From assembly GCF_964355755.1 (NCBI RefSeq), contig NC_092677.1:1679001-1743000 (forward strand): a stretch of 64,000 bases of DNA, given 5' to 3'. Both the position numbers and the translations under genes were made by a program. Each line of letters opens with the position of its first letter. The stretch's first letter is position 1. Of the stretch, positions 1 through 64,000 are shown piece by piece. The notes below the pieces were generated by a model that was not told where the DNA came from, did no database searches, and saw only the letters and a list, made by a program, of their open reading frames with translations. The stretch is from Antedon mediterranea (lineage: Eukaryota > Echinodermata > Crinoidea > Comatulida > Antedonidae).

Positions 1-79
1 GGTTTTCCTGCGAACTGAATAATTCATGCGTGGGTGTTTGTTTCTTTCGTCACCCGGACTGTATAAATCATAAATTTAC

Positions 80-373
80 CTTTAAGCCTATATGTAATTG
101 AGTTACTTGCTTTTTCATTTTTGCCAAGTTCAGATTCGTTTTCCACTTTACAGCTATAGTTTCCTTTATTACTTTCATCAAACGTTTCAATTTCCAATAT
201 ATCATTTTTAAAGTTGATTTTTCCAGGGATCTCTTTCAAAATCTTATTTCCATGGAACCACGTCCTTGTGATTTGTTTTGGATAAGCATCTTTCAAGTTG
301 CAAGACATTGAAACCTTGCTTCCTCTTACGGCTTCCAAGTCACCTAGGGCCATCAATGTCGGTGTATCCAAGT
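80..373 (-). CDS. Ig-domain exon (partial gene running off the left edge)
   Basis: One internal exon coding an immunoglobulin-like domain of about 98 residues. The first cysteine lies in a 'VSMSCNL' context, a tryptophan follows in 'TRTWFHG', and the second cysteine is in 'NKGNYSCKV', which is the normal Ig core. An acceptor (TTGACAG) precedes position 373 and a donor (GTAAAT) follows position 80. Both borders are phase 1, as is usual for Ig exons, and the exon joins in frame to the Ig exon at 831-1160. The domain is I-like rather than V-like. It probably belongs to a multi-Ig cell-surface or secreted protein whose remaining 3' exons lie left of this window. The family was not identified. Confidence 0.75.
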
Positions 374-830
374 CTGTCAATCAAAGTATAATCATAAGGA
401 TACTGCGGGTAAATATCATTTATTTGGTGCTACAATCTAAGTTCCCAAACTTAATTCAAATGAGATGGTGGGAATTAATTACACATTACACAGCTCAGGC
501 AGCTGAAGACGATCTTACTTATACGCGTTCTGTTCACATACAGCCGAAACACAAGAGCATTGGGCATTGGAGGGCTGTGGGCAGTTATGTACAACACTTC
601 TATTAGTTTTCGTTTAATATAACTTCTATAGGCTTACTTAAATAGGGCTCAAACCACTCGGGTCTACAAAATGTGTATAGCCATTTGAGGAAAAATAATC
701 GCGGTGTGCACAATGTGCTGGAACTGATAGAGTTCATAACGTACAATATTTACAATTAGTTAACAGTTTCGTGGTGAGAAGACGGGACGTGGTTATGTGC
801 TTGTGGTTCACATGGGTATAATACACTTAC

Positions 831-1160
831 AATATACGGTTAAAGAACATTTCGTCTGGAAGAGTATAGTAGCTCCAGTAGACTCGTCATTTACTCCACA
901 CGTGTACGAACCTTCATCTTGTCTGCTAACAGCATTGATAGTCAGGCTAACATATCCTGCAGTATCACCTTGCTTTGGATCACTCAGCGAGTATCTAGAC
1001 GCAGCATCGTCTTTTCTTGCAATAACCGTCTCGTTTTTCTTCCAGTAGTATTTGCCGATCACGGCGTTTGTTGGTATGAAGTAACATGGTAATGTAGTGG
1101 TCTCCTGCCCTTCAATGGCAAATTGTGACTCAGCAGTGAGTTTGGTAATGCTTTGACCAA
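831..1160 (-). CDS. V-like Ig-domain exon (partial gene)
   Basis: A phase-1 to phase-1 exon coding a V-set-like immunoglobulin domain of about 110 residues. The core reads cysteine in 'TTLPCYF', tryptophan in 'GKYYWKK', and 'RQDEGSYTCGV' around the second cysteine. The acceptor (CTTTTTCAG) is at 1161-1162 and the donor (GTAAGT) at 829-830. The 'KYYW...DEGSYTCG' pattern resembles V domains of polymeric-Ig-receptor or CD300 type, but this is a resemblance only. It splices in frame to the Ig exon at 80-373. It could also be joined from the Ig exon at 7616-7939 (phase 1), in which case the sialidase-like exons at 4-6.8 kb would lie within an intron of one large Ig gene. Confidence 0.75.
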
Positions 1161-1347
1161 CTGAAAAAGAACATGATTCTCCAGTTTACAACAAACTAGA
1201 GGATTTAAGAGGGTTTATTTATTTATTTGGAATTACACCTTTAGATCGGTGGCACACTTAGCACAAAGGTGCATCCTTCACAATATAAAATATAACAATT
1301 AACAGAAAAGTAAAAAAAGGCAAAAGCAACTATCAACCCCTATCCTA

Positions 1348-1534
1348 CCCCCCCCCCCCCCCAATTTACATCGATACATACAGTAGATCATTACTTTACA
1401 CAATGAATACAAAACAAGATATAGTAAAAGTGTATAAAATAAAATAAAATAAAATCAGCTGATAAACACAGCTTATTACGAAAAACCCCCAACTCCTCCC
1501 CCCAAACCCCCCCCCACCCTCCCCCCCCCCCCCA
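1348..1534. repeat. Poly-C tracts
   Basis: A run of 15 C at 1348-1362 and a C-rich stretch at 1491-1534 lie on either side of AT-rich, low-complexity DNA, next to a LINE 3' fragment. Such tracts are prone to assembly length errors. Confidence 0.8.
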
Positions 1535-1574
1535 CTTTTTTTTCAATTTACTTAATGTAGCAATGTAGATAACA

Positions 1575-1915
1575 TAGTTATTGAGTCATGGAATTCAGTG
1601 AATCATTTCGAAATTGCCATGCTTGTTTTAGGTATCTTTTACAAAAACTATCCAAAATATTTTCACACTCTTCATCAATTAAATTATCTGAGTATCCCAA
1701 AATATATTTAAGTTTGTCATTTTCAGGAGAAGTATAAAAAGTATCAAACATATCTTTGCTGCCATTTCTATACATATCCACATATAAATTAAATAATTCC
1801 TGATTACGTATATTATTTAAAGCTGGACAATTAAGGATGAAATGATGGATGTCTTCGTCCGAATTTGTACCGCACAATTTACATTTTTTATTATTATCAA
1901 TATTCCAATTTGCAG
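1575..1915 (-). pseudogene. LINE reverse-transcriptase C-terminal fragment
   Basis: The reading frame holds a zinc-knuckle-like C-x2-C ('KCKLCGT') followed by 'DEDIHHFILNCPAL'. This arrangement is typical of the C-terminal zinc-binding tail of non-LTR retrotransposon polymerases (C..C, then H..H/C). The following 70 residues (YVDMY..., CKRYLKQAW) end at a stop at 1578. No reverse-transcriptase core is present, so this is a 5'-truncated relic. It lies between the Ig exons and the sialidase exons. Confidence 0.7.
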
Positions 1916-1919
1916 TTTA

Positions 1920-3960
1920 ACGATGACCTATACTGCTGACTGAAATATAGTCAAGCCACCGGGCTCCTGATTCGGTCGGTGACGTGCATTTGGACAAATA
2001 TTTTGTACCGTACAGATGCACATTCATTAGCCGGCTATGTTGGTTTGTGGTCTCGGTTTGTTTATACTGTACCATGAATAAAAAACCGTGCATTTGACTA
2101 GGGAGAATTTATAGGTGATTCTTTTCTTTCACCCATACAGGTAGGACTATTTATACGTAGGCCTACATCAGACAACAATTGTGAATATTATAAGCTGATC
2201 CCTGAATAGAATGTTTTATGTAATAACGATTTTTCTATTCATGTATGCTTTGAGTAACTGATTATGTACGGGTATAAAAACGGGCGTAATGAAAAATACC
2301 GAAAAACATATCTCTTGCACTATACGTTTATACTGTATTAGAATATAAATCACTCATGCATAACATTAACAATCATAATTTTAATAATAGTTTAAGGAGT
2401 ACTGGCTTGGAAAGTGTACTGAAGGCTCTGTGTTTCCTAACACGGCTTCAGCAGGTTCAAAGTACAGTACAGGAACAAGAACGAGGCGTGTGTTTCCAAT
2501 TTAAAATTAGAATAATTCCCATCAGACTAAGGTAAAGTTTATATTTAAATTCCTGTCATTGTGAAAACTTCACTACCTTAGTCGGTAGGTCCTTGTAAAA
2601 TAATTATCGCAATATGGAATTAAACCCAGAGTGTATAGGTAATCGTACGCCAAATCGCGATACGGTTTTTTATTTCTGCATAATATGCTCGTTTATATTA
2701 GCAATCACATGACACGGATTCATACAGCAAACATAAATTGCAATGTCGACTGCTCCAATGACGCCTGCTCGGTACATGTACAGATATCTTCTACATATAC
2801 ATATACACATACTACGTTTACTATATATCTTACCACTATATTCCAAAAATACTGTTAACATCAATGACCAAAAACTAAGCCATTCCCACGATCTTGTTAT
2901 CGTCATATTTCCAAATTTCGTGAGTTATAACAAAGCACCAGCCATAAATCTATACATAACGGTTGATTACTTTAGAAAAAAAGGTTTACTCAACCTATAT
3001 ATAGACATATCGTAAAGTACAATGTGCTAATATAAGATACAATACAATGGATAGCAGATAATGAAACTCAACTAGCCTATTCCTGCAACGTATTGTTGGG
3101 AATTTCCGACTCCGCCGTTTACCGTCACGTGTTATTTTCATTAGAATATTATAATTACTTAATGTTTTTTTGTAGCCAATGATCTGTATGTACGCCGATT
3201 TGTTTCCGTTTAAAATTCTGTGATGACTTTTTTCAACAAAGACAATCTAACAACAACCTCTTGCTTCAAGCATACAATTACGATGATGTCTCATAGCCTG
3301 AATATTTGTTTTTCTCTTTTGTGGGCAAAACCCACATTTATTTTAACTTTCATTTTCATTTCAAGAACATTTATTAAATTTCAATAAGGGTAAAATAACA
3401 ATACATATGATATACTGTAATTAAATTGGGGATTCTGTAGTAAAAGAAAAGTTTCTTGTCAAATGAAGGATACAAAAGAGAAGAAACAACAAAGGGCAGC
3501 AAAAAACATTTCAGACAAATTTACTTACCACTTGGAAAAGTTTCATCGGATTTCAGTTCTCCCTTTTTACAAACAAGTTTTTAACATTAATGATCTTTCA
3601 ATGTGATTTTGAATAAGAAATATCTATATTTTTTCCAATAAAAAAAAGTAATATGATATTGCAACATATAATCGCCTCGTCCTCAAAATCATGCATGGCT
3701 ACTAATAAAAAATCAAAATATAGTTTATAATCAAATATATTATTTGTTACTCTATTAACAATTATTGTCTTTATATGTCTTCTAAAGTGTAAAATAAAGC
3801 TGTATATTTATATGTAACTAATTTGTTTTACCGATATTGCAGACATAGTACAGTACCTTTTAAATATCGAAAAGTGATGATACGTCACATATGTTACTAT
3901 TATTATTGGTTGTGCTTTTTCTGCGTATACATTGTGTTAATTAATGATAATTTAAAACAC
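1920..3960. other. No gene recognised
   Basis: AT-rich sequence with scattered TAGGCCTA words. Short open frames occur on both strands around 2.67-3.0 kb but have no domain signal and no paired splice sites. This is probably an intron or intergenic space between the sialidase-like 3' end and the Ig exons at the left edge. Confidence 0.5.
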
Positions 3961-3961
3961 A

Positions 3962-6797
3962 TTAGTCACGCATCAGTAAGCTAAGTTTAAAAGTATTGAA
4001 CACGAGAGTAAGCCTATCTGTTCCGTCTTTTTCTGAGACACTCTCATACAAACAAGCGAACATCCTGACCACTTCGTCTGACCCAGGGTGAAGTCTTTCA
4101 AAATAAGCTAGGTCAGAACTACCGACCCGACCATCCTTCAAAATCAAGTTTTCTTTAGACCACGTGTTGAATCCATCTTTTGACAGTTGAACAGAGAATA
4201 TTGTATCTTTTGATGATCTCATTGAGCTTGAACGAATACCCCAGGAGGGTGAGTTTGTGTTGTCTTCCAATGATGCCTTGAAGCTCACCATACCAGCCTA
4301 AAATACCGTAACGAATATTAGGCCTACAACAAACTCGTAATCTAAAATCTACGTAGGTTAGACAATTTAAAGTAGGCCTATAGTATTTACGTTCATTTCA
4401 TGATGTTACAATTATATCAAGAATGGCTAGGATCTTGCGTTTGGAAGATGCATGAATTCTGACCCTTTTACATCAGACAAGACTAATAAAACACACATTT
4501 TAAAATAAAAATGTCATTATCATATCTAACACCAAGATTTATACTACAATGTCTTCATTATTATTGTTATTGTAATGCTGTTCGATTTATAAAGCACTCA
4601 TACAATCAAAAGATTGTCCCAAAGCGCTGAGAGAAAAAACAGAAAGAAATTACAAAGAAAAAAGATGTTTTTTTTTAAAACTATGATAGAGGATGCATTT
4701 TTAATAGGGTCTTGAAGATTGTTCCACAGTTTAGGAGCTGCAACTGCAAAAGCTAGATCACTGGGTGGAACAAAAAGTGCAGATGGATTTGGTCGACCTA
4801 AGAGATCTTTTTGGAAACTAAAGATCTACGTATTAAATTGGAGATATATAATGGTGATTTGTCGTGAAGAGATTTAAATGTAATTATTACCTGTCTACCC
4901 GGAGTTTGAAAGCTTTCAAAGTTTTTCGTGTCTTGATATTGTTTGTTGCCCGGATGTAGTGACGACGCGGCCCACTCGTCAATTTCATCAGTTGTCTCAA
5001 GAGGCTGAGGAAATGTTCCGCGTCCTGAACAAATAGGACGCCATTCCATTCCGTCCTTACCACCAGTTAGAATAACAGGCGTTAATACGTCTGAAAAGGG
5101 ACAACTTTCTATCAACCAATTTTTAAGTAGCCCGGTTTTCAATGAGAGGCAACTAGACAATCAATTTTGTATTAGGCCTACTGAAATACGTATTACAAGA
5201 ACATAGTTCAATCAGTTATTATTGTAAAGATTCCCAGGATTCTAAAATACGCCTACCAGAAGCCTACTACTTTACAGTGCTAAAAACAAAGGTAGGCTGG
5301 ATAGATCGTATTCAATAATTTGGTATTTGAGAGACCTACTGTAAAACTACCAGGATTATTAAACACCCCATGTTTGTTTTGTTATTATTATTGACTGATA
5401 TTTTGCAAGCATTTATAAAGGATCAAGAGTTTCTTGTTCATTTATGTTTGTTAAATTGTTCTTACTAGTTGATTCAGTCCGAGTCAGTCTCCTGTGAGCC
5501 GAGCTTTCCAACTTAGAAGCGAATCCATTTACTATTAATGTTCCTGTGGATAATTTAATTCCGTGGCCAGTATCTGATAAGAAAATAAAATACAGAAAAT
5601 TATATTCAGGCCATACCGAAACAGAAAATTCTCTTTAATTTCCTCAAAGAAAATTAGTTTAGATTCTTAGGTCGTGTCAATGAGTTGAAGGAATTTTGCT
5701 TATTTTCTGAAATCCAGTTTCCTTGTGAGGAGACAACGTCCCAAACTATGACACTGAAATAAAGTCACCCAAATCGAACTCGTATCTTACTTTTTAGCAA
5801 TATACATTGTAAGCACACGTTTTTCTTTCTGTTGAATTATTGAAATATATGTAGAAATATGTTTGTTATATGATTCGTGGAACATTCTGGCCATACTTCA
5901 TCATCACGAACGCTGAACGTCTGCGCACTTAACAAACTTTTCCAATCAGAGCGATTACTGGTGCATAGACGTATTTATTTAGTATCTGGCCATACTTACA
6001 TAATTCAAAATGGCGCGGTGGTGGGCGTGTCAAATTCTTTCCTTTCTTCCCATTATCGTTGCTCCATGGAAAATGCTGCTTAACCTTTGACCAGGTTCTT
6101 GCACCATTTGTACTATGAGCTGAGAATAACTGCCAATCTGGTGCCCGCTGGGACCTCGTCTCACCCCCCGACGTGAACTTGTTAAAAAGAACCACAATAT
6201 GGCCGAGTCGTTCATTGACCACGATGGGGACTGGATTCTCTGGCCTACAAAACAAATCTGATGTCAATCATCTATAGCTTATAATATATCGTCTGTGTAT
6301 TAACTATATATGTATGTAGGCCTATAATACTTTTATACTGTTCGCTTCCATTGCTTAAAGTAAATTGTAAATTATATTAATTATAAGTCTGTAGGCTATA
6401 CCTGAGAGAACAGTTGCGAATCAAGTATAAAATTATGATTGCGAAAGGAAAAATGATGGAAAATACTAACAACAAAAAAATGAGAAAAAATGATGGAAAT
6501 AGTATAAGATAAAAGAGAATGACTCAGTAACTGTTCAATCATTTGTACCATGTTATACGTTTACTTCCATTTTGGTTCGTCTTCAGGTCCCCCGTGTTTT
6601 CTTCTAGATACTGGAGGTTGATCTCCTCTGAGTACACAGGCACGTGTTGCTTCTCCCATTCTATCGTACGTGAACGCACTAACCCCCTCAACGATACAAT
6701 ACTTCTTGTTTCGCTGGTTGCCGTTCTACGACGCTTTTCACAAAATGCTATTATATGGTAGCGTTCTCCTTGAATAAATGATACCAGGGCTGGCCGC
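3962..6797 (-). CDS. Sialidase-like protein, five exons, 5' end unresolved
   Basis: Five phase-matched exons: 6797-6612, 6244-6000, 5573-5466, 5090-4891 and 4297-3962 (stop at 3962-3964). They follow the order of animal NEU-type sialidases: 'RRPALV...IIAFCEKR', then 'ENPVPIV...HIVVLF', Asp-box-like 'STNGARTW', 'TGHGIKLSTGTLIV', Asp box 'SKDGFNTW', then 'SSDLAYF...MFACLYE'. Compared with NEU2 as known to me, the RIP motif is RRP, the acid/base Asp after 'AF.E.R' is missing, the catalytic Tyr of 'YSDL' is Ser, and the second and third arginines cannot be found. About 60-70 residues before SSDL are absent. Donor GTATCT at 6611 is chosen because GTAAAC at 6564 breaks frame. The first exon was not found. 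It is probably enzymatically dead and may still bind glycans. Confidence 0.7.
4555..4790 (-). repeat. Dispersed retroelement fragment (TATAAAGC / AAGCGCT type)
   Basis: The stretch has TTATTATTGTTATT, 'TTTATAAAGCACTCAT', 'CCCAAAGCGCT' and 'GTTCCACAGTTTAGGAGC'. The same order of words recurs at 6838-7140, so this is an interspersed repeat, probably a SINE/LINE-type element. It lies in the last intron of the sialidase-like gene. Confidence 0.5.
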
Positions 6798-6837
6798 CTA
6801 CCAACAAAAAAATATATTACATTCTGGTTTAAACATT

Positions 6838-7140
6838 CTGTATAATAATAACAGGATTTTTATAGCGCACATACCATTCAAGAGTGCTCAAGGCGCATTT
6901 AAAAAAATAAAAAAAAAACAATCATACAAATTCCTGACAAATAAAATACAATTTCTGTTGAGGGTCTCCATCCGTTCTCGTTCTGTCGCGGTCCCGGATC
7001 CCTATCTAGGTTAAGAAACCTCATGATTTCCATATGCCTTAATGAATAAATGTGTTTTTAATCATTTTTAAAAAGTATCAACAGTTTTGCAAAATCGTAT
7101 AGAGCTCGGTAGAACATTCCATAGACGAGGAGCATCCTAT
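6838..7140 (-). repeat. Second copy of the same dispersed repeat
   Basis: Contains 'TTTTTATAGCGCACATACC', 'GTGCTCAAGGCGC' and 'CATTCCATAGACGAGGAGC', matching the word order of the 4555-4790 copy. It lies directly upstream of the first recognised sialidase-like exon, where the missing 5' exon would be expected. Confidence 0.5.
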
Positions 7141-7240
7141 GAATACATATAGACTTATGCATCACATGAATACACTAACTATCTGACTACTACTTGCTAA
7201 ATATGCAATTTAATTTGAAATAGTTGTGTCTACATAAAGT

Positions 7241-7423
7241 AAAGCTTGGTTCCCACTAGAACGTAACGCAAGGACGTAAACGCAACGCAAGCGTTTTAAC
7301 CAATGACAAGCGAAGTTATAGACAGTTAGCAATCACAAGCGAATAAGCCATCGCTTGTGATTGGTCAATTCACTTGCGTTGCGTTACGTCCTTGCGTTGC
7401 GTCGCTAGTGGGAACTACGCTTA
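7241..7423. mobile_element. Palindromic MITE, CGTTGCGTTACGTCC family
   Basis: The ends form an imperfect inverted repeat: 'TTCCCACTAGAACGTAACGC' on the left and 'GCGTCGCTAGTGGGAACTA' on the right. The interior has inverted 'AATCACAAGCG...CGCTTGTGATT'. A near-identical copy is at 53362-53395 plus 55808-55965, where it is split by another transposon. Shorter relatives are at 46084-46216 and about 53171-53350. It has no coding capacity. Confidence 0.8.
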
Positions 7424-7615
7424 AGAGAACGACAATTTAATTGACTGCTATAATACCGAGATAACGTACCTGTATGACGTCATATTAGCTGATGATTCTC
7501 GATGATATGGAAACAATCTCACTTTAAAAAGAATACAAATTTGATTACCGAAAGTTCAATTAATCAAGTTCAAAGTATACGAAAGTATAATCAAGTATCT
7601 AACAGAATTGATTAC

Positions 7616-10600
7616 CTGGTAACGTGAGTACACTATCCCCAAACGAGGAAGTTCCGTTACTCTTTCTGATGACCTCGCATTCATAACAGCCCTCGTCACC
7701 AGAAACGGGATCTCTGATTCTTAGACGTCCTATTCCAGACGAATGTACTGCATAGAATCTGTCGCTACGACACGGCTTGTTACTGGAGACTAGAAAAACT
7801 TTAGTGCCCTGTGGAGTGATCTTGTGCCAGTTCATGTTGGAAACCGTTTCGTGTTTTGGGGTGTACCTACAGATGATATCAACACTTCTATCTTTGATTT
7901 CAAACGCGTTCACGTCGTCAACTGACACCACAATTTTTGCTGAAATGACCCGACAAAAAATCTTTAGAAACACCACGAAAACGCGCGCATAAATACTGAT
8001 ACATTTAGCACGCGTGCGCGCGCCAACTTTGTGTAGTATCATTTACTTTACAATTCTCACTCCTGAGGACGATCAAATCATATTGATCAAGACGTCGAGA
8101 AACTCAACAGTTCTTTTCAGAACTAACATACGTGGTGTACAACAAACATATCAACATTTGATTTCGCCATGCAAACCTTCAAACAATATATCATTACGAT
8201 TTCACATGACGATTTTGGACACGAACAAAAATCAAAATACTATACTTAAGCATTCATCATGAAGTGTGTTGCTAAATTATAGGACATATTGGGTTAAAGT
8301 TTCTGGTCACGTGAAACTTATTTGTAAACCTTTAATCTTAACGGTAGTCTAACTACAAACGACAAACTACTTACGAGCTACAGTAAATGTGGTGGACACC
8401 TTAGCCGTCACGAGTCCAGTCGTAAACACATAACATGTGTAGTTCCCCGAATCTTCTATTTTGACATTAGAAATGTTAAGACCACCAGATCCTTCGTTTA
8501 TAAAAGCTTTGTACTTTCCTTTAAAATAATACATATTATTCCTTCCATGCTAAACATTTCTACATTATCCTTTACGTTTTATTCCTTTTCAGCCTTATTC
8601 GATGATTACTCTAATTTATATTACTATCTAGTGTAGAGGTTAATTCGATTGAATCATGAATTAATTTGATTGTTAGGTCCTATATGTAGTTCTTACTCTA
8701 TTATTATACGAATCCAATTAACAAATCCCTTCTTCTCATTTTTATTAGAGCTCGACTTCAATGATTCTAGGCAGGTAAATGTCGAATCTTTGTCGAACCA
8801 CATACTAGTTATAACGTGTCATATTATGTGTCTACTGGTACAGTTGTGTATTTTTAACAGGCTGATTTAATATACAAAATTTAAAAACGTACCTTTATTT
8901 ATCTTCAGATTTTTAGTACAATCCAGATATCCGGGGGCTTTTCGCTTAAAAAGAGAGAGATGATAATTAAGTTGGTACAATGTGTAGGCTTAAGTATGTA
9001 TTAAGTGAGTAGGCCTATAGTAAGCATTGCAACTTTAAAAAGGAGCTAGTAACAGAAATAGTCTACTGTCGCCCAGCGGTTAGAATGATTCCACAAACAA
9101 ATATAAATACTACAAAGCATAAAATGAGGTTTTATGGTGACCAGTGGTGACCAGTGGTGACCAGTGGTGACCAGCGGTCATCAGTGGGGCAACAATGAAT
9201 GGGTTTCTTTGTCACCTTCTCTTTCTTCTCAACAGTAGCACATTTGTTAACTATGGTATAGACGGGCTCGTTGCTACTTGATGATGACGACGACGACGAC
9301 GCGGTGTTATTAGAGCACATTATCAGGCCGGTACCTCCACGTTTGAACTTCAGCGTGTTAATTTTCATCATCCGATCTTCTTTGTCATTCGTCGCCAAAC
9401 TTTCAATAAGAAATGACAAATTCATCGTGATAAGTGACACTTTTGTTTCATTCTTATACGACATAATAGTTATCGTTTTATCTGTATTTTTTTTAATCAA
9501 ATATACTCTTTTTTATTTTGTATTTATCCGGTTAAAACTTGTAGGCCTACGTGAACCTGATGAGGAACATGATCTATGTAAATACTAATGTCCAATACAT
9601 TAGGTTACTTCTGATAGGGTTGAGAGAACTAACATGAATGTATTCATGAGCATTTTATTACAGACAAATAAAAATACATTCATTGTGCTTTATATTCCAA
9701 ATAAACCATCATCACTAAATAAGTCAGGTTTCTAGTTAGTATGAGACTAATTTGTAAATAAGTAAATGATACTTTGACATTTTAAGGAATCGTTTTATCA
9801 AAAGTCAAACAAAGGAATCAGGATGCACAAAATGCGGAAATCAGAAGAAAATAACAAAACTGAAAGTCGCCAAATGGGAAAGCAAAACTTTGATTACAGT
9901 TTGTATATTACACGCGCCGAAAACGAATCAATGATACCCGCTAGAAAATGTTTACAAATATAATAAGGTAAGATAATATTCAGGGTAAAATATTCATTCC
10001 CCACTAGATTACAATTGAATTCATTAGTTTAAAGTAACTTTTCTTTTACGTCAACTATGAAAAATACTTACTCAGCGTCTTGTGACTTAACGGGTTCATC
10101 TACAAAATAAATATACAGTAGTAGCCTAACAGTACTATGATTTTACAATAATAACAAAGATGATGATGCTAACGATGATGATGGTCCCACCCTAGAATGA
10201 TGATAATGATTTGATGACAGTCAATACAATGATTATGATGATGGTGATGATTATTATGATAATGATGGTGATGATGTTATGATGATGATGACGATGATTA
10301 TGATTATGACGATGATGATGATAATGATGATAATGATGATGATGATTATGATAATGGTGTTGATGATATAAATGATGATGATAATGATGATTATGATGAT
10401 GGACATAGTGGTGAAGGATTTATCTGATGACGAGACGATGATAATGATGTCATAATCGCCTTACCGACTGAAGGACTAACATTCGCATAGGCTGCTTCAT
10501 CCTCGATAGGCCTGTAGGACATTCTGTTATCATTCGCATAGATTGCATTCTCTAAATCTACCTCATTTGTTCTGGAAATAAAATGTTAACAAATTGTAGT

Positions 10601-11571
10601 AAATACAGTATTATTCTAATTGAAACATAGAACATCGTGAGCATGTGATCGTGAGCATGTGATCGTACATTCTTTTTAAGATTAATGTTCTTACCTTCTG
10701 TTTTCCCTAGTTTCATTGATTTCTGTTTTGGAAAAAAAAATAAACTTTTTAACAGAATGCTATAAGGGTATTGGATTAAAAATTAAAAAGGACAATTATT
10801 AGGCCTATTACATTTTACTTTTCTATACTAAACGTCAACACTTGACAATATTACATTTTATTTTTCTTTAACAAAACATTACCATTATTTGAGTCGTTGA
10901 ATGGAATCTCCGCTAATATATCACCAATGGGCTTGCCGACGTCATCGGTTCGATACCACCGCATGTATGAGAAAACTTGGTTTGGTGGTGTTAACGTACA
11001 CTTGATGGTCGCATTGGAATCCTCCTCAGCTACGGTGCTTTCTAACACTAATGTGACGCCCGTATTCTTTACTTTGAATAAACCTACTCATAAAGTTGAA
11101 TTACAGAATGTGTATGAAGCGCAAGAAGGGACGAATAAGATGAAGAATGGAGGTAAAAGAGTGGATATAGAAATACAGAGTAGGCCTACTAATGTACAAA
11201 TGCGATTAGTATATTCATTGATAATGAAACGTAATTATTAGGCCTACAGATTCAAACAATTTTGTGCGACCTTAACTAATATAATAGTGTCTAGGTACTT
11301 GATTTTGTTTCTACTGACTAAAAGGCTAACAGACATATTTTTCTATAAAAAACAAAATACTACTGTACAATGTATTTTAACGCATATTTCAACAACCCAC
11401 TCACAAAGATCGAACGTAACGATACACACACCCTTTTTTCATGAGCGACAAATAAATAATTAAGTATGCATGCTTACCTTTTGTAGCGCACACTAATAAT
11501 GCAGATATAATGATGAACACGGATATGAAGACAAGAAGAACCGACGAGTAGATATCAGTACTGTAGTCCAT
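7616..11571 (-). CDS. Ig-superfamily receptor exons (multi-Ig isoform)
   Basis: Phase-matched exons 11571-11478 (hydrophobic N-terminus), 11071-10883, 8518-8375 and 7939-7616. The second and third each code half an Ig domain. Joined in frame through a glycine codon, they form a full V-like core: 'ATIKCTL', 'YMRWYR', 'NISNVKIEDSGNYTCYV'. The fourth exon is a complete V-like domain ('DIICRYT', 'MNWHKI', 'GDEGCYECEV'). All internal borders are phase 1. The first exon starts MDYSTDIY with about 18 hydrophobic residues and could serve as a signal peptide. Downstream the message may continue to the Ig exons at 1160 and 373 (also phase 1). No transmembrane exon was found for this isoform. An additional weak exon (8944-8893, 'GYLDCTKN') could replace the first Ig half. 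Confidence 0.6.
9132..11571 (-). CDS. Putative transmembrane adaptor-like protein with YxN motifs (133 aa)
   Basis: Exons 11571-11478, 10722-10695, 10571-10465, 10099-10072 and 9276-9132 join in a perfect phase chain (1, 2, 1, 2) and close at a stop at 9132-9134, giving 402 nt. The first three acceptors have good pyrimidine tracts and the donors are GTAAG-type. The product has a ten-residue N-terminus, one hydrophobic segment (residues 11-28), a juxtamembrane Cys-Ala-Thr-Lys, then a polar tail. Tyrosine motifs are 'AIYAND', 'AAYANVS' and 'PVYTIVN': two YxN sites of the Grb2-SH2 type and one ITIM-like. This layout matches vertebrate LAT/NTAL-type adaptors, by analogy only. The last acceptor, in a GTC-repeat, is the weakest. 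The first exon is shared with the Ig isoform. Confidence 0.5.
9137..9180 (-). repeat. Ten-bp tandem repeat in the adaptor 3' coding end
   Basis: Four copies of GGTGACCAGT-type units. On the minus strand they encode the last 15 or so residues of the adaptor-like product (TGHHWSP repeats) before the stop, so the C-terminal end may be length-variable. Confidence 0.7.
10144..10450. repeat. GAT/TGA-rich microsatellite
   Basis: About 300 bp of impure GATGAT/AATGAT repeats between two exons of the adaptor-like gene. Length is likely to vary between individuals. Confidence 0.9.
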
Positions 11572-11754
11572 TTTGTGTTGTCACAAGTAACATTTAGTTA
11601 CCAAACAGTTTTGCAAAACTTTCAAAACAAGTAGTTCATCAAATAATGGAAAAAGCAGCCAAACGCTTACAGATAAATTGTCACAGTACGAAATTGCGAT
11701 GCATACGGGAATAACTGAAATACTTGTTTCTGTTTGTAATCGACTGATACTTAC

Positions 11755-11787
11755 ATTAATAGACAAGATGAAAACAAAACCTGCCAT
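11755..11787 (-). CDS. Possible alternative first coding exon
   Basis: An ATG opens 11 codons (MAGFVFILSIN) ending at a strong donor, GTAAGTATC, in phase 0. It looks like the start of a signal peptide. It does not join in frame to the exon at 11571-11478. It could join a phase-0 exon such as the weak one at 8944-8893. Treat as a candidate only. Confidence 0.25.
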
Positions 11788-12215
11788 GAAACTAAATTAG
11801 TTATGAATAATAATATAACAAACAAAACTAAACGGTTTATATCATATCACTATAATAATTTAAACAAAGGAAAAGTGAAAAATAATTTCTGTTGTCAATG
11901 TCCTTGTAAAAACCACTTTAAATGGATTTCGACCAAATATTCACCATAGATAGACCTTAGTCCACGGTAGAATCCATTAAATGTTGACCCCTGCCACAGT
12001 TTGCAACACTCGGATTGCACTTTTACTTTTATTTTTTACCATTTGTATGGTTTTACCAATTGTTTACGAGCAAACTAATTTGCATGGTGGTGTACCAAAA
12101 ATAACAATAACAATACATCTACTTCTATTTTATGTTTTATTTGACAATAACATTTATTTTGTCAATAGTTTAACACAGCTGTAATATTACATTTGAACTT
12201 AAAATCTGTTGATAT

Positions 12216-12375
12216 GAATGAGAGATAGGGTGGTCATCTCATGAGAGGTAGGTGTGGTCATCTCATGAGAGGTAGGCAGGGCCATCTCATGCGAGGTAGA
12301 GTGGCCATCTCATGAGAGATATGCGTGGCCATCTCATAATATAGGCATGGCTATCTCATGAGCAATAGAAATGGT
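12216..12375. repeat. Tandem repeat, about 24-bp unit
   Basis: Six to seven degenerate copies built on 'GGTCATCTCATGAGAGGTAG' lie between the 3' end of the mL40 gene and the Ig/adaptor locus. Confidence 0.85.
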
Positions 12376-12633
12376 CACCTCAGCAGACCACCTTAAAAAA
12401 TCTTTAACTACCTAACTTACAACCTGAAAATGAGGAATCACCATCCTGCTAGTAAATGAATACATCAACTATTGTAATTTCAGACACACTTTAAATGGTG
12501 AAAAATGATTCTCCACCAGGATGCATTTTGAAACAGTAGACAAAATGTTTTGAAAGAGTTAAAAATAGTGACTATGGTAATCTTGAAAATAAAGTGAATT
12601 ATACTATTTGCATTCTTGAAAATAAAGTGAATA

Positions 12634-15014
12634 TTACTTGTATTCTTTGGTAATATCCACATATTGTCCGTCTGGGCATTGGTGGTAATAATCAACTATA
12701 GGTGGCGTTTCCGTTGGGCCATACAAAACCAACGAGGACATCAGGTTATTATCTCTTTTTAAGGCAAGTTCATACAGTTCTTCAGATTCATATCTCAATT
12801 CTTCCAGTGCTTTTTGTTGCGATTTTCGCATAGAATCAATATATTTCATGTCTTCGCAGTGTTGTTCTAACTTGAACTTTGACCAGGCCTTTTGTAGCAA
12901 CGCACGTCTTTCATTCTCTTCGTACGTTATTTCTGGTAAATTTCTCTTCCTGAAATCAATATAATTTAGAGATTATACCAAAAATTATGATAATAATTTA
13001 ATGTTTAAACAAATGCAACAATCAGTTTTTAATAAACCCAAGATTGCCTAAACTACTAACATATAAAGTTAAGCTTTTTCTTAAAGAGTGCAATTGTTGA
13101 GCGATGTGATATGATAGACATATGAACACAAACAATTAACACCAAGCTTTAGTTGCGAATAACAGCTCTGTTCTGTTTGGGTTTTAAAATCCAATTAATT
13201 CTATTATAATATATTGTACCTTTTTTCTTGCGTTAGTTTTCGTTCTACGCTAAATTCTGCTATTGGTTTCAATTCAGCAGCTCCCATCTTGTTTTGAACT
13301 TTCTTTAATCTTTTTATCATACGCTGTTTTCTCATAATGTCCAACCTAGGATCAGCCCTCTTTTTTTTCTTTGGAGGTTCTGCACTATATATTCAAACAA
13401 ATTATTATTATTACTACATAAATTAAAAAACATCTGTTCAAATAAAATAATTTAATAATTATATTTTTATTTATTTAGCCCTATACTACTAATTGTCTAG
13501 AAAATATTCAGTTTTAAAAAATACAGTAAAAGTGAGGATTTATAATCTCAAAAATCTTTGTATAATTATAATGAAAAAAGTCCTATAATTCTATATATAT
13601 CCACTATACGACCCCCGGGAGAGGTGCGTCATGGGTGAGTCATTTAAAAATAATTGCTGACACAGGGGTGCGTTAAAAAACCTAGATGGTACGTCAAATC
13701 AATGACCAATGGTGTGTCAATGTCCGTCACTTTACCACTTAAAATATCATAAAAAATATGGTCACAGTGAGTCAAAATGGGTGCGTCATGGTCACCTAAA
13801 GGTAAGTCACATTATTGACGCATGGGTGCGTCATGGTATTCATAAGGTATGACGCACATCGGACAAATGACGCACCTCTCCCGGGGGTCGTATGGTGGGT
13901 CATACAATTCAATCAATCAATCAATCAAATAAACATTTATTTCTTTCATATTCATATTTGAGTAAAACATTATAATTTCTGATATTTTATATATAAATAT
14001 TTTTTTTTAGAGATACAGTATAATACAGTAAATCATAATGTATAAAAAAAGATGATTCAGTTATATAAAAAATGAAAGAGGCAAAAAAACCCAAGAAAGT
14101 ATCGATCTATTGGAAACAAAAATCCAATTAAAAACTTGTATGTTGGGAAGCCATGTAAGAAAATTATATACTTATTATATATATAATATAACTACACATA
14201 TTGACAAGTGCAATAGTCAGAACAACTATCTAGGGCCTACTACTTGCCTAGTACTACTAAAAAAGTATACTTACTTGAGAATTTGTGTAAAACGGAATGC
14301 TAAACCTCCTGTTTGTGTATGAAAATGGCTCCCAGAAAAACTTGGTAAACCATGTGCAACTCTAAATAAAACATTACGAAGTTTTTAAATTTTTGAATGG
14401 TTACGAAAATATAGATCGCCACTCCTTTTTTAAATTAGCATCTGAAGTTGGTCCAAATATCACTCGAGGCTCAACTTTTAAATTAAAGAAACCTAGATGG
14501 AACTCAACTAAACGGAATAATTTTTTTGATACTAGAGTAATTAACAACAAGTGGAACTCGCTGCCCGAATCTGTTGTCAATAATACTAAAATAGCAAGAG
14601 TGTAAATTCATTCAAAAACAAACTTGACAAATACACACACATATGAGAGAAGAGGCTCCCTACGAGTTTAAAAACTCATTGCCTCTTAACTTTACTAAAG
14701 GTAAGAATTGTTTTAATAAATTGGTTGTCGGGGGCCAATACTATCTTATTGGGACGAAACGACCTCATATTAATTGATATGATGATATGGTACATTTTCT
14801 TCCGCAAAATAGATACCGTATTGTAAATCGCCGCCTATTTACGCTAGGCCTGCCGATTGAGTATGTACTATTCTTCAATTTTACTTATCAAAACGTAATT
14901 GATTTTTATAAAATTACTTAGGTATCTTCACTTAAATAAATTCATTTGGTTGTATTTAACATTTCTACAATACCTAGCAGAATTTAGTAGGATCTTTGAA
15001 ATAAAAGATGCCAT
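12634..15014 (-). CDS. MRPL40: Mitochondrial ribosomal protein mL40
   Basis: Structural protein of the large subunit of the mitochondrial ribosome. Four exons, 15014-14974, 14361-14275, 13384-13220 and 12949-12634, total 609 nt and close in frame at 202 residues, close to the human length of 206. The N-terminus MASFISKILLNSAR is a plausible mitochondrial targeting peptide. The middle has the basic 'KKKKRADPRLD' block. The C-terminal half carries 'ITYEENERRALLQKAW', 'QQKALEELR.ESEELY', 'AIKRD'-like 'ALKRDNN', 'ETPPIVDYY' and 'DGQYVDITK', in the order known for mL40. The start lies 192 bp from the start of the divergent CCDC191-like gene, so both probably share a promoter. Intron 2 holds a MITE. 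Confidence 0.9.
13606..13893. mobile_element. MITE with CCCCCGGGAGAGGTGCGTCA termini
   Basis: About 288 bp with inverted ends 'TATACGACCCCCGGGAGAGG' and 'CCTCTCCCGGGGGTCGTAT'. The interior is rich in GTGCGTCA words in both orientations. A second copy is at 61229-61464. Non-coding, in intron 2 of MRPL40. Confidence 0.85.
14345..14645 (+). pseudogene. LINE 3'-end relic
   Basis: Translation on the plus strand gives 'RGSTFKLKKPRWNSTKRNNFF', 'VINNKWNSLPESVV' and, after a +1 frameshift near 14600, 'VNSFKNKLDKY'. This is the common C-terminal motif of non-LTR retrotransposon polymerases (RG..LKL.K, F..R..N.WNSLP..VV, N.FK..LD). The frameshift and the lack of upstream domains mark it as dead. It overlaps the antisense 5' exon of MRPL40 at its left end. 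Confidence 0.65.
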
Positions 15015-15206
15015 GCTTTTAAGCCACAGGCGAAACCGGTCTCCTCTCTAGCCTCGATGAGTAGACTTTCTTACAGACGTAGTCGAGTCAAGCTAACCTC
15101 TTTGCCTACAAATTTGGTATATTTTTGTTGGCCCCAGCAACATTACGCTAAAACTTCTGTCTCTTCTCTGCGCCTGATGTATCTTGTTTTTTTGTGGCAA
15201 ATTTAG
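15015..15206. promoter_or_regulatory. Probable bidirectional promoter MRPL40 / CCDC191-like
   Basis: Only 192 bp separate the two divergent start codons, so both 5'UTRs and the core promoter elements must lie here. No TATA box is evident. The segment is less AT-rich than its surroundings. No specific factor site is claimed. Confidence 0.6.
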
Positions 15207-18200
15207 ATGTCTAATCCGAATTCTGACGTTTACAAATGGAGGCGATGGTCCTCAAAACCTTCAATTGCTCATGTATGTAATATTCCAGACCTTGTTTTTA
15301 GTGTAGGATCTGGGAGTTAATTAATCGTGGATCCTAGCTAGCTACGCTAGCTGTCTATAGGCCTGGCCCTAGGCTAGTAGGCCTAGGCCTAGCTATGCCT
15401 AGGCTAGGCCTACTACTAGCCTAGAGGCTAGGCCTAGTAGGCCTAGCCTACTACCGTAGTAGGTAGGCCTGACTAGGCTAGCTAGGCCTGCTCTACTCAC
15501 TACGGGAATCCCTCACTACTAGGCCCAGCCTAGTAGTACTAAAGTCGCCCCATCGCAAAGTCGCCCCATACAAGGTCGCCCCATTGCAAAGTTGCCCCAA
15601 CGCAAAGTCGCCCCATCGCAAAGTTGCCCACGGTTGGTTTAATTACGGTATGAAGCGGCACCATTTTAATCATATCGGTTGCGTTTGATATCGATCGCGT
15701 TGTTACTTTGGTCATTATAATGTTTATCCTACATAATTTGTGTTTTAATTTTTATTTTACAGGTTTTAATGGAGTGATGTGCTTTTAAATATCATTAAAA
15801 AATAGTTCCTTGTTTGAAAGTTCTAAAAAGATTATCCCTCATTTATAGTTTCGAAAATGTTAATTTAATATGATTTTAAAATTAGTTACCAGAGCCACAA
15901 TTACGAATCTTTCTTCAACCTACAAGTCGATACCAGCTCAGCTCAACTGTACAAATTGTTCAAATTTCGCACAACAACCCACGCAAATCTAGCCCGAGCC
16001 TATATGTAAATTTAACAATAATAAAAGAAATTGGTTAGCTTTGAAATAGTCCTAGATAAATAATTTTTCATTTTGTAATTTTACTCCTTTTTTACTTCCA
16101 TGCAGACACAAGAGAAAAGAGAAGATGACATCCAACACTGGATAAAGGCAAGCCATTTAAAGGCGAGCCATTTAAAGGCGAGCCATTTAAAGGCGAGCCA
16201 TTTAAAGGCGAGCCATTTAAAGGCGAGCCATTTAAAGGCGAGCCATTTAAAGGCGAGCCATTTAAGGCGAGCCATTTAAAGGCGAGCCATTTAAAGGCGA
16301 GCCATTTAAAGGCGAGCCATTTAAAGGCGAGCCATTTAAAGGCAACAAGCCATTTAAAGGCGAGCCATTTAAAGGCGAGCCATTTAAAGGCGAGCCATTT
16401 AAAGGCGAGCCATTTAAAGGCGAGCCATTTAAAGGCGAGCCATTTAAAGGCGAGCCATTTAAAGGCGAGCCATTTAAAGGCGAGCCATTTAAAGGCGAGC
16501 CATTTAAAGGCAAGCCATTTAAAGGCAAGCCATTTAAAGGCAAGCCATTTAAAGGCAAGCCATTTAAATTAATTTTGCAAAATATATATAATGATCAGTC
16601 CATTTTATTTGGATAGATCATTAAGGTTTAAAAAAAACTTGAATGGTGTTCCATTATTTTAACAACTTTACCCTTTAATACATACAGCTTTTGCAACTTG
16701 TTAGTAATGATTTTTAACATTAATAACTTGTAACATTAATGTTTTGTAACATTGTGTTTTAGAAAGTAGAAGCAGCATCTGATCAAGCAGCTGCTATCAC
16801 ATTTGGACAATCACAAAAGTATCCAATAAAAAGTGGTCATGGGAATGCCATGGCAACAATTGCTGCTTTACAGGATAATAATGAGGCACAAACTGAAGGT
16901 AAGTAGCATTATCGTCTTGGTAGGTACTAGTATATTCACATTGTGAGGCAGTATGCTCATTGTAGTAGTATGCTCATCTTCGGAAGTAGTGTGTTCATTA
17001 AGTAGTATGTTCAGCTTGTGAGGTAGAATATTCATCGTGTTAATGTTAGGTACAGTAGCTTCAAAGTGTTGAAAGCAACTATATAAATTCAATTTTTTTT
17101 CTATTTTCAGTTTAATTAAATTTTTTTCTCTTTAAAATGACAGCACAGGATCTTTTAAACCAATGGATGGTAGAGAAGTTAAAAATCGATGACTCAGATT
17201 TAAGGTTTGATGATGAAGAGGAGGAGTTGTTGAAAGGATGTAATGGGATAAATGAACCAAAGAAAACAGACCTAGAAACAATACTGAATGTGGACTTCAG
17301 TGAATCTAGTTTGTTTGATCCGTACGATGGTCTAAAATCTGAAGGTACGTTTATCCTTAATACAAACGGGAGAATTTACTTTTTTGTTAAACCAAAAACA
17401 CAATATGCAGTCAATATGTAGAAATACCTACAAGACATTTCGTTGACATGATTCAACAAAAAAGTAAATATTCCAGTTTGTATTGAATTTGGAACCAGAT
17501 GAACTTATTCAATGATATGATTAATATTTATTTATTCCAATTCTAGAAAAAAAATAACAAAATATCATTGTGAAAACAGAAATCAATCAATAAAATGATG
17601 TGCACATATTTACATTGAATATTTTTTTTTATTTACTGTATAATTACTATTTTATGAGTTTCAGATATATTTAATGAAATTGACAGCAGAGATGAACATG
17701 AAACGGTTCAAGGAATCTTAGAAAGCATGTTAAACCAGGAGTTTGTTGAAAAATCATTTAAAAAGCAGAACCTTGGATTGGAAAAGAAACACAAAGATCC
17801 AAAAACAACAATGCAAGCACGACAAAATCAAGTAAGTCTTTACTTAGTGAGTTATTGAGTACATGTATATTCTAGACTAGTGGTTGTACAGTACCAGTAT
17901 TCACCGTTCAAACAGTTAACACTTAAAATTTACCAAATGTCCTATTCTAAATCCTCAAATATTTATTGATTTTAGTGGAATACAGTACTTAGTAGTTAAG
18001 GGAAACATCTTTCTTACTTAAGTATGTCCTTAAGTTTCTACAGTAAAATATTATTTTGAATTTTGAAGGTCAGAGCAAATAGATTGAAAAGACGGCAAGA
18101 AAAAGAGGAAAAGCAAAAAATACTTCAAGCCAAGAAATATGCACAGTTCCAGGCAAAACAAATTGTTTTAAAGGATGAACAAGAGAAGAAAATGAAGTCT

Positions 18201-21200
18201 AAAAAAGAAGAGAAACTCATCAAACAAGAGATGGCTAAAATCAGGAAAGAAATGTTAGAACAGAGACGTCTGGAAGAGGAGGCTAAACTAGAAAAGAAAC
18301 ATCTGGAAGAGGAGGCTAGAGTAAAGGATAGACTAGAAAAAGAAAGACAAATATCAGTTAGGGAAGAAGCAATAAAACAGCTTAAAAAGGAAGAAGAAGA
18401 AAACAAAAGAAGAATAGAAGAAGAAAGAATAGATTTATTGAAGAAAGTGCATGATCAGAAAGTTTCTAAACAAAAAGAAGAATTAAAGGTAATAACCAAT
18501 GTTTAGCCTGTTTGTAGCCATCACATTTACATAATCTATTTTTAGCCTGCAAAAATACATGTTTCTTTTATTCTATTTTTAGATTCTTAAACAACATTTC
18601 TCTGCCTGGTACAAACTAACACTAAATAATCGCTTAAAAATTGGTAAGGCACGTGCTGTAGCTGACTGGAGATGCATGCTGCGTGCCTGGAATGCATGGA
18701 GATCATACGTCTACGCAGCGACTGCAGAACGCGATTTGAAAGAAACAGAATGGCACGTTAAAGAATCTCAAAGGTTAGATTATCATTGTAAAATAAGAGG
18801 ACATTTTTAAAGAATTTTATTGTTGATATGAAGTTTGATATAGATATTATATTATATATATATTCTGTGAAGCTCTTACTCCCTGCATAAGTACATTCCT
18901 AGCAATCACTATCATCTATTTTTCCAAGTTAAGATCTTTTACTTATTTTACTTTCAATTGCTTTTTTTATTTTATTTATTTCATGGATTACTTTTATTTT
19001 TATGTGGAGCGCATAGAGGCTTTATGCATTATGCGCTTAAAGTCCAAATTTATTATTATTTACAGAAAGCTAACTTTAGCAGATAAGTTCAGTCGACACA
19101 AGATGTTAAGGAAGCATTTTATGGCCTGGTACAGTATCACACAAGCTGAACTAAGATCAAATGCACTATTTAAGGATAAAAACACAACACACAATAAGAT
19201 GGCTATGTTTCTGGAGGCAGCTGCATCTGGAAAGCTATGGATGAATAGAGAACAAGAACCGAATATGGAGGCGGATTGGGATGGCCATAGGAATGAACCT
19301 AAGATGCCCAACTCAAGTAAAAAGTCCAACAGGCCAGACTCAAATAGGCGTCGAAAAAAGTCTGAATCGAACTCTAAACAAGTTGTAAGACAAACATTAT
19401 TCTTAAGCTTTATCTACACTATCAAGCTAGTTCGAAAAAAAAAGTGTGATGTGCCCAAATATGGTAGTGATATGACATCACCATGTCTATATATGGGCAC
19501 ATCACATTAAGTTTGTGTAGACAGAGGTTTAGATTAGATTATTTGTAGATTTACTGTAGGTTAGCATGCATTGTATATTGTAAACAGTACTGTAGGTAAT
19601 TATTGGTTTTAGCCTATGTTTAGATATTTAAAACAGGACCAGATTCTCCATCATATAACTTTTTTCAATTAAAAATAATGATAACAAAACAATTAACATT
19701 TATATAGCCTATATTTCTATGATAAGATCATAATCAGCAGTGCTTCCAATACTTTTTTGAATATGTTTTGTTATATAATGTATATAATATTATGTCTTTA
19801 TAAATTCTGTTGAATCTACAGTACTGTAGCATACATTCTCTTCTGGTATTATAAAGTTTGTAAGCCAATTCTTATTGATACTGTAGGAGGATATGCTTGC
19901 TGACCCCGGCAGAACAAACATGACACAAGCTGCTTCAACAACCCGGTCAGAGGTCAGTGATGGTGATAATAAAAACCAAAAAAGAAATATAGAAAAACCA
20001 AGACATGCCTGGCAAGTAACAAGAAAACATACCAAACTTACCAAAGATGAAATCGCTAGTTTTCAACTGGAAGAAAATCGAACAGATTGCAATAACTCGG
20101 GTGACAAAAACGACAAACGTTCACCGAGATCAAAACAAGCGATTAAGTATACTGTGAACAATATAGAACATCGCTACGCAGCTCAACAGAAGATATTAGC
20201 AGATCAGCAGGTACAATTGAAGGAACAGCATCGAATGATTGAGGAGTTGATGGCACAGCAACGACAAAAGGCACTGAGCCATGAACTAGCTAACGTGCAG
20301 GGAACTAATTTTGGAGAAGCTGGTCTTAGAGACGATGGTCTTAAGGATGGGCTCAGTGATAGACTACATAATCCAGACACAGCAAGGTAAATGTTCCTTC
20401 CAGACTGCTCCCAGTTTACGTCAATTTTTAATATTGCTTATATATTAGTAAAGACTAGTATAGTTAAGTTAAGTTAAGTAAATAAGGTTGACAATTAATG
20501 TCTTGACATCTCGGTTGATGCTACAAAATTCTGGAGAAGAACTTTACTAAGTCAATTTAAATCTAATTTTTATATATTAAATTATTTTATTATTTTTACT
20601 TTTTATTGTAAAGGACACAGACAACATCAACTTCTAGGTCTGATAGTTCTGAAATAAGTGCAACATCAAAACCTGACTCTACTAGAACAGCTAGCACTGT
20701 ACCACTACTCAAAGGGATGGAAGAAAGGGCAAAGGAAAGAGCAAAACGAAAAGCAGAAATAGAAGAAATAAGACGCAAAAAGGAAGAGCAACAATTAGTA
20801 TGATATTCATTTTATTTCAGAAACAATTTCATTAATACATTAATTAATGAGTAATGTGTTTTTCATGGTTTTTTGCCTTTATTGTATACCAGACAATTTT
20901 ATAATGTAGGTTAAATTAACTTTTTATAGGCCAAAAGAAAAGAGGAAGAAGAGAGAAAGCTAGCAGAAGAAGAAGCAGAGAAAAGGGCAAGAATTGAGAA
21001 AAGAAAAGAAGAAAAGAGACTTGCACAACAGGTAATGACATTGTACTGAATAGGATATTAGTTGGGATTCCATATTTTAATTTATGAGTGAGTGATTGGC
21101 CGAGCAGTTAAGTGGAACCGTAATTATGTAGCCATAACATCGACAGGGGCTCGAGGCTCACTAACTCCATGGTTCTGGTGGTAGAACGAGTCTTCTCGGA

Positions 21201-23132
21201 TAAGGACTATAAACCGTACACATCGTAGGTCTTGTGTACACATCTAACCTAGTACATCTTTCGAGACGAGTAGGGGGTTACCCCGGTGTACTAGTACATC
21301 ACAGAAACTGATCATAACTGGGCCCTCTGGGAGACCAGTCTTTGACTGAAGTGGTCGCCCAGTATAATTAAAATATTTCATATTTTGGTGTAATCTTGAG
21401 TCCTACTGTAGTTAAATTCACAATAAAATTTATCTTTTATGTCATTACCCGCAATCTAACAACATGCATTTATTTATTTATATTATGACTCATCATCAAA
21501 GAAAGGAATTTATTTGATTACTTACTTTTATCCTAGTCATTGCACTCTAGCTAATTAACTTTTATTTGAATATTTCAGAAAGAACTTGAAAAACAAGCAA
21601 GGTTGAACGAACTTGCCGAGAAGAATATCTTGGCTGCTGAACATCACAGATTAACACTTTTACGAAATAAAGGATTTAAACCATGGTGCAGGCTCGTACA
21701 AAGAACACGTGATAGTTATGAAAAGGCAATGAATCACCATAGTAACCAGTTACTAAGAGACTGCTTACTGTCATGGCATCAGTGTACACAGAGTAATTTA
21801 CAACAAAAGAGAGCATGTGCAGATGAGATGTATTCAATTATTCTTGTGAAGCGTTACTTTAATTCTTGGAAAAGGGTAAATACATTTGTTATTCTACTCT
21901 TATATACGGTTTTAACCTTAAAGCTCTGTCTTCACTATCAAACTTTATGTGACAAATAAATGTGATGTGCCCATATATGGACATGATGATGTCATATCTG
22001 ACTACCATATTTAAGCATAACATATTTGGGCACATAACACTTTTTATGTCAAATTAGTTTGATAGTATAGACAGGGCTTTATGCATAACAAAAATTACAA
22101 AATACAGCAAATTGTAGGATTAATATCAATATTTATTTTTCTATTGTATAATAGGAATACAATGCCGTTCACAAATAATTTAACAAAAACCACAGACCAA
22201 TAAATAATGCAATATTTAAAATATAATTATATTTAATGCTTGTTTTATACGAATACTATTTTTAAATGTCTGGAATGAAACTTTTCTTTTAAAAAGGAAT
22301 GTAAAGTAACAGCTAGTATTCAGACTTAATTATGATACACTTTCAATAAACTATACTAAACTAGTATTAATGATGACACACTTTCAATAAAGTATAACAA
22401 AACTAGTATTATGCAATGTTTTGCTACAGTATGGTCACCGTCAATAAATTAACTAAACTATACTTTTGATATTTTGTTACAGTATGGCCACCTGCAGTCT
22501 ATTCAGCTACAGAAGGCAAGGAGACATTACAGAAAGACATTACTGTTCAAGGTGTTGATAGCATGGTCTGATCATGCAGTACATGAGAAATTAGCAATGA
22601 TAGATAAAGAGATCCTTGCTGAACAACATGATTTCCAGTTAGTAATACTGTTTTATTTTATATAATTATTTCTGTTCGATTTTCTCCTTTTTTTGGCTTT
22701 TCAAATAGATACTAGCCTAGTGTTTATTTGTCTGCCTGCACTATCAAACTAGTTTGGCAAATAAAGTGTGATGTGCCTAAATATGGTAGTGATATACTGT
22801 CACCATGGTAATGATATGACATCATAATGTCCATAAAATATGGGCACATCACATTTTTTGTCATGTAAAGTTTAATAGTGTAGACATATACTGTACATAG
22901 TATTGTTTGATAGGCATATGATCCAAAATTGAAGATAATTGTATTTTGCTTTCTTTTTACTTTTTAATTTGTTTTGTTTTTTTCTTAAATTATATACAGA
23001 CGAGGTATAAAGACTGTGTTCAATGCATGGCGGCGCTTTCCTAAAATGTTGAAGATGGAACGAGAACGAGAAAAACGGGTGCTGGAAATGAGAAAGAAGG
23101 TTGCATCGCTTTTACCAGATTTTGGAACCTAG
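15207..23132 (+). CDS. CCDC191-like coiled-coil protein, 14 exons, 970 aa
   Basis: Fourteen exons (15207-15272, 16106-16147, 16763-16898, 17144-17344, 17665-17831, 18069-18488, 18583-18773, 19066-19384, 19887-20386, 20614-20797, 20930-21031, 21579-21875, 22483-22637, 23000-23132) close in frame at 2913 nt. Visible features: 'DVYKWRRW' near the start, 'DDIQHWIK|KVEAASD' across exons 2-3, 'LESMLNQEFV', a Lys/Glu-rich coiled coil at about 205-345, then spaced tryptophan units ('HFSAWYKL', 'MLRAWNAWR', 'HFMAWYS', 'CLLSWHQ', 'YFNSWKR', 'VLIAWSD', 'VFNAWRRF') like Sfi1/CCDC191 repeats, and a C-terminal 'KVASLLPDF'. I recognise the CCDC191 pattern from memory. Function is unknown, probably cytoskeletal or centrosomal. 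Exon 2 ends at a GC donor inside a minisatellite. Confidence 0.8.
15340..15545. repeat. Dense CTAGGCCTA-type palindromic cluster
   Basis: Overlapping palindromes built on CTAG, AGGCCT and CCTAGG, in intron 1 of the CCDC191-like gene. The TAGGCCTA word is scattered through the whole window but is concentrated here. Confidence 0.85.
15538..15632. repeat. Short tandem repeat AAAGTCGCCCCATCGC
   Basis: About six imperfect 16-18-bp copies directly after the CTAGGCCTA cluster in intron 1. Confidence 0.85.
16148..16566. repeat. 15-bp minisatellite (GGCGAGCCATTTAAA), about 28 copies, at a GC donor
   Basis: Units begin exactly at the exon-2 boundary of the CCDC191-like gene. The coding ...ATAAAG is followed by GCAAGCC, and each unit repeats AAAG|GCRAGC, so every unit restores a GC-type 5' splice site. 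Read on the plus strand from exon 2 the units encode KASHL repeats until a 14-bp unit near 16263 shifts frame. Another unit is altered near 16341 (GGCAACAAGCC). The first and last few units carry GCAAGC, the middle ones GCGAGC. Confidence 0.95.
19407..19531. mobile_element. Palindromic MITE, GTCTACACTATCAAAC family, copy 1
   Basis: Ends 'TCTACACTATCAAGCTAGTT' and '...AAGTTTGTGTAGACAGAG', with the interior 'GTGATGTGCCCAAATATGG' inverted as 'ATATATGGGCACATCACA'. It lies in an intron of the CCDC191-like gene. Confidence 0.85.
21081..21370 (+). mobile_element. tRNA-derived SINE
   Basis: The head 'GATTGGCCGAGCAGTTAAG' is an A-box of the tRNA-Leu/Ser kind, and 'GGGGCTCGAGGCTC' about 45 bp on is B-box-like. 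A long body follows, ending near 'GTGGTCGCCCAGTATAATT'. It lies in an intron of the CCDC191-like gene. Confidence 0.65.
21919..22082. mobile_element. Palindromic MITE family, copy 2
   Basis: 'CTATCAAACTTTATGTGACA' at the left and 'AGTTTGATAGTATAGACAGG' at the right, with the inverted GTGATGTGCCCATAT core. Intronic. Confidence 0.85.
22731..22892. mobile_element. Palindromic MITE family, copy 3
   Basis: Same arms and core as copy 1, with a short internal duplication of the ATATGGTAGTGATAT part. It lies in the last intron of the CCDC191-like gene. Confidence 0.85.
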
Positions 23133-23555
23133 CAGAACACTTCAGGTTTTGTTAATCATAAGCCTTGATAATTAACCAAAGACTTTACAGTAAGAGCATA
23201 AGAGTAAGTAAGAACATTAGTAGTACTAAGGTCGTGACATTAGAAACTTGTTAACAGACTGGTTTCAGAATAGTAAGATATATCAACAATGATAAGTTTA
23301 TACAAGCTTAAACTTTATGTAATCTGAAATGTTCTCTTAGTTTCTTATCTGCTGTATTAGTGTGTGGAATTTATAGAAAGTTTTTATAACAAAATTAATT
23401 TTATAATTCCAATATTTATGTGAATGATTTTTTTATATAATTTCGGATAATCATTTTGTGCAATATTAGTACTAGTTTCTTAAACCATACAAGGGTTTTA
23501 CCAATCTAATTCGTTAATAATGTAGAATAATGAATGTATAAATATGGTCAAGTCT

Positions 23556-24347
23556 TTAGGTTAATAATTTTACCACCAGTATAGTAACTAGAATGGGATA
23601 AATCAGCATAAAAGCAATAACTGCTACAACAGTTGCTGTGCTGTGTGTGCCAGAAAGGAAGCTACTGACATCTAATCCTCCAAACAAGGTGTTGCCAAAA
23701 AAAGCAGAACTCTCCACTCTCCTTGACAGCGTCTCGATACTCAATCCAGTTGCTGAAGCCTTTTTGATCCTGTCTTGCACTACTTCTTCGAGTTCTCGCC
23801 AATTCTCACAATATGCCAACAATTGGATGCAGAATTCCTTTGAAAATTCCACGCAGTCGTCCAAAAGAACTCTGTATCGATGCGGTGCTGCACGTAGTGT
23901 TGCCAGATCCAACCCATAAGGACTTGTACCTTGGTATTTGCCAATGTAATAGCTTTTTTTTATTCTGTGTTTGACATCTTTAAACTGAGTAAATTCCTTC
24001 TTGACCTTGTACATCTTTAATTGAACTTCTTCAAATGTCAGTTCAATTGTGTAGCAGAAGTTTACGTCAGGTATGTCAAATGGTTTGTTGTCTGCATCTG
24101 GCATCAGGTCATCCATTAATGGGCTTTTAGGACCATCTCCTCCAACTGGTACACAGAGAATAAAGGCATGCCAGTGTTTGTTGACGCATATGAAAACATC
24201 ATACACATATTTAGCCTTTGAAAGCAGTCTTTTAATGGAGTCTTGGTCCTTCTTCTTGTATGCTTTAACTACCTCTTTGTCCAGATCAGACACATTGTTG
24301 ACGTAGTAGGCCAAAGGGTCAATGCCACGAATAGTACCTTCAACCAT
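23556..24347 (-). CDS. Intronless tail-anchored protein of unknown function (263 aa)
   Basis: A single uninterrupted frame starts MVEGTIRG. It converges on the CCDC191-like gene with 424 bp between their stop codons. The body has 'NKHWHAFILC' (residues about 55-65) and later 'YRVLLDDCVEFSKEFCIQLL' (about 167-186). This His-then-Cys pair, with a 'NC..FS..F'-like context, recalls the permuted papain-like families (NlpC/P60, LRAT, PPPDE), but the Asn usual before the Cys is Asp here and I cannot confirm the family. The C-terminal 25 residues are hydrophobic ('VVAVIAFMLIYPILVTILVV') with only a few residues after, consistent with a tail anchor. The absence of introns, unlike every neighbour, suggests origin by retroposition. 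Confidence 0.7.
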   Translation of the reverse strand: MVEGTIRGIDPLAYYVNNVSDLDKEVVKAYKKKDQDSIKRLLSKAKYVYDVFICVNKHWHAFILCVPVGGDGPKSPLMDDLMPDADNKPFDIPDVNFCYTIELTFEEVQLKMYKVKKEFTQFKDVKHRIKKSYYIGKYQGTSPYGLDLATLRAAPHRYRVLLDDCVEFSKEFCIQLLAYCENWRELEEVVQDRIKKASATGLSIETLSRRVESSAFFGNTLFGGLDVSSFLSGTHSTATVVAVIAFMLIYPILVTILVVKLLT

Positions 24348-24359
24348 TGTGATGTCTAT

Positions 24360-25783
24360 GTCTAGTCAAATATTGAAATAAAATGCTTTAATAAGATCAA
24401 TACAAAGTATGTTTTTATGATTGAAAAAACAAGATACAATGCATTTTTTTCATTACAATTTTTAAAACAATTCTTACAAAAAATGCTGCTTGATTTTTTG
24501 ACGTAATAGTTTTAATTATTGTTCTTTCGTCATTAAATGATGTTTTAATTGATATTCTATTTAATGATTTCAGAAATAATGATTTATAATCAATTTTATT
24601 TGTTTAACGATCAGTAGGCCTAGTAAACATTTAGTGTAACAGAAGATATATGGTATGAAATGCTCTATTTAATTATACAGCAGGACCTATCAGGTATTAA
24701 ATACATCATTGTTTTGAGGATGGAAATTATGATTGGATTCAGTTTTCCTTCTGTAGTTGATTTTACTTATCAATTAATAAATTAAATCAAACAATCAACT
24801 TGAGTTTGAGATGTTACAATTGTACCTTCATTAGTTACTTACCAATCAAATTCAAATACTGCCTTCACTCATTATTGAAATGGTAACAATGCAGGTAAAG
24901 ATGCTTATTACTGTACCTGTGCAACCTGGAGAATTAGCTGTAACGATATCAATCTCACAGATAAGCTTGTCCCTGTAAATTCCCAATTATATTTTTAACT
25001 ATTACTTACTATGCTTTGTCTGGCGTATTGTATTACCATAGAGCAATGAAACAGAAACTACGTACTACTATTTGCAGTGTCTGTGTGGAATTGAGCATAG
25101 TACATCTGTTTGAACTGCTTTCAGGTTAACCACTGATGCAAATCAATAATAATATAATGTAATGACAAAGTGCAAAGCCATAAATTACAAGCGTTTAATG
25201 AATGCTATGCACATAAGATTGCATAGATCTGGTCTCTTTCCAAAATTCAACTGTAAAAGTTAACAAAAAAAGAAACAGAATATGGTAGGCTTTATCTAAT
25301 TGGATGTATGGTCAATGTGTATACATTACAACTGTACATAAGCTGTACAAACTAGACACCTGAGTGTATACTACACTTGTTCTTTGATTAATATGCCTCA
25401 CATGCCATTCATTATTTTGCACTAATGAACGATGAACATTCAGCACTAATTACTCTTGTCAACTACACTTTTTATAGACATTTTCTGTTGCTTTAATTCT
25501 AATGCTAATTTCAATTATGACTCCATTACTATTTTCTTTATTTAAACTTTTATTTGGTAACTTTAACAAATGTTTTTGTATGTACATGCTTCTGGTATAT
25601 CATACAAGTATAAGAAACTTTAAATGATTTCTTTTCCTACATATCACCTGTGATATTAGACTATACAACCATCAGCAATCTTAAACAACAACTATAGGAT
25701 GAATGAAAAAGAAAGTAGAAAGAATCTGCACTGTACAGAAGACACATACATATATGTTATACTAAAAGAGAAAATATACATAA
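24360..25783. other. No gene recognised
   Basis: AT-rich spacer between the tail-anchored gene and the Helitron. I saw no coding exon, tandem repeat or inverted repeat that I could support. Confidence 0.5.
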
Positions 25784-27105
25784 TCTATATATAAATTTAC
25801 GTAAGGGCAAAATTTGGTAAATCGCGCCTTACTTCTAGAATTTTTACTCGATGGTATATAAAGTTGGTTCGTACTTTCGGTACTGAATTTAACCACCTGA
25901 TGTAACCCTGTTTACTAATTAAATTGAGTTAGATAATTAGTTATTGACGATTAAAACGAATTTAGGTTCAACGATTTGCCCCAAATAGGGGTGTTTTCCG
26001 ATCGTGGTATACACTGTCTAATGGATGTCCGTCTTGAAAAATACCCGCCACAAAAATGCGAGGAGGCTTCGCATTTTCCTATCTCCTCCTACGATAATTG
26101 TTTTTAATAGCTGAAAACCGGTTGAACAGCTAGAGTACAGCATCATAATGTTGAAGACAGGCCGATTTTCTTTAAAAAATACTATTTTGATAGATTTAAT
26201 ATACGATTATACAAATGTATTGATTTGCGATGAATGGAACATCCCAATCTCTCAGTCTGCCAGAGTTTGGTTGGTTAAACACAAGTAGGTAAATTTATGA
26301 TTCTTTAGTTTAACACATACGGTAGGTAAATATATGGGCCCTTTGAGAATAAACTTGAACAATACTGTAAATACCTATTAACTATTTTTGTCCTCATCTG
26401 AATCGAAAATGTCTTTACTGTGAATGTTCGTACTGTTAGATGTAATATAAATTTATATACAAATAAACTTTATTACTGAGATTGTGGATAGGCTCTACTG
26501 TTAGATATATAAACACATTATTATATACAAATAAACTTGATACTGACAGTTCCTTCTCAACGTTTGTATTAATTAATAATTACCAAAAATATAAACGTCG
26601 TAGTTGTGTATCGTGACATGTACTTTAATATTTCAATCGATTATGACAGTGACTGTTTTAACAAAGTATTACATCGCAAATATTTTACTGTATTTAGAGG
26701 TATATTATTTATAGGCCTATAAAACATGAAAAAAATATTTCGTTACTGAGTGAATAAAAAATATATTTAAAAATTGTTCCTCTTTGTACCTATCCGCTTT
26801 CCCATCCCTCAACCCTAATGTTACATATAAAACACAAATTGGGTTTCTTTAAATGAGTCCAAATCACAAATTTGGACTCATTTTGTGATAAGTTTCTCCT
26901 TCGGAAGTAATTCCCAGGGTGCTAATTTTACACTACATAAATCATCGTGTCTATTTATTCGTTTCTGTAAACGACAATGTATTATAGTCCCGCGGTACGT
27001 ACATTTGAAATCGCCAGTTTTGTTACGCTGCAATTACTGTGTATTCGAGAACCATCTGTGGGCACGACCTAGATGGTATGCGAGCGAAGCGAGCGTACCA
27101 TCTAG
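25784..27105 (+). mobile_element. Non-autonomous Helitron, both termini present
   Basis: The 5' end is A|TCTATATATAAATTTACG, and the 3' end is ...CATCTAG|T preceded by a GC-rich hairpin ('GCGAGCGAAGCGAGC'). A TC start, a CTAG end, a hairpin 10-12 bp before it and insertion between host A and T without target duplication are the Helitron rules. The 1322 bp have no Rep/helicase coding frame, so it depends on another element. Inside is a second small hairpin, 'AAATGCGAGG...TTCGCATTT', near 26060. Confidence 0.8.
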
Positions 27106-27160
27106 TAATAATAATACACTTTAACTTATTTTACTTTAAAATTAAGATTAACATCTGTTA

Positions 27161-27306
27161 AGCTTGTCTACACTATCAAACTTTATGTGTCAAAAAAGTT
27201 TGAAGTGCCCATATAATTATGGTAGTGATGTGACATCATCATGTCTATATATGGGCATATCACATTTTTTTTGTCAAATAAAGTTTGATAGTGTAGACAA
27301 GGCTTA
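27161..27306. mobile_element. Palindromic MITE family, copy 4
   Basis: 'GTCTACACTATCAAACTTTA' and 'AAAGTTTGATAGTGTAGACA' form the arms; the core is GTGCCCATAT / ATATGGGCATATC. Confidence 0.9.
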
Positions 27307-27389
27307 AAGGTATTTAAACATTTTAATTTAAAACTAAAATATTTTATAAAAAAATAAAACCATGCTTTTTTAAATTACTTATTGTAAAC

Positions 27390-27525
27390 CTGTCTACACT
27401 ATCAAACTAGTTAGGGTAAATAGGGTAGTGTTATGCCCAAATATGGTAGTGTTATGCCCAAATATGGTAGTGCTATATATGGGCATATCAAAATTTTTTT
27501 GTTTAAAGTTTGATAATGTAGACAG
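27390..27525. mobile_element. Palindromic MITE family, copy 5
   Basis: Same arms. The ATATGGTAGTG part of the core is tandemly duplicated. Confidence 0.85.
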
Positions 27526-27838
27526 AACTGAATGGTTTCTTTTCAGCACTTAATAAATCTTACTGAATCTATATTGTATACAATCAATTATAGTTAGTCT
27601 GTCTTTACGTCTTTCACTTTGATGAAAATTCTTTAAAAATAACAAAAATATTTTATACTTGCCATCATTAAAACTATTAATGCTTTTTAACTTTCATTTC
27701 TTAAACAAAATGGCTTAATTTCATCCACAATATAAAAGACCCGTGGAACTAATCTATATTGTATACAATCAACTGTAGTTAGTCTGTCTTTAATTCTTTC
27801 ATTTTCATGAAAATTCTTTGAAAATAACAAAATATTTG

Positions 27839-30800
27839 TTAATTACTAAAATCTGATGAAAAAACATAACTATCACTTCCAGAGGAGCTATCATCAGAAC
27901 TGTCAGTGATCGGCTGACAGTTCGATGAATATTCATTAGCAATTGACCAATCATCAAAATCATCACTACTAGATGATGAATATTCATCACTAACTGGCGA
28001 ATCACAATGCTTGTTATTGTGATTATTGATGTTATTGCAGCAATTGTTCTCCTGAATGGCTGGTTGTTCATCAAAGTGAACAGTCCTTTTATTTTGGCTT
28101 GGTGATCCGCCAGGCTCGTGTAATTCCGTCTCCACCATGACGTTATCAATCCCGACAACATCTGACGTTTTCTTTGCTTGTTTCTTTTCTTTTCGTAATG
28201 AGCTTTTCGTTGATTTCTTGCTCTCCTTTGTATTGCTTTGAACCTCGTTGCCTCGCACTTCGTTAAGTTCGACGGTTTCGTTTGTGACCGTTTTCGGATC
28301 AAATACTGGGTTCGTGTGTCGGTGTAGACTATGTTGATGTTTCACCAAAATGCGAGTATCTTCACGCAATGCTGTAATTCCTGCAAAATAACAATACTTT
28401 TCAATATTCATGAATTCAAGATGGCTTGTGGGAACATCAGATTTCAACGTAATGGTAAATGATATTTAATGTATTTTGTATATGTCAGAAATGACACACC
28501 AGACTACAAATGGAATTTTTATTTCATCAAATGCCATACAAATATTAAATGCAACACATAAAATGGGAACCAACTTGGAAGTAAACTTGTCTCAGTTGGC
28601 CCTTTAACATGGTAACAAAAAATAACAAGCGAGAACATGAAGCTTTAGTAATAATATATAATAAAAATGAAATGTTTTTTAATATTTAAGTAAAAGATAT
28701 TTCTTTAATTCTTTCTTAAATTGAACAAAATGTTTGATTTCTTTGATATTAATAGGAAGCTTGTTCCTTGGCGGTTTACAAACAAGATTTTGATGATGAA
28801 GAAGACATTGAATACAAATGATGCGGCTAATGCTATCTTACCTGTCGCAAAGCATGACTGCTTTTTTCTCTGGTAGAAATAAAAAAATCCAATGACAATG
28901 AGACAAAGGAAAAGGCAAAGAACTGAACCTAAAATAATAATGCTTTTTGCGTTGTTCTTGAAGTGACCACTTGCATCTAGAAGTAATAACACAAATAAAT
29001 TATTATTTATTTATTTACATACAAATATGATGTAAATACATCATACCAGTTCTAATGTCAAGTTTTGATTTCTTTTTCGTTTTTTAATTTCAGAAATAGA
29101 ACTTGTACTAGGCCTATATTATGTTTTATGTATCAGAGTGGGTAAATGTACAGCGCCCTCGATGCTTACCTTGTTGTTCTCTTAACGTTACAAATTGATG
29201 AGTACTGATGACACCGTTGCCAAGCTTATTACTGGCCCAGATGTTAAGTTCATACTTAGAAATTGGTTCCAGGTTAGTTATCTTGTAAGTGTGCTGAAAT
29301 TCAATTTTAAATTGATAACCAAAATACTGAATGGCTTTGTTTTTGTGATTCACATTTTAAGGATTTTATTTCATTTAATTCAACTAGGAGATGAAAGCCG
29401 TCATCTACAAGACAGCCCATCAGTTGATAATGAGGTACAAGAGCATATATTATATAATTCCCATATTTTGTTAAGAGAATAAAAAACAAATGCAAGTAGT
29501 TAAGAACCTGTTTACCAAAACTTTACTATGATATGTAACCTAGTAAAGATTCTAACCTGTTTACCAAAGCTTTACTATGTAACCTAGTAAAGATTCTAAC
29601 CAGTTTACCAAAGCTTATACTATGATATGTAACCTAGTAAAGATTCTAACCTGTTTACCAAAGCTTTACTATGTAAACTAGTAAAGATTCTAACCAGTTT
29701 ACCAAAGCTTTACTATGACATGTAACCTAGTAAGGACTCTAACCTGTTTACCAAAGCTTTATGACTTGTAAACTAGTAAAGATTCTAACCAGTTTACCAA
29801 AGTTTATACTATGATATGTAACCTAGTAAAGATTTTAACATGTTTACCAAAGCTTTACTATGTAACCTAGTAAATATTCTAACCGGTTTACCAGAGCTTT
29901 ACTATGACATGTAACCTAGTAAAGATTCTAACTGGTTTACCAAAGCTTTACTATGACATGTAACCTAGTCAAGATTCTAACCTGTTTACTAAAGCTTTAC
30001 TATGACATGTAACCTAGTAAAAGATTCTAACCTTTTGAGAACTAGAGACATCCCTCAATATTCTCCATCCTCCTGCCTTCACTTTTCGGTATTCAAGGTT
30101 TACGCTTACAACATTATATCCACCATTGTTCTTCACTTGCCAAAATACATCAGCCTCCATGTGACCAGGTGTTATAGTGACATTTAAAATACCAGGTGGT
30201 GCTTTAAAAAAGAATTATTAATTTGATAATACCAAAAACTAAACAAAATATCATAATCTACAGTTGTTTACAACAATTTTGTTGAAGATCAGTGATGTGC
30301 AGTTTTTTTCACTTTGTCTACATAACATTCTAATGAATTCCAATCTATAGTGACCATACAGTAAATGAAAATGCATGATTATTCCACAATCAATTTTATT
30401 TCTGAACTTACTTCGTACATGTACTCTGCATTCTCTAGTCCCCTGACTCTCTTTATTAAAGGCAAAACATGAATATATTGCACTGTCTGAGACATGTAGA
30501 TGTGCCAATGTTAACTTGCCGCCATTTATCTACAAAATGGATAAAAACAAGTTTTTAAAAATATTTTAAACATATGATACCCAGGCCCGTAGCCAGGGGG
30601 GGTTTTTATGGTTCGGGCGAACCCCCCCTTTACAGCGAACCCCCTTAACCGACTGCGAACCCCCATCCCCGACATGCCCCACCCTCATCTCCGAAAATCG
30701 TCCAAATACGTGCCCCACAGTACAAAAAGTTGTTCGTAAATTAAAAAATTCGTAAACTCGTACGGAATAACTCATACAGTACCTTCTTCCCTGTATAAGC

Positions 30801-33800
30801 GTACTTCGAGCGATATAGTCTGTAAAGAGTTGCAAATGAATTGCCGATTTTAACCTGAAAAATAAATGTTTTTGGTCCCTGCATGTAACATGATATTGAC
30901 GCGTCTCACAGCGAGCTGGGGGACGAACGATTCGTACAAAGGACACCGCCAGACAACTGCGTACCAATTGTTTAGATCACTGGCAGTCAGGCAGCATGCA
31001 TAAAGTATATAGCCTTCCGACATACATCAGTATTTATGTGTGGCTATGAAGTATAATGTATCATAGAGGATTATAGTGAATATTAATATTTTACACTATA
31101 ATATCTATGGTATCATGTACTGTAGTTCACATTATGGCATCCGATTATTTTTTTCTAGACCACCAGCCGATACGTACTCAAATGTATCAATATCACCTAT
31201 TTACATTGGCATATTTAATTTCCTCAACAAATTGCTGTAAATAAATATTATAGATAGAGCTATAATAAGAATTGCATTTGCCTTCACCCAGTGTGCTTTT
31301 TTTGGGGCTTCTCCTAGACGTACGTTCGCATTGAACTTGAACGCAAAACAAAATATCGAGTAAATGATCAAACAATCGGCGGTGCCGCACAGAGCACGCG
31401 CATCTAACATACAGCAACAAATGTTATCGTTTAAATAGTCCACGAGTCAAAGTACGATCGTTTTGCTCATTGGTAGCATGCTGCATGAGAGTGTCTTTTC
31501 CGGCCATCTAGGGGTGTCATTTAACAAAATTTGCTTCGCCTCAGGTCCCACCCCAGGGGGGGGGGGGTTAGGTATGGGGGTGGGGGTGACCCAAATACTT
31601 AGTGTGCGAACCCCCCCTTGACAGATCCTGGCTACGGCCCTGATACCAAATCTAAAATAACCATAAACGGATTCAAAAGTTTGTCAGGAAGTGTTAGGGG
31701 TAGTAACAAAGTGCGAGGCAGCGAGGCACGCGAGGCAGGGAAGGCATGCGAGGCAAGTCAGAAATTTATGCGAGGCATCGTTTTACCATCATCAAAAAAT
31801 GCGAGGCATCATTTTATCATTTCTCAAAATTGCAAGGCAGGAAATCACCGAAATTGAAGTAGCCTAGGCCTAGCTAGGCCCGCTAGGCTAGTTTCCTTTT
31901 GCACCTGCCTTGTATTTTAACCAACTTTATCCTGAATACCACAGCTTAGAATTAGTAGGCCTACTTTAATGAAGAAAAATCACATAAAAGTAACAATAAA
32001 TCCATTAAATTGGTGATTTTACAGACGTTGTTTTTCTCGCATTTCGCACACTCAATGTTCAATATTTTGGTTTCTATGGAACGCCAAAAGAGCAAAATTA
32101 ATTAGAGGGCTAAAAACTCTGTGGAATCAATTTATATTTAACGCATTATTTGGTGAAAATCAAGTACAATTTCAATAGATTTTGTCACTGTCAGTAAGGA
32201 AAAATGTTACTGTTCACCGGTGTACTGTTGATAATGTACACGGTTTCGGTAACCTTTTAAAGAATAAAATAGAAACATTCATCATAATATCCTTAGTAGG
32301 ATGTCCTAGGTCTAGACTAGGTAGTGATGTTGATTTAGGATCGATTATTATTCTTGGAAAACAGAACAGTATCAGCAGTAACATATTACAGCATTTTTAT
32401 TGACAAATTAACAAATATATTGAAATAAAACGTGTTTTTCACCAATAAATGCATGAGAAATTGACGCATTCCGCTGAGTTTTAGTCCTCTATTATCGTTG
32501 CTCTTTTGGCGCTCCATAGAAACAAAAATATTGAACATTGAATAAGTGAAATTCGCGAACAGTGTGCGAGAAACACGCCTGTAAAATCATGAATTTAAGG
32601 ATTTATTTGTTACTTTTTATGTGATTCTTTCATTAAAGTACTCATGAGGTATACTTCTAAGGTGTGGTATTCACACGATAAAGTTAGTTATCAAATTTGG
32701 AGTAAAAATACAAGCGAAGGAAACTAGCGCCAGGTTTATTAGTACGTACATGGACAACAATAAATAAAAATCGTTCGTAATATACCTAGCTTACTAAAAC
32801 AGGAATAGTGTATCATTATTAAATATTACACCAATTATTGTTATATCAAAATTGATTAAATTATCTTCTACATAGGCCTCTTATCTAGGTTAGGGCTAAG
32901 CATATTAGCTAAAGTTTAATTTTAGGCCTAGTATTACAATTGTCGGACGTAAGTCTTTTTTCACACGCGCTCCAGAATTCTGTCGCAATTTTTTTCTTTG
33001 CGGCATGTTATTGGATCGGCATATCAGTTACCTTTTATTCACCGCCAGTTATTGAACTTTTCCTGGCAATCGCTGTTCACCTTATTTGCGAGAGAGGTAC
33101 ACGTGTTGTTCCTAGAGAATGGAATGTCAAAAATGTCTTTGGCACGCCGCTCAGAGAGAAGTCTGTGCGTTGCTGCTGAAACCACGTGCTATAGGAGGGG
33201 AATGCACCACAATCCTCTGAGCTGAGGGCTGAATCATTCCGCTACCTGCTAAATAGTAAAGAGGGATTTTCCATCTCTCGGGTCTACTGGATCTAGGCGC
33301 AGGGGTGTGACCGTGTGACAAAATATTATTTTCACTCTGCTTTGTTCGAGAGACATGTGAGTGAACACGCTCGAAATGCCAACAAACATTGCAGTCATTT
33401 GATGAGTGTGTCGCTATAACAATTATTGTTTATCGAAAGTTGAAGACTGTCGTTCAGATTTTTGAACCGTAGTTTGGGCACTTTTGTAAAAGTAAAATTT
33501 GACACGATATGACTTGAATGAAAAAACAATCGTTACATAAAAATAAACAACATGATGAGTGTATACACGAATCTATTTAGATACGCTTGTATCGATTGAT
33601 TATTAGGCCTATAATATAGCATAATAGCACGTTAAGATATGCCTCGCACCTTTTTGAAATTGTAAACTATATGCCTCGCATGACTCGCACTTTTGGAAAT
33701 GATAAAATGATGCCTCGCACAAATATTTGGCATGCCTCGCATGCCTCGCTGCCTCGCACTTTGTCAACACTCATCGATTGATTATTAGGCCTATAATATA

Positions 33801-36800
33801 GCATAATAGCACGTTAAGATATGCCTCGCACCTTTTTGAAATTGTAAACTATATGCCTCGCATGCCTCGCACTTTTGGAAATGATAAAATGATGCCTCGC
33901 ACAAATATTTGGCATGCCTCGCATGCCTCGCTGCCTCGCACTTTGTCAACACTCAAGTGTTAGCACGTTGCTTGGTTGCATATGCTGTATTTTATTTACC
34001 TTATGTTTGCCAGATTGGGTCATCTGTTGTCCGTCTTTGAGCCAAATTATTTCTGGTGGTGGATCGCCTCTGACCTGACACTCTAAGGTCACTGACCCAT
34101 GATTGTCTTCTTCTACTAGGCGTGGTGGCTCTTTTATGAACACTACAGGATCTGGTGTAAATATAAAATATATAATTTTGCTAATCATAGCTCTGAGTAC
34201 CATTATTGACATTGCTCAAACTGTTTTTTATTTTTTTTTTTTATTAACAACATTCCACAACACAACTAAATACAAAGTTTTTTTAATGTTTTTTTTATAC
34301 ACATCCAACGGCGAGCAACTCGCCAAACAGGATGAATACACTATTTTATAATTGTTTGTGTCTCATTTGAGGCTTATGAGTGCAGTTGAAAGAGTCGTGA
34401 GTTACAACCCTGGCACAAGGTTGGAATTGAACTCTTGACCTTGGGATTGGAAGGACAACATGTTAACCACTGAGCTACAGCTCCACTACAACATATAAAA
34501 AACATTAAATACGTTTGCTTCTTAGACTGTTTTCGTAACCATTCTTTTTTCTACAACTTTAACAATGTAAACACAAATGAATGTAGTTGCCTCTAATGTG
34601 ATTGGTAACAAGTATACAAAACACAATACCCACAACATTACTATTAACTTACCCACAACATTGATGTATGTAGTAGCCTCTAATGTGATTGGTAACCCAA
34701 GTTCTGTGACCTTGCATGTGTAATTACCACGATCTGTCCTTCTTACGCCTCTCAAATGTAATGTACCCTGATCTGCGGATATTGTACATGGTTTTCTTGT
34801 ACTAAATGAACAAGAAAACATCAGTTATTAATACTAGTTCACATTTACAGTGGAAACCCTGTTAAAATAGCATCATCAGGAACCTATAAAATGTTCCTTA
34901 AAGCCTGTTTTCCAGACTTTGAGTTTTGTTGAATTAACCAGATTCAACGATTTTACAGGAAAAGGGGGTTAAACAAAATGCTATAATATTGTTTATTCTC
35001 TTGAACAGGGGTTTGCCATAGTGTTAAAACACATGTTTCCATTGTTTCTTTCACCAAATTTATTTTATTTATTTTTATTTCAACAGTATTTTATGAGGGT
35101 GATCCATCCAGCATAATGGAGGTAAATCTACTTTAGTAGTGGTAGTAATGGAATACATTTTCATATAGACTTGACATGGATGGTGCATTGACTGTTTGAC
35201 AAGGTTGAATAACAAAAAGAGTAAATTAACATTGATGTTTTATGTCGGTGTGATAGGAAGTGTTATTCCTTATTCTATTAAAATCAGGGAAGAGTGACTC
35301 TTCACTGACTATATACCATGATTGATATTTAAATGATTGGAAGTGACGTTTTTATTAGTTTATTAATGAACAAAAAGTTTTTTTTACAGTCTTAAAGTAT
35401 AAAGCTCGACTGTCTACACTATCAAAAAAGTGTGATCTGCCCAAATATGTCAATATGGGCACATCACATTTTTGTCACATAAAGTTTGATAGTGTGGACA
35501 GAGCCTAATAATTCAAAGCAATGAATGATGATGAGTAAATTTTTTAATATTAATTATAATCAATCATTAGTATGTCTATCAACTAAAATCTGTTATGTTG
35601 TTGTTTTGTTATGTGTCATTTTGGACCGATAGTCTCCATATCAACAATTTTGCAATACATGTATAGACAGAAGTCATTGAAGGGAGCCCTAGTTAGTTGG
35701 TTACAATGCAAAAGATAGGACATTAGTAGTATTTAGGTTTAAGGTTAATTTGTTTCATGGTTTTCACAAGTGCCTTGAGCAATTTTGTGGATATGTGCGC
35801 TGTATAAATCTTATTATTATTATTAGTTGATAATTTTACAATGGGCGCGTCACTGGAAGGCAATAATTTGTGATTTTGTTAATTTGTTAGCATTCAACCT
35901 ATTAGTTTCAATACTTAACTATTTAACATGGCCGATATAAGTCTCACAGTGTTGAATCTTATGTGTTCCCAGGTACCATCCAATTCTCATTACATTGGTA
36001 TTGCCTTCTACTTGACATAATATATCTTGTGTACTTCCAACTAGTACGGTTACATGCTCTGGTGGTTGCTGGCTGAACTTTAACCCTACAATGTTTAATT
36101 AAATCAAGTCAAAAATTGGTTATTATCATCAAAACAAAAAAACAATAGATGAAAAGGAAACCCATAAAAAATCAAAGTGACGAGCTTGATAAATTGTTTC
36201 CCAAATTACTAAAACTTCTACTTATGTTTTTATATAAATAAATAGGAAAAGTATTAGTAGAGGATCTTATTCGCTGGGGTGTTCATTAAAAACTGTAGGT
36301 GTTAAAACATAAATGTGCCTTGTTCGTTCACCAAAGAGGGTTTTAAAATTTACTGTGTGATAGAAATATGATAGATTGATAATAGTATTAACAATTATAA
36401 ATGGCTTATGTGTACAAAATAGCAAGTAAAACCTTGTCCACACTATCAAACTTTATGTGAAATGTGATGTGCCCATATATGAACATGATTATGTTATATC
36501 ATTACCATATTTGGGCATACAGCATCACACTGTTTTCTCAAATTAGTTTGATAGTGTAGACAAAACTTACGTTTTAAAATATACGCACTGTATATGAAAT
36601 AAAAAATAGTTTTAGAATATGTTCTACAGTACCTTCAACTATGAGCAATGTGGTGGCGCTCTTTGCCATTCCTGCGACATTTGTGGCCATGCATGAGTAG
36701 GTTCCGTGATCATATGGAAAAGATCTTGGGATGACCAGATCCCCTCCATTTCGCCCCCACTGGTAGTGTTTACCAAAGACAACTTCCTACATAAATATAA

Positions 36801-39800
36801 ACAATTGTATGAATTAACAACCATAGACAACGACTAGAGTAAACTCCAACAAAATCACAGCTTCAAAAACATTCCACTATGGAGAGGAACCATCCTCACA
36901 TCGACCAATCACATGGCAGTTTGAAGCTGTGTCCACTGCTCAGTCATGCATCACTACAAACGCATTGCAGCGTGTTGAGGGTATCAATCAGAGCAACAAT
37001 TTTACCCTGGTGGCATCAATTCATTATTGCCTTTCAGTTTTATAGTTATCTATCTAGTTGTTTAATAGTACTGTAGCTCTATGGATATACTGTAAATAAA
37101 CTCCTAGATTTGATGGCAACCCGGTTAGATAAAGAAACAACTTTGCGCTGATTACTAGTTGCATTATGGGAGTAAGTTTCCATACATGTTTGATCCAAAA
37201 AAATGACCGGGGCAATAATGTTCAGCGCTTAGAGGTTTCACAACATTAGGCGCTATATAAATCCAGGATATTATTATTAAGTACTCATTGTTCGTAGATC
37301 TTTAAACTTATATTGTATAACAAATAGGCCTACCTGTTGATCATGATACCAGCTGTAAGTAGGTTGAGGCATACCAGTGGCTTTACAGGCTAGCGTCACA
37401 GGCATTCCCACCTTGATAGACTTTTCACGAACATGCATAGAAACAATAGTAGGTGGTACTGTAGAAACAAGTATAACAATTTAAGTTAGCATGCAGTTAC
37501 TTTTAAAGTAAGTAGCATAAAGTAGCATAACCCATTTACGTAAGTGAAATTACCCATTTTTTCCCACTACCCTTGCCACAAAAATCACCCTAGCCAATGT
37601 CCTTTTCTGTGAAAATTACTTCATGATAAAACAATAACAATAAACAACAATGTTTATTAATTTGTTTTGAAGTCTTCTTTACTTTCATTTCATTAAGTAT
37701 ACATCATGATGAAATTCAGTGGCACAATGAGCTTAGAGTCCCCTGAGCAGGACCAAGAGGTGAAATAAGATATTAAATTAAGTCGGAAAAAAGGCTAAAA
37801 AGCCCAAGGCCTCCAGCGTTGGATGGTCACTTAGGGTTCCTAAACCAGGGGCCACTGTGTTTACGGCACTAATGACATCATAAGTAGATTTAAATCAAAT
37901 GCATTTAGTTCATATTTACTTGCTACTGTGGCTTTAAATGTGTATGATAAAGGGGTAGCTTGATCTTGTACTGCCATACAACGATAGGTGCCTGCATCAG
38001 CCATCGTAACCCCTCTGAATGCCAACACAGCCCAGGCATTCTGTTTAGATTGTCCAGTCAGTATTGAGTACCTAGCACCTCTACTCATCTGTGCATTACC
38101 CTAGAGGAAATAAACATAAATGCTATTGTTAAGCTGTCCACACTATTAACCTTGATGTGACAAATGTGATGTGCCCATATATGGACACAATGACATCATA
38201 TCACCACAAAATTTGGGCACATCACACTTAATTTTGTCAAATTATTTTGATAGTGTGTACAGAGCTTTAAGATCTGTCTACACTATCAAACTTTATGTGA
38301 CAAAAAAAGTGTGATGTGCCTATATATGGTGGTAATATGACATCATCATGTCCATATATGCCCACATCAAATTTTTTTTGTCACATACAGTTTGATAGTG
38401 TAGACAGAGCGTTCAATTTCTCTGCTGTCGTACGTAGGAGTATACAAAATCTATTTTTAACTCTGTTGCACATTTCCTTGGCTGTCCCTTGCGATCATTT
38501 CTAGCTAGAAGGAACAGCCTCGTTAGAGATGGTTGAAATAATTAAATAAATAGTGACAAATATATTAAAATGAACCTTGTGAGCTCAAGGATGAATAATG
38601 AATAATCTAAAGAAAGAAAATGCGGACAGAAAGGAATGACTTATATTGAATAATAATCAAAGGTAGTACCTTATACCAGGTGACGATAGGCGGGGGATAT
38701 CCTGTGAAGTTACACACTAGTCTCTGATTACTGTCTTGCGTTAAACTGTACGGGTTGCTGGGCACCTCAGCAATTGATAAAGTAACTTAAGAACAAGATT
38801 AAAAGTATGATTGATTAACCACAGTAGAATCCAAGGTAACAGTCTCCCTGACCCAACAAGGTTGGACAGTGGTATGAATATTTACCCCTGACCCAACAAG
38901 GTTGGACAGTGGTATGAATATTTACCCCTGACCCAACAAGGTTGGACAGTGGTATGAATATTTACCCCTGACCCAACAAGGTTGGACAGTGGTATGAATA
39001 TTTACCCCTGACCCAACAAGGTTGGACAGTGGTATGAATATTTACCCCTGACCCAACAAGGTTGGACAGTGGTATGAATATTTACCCCTGACCCAACAAG
39101 GTTGGACAGTGGTATGGATATTTACCCCTGACCCAACAAGGTTGGACAGTGGTATGAATATTTACCCCTGACCCAACAAGGTTGGACAGTGGTATGGATA
39201 TTTACCCCTGACCCAACAAGGTTGGACAGTGGTATGAATATTTACCCCTGACCCAACAAGGTTGGACAGTGGTATGAATATTTACCCCTGACCCAACAAG
39301 GTTGGACAGTGGTATGAATATTTACCCCTGACCCAACAAGGTTGGACAGTGGTATGAATATTTACCCCTGACCCAACAAGGTTGGACAGTGGTATGGATA
39401 TTTACCCCTGACCCAACAAGGTTGGACAGTGGTATGGATATTTACCCCTGACCCAACAAGGTTGGACAGTGGTATGGATATTTACCCCTGACCCAACAAG
39501 GTTGGACAGTGGTATGAATATTTACCCCTGACCCAACAAGGTTGGACAGTGGTATGGATATTTACCCCTGACCCAACAAGGTTGGACAGTGGTATGGATA
39601 TTTCCCCTTGTTTTAATAGGGGTGACGTCCCCTGAATAGGTTTGTCATATAATTAGGGATGTCCCCTGAATCAGTGTGCTCTCTGAATAGAATTATCTCA
39701 TTAAGGGTGTCCCCCGAATAGGGTGTACCCCGAATAGGGTGTACTGTCACATTAATAAGAAGGGGTGTCCCCTGAATAGAGGTGTTTTCTAAATAGGGTT

Positions 39801-42800
39801 GTCCACTTTAATAGGGGTGTTCCTGAATAAGGGTGTCCACATAAAAGCTTGTCCCCTGAATAGGGGTGTCACCTTAATAGGGGTTTCCACTTAATCCCAA
39901 ACTGCTTTATAAATCATTCATTTAAATTTTAAATTAACACTTTGTTTAATTATAATTAATTAAAAAATAGTTTAGATTTATTTAATTTTTTTCCAAGGGA
40001 AATCAGATTTTTTTTAAATCTCATAAAACATACAACACAATTTTAGTGTAAAGAAATGGAAAACATGAAAATAATTATTTACACAGACTGCACTCTTTGA
40101 TAAAAATTAAATGTTTATCAAAAAAATACAATGCAAGGAAATTAAAATGACAGATTTAAAAAGAAATATCATCATGGAAACTATATTGCCTATCATTTAG
40201 CAAAATGAACATAATCAGTCAATTGCGTCAAATGCATTGATAGTACTGAGGAATGCAGAGCTATGAATTAGTGGTTGAATTATACGCTAGTTTGTTTTAG
40301 AGGAAAAGCCCAATTATAAGAAATGTTAGTCAGCATCCTCTCTTCCATCACAACCCATAATATTCATTCATTGTAGCAAGAAAAAAATGCGGCTCTGTAT
40401 TTGTTGTGTTAGGGACCGTGTTCTTGTGATGTTTACATCCGTGATTCTTCTGCAGTAATCACATTATTCATGTGATTATTATTCTATTCCGTCATGAGCA
40501 CATGATTCAATGAAATGAAAAACTAGTTTCTTTTATTGTTGATTATTTATTTGATTTATTTGATTTTATTGATTTATTTTACACTTTATGGGTTTACTGC
40601 AGTAAACTATTTAGTTACACACAACATTCATATGTTTTTACTGCAGTAAATTATTTAGTTACATACAACATTCATATGTTTTTACTGCAGTAAATTATTT
40701 TTGGTACACACATAATTCATATGTTTACTGCAGTACTTATTTAGTTACACACAAAATTCATGTGTTCACTACAGTAACTTATAGTTACACACAAAATGCA
40801 TGTGTTTACTGCAGTAAATTGTTAGTAAAATGTATGTGTTTTAAGTTACTTTATAGCTAATCCCTTTTTTAGCATTGTTCATGTTTAATTAGTCCTTCAT
40901 ATTTTCTTGAATTAATATTTTTGATTGTTCAATTGTTTCATTTTAATAGTTCAAAGGATAAAAATATCTTTAAATTTGATGCAATATATCTTTACCTTCA
41001 ACTTTAACGGTGATGACTTCACTCACAACTGAGCCATAGGAATTACTCGCATTGCATTGATATTGTCCAATGTCGTATACTGATATGGCTAGAAAGAAAG
41101 AAAACAATTTTTATATCTATCATTCTTCTTCATTGTGTTCTACTCCTACTCTCTCCACCCACTATTCTATTCAGTAATATAAATACAGATAGGCCTAATA
41201 ATATCTTGAATTTTGGTTGAATTTAAAAGTTTGTTTTGTCTTTTTATAAGTAAATAATTTTTATTTCATGATTAACTTTATTAAAACTACAAAATTGCCT
41301 ATTCAAAACATAATTTTATTAATCTTCATTTTTCATGTTTTTTGGGGACAATCTTTCAGAGTAGAGGTGTTTTATGTCTCAAATGTGGATATAATGAACT
41401 AATGCAGTCACTGATAAGACCTGCTTCCTGCTAAGTCTATGTCTACACATTGTACTTTCATTTCCATTTTCATGCCTATTTTTTTTATGGCCCTGTTTTT
41501 TTATAAAGCAAAAGATTTAAAACATTAATAAAAAAGACATTAAAACACTTACATTACAACAAAACTTCAAAATCACAATACTAAGACAGACAATATTTAC
41601 AATGTTTTAAAAAGGAGTTTAAAATTAAATTAAAGGGATAAAATGTACAGTAATTGTTCAAAATGTAGTCTTATTAAATGATGTTTCCATTTTCAAGCCT
41701 ATTTTTTAATTTATTTTTTTTTATGGCCCTGTTTGTTTATAGCAAAAGAATAAAAAAGACATTAAAAAACTTACAATAAAACCAATAAAATCACAATTAA
41801 GACAGACAATGAAATTGAAATATGAAATTGAAATATATATTTATACTGGGTAACCTCTTCAGTCAAAGACAAAGGAGTGTCAAATTAAAGGGATAAAATG
41901 TACAGTAATTGTTCAAACCACGTTTTAATATATTCTTATTAAATGTTGATTGTTATGGGGACTCTTCTACTAAGAGGACATTTCCGGTGGAAGGAACAAG
42001 GGGAAATATAGTATTTGAACACTATGGCCAAGCCCAGGCAAACCCCATGGCCAAGCCCAGGCAAACCCCATGGCCAAGCCCAGGCAAACCCCTTATAAGA
42101 AGACACTTTTAATTTAATTCACTGTAATTGAGGAACAATTTATTAACTGATGTTTTTTTCGTTTAGTGTCAAAAAACGTTCTTAATAGGAGTTCTTCTAA
42201 TAAAGTTAGTTATATTCTGTAAAACTTAAAAGACTACAAAATTATACTTAATATACAGGTCATTAATTTTATATGACCAATTATTACCAACTAATTTAAC
42301 TAATGACCTTAATGAAATGACGGAAATACTAACAAGACTTGATAAGAATTGCTTTAATACTTTGTTAGTGTTTTTAATCTGATATCTGTCATTTAATTTC
42401 TCACTTTCCTTTTTCCATTAGGACTTTCTTTTTGTTAGTTGGATTAAGGTTGTTTTAATATTAATCTTGATGTAGTTTGCCTGACACCCTTCCCCTATTC
42501 ATTCAATATGATCCTGGAGGTGATTTTTTTTTGTAGATAAGTTGGGGACTCCTTATGTGAAAGACAGCCGAACTACTTCTTAAATTTAACTAAACCTAAC
42601 ACTCTAAATAATCTCTTCTCTCATAATAAAGTAAAAAGAAGTTGGTTATTTGGATTCGAACCCCATACATCAACATGCAAAGTTCATATTATAATCCACT
42701 CAACTACACAGACGGCTCCACGGAAAGCATTTGCCTTAGCGAATTGTAGTTAGATCAATTCTTACGTCACACCATATGGATATGACTAATAAATATTGAT

Positions 42801-45270
42801 GTTTATTTGTAAATTTTCATGAGGGGTCCCTAACTTACATATAAAAAGAAATATCGCGTCCTGGAGAAAAAACTATTTGTTTATTTTAGAATGTATTTTA
42901 TAACATTAGTAATTGCATAGCCTTAAGTTAATTGTAGTTGTAGTAAATAGATTTAAATGCAATTCCTGTTTGTTCTTCCAGCACTATATTTGGAACAGAA
43001 TGCAAATTAAATTATAAATTGCTAATAAAACACTTCCTTGCAAAGTTGTAGATACTCTGCCAACAAAAGAAATAAATGCATAATAAAACATAGGTTTAAT
43101 TTATTTATTTCTAAAAAATAGTTTATATTTAGGATTTTGTGGTTTAGTTTTGTAACATTATTTTTTTCTACCCGTTAATTTTTGCATACATCTTCAAATT
43201 CATTAGGTAATACAACTTTTAGTGCAAAAGTATTATATTAAGCTAGGCCTTAAGTATTGTACTTACATTTGAAATTAAGAACACCACCAACCATGTCCAC
43301 ATTGTTGGTATATCCAAGCTGTCTGCTATCCTTAAGCCAGTATATCGCTGGTGCTGGGTGGCTATTAGCTGTACACGTTAACGTTATGTTATCGCCTGTT
43401 TTTGCAGCTACTGTTCTCCTAGATAGGGATGTAAATGTTGGACCATCTGCAAATGAATTTATAACAATTTGGATTAACTTTTTTCCCGGATACTTAAGCT
43501 TTGTCTACACTATCAAACTTTATGTGATGTGCTCATATATGGACAAGATGATGTCATATCACTACCATATTTAAGCATATCACAACCATATTTTGACACA
43601 TCACTTTTTTTTTGTCAAACTAGACCTTGGATTCTGTTATCAAAGACAATAATTTGTAACTGAAACTCACAATATACTTGAACGTTGAATGAGCATTCTG
43701 CAGCAGCTCCGGTGGCATCTGTAACCCTGGCAACAAACTTTCCTTGTATTTTTTTCACTACTGTCGTAATCAATAAACTATTGGGTCCAATAATGAAATG
43801 TGAGGGCGCTGGATCTCTTAACATCTGTAAACAATGAAATACATCTTATGTTTTTGTTTATTTCAATATTTGGCAATCAATTCTTTTTAAAAAATTAATT
43901 TTTTATTTTATTTGTTTATTGTTTATAATTATCATTTTTTAGTAATAATAGTATGCTAGTGAGACCTTTATGTGTTCTACCGTAATAATTCTTACCGAGA
44001 TTAATTGTCCATTAAAAGTCCATTTGTAAGTGACAGGATTGGCTGCACCAATGACAGGACAAGTTAATGTAACATTGGTTGCCCCTTCTAAGACATCTAT
44101 GTTTTGTTTTGCAACTACGCCCAGCGTAAAACCTGAAATACAAATAAAGTATAAACTTAATTTAATGGTTGCTTAAAAAGTTGTATTAATGTCCAGTAAT
44201 CCAGTAGGGAGAAGAACAAAAATTGATAATTAAATATTATTTATTTCAATATTTATGTATAGTGATAGCCAGATGACTACCATTCAAACTTTACCTAATA
44301 AGGGAAACACTGAAAATTTAAAAAATCTTCAATTGAATAGAATTTAATGGAAATACTTAAATAATATATTGAGTTAACGGAAATACTTAATATTCAAAGG
44401 AAATATTTCACTTAAGTGCGATTGGTGAATACGGCCACAGGATTGTTTTAAAGATGGGAACACATAATACTATTTATAGTCTGTCAAAAACAGATACCAA
44501 AAAGTAGTTTTTTCAGTTTAGCTGTCAATTCATGTCTGTAGCGCAACCCTTTGTCCCTCACCCTTGTATCCGCCTCTCTGCCCACTATTAATATCCTGTG
44601 ACCTTTTTGAAAATGTTGTCATCAATAAAGTATGGAACACGAGCCAAAATGTCTAAATGCAATTAAAATACGCGGTCAAACTTTGACCCATTGAACTGAA
44701 TCACTAATGATGATTCAGACACTAGTCAGGCTATGCCAAGTCTTTCTCTAAAAATAGAAGTCAATTATTTAGGGAAAGAAATCTGTTTAAAATATGACAA
44801 AAGTACACAACATTAATGATTTTATAATATAAAACAAGAATATATTTTTATGAATTTGAACATGAATTTAAAATTAAAACATTCAGTACAATACAATTGA
44901 ATACAAATATATTAAGCTGAAATGGTAAATTACTAAAAACCTACATGACCTAGTCTAGAGCCTAGTAGGGATTAGTTTTTGTGTAAATTATCAACATTAT
45001 TGTTATAACTCTATCTACCCTAGGCCTACCCCCTAGGCCTATGCCGAACTGCTCTGCCCTCCCCCATCAATGATTGAAAAGGGTAGATGAACTAACTTCT
45101 TTTCCGATTTGATTTCCGCAAAATAGAAGAACTCTCAGAAGAGTAGGCGTAACTCCTAAAACACAGAAAAGTTAATATTTTAAAATAGTTTTAAAAGTTC
45201 ACTTACCATTGGTTACTCCTAAGTTAATAAAAAGAATAGTCAGGAACATTTGAAGTGATTCTACAAACAT
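27839..45270 (-). CDS. Six-Ig, one-FN3 single-pass cell-surface protein (about 910 aa)
   Basis: Seventeen exons: 45270-45207 (signal peptide MFVESLQMFLTILF), Ig1 44132-43996/43824-43671, Ig2 43446-43267/41088-40996, Ig3 38785-38670/38100-37920, Ig4 37458-37334/36786-36633, Ig5 36085-35948/34801-34653, Ig6 34151-34000/30529-30412, FN3 30201-30032/29293-29170, membrane span 28976-28842, tail 28380-27839. Every extracellular domain is split by one intron in its middle. Ig cores are clear, for example 'VTLACKA..WYHD...GTYSCMA' and 'VTLECQV..IIWLKDG...AIYSCFA'. The span 'IIILGSVLCLFLCLIVIGFF' precedes a basic stretch. The 180-residue tail is basic, then Ser/Asp-rich. Ig5 halves do not match in phase (1 versus 2). 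Domain order recalls nephrin/contactin-like adhesion proteins, but no orthologue is assigned. Confidence 0.8.
29505..30035. repeat. Minisatellite of about 45-50 bp overlapping the FN3 splice donor
   Basis: About 11-12 units of 'AAGATTCTAACCTGTTTACC' plus 'AAAGCTTTACTATGACATGT' and 'AACCTAGT'. On the gene's strand each unit contains AAACAG|GTTAGAATCTT, a close copy of the real donor AAAAG|GTTAGAATC at 30031. The array starts at the exon edge and fills the FN3 intron. Confidence 0.9.
30582..31642. mobile_element. hAT-like non-autonomous element
   Basis: Termini are CAGGCCCGTAGCCAGG on the left and CCTGGCTACGGCCCTG on the right, the terminal-repeat type seen in many hAT elements. The flanking ATACC (30577-30581 and 31643-31647) is a direct repeat and may be the surviving part of the target duplication. 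G-runs follow both ends internally. There is no transposase frame. It lies in the Ig6 intron. Confidence 0.75.
31697..33954. mobile_element. Foldback (TU/FB-like) transposon with 8-bp target duplication
   Basis: AAGTGTTA occurs on both sides (31689-31696 and 33955-33962). The outer ends are inverted 'GTAACAAAGTGCGAGGCAGC' and '...GCTGCCTCGCACTTTGTCAA', made of GCGAGGCA sub-repeats. The right outer arm is tandemly duplicated (about 33585-33775 and 33776-33950). Inner arms at about 31885-32130 and 32465-32730 are also inverted ('CTATGGAACGCCAAAAGAGC' against 'GCTCTTTTGGCGCTCCATAG'). There is no coding frame. This layout matches foldback elements such as TU of sea urchins. Confidence 0.8.
34384..34490 (-). 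mobile_element. tRNA-derived SINE head
   Basis: The minus strand reads GGAGCTGTAGCTCAGTGGTT (A box), then 'GAGTTCAATTCC' (B box) about 40 bp later. The cloverleaf is imperfect and there is no terminator, so this is a SINE rather than a tRNA gene. It lies in an intron of the Ig/FN3 gene. Confidence 0.7.
35404..35510. mobile_element. Palindromic MITE family, copy 6
   Basis: 'GTCTACACTATCAAAAAAGT' and 'AAAGTTTGATAGTGTGGACA' arms around a short GTGATCTGCCCAAATATG core. Internally deleted copy. Confidence 0.85.
35785..35830 (+). repeat. SINE/LINE tail, GCGCTGTATAAAT(CTTATTATT)n
   Basis: 'GTGCGCTGTATAAATCTTAT' followed by TTATTATTATTA is the 3' tail type also seen at about 37226-37275 ('GGCGCTATATAAATCC...ATTATTATT') and about 19010-19060. 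Confidence 0.5.
36433..36572. mobile_element. Palindromic MITE family, copy 7
   Basis: 'GTCCACACTATCAAACTTTA' and 'TAGTTTGATAGTGTAGACAA' arms. Intronic in the Ig/FN3 gene. Confidence 0.85.
38130..38270. mobile_element. Palindromic MITE family, copy 8
   Basis: Arms 'TGTCCACACTATTAACCTTG' and 'TTTTGATAGTGTGTACAGAG'. It sits 4 bp from copy 9, a tandem pair next to the Ig3 exon. Confidence 0.85.
38275..38411. mobile_element. Palindromic MITE family, copy 9
   Basis: Arms 'GTCTACACTATCAAACTTTA' and 'CAGTTTGATAGTGTAGACAG'. A well preserved copy of the family. Confidence 0.9.
38855..39604. repeat. 40-bp minisatellite, about 19 copies
   Basis: Nearly identical units of 'CCCTGACCCAACAAGGTTGG' plus 'ACAGTGGTATGAATATTTAC'. 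The only common variant is GAATA/GGATA. The very low divergence points to recent amplification or homogenisation. It lies in the Ig2-Ig3 intron, about 70 bp upstream (in gene sense) of the Ig3 acceptor. Confidence 0.97.
39605..39895. repeat. Degenerate short repeat (GGGGTGTCCCCTGAATA)
   Basis: About 13 diverged copies of a 17-22-bp unit follow directly on the 40-bp array and appear to be an older array. Confidence 0.8.
40595..40830. repeat. Tandem repeat with a TTTACTGCAGTAAA palindrome
   Basis: Five to six units of about 43 bp, each with TTTACTGCAGTAAAT and 'AGTTACACACAACATTCATA'. Intronic. Confidence 0.85.
41455..41920. repeat. Diverged tandem duplication, about 220 bp
   Basis: Two copies share 'TTTATGGCCCTGTTT', 'AAAAAAGACATTAAAA' and 'GGGATAAAATGTACAGTAAT' in the same order. 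They lie in the intron inside Ig2. Confidence 0.75.
42024..42092. repeat. 23-bp tandem triplication
   Basis: Three perfect or near-perfect copies of 'ATGGCCAAGCCCAGGCAAAC'(CCC). Confidence 0.9.
42640..42725 (-). mobile_element. tRNA-derived SINE head
   Basis: The minus strand reads 'GTGTAGTTGAGTGGATTATA' (A-box-like) and 'GGGGTTCGAATCC' (good B box). It shows no complete cloverleaf. Confidence 0.55.
43496..43622. mobile_element. Palindromic MITE family, copy 10 (right end truncated)
   Basis: Left arm 'TTGTCTACACTATCAAACTT'. The right arm stops after TTTTTGTCAAACTAG. Confidence 0.8.
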
Positions 45271-46083
45271 AGTAACCGATTAATTATGACGTTTTCCTTT
45301 AGAATAAAAATGACCACCAGCAGAACAGCCAGCCCAACAGCAACTTCGCGAAAAAAGTTTACTCAAAATGTTTTTGATCATGAAAATATTGAGGGCGCTA
45401 TACTTTAAAACTTTTATTTCCTTTTGAAAATATAATTGTCGGAACTTCTAAATTGATTTTAATCCATTTCGATATTACGTGACTTCCGTAACTATTTATC
45501 TAAAAATATTGGTAAATCTATTCAAACACCTTAATCCGTGCGTGTGTACGTTATCTTGGAATAAATCCAATGACTATATAGTTTTCGTAACACAGTTTAT
45601 AGCATTGACTTTGATAATGCATAAAAAAAAGCAAAAATACCTCGTGAATGTACAATGTTTGCATTGATAGTACTAAACCAATTAGATAAACTATGTGTAT
45701 ATATATACATAATCAGTATTAATCAACGTCGAATGCATAATCTAATTATTCTGTTATCGCTACACGTTGCTTGTATCCTCTTCGTAAGCCCACATTTATA
45801 TTCCACTAGTTATTGGTGTCACACTCTTTGAAACAAAGAACCTAGCTTAATTATAACCTATTAACATTTTTTTTTTATTGTAGGTCTACGTTTACGTATA
45901 CTTATTCTTCTCTATCAGTAGGCACCTATGATATTTTATTCAATAACTTTTAAAAACTTCTGGAAAAACTATACTTAATTGCATTTACTGTTGCTTTATA
46001 ACATACCTTTATTACCATTTATATATAAATTGCATTGCTCTCAAAATTTAAAATAGGCATATAGACCTCTATTTTCCCAGTTT

Positions 46084-46216
46084 GGGTTTGGTTTCCACAT
46101 GGACGCAATTTGACCAATCACGACGCAATGGATCATCCAACTGTCGCTTGTGATTGGTCAACTTATTTGCTTTGTGCTTACGTCGTTGCGTTCATAAGTG
46201 GAAACCAAGCGTTATA
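46084..46216. mobile_element. MITE related to the 7241-7423 copy
   Basis: 'GGTTTCCACATGGACGCAAT' at the left, 'CATAAGTGGAAACCAAGCG' at the right, and 'GCTTGTGATTGGTCAA' inside. It lies between the Ig/FN3 and ABC genes. Confidence 0.7.
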
Positions 46217-46302
46217 ATAACTAGTAATATGTTTATTTTACACCGAAAGAAAACAAAAGGAAATTTGCATATTATTCTATAAATTGCATTGATGCTGCAC
46301 TT

Positions 46303-46438
46303 AAAGCTCTGTCTACACTAGTAACTAGTTTGAAAAAAAGTGTGATGTGCCCAAATATGGTAGTGGTATGACATCATCGTGTCCAAAAATGGGCACATCA
46401 CTTTTTTTGTCACATAAAGTTTGATAGTATAGACGTTT
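46303..46438. mobile_element. Palindromic MITE family, copy 11
   Basis: Arms 'CTGTCTACACTAGTAACTAG' and 'AAAGTTTGATAGTATAGACG'. It lies about 80 bp downstream of the ABC gene's stop codon. Confidence 0.85.
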
Positions 46439-46518
46439 GAAGTTCCACCATGAGAAACCGTCGTGCGTGCTTAGATACAACGCACAGGACATTGTTTGTA
46501 TTGGTACTCATGGATTAT

Positions 46519-49500
46519 CTATCTCTTCAATCTCATTGCCAGAGCCGCGATTCCTAATAGAATAATTATCCAAGCGAAACTTGAGATGAAGCCCATGTAC
46601 ACTGAAAAGAACGTTATGTTCCAACCTGGAAATGAAAGCAAAATATCAATTAGTGAAATGAAAAGTGAATGAAACAACATAATTCGGCTAAAAATTATTA
46701 GTTTAACGGTATTTAAATTAGACTTTAGAAGAAGCATTGTTTGCTTTGGAGGCTCAACCTGAGAGTGAAATATTTCGTTTTTGTATTTTTCTTTTTTTTC
46801 TTTGTATATGGCCGAAATTGAATAAATAACAAAAATAAAATTCGTTTTATATTGTGTGAACCCTAACCCCTAGGGAAGAGTTTAATTTGTTTAAGTGAAT
46901 ATTCTTTTTTAACTCACCTCGTCCTAAAATTCCCCTCAGCGCTTCTACAGCATACGACTGTGGCATAATCAGGCAAAAATATCTGAATGGATACGGAATG
47001 CCTTCAAGTGGCCAAATGATACCTTAAACATAAAAAAAAACCGAATACAGTAATCTTTAGACATTATCGGGACCAAGCGTGGTCACCAATATCATAATAT
47101 TGTGCATTAAACCACACTCAGAATAAGCAGCGGCACTGTACCTAATTTGTCCCGTATCATAGGCGGCAAATTAATAATGTAATACATTGTCATGTCATGC
47201 AGTACAGAGAATCGAGTTCTCACGTCGGTTAGGAGGCGCGCAATTTTCCAAACGCATTTAATATTATCATCATTATCTTACATTATGAAAACAATTAACA
47301 ATAGGCCTATGTCTTTTATCTTTTATTATTTTACTTACCACTCAGTAATGTCAGTGGGAAGAATGAACCAAGCGAGGCCTGCATAGCAACTACTTCGTTG
47401 TCACTGATGGATGAGATGAGCATGCCAAAGCCCATACCAACGATACCTTGCATCAGGGCTAGGACGACCACTAGTAATAAGGAACCTTCATTCGCAATCT
47501 ACAATCGATAACATGAAAATGGATTTGTGTTTATAAACGTTATTCGTAGGAAGATGTACACAATTCTTCACATTTATTCAGAAATATATATATTTACATA
47601 CAATATTGCAGGGGTCTTACAGATAACTACAGTGAAATTTTAAAAGGTAGTTTCGGGTTTGAGAATATACTTGATGATAAAGTCGAACAACTGAAAGAAG
47701 TATGTACAGAAATATTATTAAAGTATTAATTGCGCAAGCGTAAAAAAGTCTTTTGAATATGTTGATGATTAAAAAAAAGTGCGTCCAATACAAGAAAATA
47801 ACTCAGTACTGGTCGATACCGAAAAATAAAGAATCTCTATAATGCTGATATATAATAGGCTTATATTTATCTATAGACCTTCTAAAATAGTGCCGCTTGA
47901 TGATGTATTGAATGCACATACATATACTACAAGAAAATAATAGACTTACATCAAAGACGGACAGAATAAAGACAAGTACGACTGTAGTTTGTACCGTCAT
48001 CACAATGAATTGTACGAATGCATGTGATATGACCACCTCTAACGCACTCACACCTGTAAAATACAACAATGATCATAAAGCTGCGTTCACACTAGGACGA
48101 AAAGCTGCGTTTACACTACATGACGCAAAGCTTTACGTTCACACTAGGACGCAAAACTACGTTCACAGTGAGGCCGAATTTGGTTCGTTGGCCAGAGAAA
48201 CTCCGAGCTACGTATGTTACATCACACAAGGAATCGTGAATGCATTAGTGTGAACGGTTGTATACCTCAACATACTTTTATCACGATTTTTTGTTTCTGA
48301 CCACACCGGTACGGATTCAATAGGCCTACTTGGTCTTTGGATCATCCCACTAGGGCGCAAATAAGTAGGCCTAGCCTATACTCGTCAAAAGAGCTGACTT
48401 ACCAGCTACCCATGCTCGATCCAGCAAACCTTCCTTACGTTCCACCACAAACGTCACACTTGTTAGCGAAACAGCCAAGAAAAATATAATACTAAAATAA
48501 AAAAATAATTACAAATATATTTGTGTATAATAACAAGTAAAATAAAAAAGAAATAGTATATCAAATATATCTTTACATCAAAGAGTGTATGTGTTTAATG
48601 TCTTTTTAAGCTCTGTTTACACTATCATATCAAATAGTAGTAATATGATGATATCGTGTCCATATAATGGGCACATCACAGTTTGATATTTTATACAGAG
48701 CTTTATATTCATCCATTCCGATCCTTATTACTGACATTCATTAGTTTACGCCCGATCTGTCTTAATTTGTTTTACCTTATTTCTTAACTCCCGATTTGTC
48801 TTCATTCGTTTTATTATTAGCCTATCGTACTTTTATTTCTTTTTCACTACATGACTTTTGTATTGTTTTCAGTATCTTACCAGGCAATTATACCAGGTGC
48901 CATAAAATCACGAAAATTCGTGCTGTCGTCTCCAAATATCGGATCATCAAACTGATATGGAAAAGAGTATAAAGAGAATAGCATAAGTACACAGGCATCG
49001 CCTTTTTTTTAATAATGGAAAATTGAATAAACGTGTACGTTACTGCACCTCACAAGTCATACATTTAACCCATTTTGAAATAGACTTACTACTAATGGAA
49101 CTTGGACTGTTGCCGGATTTATCATCGGATATTGTTGTACAAGATCCTCAAGGAATCTCTGAAATAAAGAATAAGAATATTTATCCAATAAATCCAAGAA
49201 TAGAAAACTATGAATAGGAAAACAATCGAGAGAAGAAACATCCTCAAACTGTTTCGTCAATGTACGCGCGTTTGCGTCAAATGTTTGACGTACTGAAGGC
49301 CAACGCGTTACAACTATTTTATTTTATACCATTAATTAATTAATGTGTTTACCTCAAAGGCGTCAGATATCCGTAATTGAAGAGTTAAGTAAACTTGCTG
49401 ATCTGTAATGAATAATTTAAATGTTAAAAATGTTATTTCACCTGATTACATTTCATTGTGAAGTTTAAACAAAAAAACTTCGTTTGTCAGTCGGTTGATC

Positions 49501-50265
49501 GTCGTGGTATTTCCTCGCTCATTCGACCTTATGGTCTTTCAGCGCTAACGTCTTCATAATATTTCCATGAATTCGTTATTTATTTCAACTTACTTGTTTG
49601 ATCCAACCGTACATATATTGTACTTCCGCTGACCGTGTCGTTATCTATATTCCCAGAAAATCTATAGAAAAAAGTATATTTCCAAATAAGTTTTTGTCGA
49701 TATTATAGGCAACGATAAGTTGTTTTCATGGAGCCGTATAAGACCTAATCCGACTTTCATAAGTTGACAGTTAAAGAGAACCATTATATAATATACATTT
49801 CTTACATTACCTCTCTATTAAATAGTAGCTGTAATTACTCGGAATGTCAATGGTACCCCATTCATTGCCTGCCTTAGCACTCGCAACGGCTACCGATATA
49901 TTTTCCTTTGGATGCTAAAATCGGAAACGTCAAAATAAAGCATTGTTATTTTATTTAATACTAGACTGATACCAGTAATTATTATTCATTCTCGTAATCA
50001 TTAGAAATGTTTGTATTGTATATGTTGGCTGGATAGGAGTGCTTCCTGTAGATTCGCGTTTGGGCAATTCTGCCTGGTTGTGTTTTTTCACTTGTCAATG
50101 TGTTGAATTGCATTTGTTATGTAACATTTTAAAGGCAAAATAATTAAAATGAAATAATCGTCTCTCTCAGTAATTATTGTCGTCTTTATATTAATTAAGA
50201 TGGCTCTTTAAAATCCTGACGAAATTCATGGTTTAATCATGCATCAATATCATAATAATCCTCTG

Positions 50266-50300
<35 letters not shown>

Positions 50301-53300
50301 GTCGTCGTTCTCAATCTCACTTTCAAATAATTTTTGTTTTCATTGTAATTACTTGTATGATTGTATTGTTATCCAAATTCCACAGGAACTGCTGTCCAAA
50401 TTGTAGCGGTGTCGTGTCGCCGTTCACAGTCGCCATCGCCAGGTCAGTAGGGTCATTCCCAATACAGACACAGAACAGACAGGCTTGAATCAACGGTACC
50501 AGAAAACTGAAGAACAGTCCCCTATTGAAACAAAAGTGTTGTATTTTTGTATATAGTATCTGATTAGGTGGTGCTCTTTCACTCACAACATAAACAGTTC
50601 AATTTAACCAAAAATTCATTGTCTGACAGACAATTTGACTATGTTTTGCTTTAAATTACACTTTTCTCAGGTAAATAATTTTTGTTTACCCAATTGTTTG
50701 TCAAAGTAACTATTATGAGACATTAAAATGGCATATTCAAAACAAAAAAGGTAAAATTTTTTCGTCGTGTTTAAATAAATCTTGGCTCTTAGATTTAAAA
50801 AGAAGTCTTACATTGGGTTTCGGATTAACTTGATCATGTCTTTAAACACCATTGCGGTCACTATGGTCAGCCGAGGTCCACTACAACAGGACGATGAACT
50901 GGATGAACTCTTCCCAGTTTCTAAAAAGAGGAACCAGAATTAGGTAACTTTCTAACTTCTTATAAAACAGAGGGAGCAGGAAGTCACATTAATAAAACAC
51001 CTGATTTGTACTGGAGAAAGAATTACTGATAGCCTGCCATTAAGATAGATTTTATAATCTTATTAGGATAATATTAATAAAATCTAACTTGTATTGTGGC
51101 CTAACAATGACGTCCTCTCATCCGGTTCTGTCATCACCGCATCCTCTTCATCGCATTTTGAACTATTGGTGATTCCATTTTGAAAGGAGATTACCTCTTC
51201 CTTCTCCGTCTGTTTTGCAGAGTTTTTACCATCGTCAATTTTGACAATTAGATCGGCGGAAGCCTAAGATCATTTAAAGAACAATCGTGAAAATATATTG
51301 TTCGTTATATTTCGCTGAGGAAGTTACCGTGCAAGTGTTATATTCAAAACGTATTTTCGTTAACTTTGACGATTTTCCTACGCATTTAGACGATGGATTT
51401 GCTAGATTTAAAATAAATAAATAAAGGTACCTCTTCATTTTCAGCAGTAACTTCTCTCATACACAGTTTTAGGAAAACCTCTTCAAGACTCTGAGAAAAT
51501 ATAATGCATTTGTAAGTAAGTAGTCACGTAGACATTTATTGCAAATTGCAAATAGGTGAAATATGCGTAGGTTCACTCTTATACTAGCCACGAAGGGATG
51601 GTTGTATCCTGAAATTCAAGATTCAAGATTTGACTTTCCTTTGGCATATTCTACATATTGAAATACATACAAAACATACAAATGCAGATACAATTTGTAC
51701 AAATACAAGTTAGTAAAATTGTTCAAACCTTAACAAATTGAAAATTATTATAATCTGAATCTGATTCAAATATTTGTTACAGAAATTACAAATGCATACT
51801 TACGTTTAACCGATGATGTGCGATAAGTTCCAATGGTGGCGATTCGGACAGCAGTACACCATTCCTCATTAAACCAACCTTATATACAATTTATAAAATT
51901 AGTGATATTGAAAAAAAACGGTATTATTGATAAACATTTATCTTTGTTAATAATGAATAATATTATAAAATAATTAGGCTGATTTATGAATAAGGTTGAT
52001 CGCGAGGAACGTCGTTGCACAATTCATGATGGAAGGGTTTGAGAGAAAACGACGCGTACGTACGTACAATCAATAAATCACGTACGTCGTGACGTTTGCT
52101 CCCAAATCCTTCACACCATGCGTCGCGTACGCTATTTGCCATAAACCTTATTTTATACGTCGTATATACGAGTTATTCTTACGATATGTGCCTGCTTCGC
52201 CTCTTCTATGTAATGAGTTGTTATAATGATGGTTGTTTCCCCTCCTCTCGCAATATCACCAAGATGCTCCCATATTCTATAGAAAATATTATTATTATTA
52301 TTATTACAAATCCAATGAAAATGTTTAATTTGATACACAATGATACCCACCACCCATTGTATATGTAAAGCACTGTCTACTCTATCAAACTTTATGTGAA
52401 AAAAAAATGTGATGTGCCCATATAATAAACATGTCACATCATTACCATATTTCGGGGTACCACTACCAAATTAGTTTGATAGTGAAGACAGAGCGTTATA
52501 TGTCTTACTTCATCCTAAGTAAAGGATCAACTCCAACGGTTGGCTCATCCAGAATGAGAAGCGGAGGCGAGTGCAGCAGAGCCACAGCAAATGAAACTCG
52601 TCTTTTCTGTCCTCCACTGAAGGAAGAAGAAACAAGTTGTATTATTCCATTTTTTTTTACGAAAAGCAATCTCGCAACTATACTTTGAATGTTATGATTT
52701 AATAGGCCTATTTACAAAAAAAAGGATAAAACATGCTTTTTTAAATTATTCAATAAAACAACATTTGGTTGTTTTAAGTACCATTTTTATTGCTTTTCGA
52801 TCGATTGGGTCAACAAAAATGAAAACTTCTCTTCTTTACTTTTACAATAAATAAGTATAAACCTTAAGTTTCCGACGATGGATTTTGCTGGCGGTAGTCT
52901 CAACAAGTCAATTAGGAAGTCTCGTTGTTTTACTATCTCATCACTTTTCATTCCGTGCAAAATTCCAAAGTATTTCATGGTTTCTTTGATGCTAAATTCA
53001 CCATAAAGCGCAGTTTCCTAAAAATGATCAGAAGAAATGTGTGATATATGTCTACTCTGTAACTCTAATAAAGAGTTACTTCGCGGTGTGTTGAGTTAAT
53101 TTTAAAATACTTTTAAATTTCCAAGTAATATAAGATATAATAAGTTTACTTCTAAAAATTATGAAAAGTAAGCTTTCCCACTATAGAACGCAACGTAAAG
53201 TCGTACACGCCAATAATTGACCAATCACAAGCGACGGATTATCCTAACTGTGATTCAAATAGCTTCAGTTGCGTTTACACACGTTCGATATGTAAAACAC

Positions 53301-56300
53301 TAGAAACGCAACGCAACGAGTTGACGAATGACAAGCGACAGTTCGTCGAAACCATCACTTAAGCTTGGTTCCCACTAAAACGTACCGTAACGCAATAGAC
53401 CGGGCGCCCGGAAGATTTATTCATGTGAAAAGATACAAAAGGTTTGATGATGTAGTTAGGTGCGTATTAGGGCGAGATGCAATATTCGACATTGCTGCCG
53501 GGTCACAGCCTGTACATAGGGCCTGTGGGGATCATAACATAGGGGGGTAAAAATGAATTTATTTATGTGAAGCGATACAAGGATAAACTTTTTTGGATAT
53601 CATTCGCAGTGGGCTACTACTTAAAATTGTTACTGTACTAACATTATACAGTGATATCTGATAAAAGGCAACATTAATAATACTGGACAAAATTAAATAT
53701 CATTACTTATCCACAATGGATCGACTACTGTATTGATTATTGCACATTATTTTTCTCTAACTGAACCCAGGTCAAATATTTTACATGCAGTGTAACTACC
53801 GACACACTGTAAAAGCACAATTGAGCAAAGACATCGAGGTTACTGGCTGTATTAAATAACTGAATATTGTACATTCATCATATTCCATTGTTACTAGCTA
53901 TAAATGACGTTGTCACAAATCATGTAAAAAGAAATCCAATAGCCCCTATTGGTTTTATTATATCGTGCATTCTGTTCAGCTAGTAATGGAATATGAGGAA
54001 TGTACAATATTTAGTAATTTAATGCATACAGCCAGTAACCTCGATGTCTTTGCTCAATTGTGCTTTTACAGTGTGTTGGTAGTTACACTGAATGTAAAAT
54101 ATTCGACCTGGGTTCAGTTAGAGATAAGTAACGATATTTAATTTGGTCCAGTGTTATTAGTGTAACAATTTTAAATTTGACTTGGGCAGTTATAGTAAAA
54201 TAATGTGCAATAATTGATACAGTAGTCGATCCATTATGTATAAGTAACGATATTTAATTTGGTCCTGAGTATGTTGCAGATATCACTGTCTAATGTTAGT
54301 ACAGTAACAATTTTAAATTTGACTTGGGCAGTTATAGTAAAATAATGTGCAGTAATCAATACAGTAGTCGATCCATTATGATAAGTAACGATATTTAATT
54401 CGATTCAGTTTGTTGCGTTTTATCAGATATTACTTTCTTATGTTAGTTGTAAAATACTGTCCAATAATCAATACAGTAGTTGATCCATTGTGGATAAGTA
54501 ACGATGTTTAAAATGTTGGCAGATTAAGTTTTTTGTTGGTTTTTATCAGTCTAATTCACATGAAAACGGTTACTTTTTTAAATTTAAATTGAGTTAAAAA
54601 TACAGTAATAGTGTGCAATCGATAGTCTAATCTATACCTTACCAATTCTCTAAGTGATTATGTTGAATTCGAACTATTATTTACTTTACTATTATGTTAT
54701 GTTATGTTAAAAAATGTTGCAAATTTAAATTTCGCTGCCTTCTTTCATATAGACATATCACTATAGTGTCTAGTGTGTAATTAAAACAATATTTAAATCG
54801 AGTTATAATAATAATGTACAATAATAGGTACCGGTGTCGATCATTATGAGTGTAATTATTTAGTTTATCTGAAAAATATTCTTAAATTATATTATTTTGA
54901 TCGAAATAATGATTTTGATATAAAATTGATTGTTCAAAATGTTACCCTAAAATACAAATCTGCTGTTGGTTATTTTAAGTGTTTTTGTTGGTGTTATTTA
55001 TTATTCAAAAATAAAGATATATTTTAATTATAAAATAAAAGTCACTCGTTATCGTGAATGCGTTTGTATTATCGACATTGTTGATCACGAATGGAGCCTC
55101 GGGCATTTGAGCTGCTGTGTACCGGATAACGTGAAAAAAACAACATTTAAAAAAAAAATGATTCATACTTCATGGATAAACCCATTTTGGGCCAGTTCCT
55201 AAGAGTTTGATGTTTGATGATTTGGTACAGCAAACAACTGCTCTCTTTATTTATTGTTTTATCATTCTACTGTGTATTTATTGTCAGTCCGAGTCCGTAT
55301 CACGTATTTCTAACTCAGCTGAACGCCATAAGACGACATACGCGCCGAGTATATAGCCGAATAGGGGGAAACTGTGGACCTTTAGGGCTGCTGTCTGAGC
55401 TTATGTACAGGATAAAGTTGCTGTCATTGGTGTTTTTGTCATCCCCAATATGTACTGCTGCCATTACAAAAAGATTCAACCTTGTATCGCTTCACATGAA
55501 TAAACCCATTTGGGCGTGGCCCTAAAATGTTGCTGTTTGGCGCCCCGTACAGGATAAAGTTGCTGTCATTGGTGATGTTATCATTAGTAGCCCACTGCGA
55601 ATGATATCCAAAAAAGTTTATCCTTGTATCACTTCACATGAATAAATGCATTTTTACCCCCCTATGTTATGATCCCCACAGCCCTATGTACAGGCTGTGA
55701 CCCGGCAGCAATGTCGAATATTGCATCTCACCCTAATACGCACCTAACTACATCATCAAACCTTTTGTATCTTTTCACATGAATAAATCTTTCGGGCGCC
55801 CGGTCTACAAGGACGTCAACGCAACGCAAGCGTTTTAACCAATGACAAGCGAAGTTATAGACAGTTAGCAAACGCAAGCGAATACGCCATCGCTTGTGAT
55901 TGGTCAATTCACTTGCGTTGCGTTACGTCCTTGCGTTGCGTCGCTAGTGGGAACCACGCTTTATGTTGCCCTTACGTCCTTGCGTGGCGTCTTTGGTGGG
56001 TACCAAACATTGGTGGGAAAGCAAGATATATATTTTTATTCGGTCTTACCTGGGGCATGTATCCTACCATTGGTCCTGGTATACCATGTCCTTTTGAAAG
56101 TGGAGGCTTTCCGCATGTGATGATGGTTCCTTTCTCGAAAGACAACCTCCCAAGGCAACACCTAAGCAATGTTGTCTTACCACACCCACTCGAACCAAGC
56201 AGTCCATATCTAAAACAAACCATATAAAACAAGTGATCGATAACCAATAGTCTGTCGAACCAAGCAGTCCATATCTAAAACCAATCATATATAAAACAAG

Positions 56301-57488
56301 TGATCGATAATCATTGTCTGTTGAACCAAGCAGGCCATATCTAAAATCATATAAAACAAGTGATCGATAACCAATAGCCTGTCGAACAAAGCAGTCCATA
56401 TCTAAAATCATATAAAACAAGTGATCGATAACCAATAGTCTGTCGAACCAAGCAGTACATATCTCAAATCATATAAAACAAGCGATTGATAACCATTGCC
56501 GTTGTTATCAGTAATTATTTATTTGATTTCAAAGAACAGTACAATATTATACATTACCAATGGTATCTTATCACATCCTTCTTCTAAGTTCTAATACTAA
56601 CAACGGATTAATAAGCTATACAATATGAAGTGGTTTGGAGAGGCAAATTGTAAATACCGGTTATCGGTTTAGAGACAACAACGTTTTTCTCAACTTTAAT
56701 TCAAAGGTAACTTGGTCCTGGGTCAGAAATCTGAGACTATAAAGTTTTCGGGCCCAATTGGTACAACAACAGTGTAGGGAATTATTTCAAACTTTAGTCT
56801 GGTATTGGTCGTAAACCAGATGATTGTTGAAAAGTATTTCTTATTTTGTCAAGCGTTTGAAAAATATTCATCACACCAAAAAAATAAAACAAGTAAGGGT
56901 ACTTACTCCGGTAAATTACATATAGAGAGCCTAGAGTTTCAAGAAAAATAAAATGTTTCTCTTTGGAAATAAAACGGGTGCGCGCGCAAGTTCTTCCTGG
57001 CTTACAAGTTTGATTATGGGTGACCCTAAGTAAGATTATGTTAATATTTCGGAGTGAACTCTGACCCTCAAACTCTTACATGCTCCCTTGAGGAACCTGC
57101 ATTTTGATTCCTTTTAAGACATCTAGCCTCCCTCTTCCAGACCCGTAATGTTGATAGACATTTTTTACAACGATAGCTGATAGTGTTGACTGAATTGGTG
57201 TTCTCACCTAGAGAATAGAAATAACAACAATAATAAAACAAAACGTAGAAGTGCATACTTATAGTAATTCATGGCTAATAAATAAAGATAGGGAGAGCTA
57301 TTTTGTATAACCACTAAAATTCTTATTTTGATTTGACCAATTTTAATCAACTATGAATGACAGCCTACTTCTAATGTAAAGCCAATAGTAGATAAAATAA
57401 TACAATAGCGGATCTCCACAAATTTTATAATTATAGCCAAATATTTTATACTTACACGATTGGAGAACGAACTTGTTTTCTCGGCCAT
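46519..57488 (-). CDS. ABCH-type (ABCG23-like) half transporter, 21 exons, 730 aa
   Basis: ATP-driven membrane transporter with nucleotide-binding domain first, then the membrane domain. Twenty-one exons from 57488-57456 to 46625-46519 join in frame throughout (2193 nt). Visible motifs: 'VKNVYQHYG', Walker A 'GSSGCGKTT' (about residue 58), 'VGYMPQ' Q-loop, '[10 protein letters not shown]', signature 'LSGGQ' (split by an intron), Walker B '[13 protein letters not shown]', H-loop 'TTHYIEEA'. A Ser/Cys-rich linker follows, then first span '[14 protein letters not shown]', a long outer loop, '[14 protein letters not shown]', three to four more spans, '[15 protein letters not shown]', and a final span before a C-terminal RLKR. 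All catalytic motifs are intact. The family is best known from arthropods. The substrate cannot be inferred. Confidence 0.92.
48077..48258. mobile_element. Possible MITE with CGTTCACACTA ends
   Basis: Inverted 'GCGTTCACACTAGGACG' and 'GCATTAGTGTGAACGG' bracket repeated GCGTT(C/T)ACACTA words in an intron of the ABC gene. Single recognised copy. Confidence 0.45.
48608..48706. mobile_element. Palindromic MITE family, copy 12 (internally deleted)
   Basis: 'CTGTTTACACTATCATATCA' at the left and 'CACAGTTTGATATTTTATAC' at the right, with a shortened core 'GGGCACATCACAG'. Confidence 0.75.
50264..50306. repeat. CAT/CGT microsatellite
   Basis: (CAT)n followed by (CGT)n, about 40 bp, in an intron of the ABC gene. 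Confidence 0.95.
52371..52497. mobile_element. Palindromic MITE family, copy 13
   Basis: 'CTCTATCAAACTTTATGTGA' and 'AATTAGTTTGATAGTGAAGA' arms, between two nucleotide-binding-domain exons of the ABC gene. Confidence 0.85.
53362..55965. mobile_element. Older MITE split by a later insertion
   Basis: The left piece 53362-53395 ('GCTTGGTTCCCACTAAAACG') and the right piece 55808-55965 ('AAGGACGTCAACGCAACGC' to 'GCTAGTGGGAACCACGC') together match the intact copy at 7241-7423. The break falls at CAA, which is present on both sides of the intervening element. Confidence 0.8.
53396..55807. mobile_element. 2.4-kb long-inverted-repeat transposon with CAA target duplication
   Basis: The ends are inverted for about 230 bp, starting TAGACCGGGCGCCCG on both sides and running to 'CATTCGCAGTGGGCTACTA' (about 53625) and its complement (about 55577). 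CAA flanks it at 53393-53395 and 55808-55810. There is no transposase-like frame. The interior contains a large palindrome (about 53755-54125) and three to four tandem copies of a roughly 115-bp unit ('ATAAGTAACGATATTTAATT') at 54125-54500. Confidence 0.8.
56195..56500. repeat. About 62-bp tandem repeat duplicating a splice acceptor and coding bases
   Basis: Four extra copies lie upstream (in gene sense) of ABC exon 3. Each carries the acceptor context TTTTAG|ATATGG and the next bases coding YGLLGS, the lead into Walker A, plus 'AAAACAAGTGATCGATAA'. Only the last copy, in gene sense, continues into the true GSSGCGKTT. Confidence 0.9.
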
Positions 57489-60400
57489 AATCACAACATT
57501 TACCTTAAAAAGTTACGACGCAAATTGAATTATCTGTTTAATATCATAGAAATCAATTAAACAATATCAGCTTCTTATCGCAACACACCCCTTAATAGAT
57601 AAACTTGATTGGTTCATTTTTCTGTTAAACGAATTTCATTGGTCAGGCAATGTTAAGTACGCAGACTTAACATAGACTTTGGAATTGTTGTTATACCTTG
57701 TAAAGCAGGGTATTATGAAGATGCAGTATTATATTTAATCCACGCTACTCACTCACGTGCATATTACAGAATACTAGGCATAAACAATACAGTATATGTT
57801 GTATTTTGGAATCTTAGAATCTATAGATCAGAATTCTATTAAAATTGTAACAGTCATGAAACGGATGGGTGGGGTATATTAGATTTGGGAAAACCGTTAA
57901 AAATTGATTTAACAATACAGTATACTGTATTAGTTTCGATTTTATAGTTTACAAATTGTCGTTATTTAATTTTTAAATTGCAAACATCTCTTGATGAAGA
58001 CGAATACAGGTTCGTGTATCTGTGTTCCAACGCATCGGGGTTAACTTTTCATGACGTATTTTGATGACGCATTTTCCGTTTACAATCGTGTGCACGATTG
58101 TGTACTAGAATGAGTTAACTAAAATATACGACTTCCTGTTTCGTTTTATTGGACTGAAGCCAGTATGATTCGAATGATCCAAGCTTTAAAAAGGATCAAA
58201 AACACAACTGGTTTCAGGGCCTCGTGATTTTAAACGTACACAATGATACAATCGAATTGTACACAACATCCGTACACAAACTCAGAAATTACAATAAAAA
58301 TTTAGATTCTTGCAAACAAAATGTCAAGAATGCTCAAGTCAAATGCAATTGTTATTGTATTCCACTCGACCTGGCAGGAATAGTAAAGTTATTTGAAGTA
58401 TGATCTTGAATAAAAGTTTATATGGTGGAATATGAACAGTATTTTCAACAAATTCGTGCGTCGGGTGACGTAAGACTCAAACTGTGACGTGCGCGTTCTA
58501 AAACACTGATTTAATGCCATGACTTGATACACTGACGCTATGCTGACTTCATAATAAAAGTTTTTACCACATAATGCGCAAAATACACGACCTAAACATT
58601 TTTAGAACTTGTGAGCACTAGAGTGAGATCACAACTCTAATGTTGTGACTAATTTATACCTGTGTAAGAATTTCCCTTTTCACAACAAACACAGTGTGTT
58701 GTTTTACTAGCCTACGGTAACTATATCAATATAATATTGTTCAACCTACCCCTTCAAATTGCTTCGTGAGGGACTCGAATGCACCCGTACGCGGCTGATG
58801 CAGTGGGCCTGGGTATCAAGTTCAAATAGATAAAGCGGAGGCTTATTTTTAAATCAAGTAAGGTCCCGTGATTTTGATCAACAGAATTTGCACAGATTAG
58901 GATAACAATACTCGAGTGAAAGCATACAAAGATGTTTGTACTGTCATACACTTATAGTTGGCATACTATTATACATGAATATGAATATATTAAATTACTA
59001 AATGTGGTGGGGATGGTACTTTCGATTGAGGCGTGGGGATGTAAGGGATTGTATATTTTTGAAAATGAATGGATTATGGAAAGGAATGAAAATGGACTTA
59101 AATAAATGAAATAATTCAGATTTCGGATAATTTTTTTAAAGTAGAAAGTGACAAAAATATTAAAATGTATTACTTAAAATAATTTAAAATATATTTTGTT
59201 GTCACTTTTTACTTTTCATTATAACATGAGGGCTCACTTTTGTTTGGGTACATGACCCCTTCAAATTCAAATTCAAATTCAAATTCAAAATTCAAATTCA
59301 AATTCAAAATTCTTTATCCAAAACCAAACAAAAAGAAAGAGAAAATGAAAACGCGACACTTTGATATTCTTTTCTCTAGAAAGAGAATTAATGCAGATGA
59401 ACACATGCGTACTATAAATTTTGCATACATTATGTTTAACCAATCATTGTTTGGTATTGTGGCGCGTGAAATAAAATGTCTATTCCTGTTAAATTCATTT
59501 TGTCCACCAAGTTCGCGGTGGAAGTTTGTTGTCGTTTTGTTTATGAAATTAAGACTATGGAAAATTGGACCAAGACGACTTTCAGCTAATTAAGTAAGTG
59601 CGTTTAGAAAGAAATTATGAAACTGTCGAAAAATAAACCGAATTTCAATGTTATTTAGATGCATTAAGTGTAGGCCTAGTTAAGGTATTTTTCTTGAATC
59701 TTAAACTCCATATAATAGATTGTTGTCACATCCAGACAGTGTAAACAGTGTGATCCTCCTACCGCCGGTCAACCTGCCAACCGGGCTAATTCTTCCTTCG
59801 ATAGTTAGGACGTCTGTAAACAAAAACACAGGGAAATATTTCGTTCTCTTGCATTACTCGGTTACAAAGTTCTATTGAATTGTTACGGTATAAACGTGAG
59901 ATTGGTCTTTGTAGCGGATTAATTAGCAACTTTCAAATTCACTATTTCTTTAAAGGCCAGGTGCGGGCAAAACAATTCATTCAAATAATATTCTAAATGT
60001 TTTGAAGAATTGTTTTGTGCTACACGATTTTGTAAAAAACCTATCAGTGGTGGGATAATTACTCAATAAATTCCCTATTCTTTTCTTTTTCTATATAGTT
60101 TATATCTATTAACATATTTTGTCAATCAACTCATTTGTATCCGAGTAGGCCTATCCAGTTTGGGGTGTATTCTCTCAGTTTCAAATTTATAATTTATATA
60201 AAATAAACATCACTCAAAGTATTCATACTAGATACAATTTTTTATTTTTTTTTTACATTCTGTTATTTTTATGATTGTTTAATAAATTATAATTTACTAG
60301 ATCTCAAATCTAGGTACATTATTTACGGTGTATTGATTGGCTGAGTGTTGATACATACGTAATGAGAAAATCCTGCAATAGGTTACTGAGCAACGCTGAC

Positions 60401-60836
60401 GTCACAATGATGCTCCGTATTCACTTACAGGGGGCAGACATGTTGGAGTTTGGACTCGGTCGCCGGTGTGTTTTATTCCGGTAGAAAAATTGAAATCCAA
60501 GGCGTTGATTGGTTTACTTGTCTTTACTTTGCCGCGACCGCTATATTGCGGCACTCTACACCGCCGTCGCGGAAGAATAAAACTTGTGTGAAATCGTTGA
60601 TTGCAACAAAATATAAATAGGACTGAAGTGTTTTTACTGAAAATAACAAGTGTCCGAAAGGTTTCTATTGCAGTTTGTTGTGGAATTTAATATTATAATT
60701 ATACTGGAACAAATAGTACGATTTTAATTGAGTTTTAGAGTATATATAATAGCAATTTTGCCGACGATGACGTAGACCATCGGTCTTTGCTACTCTTGAG
60801 CTAAGCACCAACGAACGGGACTCAAGCCCCGTATCA
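57489..60836. other. Intergenic region between divergent genes
   Basis: About 3.3 kb between the ABC gene start (minus) and the next gene's start (plus). I found no supported exon. A GC-richer stretch at about 60410-60600 (TCGCCGGTG, GCCGCGACCGC, ATTGG boxes) is a plausible promoter for the plus-strand gene. An (AAATTC)n microsatellite lies at 59263-59312 within an open frame that I regard as spurious. Confidence 0.5.
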
Positions 60837-62401
60837 ATGGGTTATTTATCGAAAACAACGGGGTGGCCTAGGCCTACAAAGCCTGGTACTAGTGACAAGC
60901 TTGTCATGAACCCAGTGTACAGTGGAAGACTGCTTTACTCTTTTGTTTTTATATTGTTGTATATCACCACAGGTAATATTTTTTTTTAATCTAAAAATGC
61001 ATATTTAATAATTTATAATTTGGTATAAAATAAGATTACTCGACACTGTCAACCGTCTCTGTATTTTAAAAAGTATGGCACAGTCGGAGGGGGAAATTAC
61101 TATTTTCTATCCGCATAATAATTGATAGTCTGATGAGGAGGCACTGTGATATCAGCACAGTCGACTGTCCATCAAATTCATGGTTTCCTCTCGGCACGGA
61201 GCAACCATGCACATTATGTACTTGTCAATTGTATGACCCCCGGGAGATGTGCGTCAAAAAACCTATATGGTATGTCACATTAATGATCAATGGTGGGTCA
61301 ATGTCCGTCACTTTACCACCCAATAACATGGTCACAGTGCATCAAAATGGGTGCGTCATGGTCACCTAAAGTTAAGTCAAATTGTTGATGCACAGGAGCA
61401 TCATGGTATTCATAAGGTATGACGCACATCGTTAAATGACGCACCTCTCCCGGGGTCGTATAGTTGGTCATACAATTGACAATGTACATTATTATCAACT
61501 GTCTTTAGTACAGAAATCTTGTTGCACTGTTTACCATGTTTGTAGTGTAGTACTATAAATTGCAGTTTCAATCATTTTAGCACTCTAAACCTTGGGAATC
61601 CAAATGGATTAATTTTTTTTTTTAATTTTACTATTTTAAGCTAAACTTTTATAATGTTTCTATACTGTATAGTATTTCTGGTGTCAATTGCATCCTTTTT
61701 TATATATAATTACCATTGGTTTTATACAAATTTTAGTATTGAGAATATGTAAATATCTTTGTAATTCAGCTAAGGCTGCAAAGACGATATTGAAATAAAT
61801 GAAATTAAATGAAAAATGTTACAACTAAACTAACGTTAAAGTTCCAATCGAATATATGCCAATTATCAAGTTAAAGCAAGGTATAATATTTATATCTCAC
61901 TGGTACTTTCGTCAAAGAGGAATACGCTCTGCCCCAGTCAATAAATAATTTTGGCGAGAGTTGGAAAAAAGACCCTAAGATATCCTTCAATGTTTTATGT
62001 TCTGATATTTTCTTCTAGCTTCTGATATTGGAGCAAATGCGTTAACGTGTAACTGTACTGAAGATTGTGTTTCCAACTGTACGTCAGGATATTATTATGA
62101 TTCGGGGGTATGCCAAGTCTGCCCTCCAGGCTACTAGTAAGTAATGTACTTATTTTTAGGCAAAATAAATCGAAATTGGTAGCTTCACATCCCATCAAAA
62201 TGTGAAGCCTTATTATACTGTAATAAATACTAGTAAGTAAATCAATTTTTAAAATAAATTATAAAATGTCAAAAAAAAAATTAATGTGAGGAATAACTGA
62301 TGTTTCAATCTTTTAAAATAAAAGCTAGAGGGACGATGCGAAACTAATTATTTTGTTCTATTTAGCTATAATAGTGCAGATTGCATTCATTTAGATCTCA
62401 G
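60837..62401 (+). CDS. 5' end of a cysteine-rich membrane/secreted protein (gene continues to the right)
   Basis: Exon 1 (60837-60972) starts MGYLSKTTGW and has a hydrophobic run 'YSFVFILLYITT' at residues 34-45, suiting a late signal peptide or signal anchor. Exon 2 (62019-62136) joins in phase 1 and codes 'LTCNCTEDCVSNCTSGYYY', then 'VCQVCPPGYY'. The dense cysteines and the CPPGYY end recall ephrin-receptor-like / GCC2-GCC3 or TNFR-type modules. A short third exon (62366-62401) joins in phase 2 but its donor (GTTCAC) is weak. No further exon was found before the window ends, so the protein is incomplete and unidentified. Confidence 0.55.
61229..61464. mobile_element. MITE, second copy of the 13606-13893 family
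   Basis: 'GTATGACCCCCGGGAGATGT' at the left and 'CACCTCTCCCGGGGTCGTAT' at the right, with 'GGTGGGTCAATGTCCGTCAC' and GACGCACATCG inside, as in the other copy. It lies in intron 1 of the plus-strand gene. Confidence 0.85.
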
Positions 62402-62489
62402 GTTCACTGGTATCTTGTACTGTACCAGGTTACTGTAAAGTTGGTGACGCTGACAATGAAAATTCCAAAAGACAAATTACTGGAAAAAT

Positions 62490-62815
62490 GACAATGCTAT
62501 GTGTATCAATGGCGGGATCTCAATGGAGATACAAAATAAAATAAGCACTGAAAACATAGCAATGCTGTGTGTATCAATGGCGGGATCTCAATGGAGATAC
62601 AAAATAAAATAAGCACTGAAAACATAGCAATGCTGTGTGTATCAATGGCTGGATCTCAATGGAGATACAAAATAAAATAAGCACTGAAAACATAGCAATG
62701 CTGTGTGTATCAGTGGCTGAGTCTCAATGGAGATACAAAATAAAATAAGCACTGAAAAATGATAATGCTGTGTGTATCAGTGGCTGGATCTCAATGGAGA
62801 TACAAAAAGCCAAAT
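62490..62815. repeat. About 65-bp minisatellite, five copies
   Basis: Units of 'AATGCTGTGTGTATCAATGG', 'ATCTCAATGGAGATACAAAA' and 'TAAAATAAGCACTGAAAACA'. Intronic or 3' to the last recognised exon. Confidence 0.92.
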
Positions 62816-62819
62816 CAAA

Positions 62820-64000
62820 ATGATAAGGTAAACCAGCCAAAAAGAAATGTCTTTTGGGTAACACAAACACAAACCCTTTCTCAGTGCAACATTTATTATA
62901 ACGTTAGAAACATCAAAGAAATGTTTAAATGGTGGCAATTGTTTTGTTTTTATCTTCCTGATGTTATAAATGTTTAAATGGTGGTAATATTTACTATGTC
63001 AATTGTTTTGTTTTTATCTTCCTGATGTTATAATCCTTGTTAAACAAGGAATCATTCTCAAGTGTCAATGACCTTCTGTCTTATTGTCTCATTTTGTCCT
63101 TCTAATAGCCAATCAATTCCCATACCATTGTCTATGCTATAGCATATATTGATCACAAATGTAACCTCCCTCACAGTATAAACTGTTTGACACATACACA
63201 GTAACACATACAGTAGTTTGAACTTGGTAATATAGTATATGTATATGTATTACTACTAATGTTTCATTCCTCACCTCTTGTATACGGTACCTAATTTCGG
63301 TTATCTTGATAAAAAGTTTTAGTAGATTTTGCAAATCATAAAACCATTATTTTTAATGTGCGTACTAGTTTCTAAACATGCGCAAAATGATTTTATGTCT
63401 TGAAAGTTGTGTTTATTGCTTGGCACCACCGCTTCATGAAACAAAAGGCCACCAGTGGCGTTTTGTAGAAAATTTGCCAGGAAGGCTTCCATTGGTCTGA
63501 ATTATAAATTTTTCTAAATTTTTGGATAAGTTATATTAATTTTCCATAGTTTGTAATTTCTCAATTACTACGAAAATGTGGCCCACTTATGGATGTTATG
63601 AGTACTTGGAAAGAGTTTATCATTCATAGTCTGAAAACCATGCATGTTTCAAGTTTTAAACTAGCCATTATTCATATTTCATTATAATTTTTGAAGATAA
63701 ATCATAATCGCCATAAATCTTGTTAACATTATATCATAGTTTAATCGTAAAAGATTCCTTGTACACCATAAACAAGTTATTATAATCCAACAAAAAACAT
63801 TAAAATGTATTGATAATATTTGCCTGTTCAATATTGAATCTCAAAATATAAATATATCCTGTCTGAAAATGCATTTACATTTCATTTAAACTAACAATAC
63901 ATTGCTTACATTTGTTGTACTTTGTTGCTAAGCAACCACACAGTTGTTAAGTGTCTGGGTAAATAAAAAGTGATATCAGTAGTGATCAATTGTTCGTTCA
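62820..64000. other. No feature recognised
   Basis: AT-rich sequence, presumably an intron of the plus-strand cysteine-rich gene. A short duplication ('TTGTTTTGTTTTTATCTTCC' twice near 62940-63030) is the only structure seen. Confidence 0.45.

Follow-up and report, generated by a model that had tools for sequence, protein, structure and literature searches.

The first exon of an apparent gene for two immunoglobulin (Ig) V domains and a sialidase-like domain in the crinoid Antedon mediterranea may also serve a second, much shorter product. Judging from the sequence, we put at roughly 45% the probability that this exon (E1), together with three small exons nested in the same gene (E2-E4) and probably a fourth (E5), gives rise to a small membrane protein with a single span, alternative to the long Ig-Ig-sialidase-like product of the gene. 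The locus lies in a window of 64,000 nucleotides (the whole stretch of DNA analyzed; C8:1679001-1743000) from a genome of 354 Mb in 18 contigs, on a contig with large Ig-domain arrays at roughly 0.4-1.9 Mb and 4.7-5.8 Mb.

The nested exons and their predicted product

All five exons are present: they lie on the minus strand, are bordered by GT/AG and keep the phase from one to the next. The first exon, E1 (11478..11571; MDYSTDIYSSVLLVFISVFIIISALLVCATK), supplies a membrane segment and a juxtamembrane Cys and ends in phase 1. It is followed by E2 (10695..10722; 28 nt, EINETRENR, phase 1 to 2), E3 (10465..10571; 107 nt, phase 2 to 1), E4 (10072..10099; 28 nt, DEPVKSQDA) and E5 (9132..9276, with an alternative start at 9399), which holds the stop codon. 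With E5 taken from 9276, the chain runs for 133 aa to the stop, and to this extent the original prediction of a 133-residue protein from five small exons of consistent phase is borne out. Every motif that it listed, namely a short N-terminus, a single span, a juxtamembrane Cys, two YAN and one PVYTIV, is likewise present: 10 residues stand ahead of the one strong membrane segment, one Cys lies at the inner end of the span, and the tail carries IYAN and AYAN, both encoded by E3, and PVYTIV, encoded by E5. Beginning E5 at 9399 instead gives a 174-aa product, and leaving E4 unspliced leads to an immediate stop and an 86-aa product. E5 is the weakest of the five exons and ends in a short tandem repeat. 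Between E3 and E4 there is also a trinucleotide microsatellite (10147-10456), for which about 100 similar stretches were reported elsewhere in the genome.

The ATG of E1 has A at -3 and G at +4, with an in-frame stop 12 nt upstream. Its hydrophobic segment has a helix score of -2.8, which falls within the range of the transmembrane (TM) exons of neighboring genes (-1.0 to -4.05) and away from the signal peptide of one neighbor (+1.4). The span contains no charged residue; it is flanked on its N-side by two Asp and no Lys or Arg, and on its C-side by Lys/Arg whether E1 is read into the short product or into the Ig-containing one. This distribution of charges favors an orientation with the N-terminus outside and the C-terminus inside, a layout that would fit the short product and not the Ig product. 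The possibility raised with the original prediction, that the hydrophobic exon is only a cleaved signal peptide, is disfavored by the helix score and the charge layout, while the LVCA|TK that follows the span, an acceptable signal-peptidase site, leaves room for cleavage.

That E1 belongs to an Ig gene lying upstream, as one of its internal TM exons, was rejected: its ATG is preceded by the in-frame stop, the sole nearby AG is in the wrong phase, and the upstream neighbor is MRPL40. E1 is a first exon, and the Ig ectodomain that lies ahead of the TM exon in the Ig receptors of the cluster is absent. The MRPL40 gene, recognized from an exon at 12634-12972 on the minus strand (Pfam PF09812, E 2e-29), ends about 1 kb upstream of E1.

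The host gene

E1 also opens a ten-exon, phase-perfect frame of 629 aa that comprises two Ig V domains and a sialidase-like domain, an apparent Ig-Ig-sialidase-like fusion gene at 3963-11571 on the minus strand; it is thus the common first exon of this frame and of the predicted short product. The first V-set domain is divided between Ig1a (10883..11083), which has a weak acceptor, and Ig1b (8375..8518), joined to it in phase 1, and the second occupies Ig2 (7616..7939). A link exon of 52 nt (7470..7521; RLFPYHRESSANMTSY) begins the sialidase-like domain, which continues through exons at 6797-6612, 6244-6000, 5573-5466, 5090-4891 and 4297-3963, the last with the stop codon; all of these are on the minus strand. 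Since the borders of the sialidase-like exons were picked for phase fit, and some of their donors are weak, this fit counts as support and not as proof.

Joined, Ig1a and Ig1b form one V domain (Pfam V-set, E 7e-10). Against two relatives encoded by single exons (C8:1562559 and C8:1658735) they align without a gap at the join, the sole gap being near the end of the domain, so that the splitting intron is particular to the host gene among the relatives inspected. That the split is mere insertion damage is less likely, because the halves join in phase 1, with GT-AG borders and without a gap. E2-E5 sit within this intron. The original prediction had them nested in an Ig receptor gene: the position stands, and the type of host has to be revised to a gene for two Ig domains and a sialidase-like domain in place of a plain receptor. 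When the DNA of the intron was searched against the genome, only its trinucleotide microsatellite recurred elsewhere; it is otherwise single-copy.

The sialidase-like part shows YRxP, Asp-box-like and GHGIKL motifs and aligns over several exons, in short stretches of 28-67% identity, with animal sialidases encoded on two other contigs (C2 and C4), from which it differs in being fused to two Ig domains. The domain itself has no Pfam match at E<1; the C2 relative matches Pfam BNR_2 above the cut-off, and together the relatives and this match support a sialidase identity for the host domain. Its first Arg is present (YRRP), and inspection by eye revealed neither the catalytic Asp nor the second and third Arg, in a gene model that may miss an exon. 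The copy may therefore be inactive. In the 9-10 kb viewed at each of the genome's other sialidases, no adjoining Ig open frame was seen.

Several further features were also recorded. An inverted duplication places two near-identical Ig receptor genes (C8:1650001-1659900 and C8:1558001-1568000) on opposite strands, at a distance of about 95 kb. An open frame of 1293 aa, made of an 18-aa tandem repeat (HVNKVCRLDALTLIIKGL), adjoins an Ig receptor gene (locus L005, 925-4803). A minisatellite at 16079-16616 is open in several frames on both strands, with FKGEP and FKWLA repeats, and a minus-strand open frame at 1578-1916 (CKLC...HHFILNCPALNNIR) resembles the C-terminus of a reverse transcriptase of the LINE type.

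Splice strength and competing interpretations

Splice sites were scored with generic matrices that we constructed. The donor of E1 scores 7.2; E2 has an acceptor of 3.8 and a donor of 6.4, E3 of 2.3 and 4.5, and E4 of 0.3 and 1.0, and the acceptor of E5 scores -2.2 (from 9276) or -1.2 (from 9399). As the acceptors of fifteen other Ig exons span -1.0 to 5.8, the sites of E1-E4 look ordinary and that of E5 weak. The acceptor of Ig1a, at -4.1, is the lowest among 17 Ig exons, and those of Ig1a and Ig1b are the weakest measured. The first strong acceptor downstream of the E1 donor is that of E2. Splice-site strength thus favors, on paper, the joining of E1 to E2 over its joining to the half-exon Ig1a; both products are possible from E1, the short one being the better spliced of the two by these scores.

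These values bear directly on the competing interpretation that survives best, a real possibility that we nevertheless hold to be well short of even odds. According to this, E1 serves the Ig-Ig-sialidase protein alone, as its signal peptide or type II anchor, and E2-E5, though tail-like, are not joined to it in any stable RNA; they might, for example, be the tail that a rearranged Ig receptor left stranded, or a target of rare mis-splicing. The phase-perfect frame of the host begins at E1, the upstream sequence yielded no alternative first exon that fits Ig1a, and YxN tails are habitual in the neighboring Ig genes, all of which this interpretation accommodates. It accords less well with the anchor-like character of E1, which is unlike the short and basic signal peptides of the neighbors, with the poor acceptors of both halves of the first Ig domain, and with the intact frames and good splice sites of E2 and E3. 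Upstream, no good first exon other than E1 was found for either product; a second candidate (11787-11755, MAGFVFILSIN) was rejected because its phase on exit is 0, which suits no Ig1a acceptor but a very poor one.

It is improbable, in our estimate, that E2-E5 are merely chance open frames between chance splice sites, with the adaptor an artefact of reading exons by eye. The weak borders of E5 and its codon score, no higher than noise, are what such an origin would lead one to expect, as is the lack of any relative of E2-E5 elsewhere in the genome. The rarity of E3 speaks against it: among 30 candidate exon frames (60-200 nt with good splice scores at their borders) in 365,800 strand-bases of real sequence, E3 is the sole one with at least two YxN, and none of 56 such frames in 1.64 Mb of dinucleotide-resampled local sequence has as many. 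Similarly, E1 is the only ATG-led exon with a comparably hydrophobic segment and a strong donor in the 365,800 strand-bases; since the thresholds were fixed after the exons were known, these counts serve as a guide and not as a blind test. Furthermore, for each of E2, E3, E4 and E5 the true frame has the best codon score of the six, a measure used for frame comparison alone as the codon-usage nulls are noisy.

A chain of E1, Ig1a and E2-E5 would keep the phase throughout and yield half an Ig domain with a YxN tail, and we regard it as very improbable, given that its V domain would be cut in half, keeping a single Cys of the disulphide pair, with no membrane span to follow, that the Ig1a acceptor is weak and that Ig1a completes a V domain with Ig1b.

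Comparison with known adaptors and receptors

Transmembrane adaptors combine few extracellular residues and one span with a tyrosine-rich tail (PMC4861716). The predicted short product likewise resembles LAT, NTAL, LAX1 and GAPT in its few extracellular residues, single span and Tyr-x-Asn motifs of the Grb2 type in the tail, and it differs from them in sharing its first exon with an Ig-sialidase gene and in the absence of detected sequence homology. Like LAT and NTAL it has a Cys on the inner side of the membrane segment, though LAT is palmitoylated at both C26 and C29 (PMC4861716) and the candidate has a single Cys at this end; it also has only two YxN where LAT-type adaptors have several. 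The original prediction extended the palmitoylation cysteines to LAX, which is incorrect: LAX has Grb2 sites and no palmitoylation motif (PMC4861716), and juxtamembrane palmitoylation cysteines are consequently not universal among transmembrane adaptors.

The Pfam-A models of the LAT, NTAL and LAX families gave no match to the candidate, the only hit being a chance-level one to MAGP (E 0.05), and a PDB search with it returned no match. Short disordered tails diverge fast, and the absence of family homology is thus no argument against functional likeness. The proposal of an adaptor of the same design therefore holds for the layout (short N-terminus, TM-like span, YxN tail, and the E1 donor and E2 acceptor) and fails for homology to LAT, NTAL or LAX; the candidate may act in the manner of these proteins, and its membership of their families is not supported.

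DAP10, DAP12 and FcR gamma pair a tiny ectodomain with a signaling tail; their signal peptide is cleaved and their span contains an acidic residue, and DAP10 has a YxN site. The candidate shares the tiny ectodomain and the signaling-type tail; its span, unlike theirs, is uncharged, and an adaptor of the DAP10/DAP12 type was rejected on this ground.

Closer at hand, the Ig receptors of the cluster share with the candidate and its host their location, a related Ig V domain, short tail exons, and tails with YxN or ITIM-like motifs. They differ in having an Ig ectodomain and an Ig exon leading into the TM exon, where E1 has its own ATG and no Ig before it. A comparable setting is offered by the fester co-receptors of Botryllus, clustered invertebrate Ig receptors with tyrosine motifs that feed SH2-type signaling (PMC12065747); these are ITIM/hemITAM proteins with Ig ectodomains, as opposed to the ectodomain-less candidate.

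In the genome itself, searches for related sequences, run with the 175-aa translation and with E3 by itself, returned only this locus and one chance-level match. The neighboring Ig genes do have VYAN, KYVNL and VYVNV in open frames that resemble receptor tails, and the alignments of E3 with two of the neighboring Ig tails score slightly above shuffles (33 and 63 of 2000 shuffles being as good). The occurrence of YxN in such tail-like frames means that the adaptor tail may have begun as a receptor tail, and we prefer as a plausible origin an Ig receptor that has been deprived of its ectodomain.

Implications for signaling and evolution

We suggest that E1 would be spliced to E2 to give the short product from the first exon of the host, and that this would lie in the membrane with its N-terminus outside and its tail inside. 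The tail might then be phosphorylated by kinases of the Src/Syk type, whereupon the two pYAN sites could hold SH2 proteins of the Grb2/GADS type at the membrane, the short product working as a scaffold of the LAT/NTAL type close to the Ig receptors encoded in the cluster; its tail, in turn, may descend from a neighboring Ig receptor with loss of the ectodomain. The fuller scenario, wherein one first exon yields by alternative splicing either an Ig-Ig-sialidase-like protein or a LAT-type adaptor that arose independently of vertebrate LAT through the loss of a receptor ectodomain, is one that we consider doubtful as a whole and offer tentatively.

A scaffold of the LAT type is a gap in what is known of immunoreceptor signaling in invertebrates, where the kinases and partners of the Grb2/GADS type exist. 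Amphioxus has SLP-76, GADS and Itk, with no LAT found, and an unknown membrane protein has been suggested to do its job (PMC5431462); in Botryllus and other ascidians, homologs of LAT and SLP-76 were not found (PMC12065747). As no LAT is reported from either group, a proven invertebrate adaptor would matter, and E1-E5 constitute a concrete candidate for one. If the proposal is true, a YxN adaptor within a cluster of Ig receptors would show how such a scaffold can originate, namely from a receptor that sheds its ectodomain.
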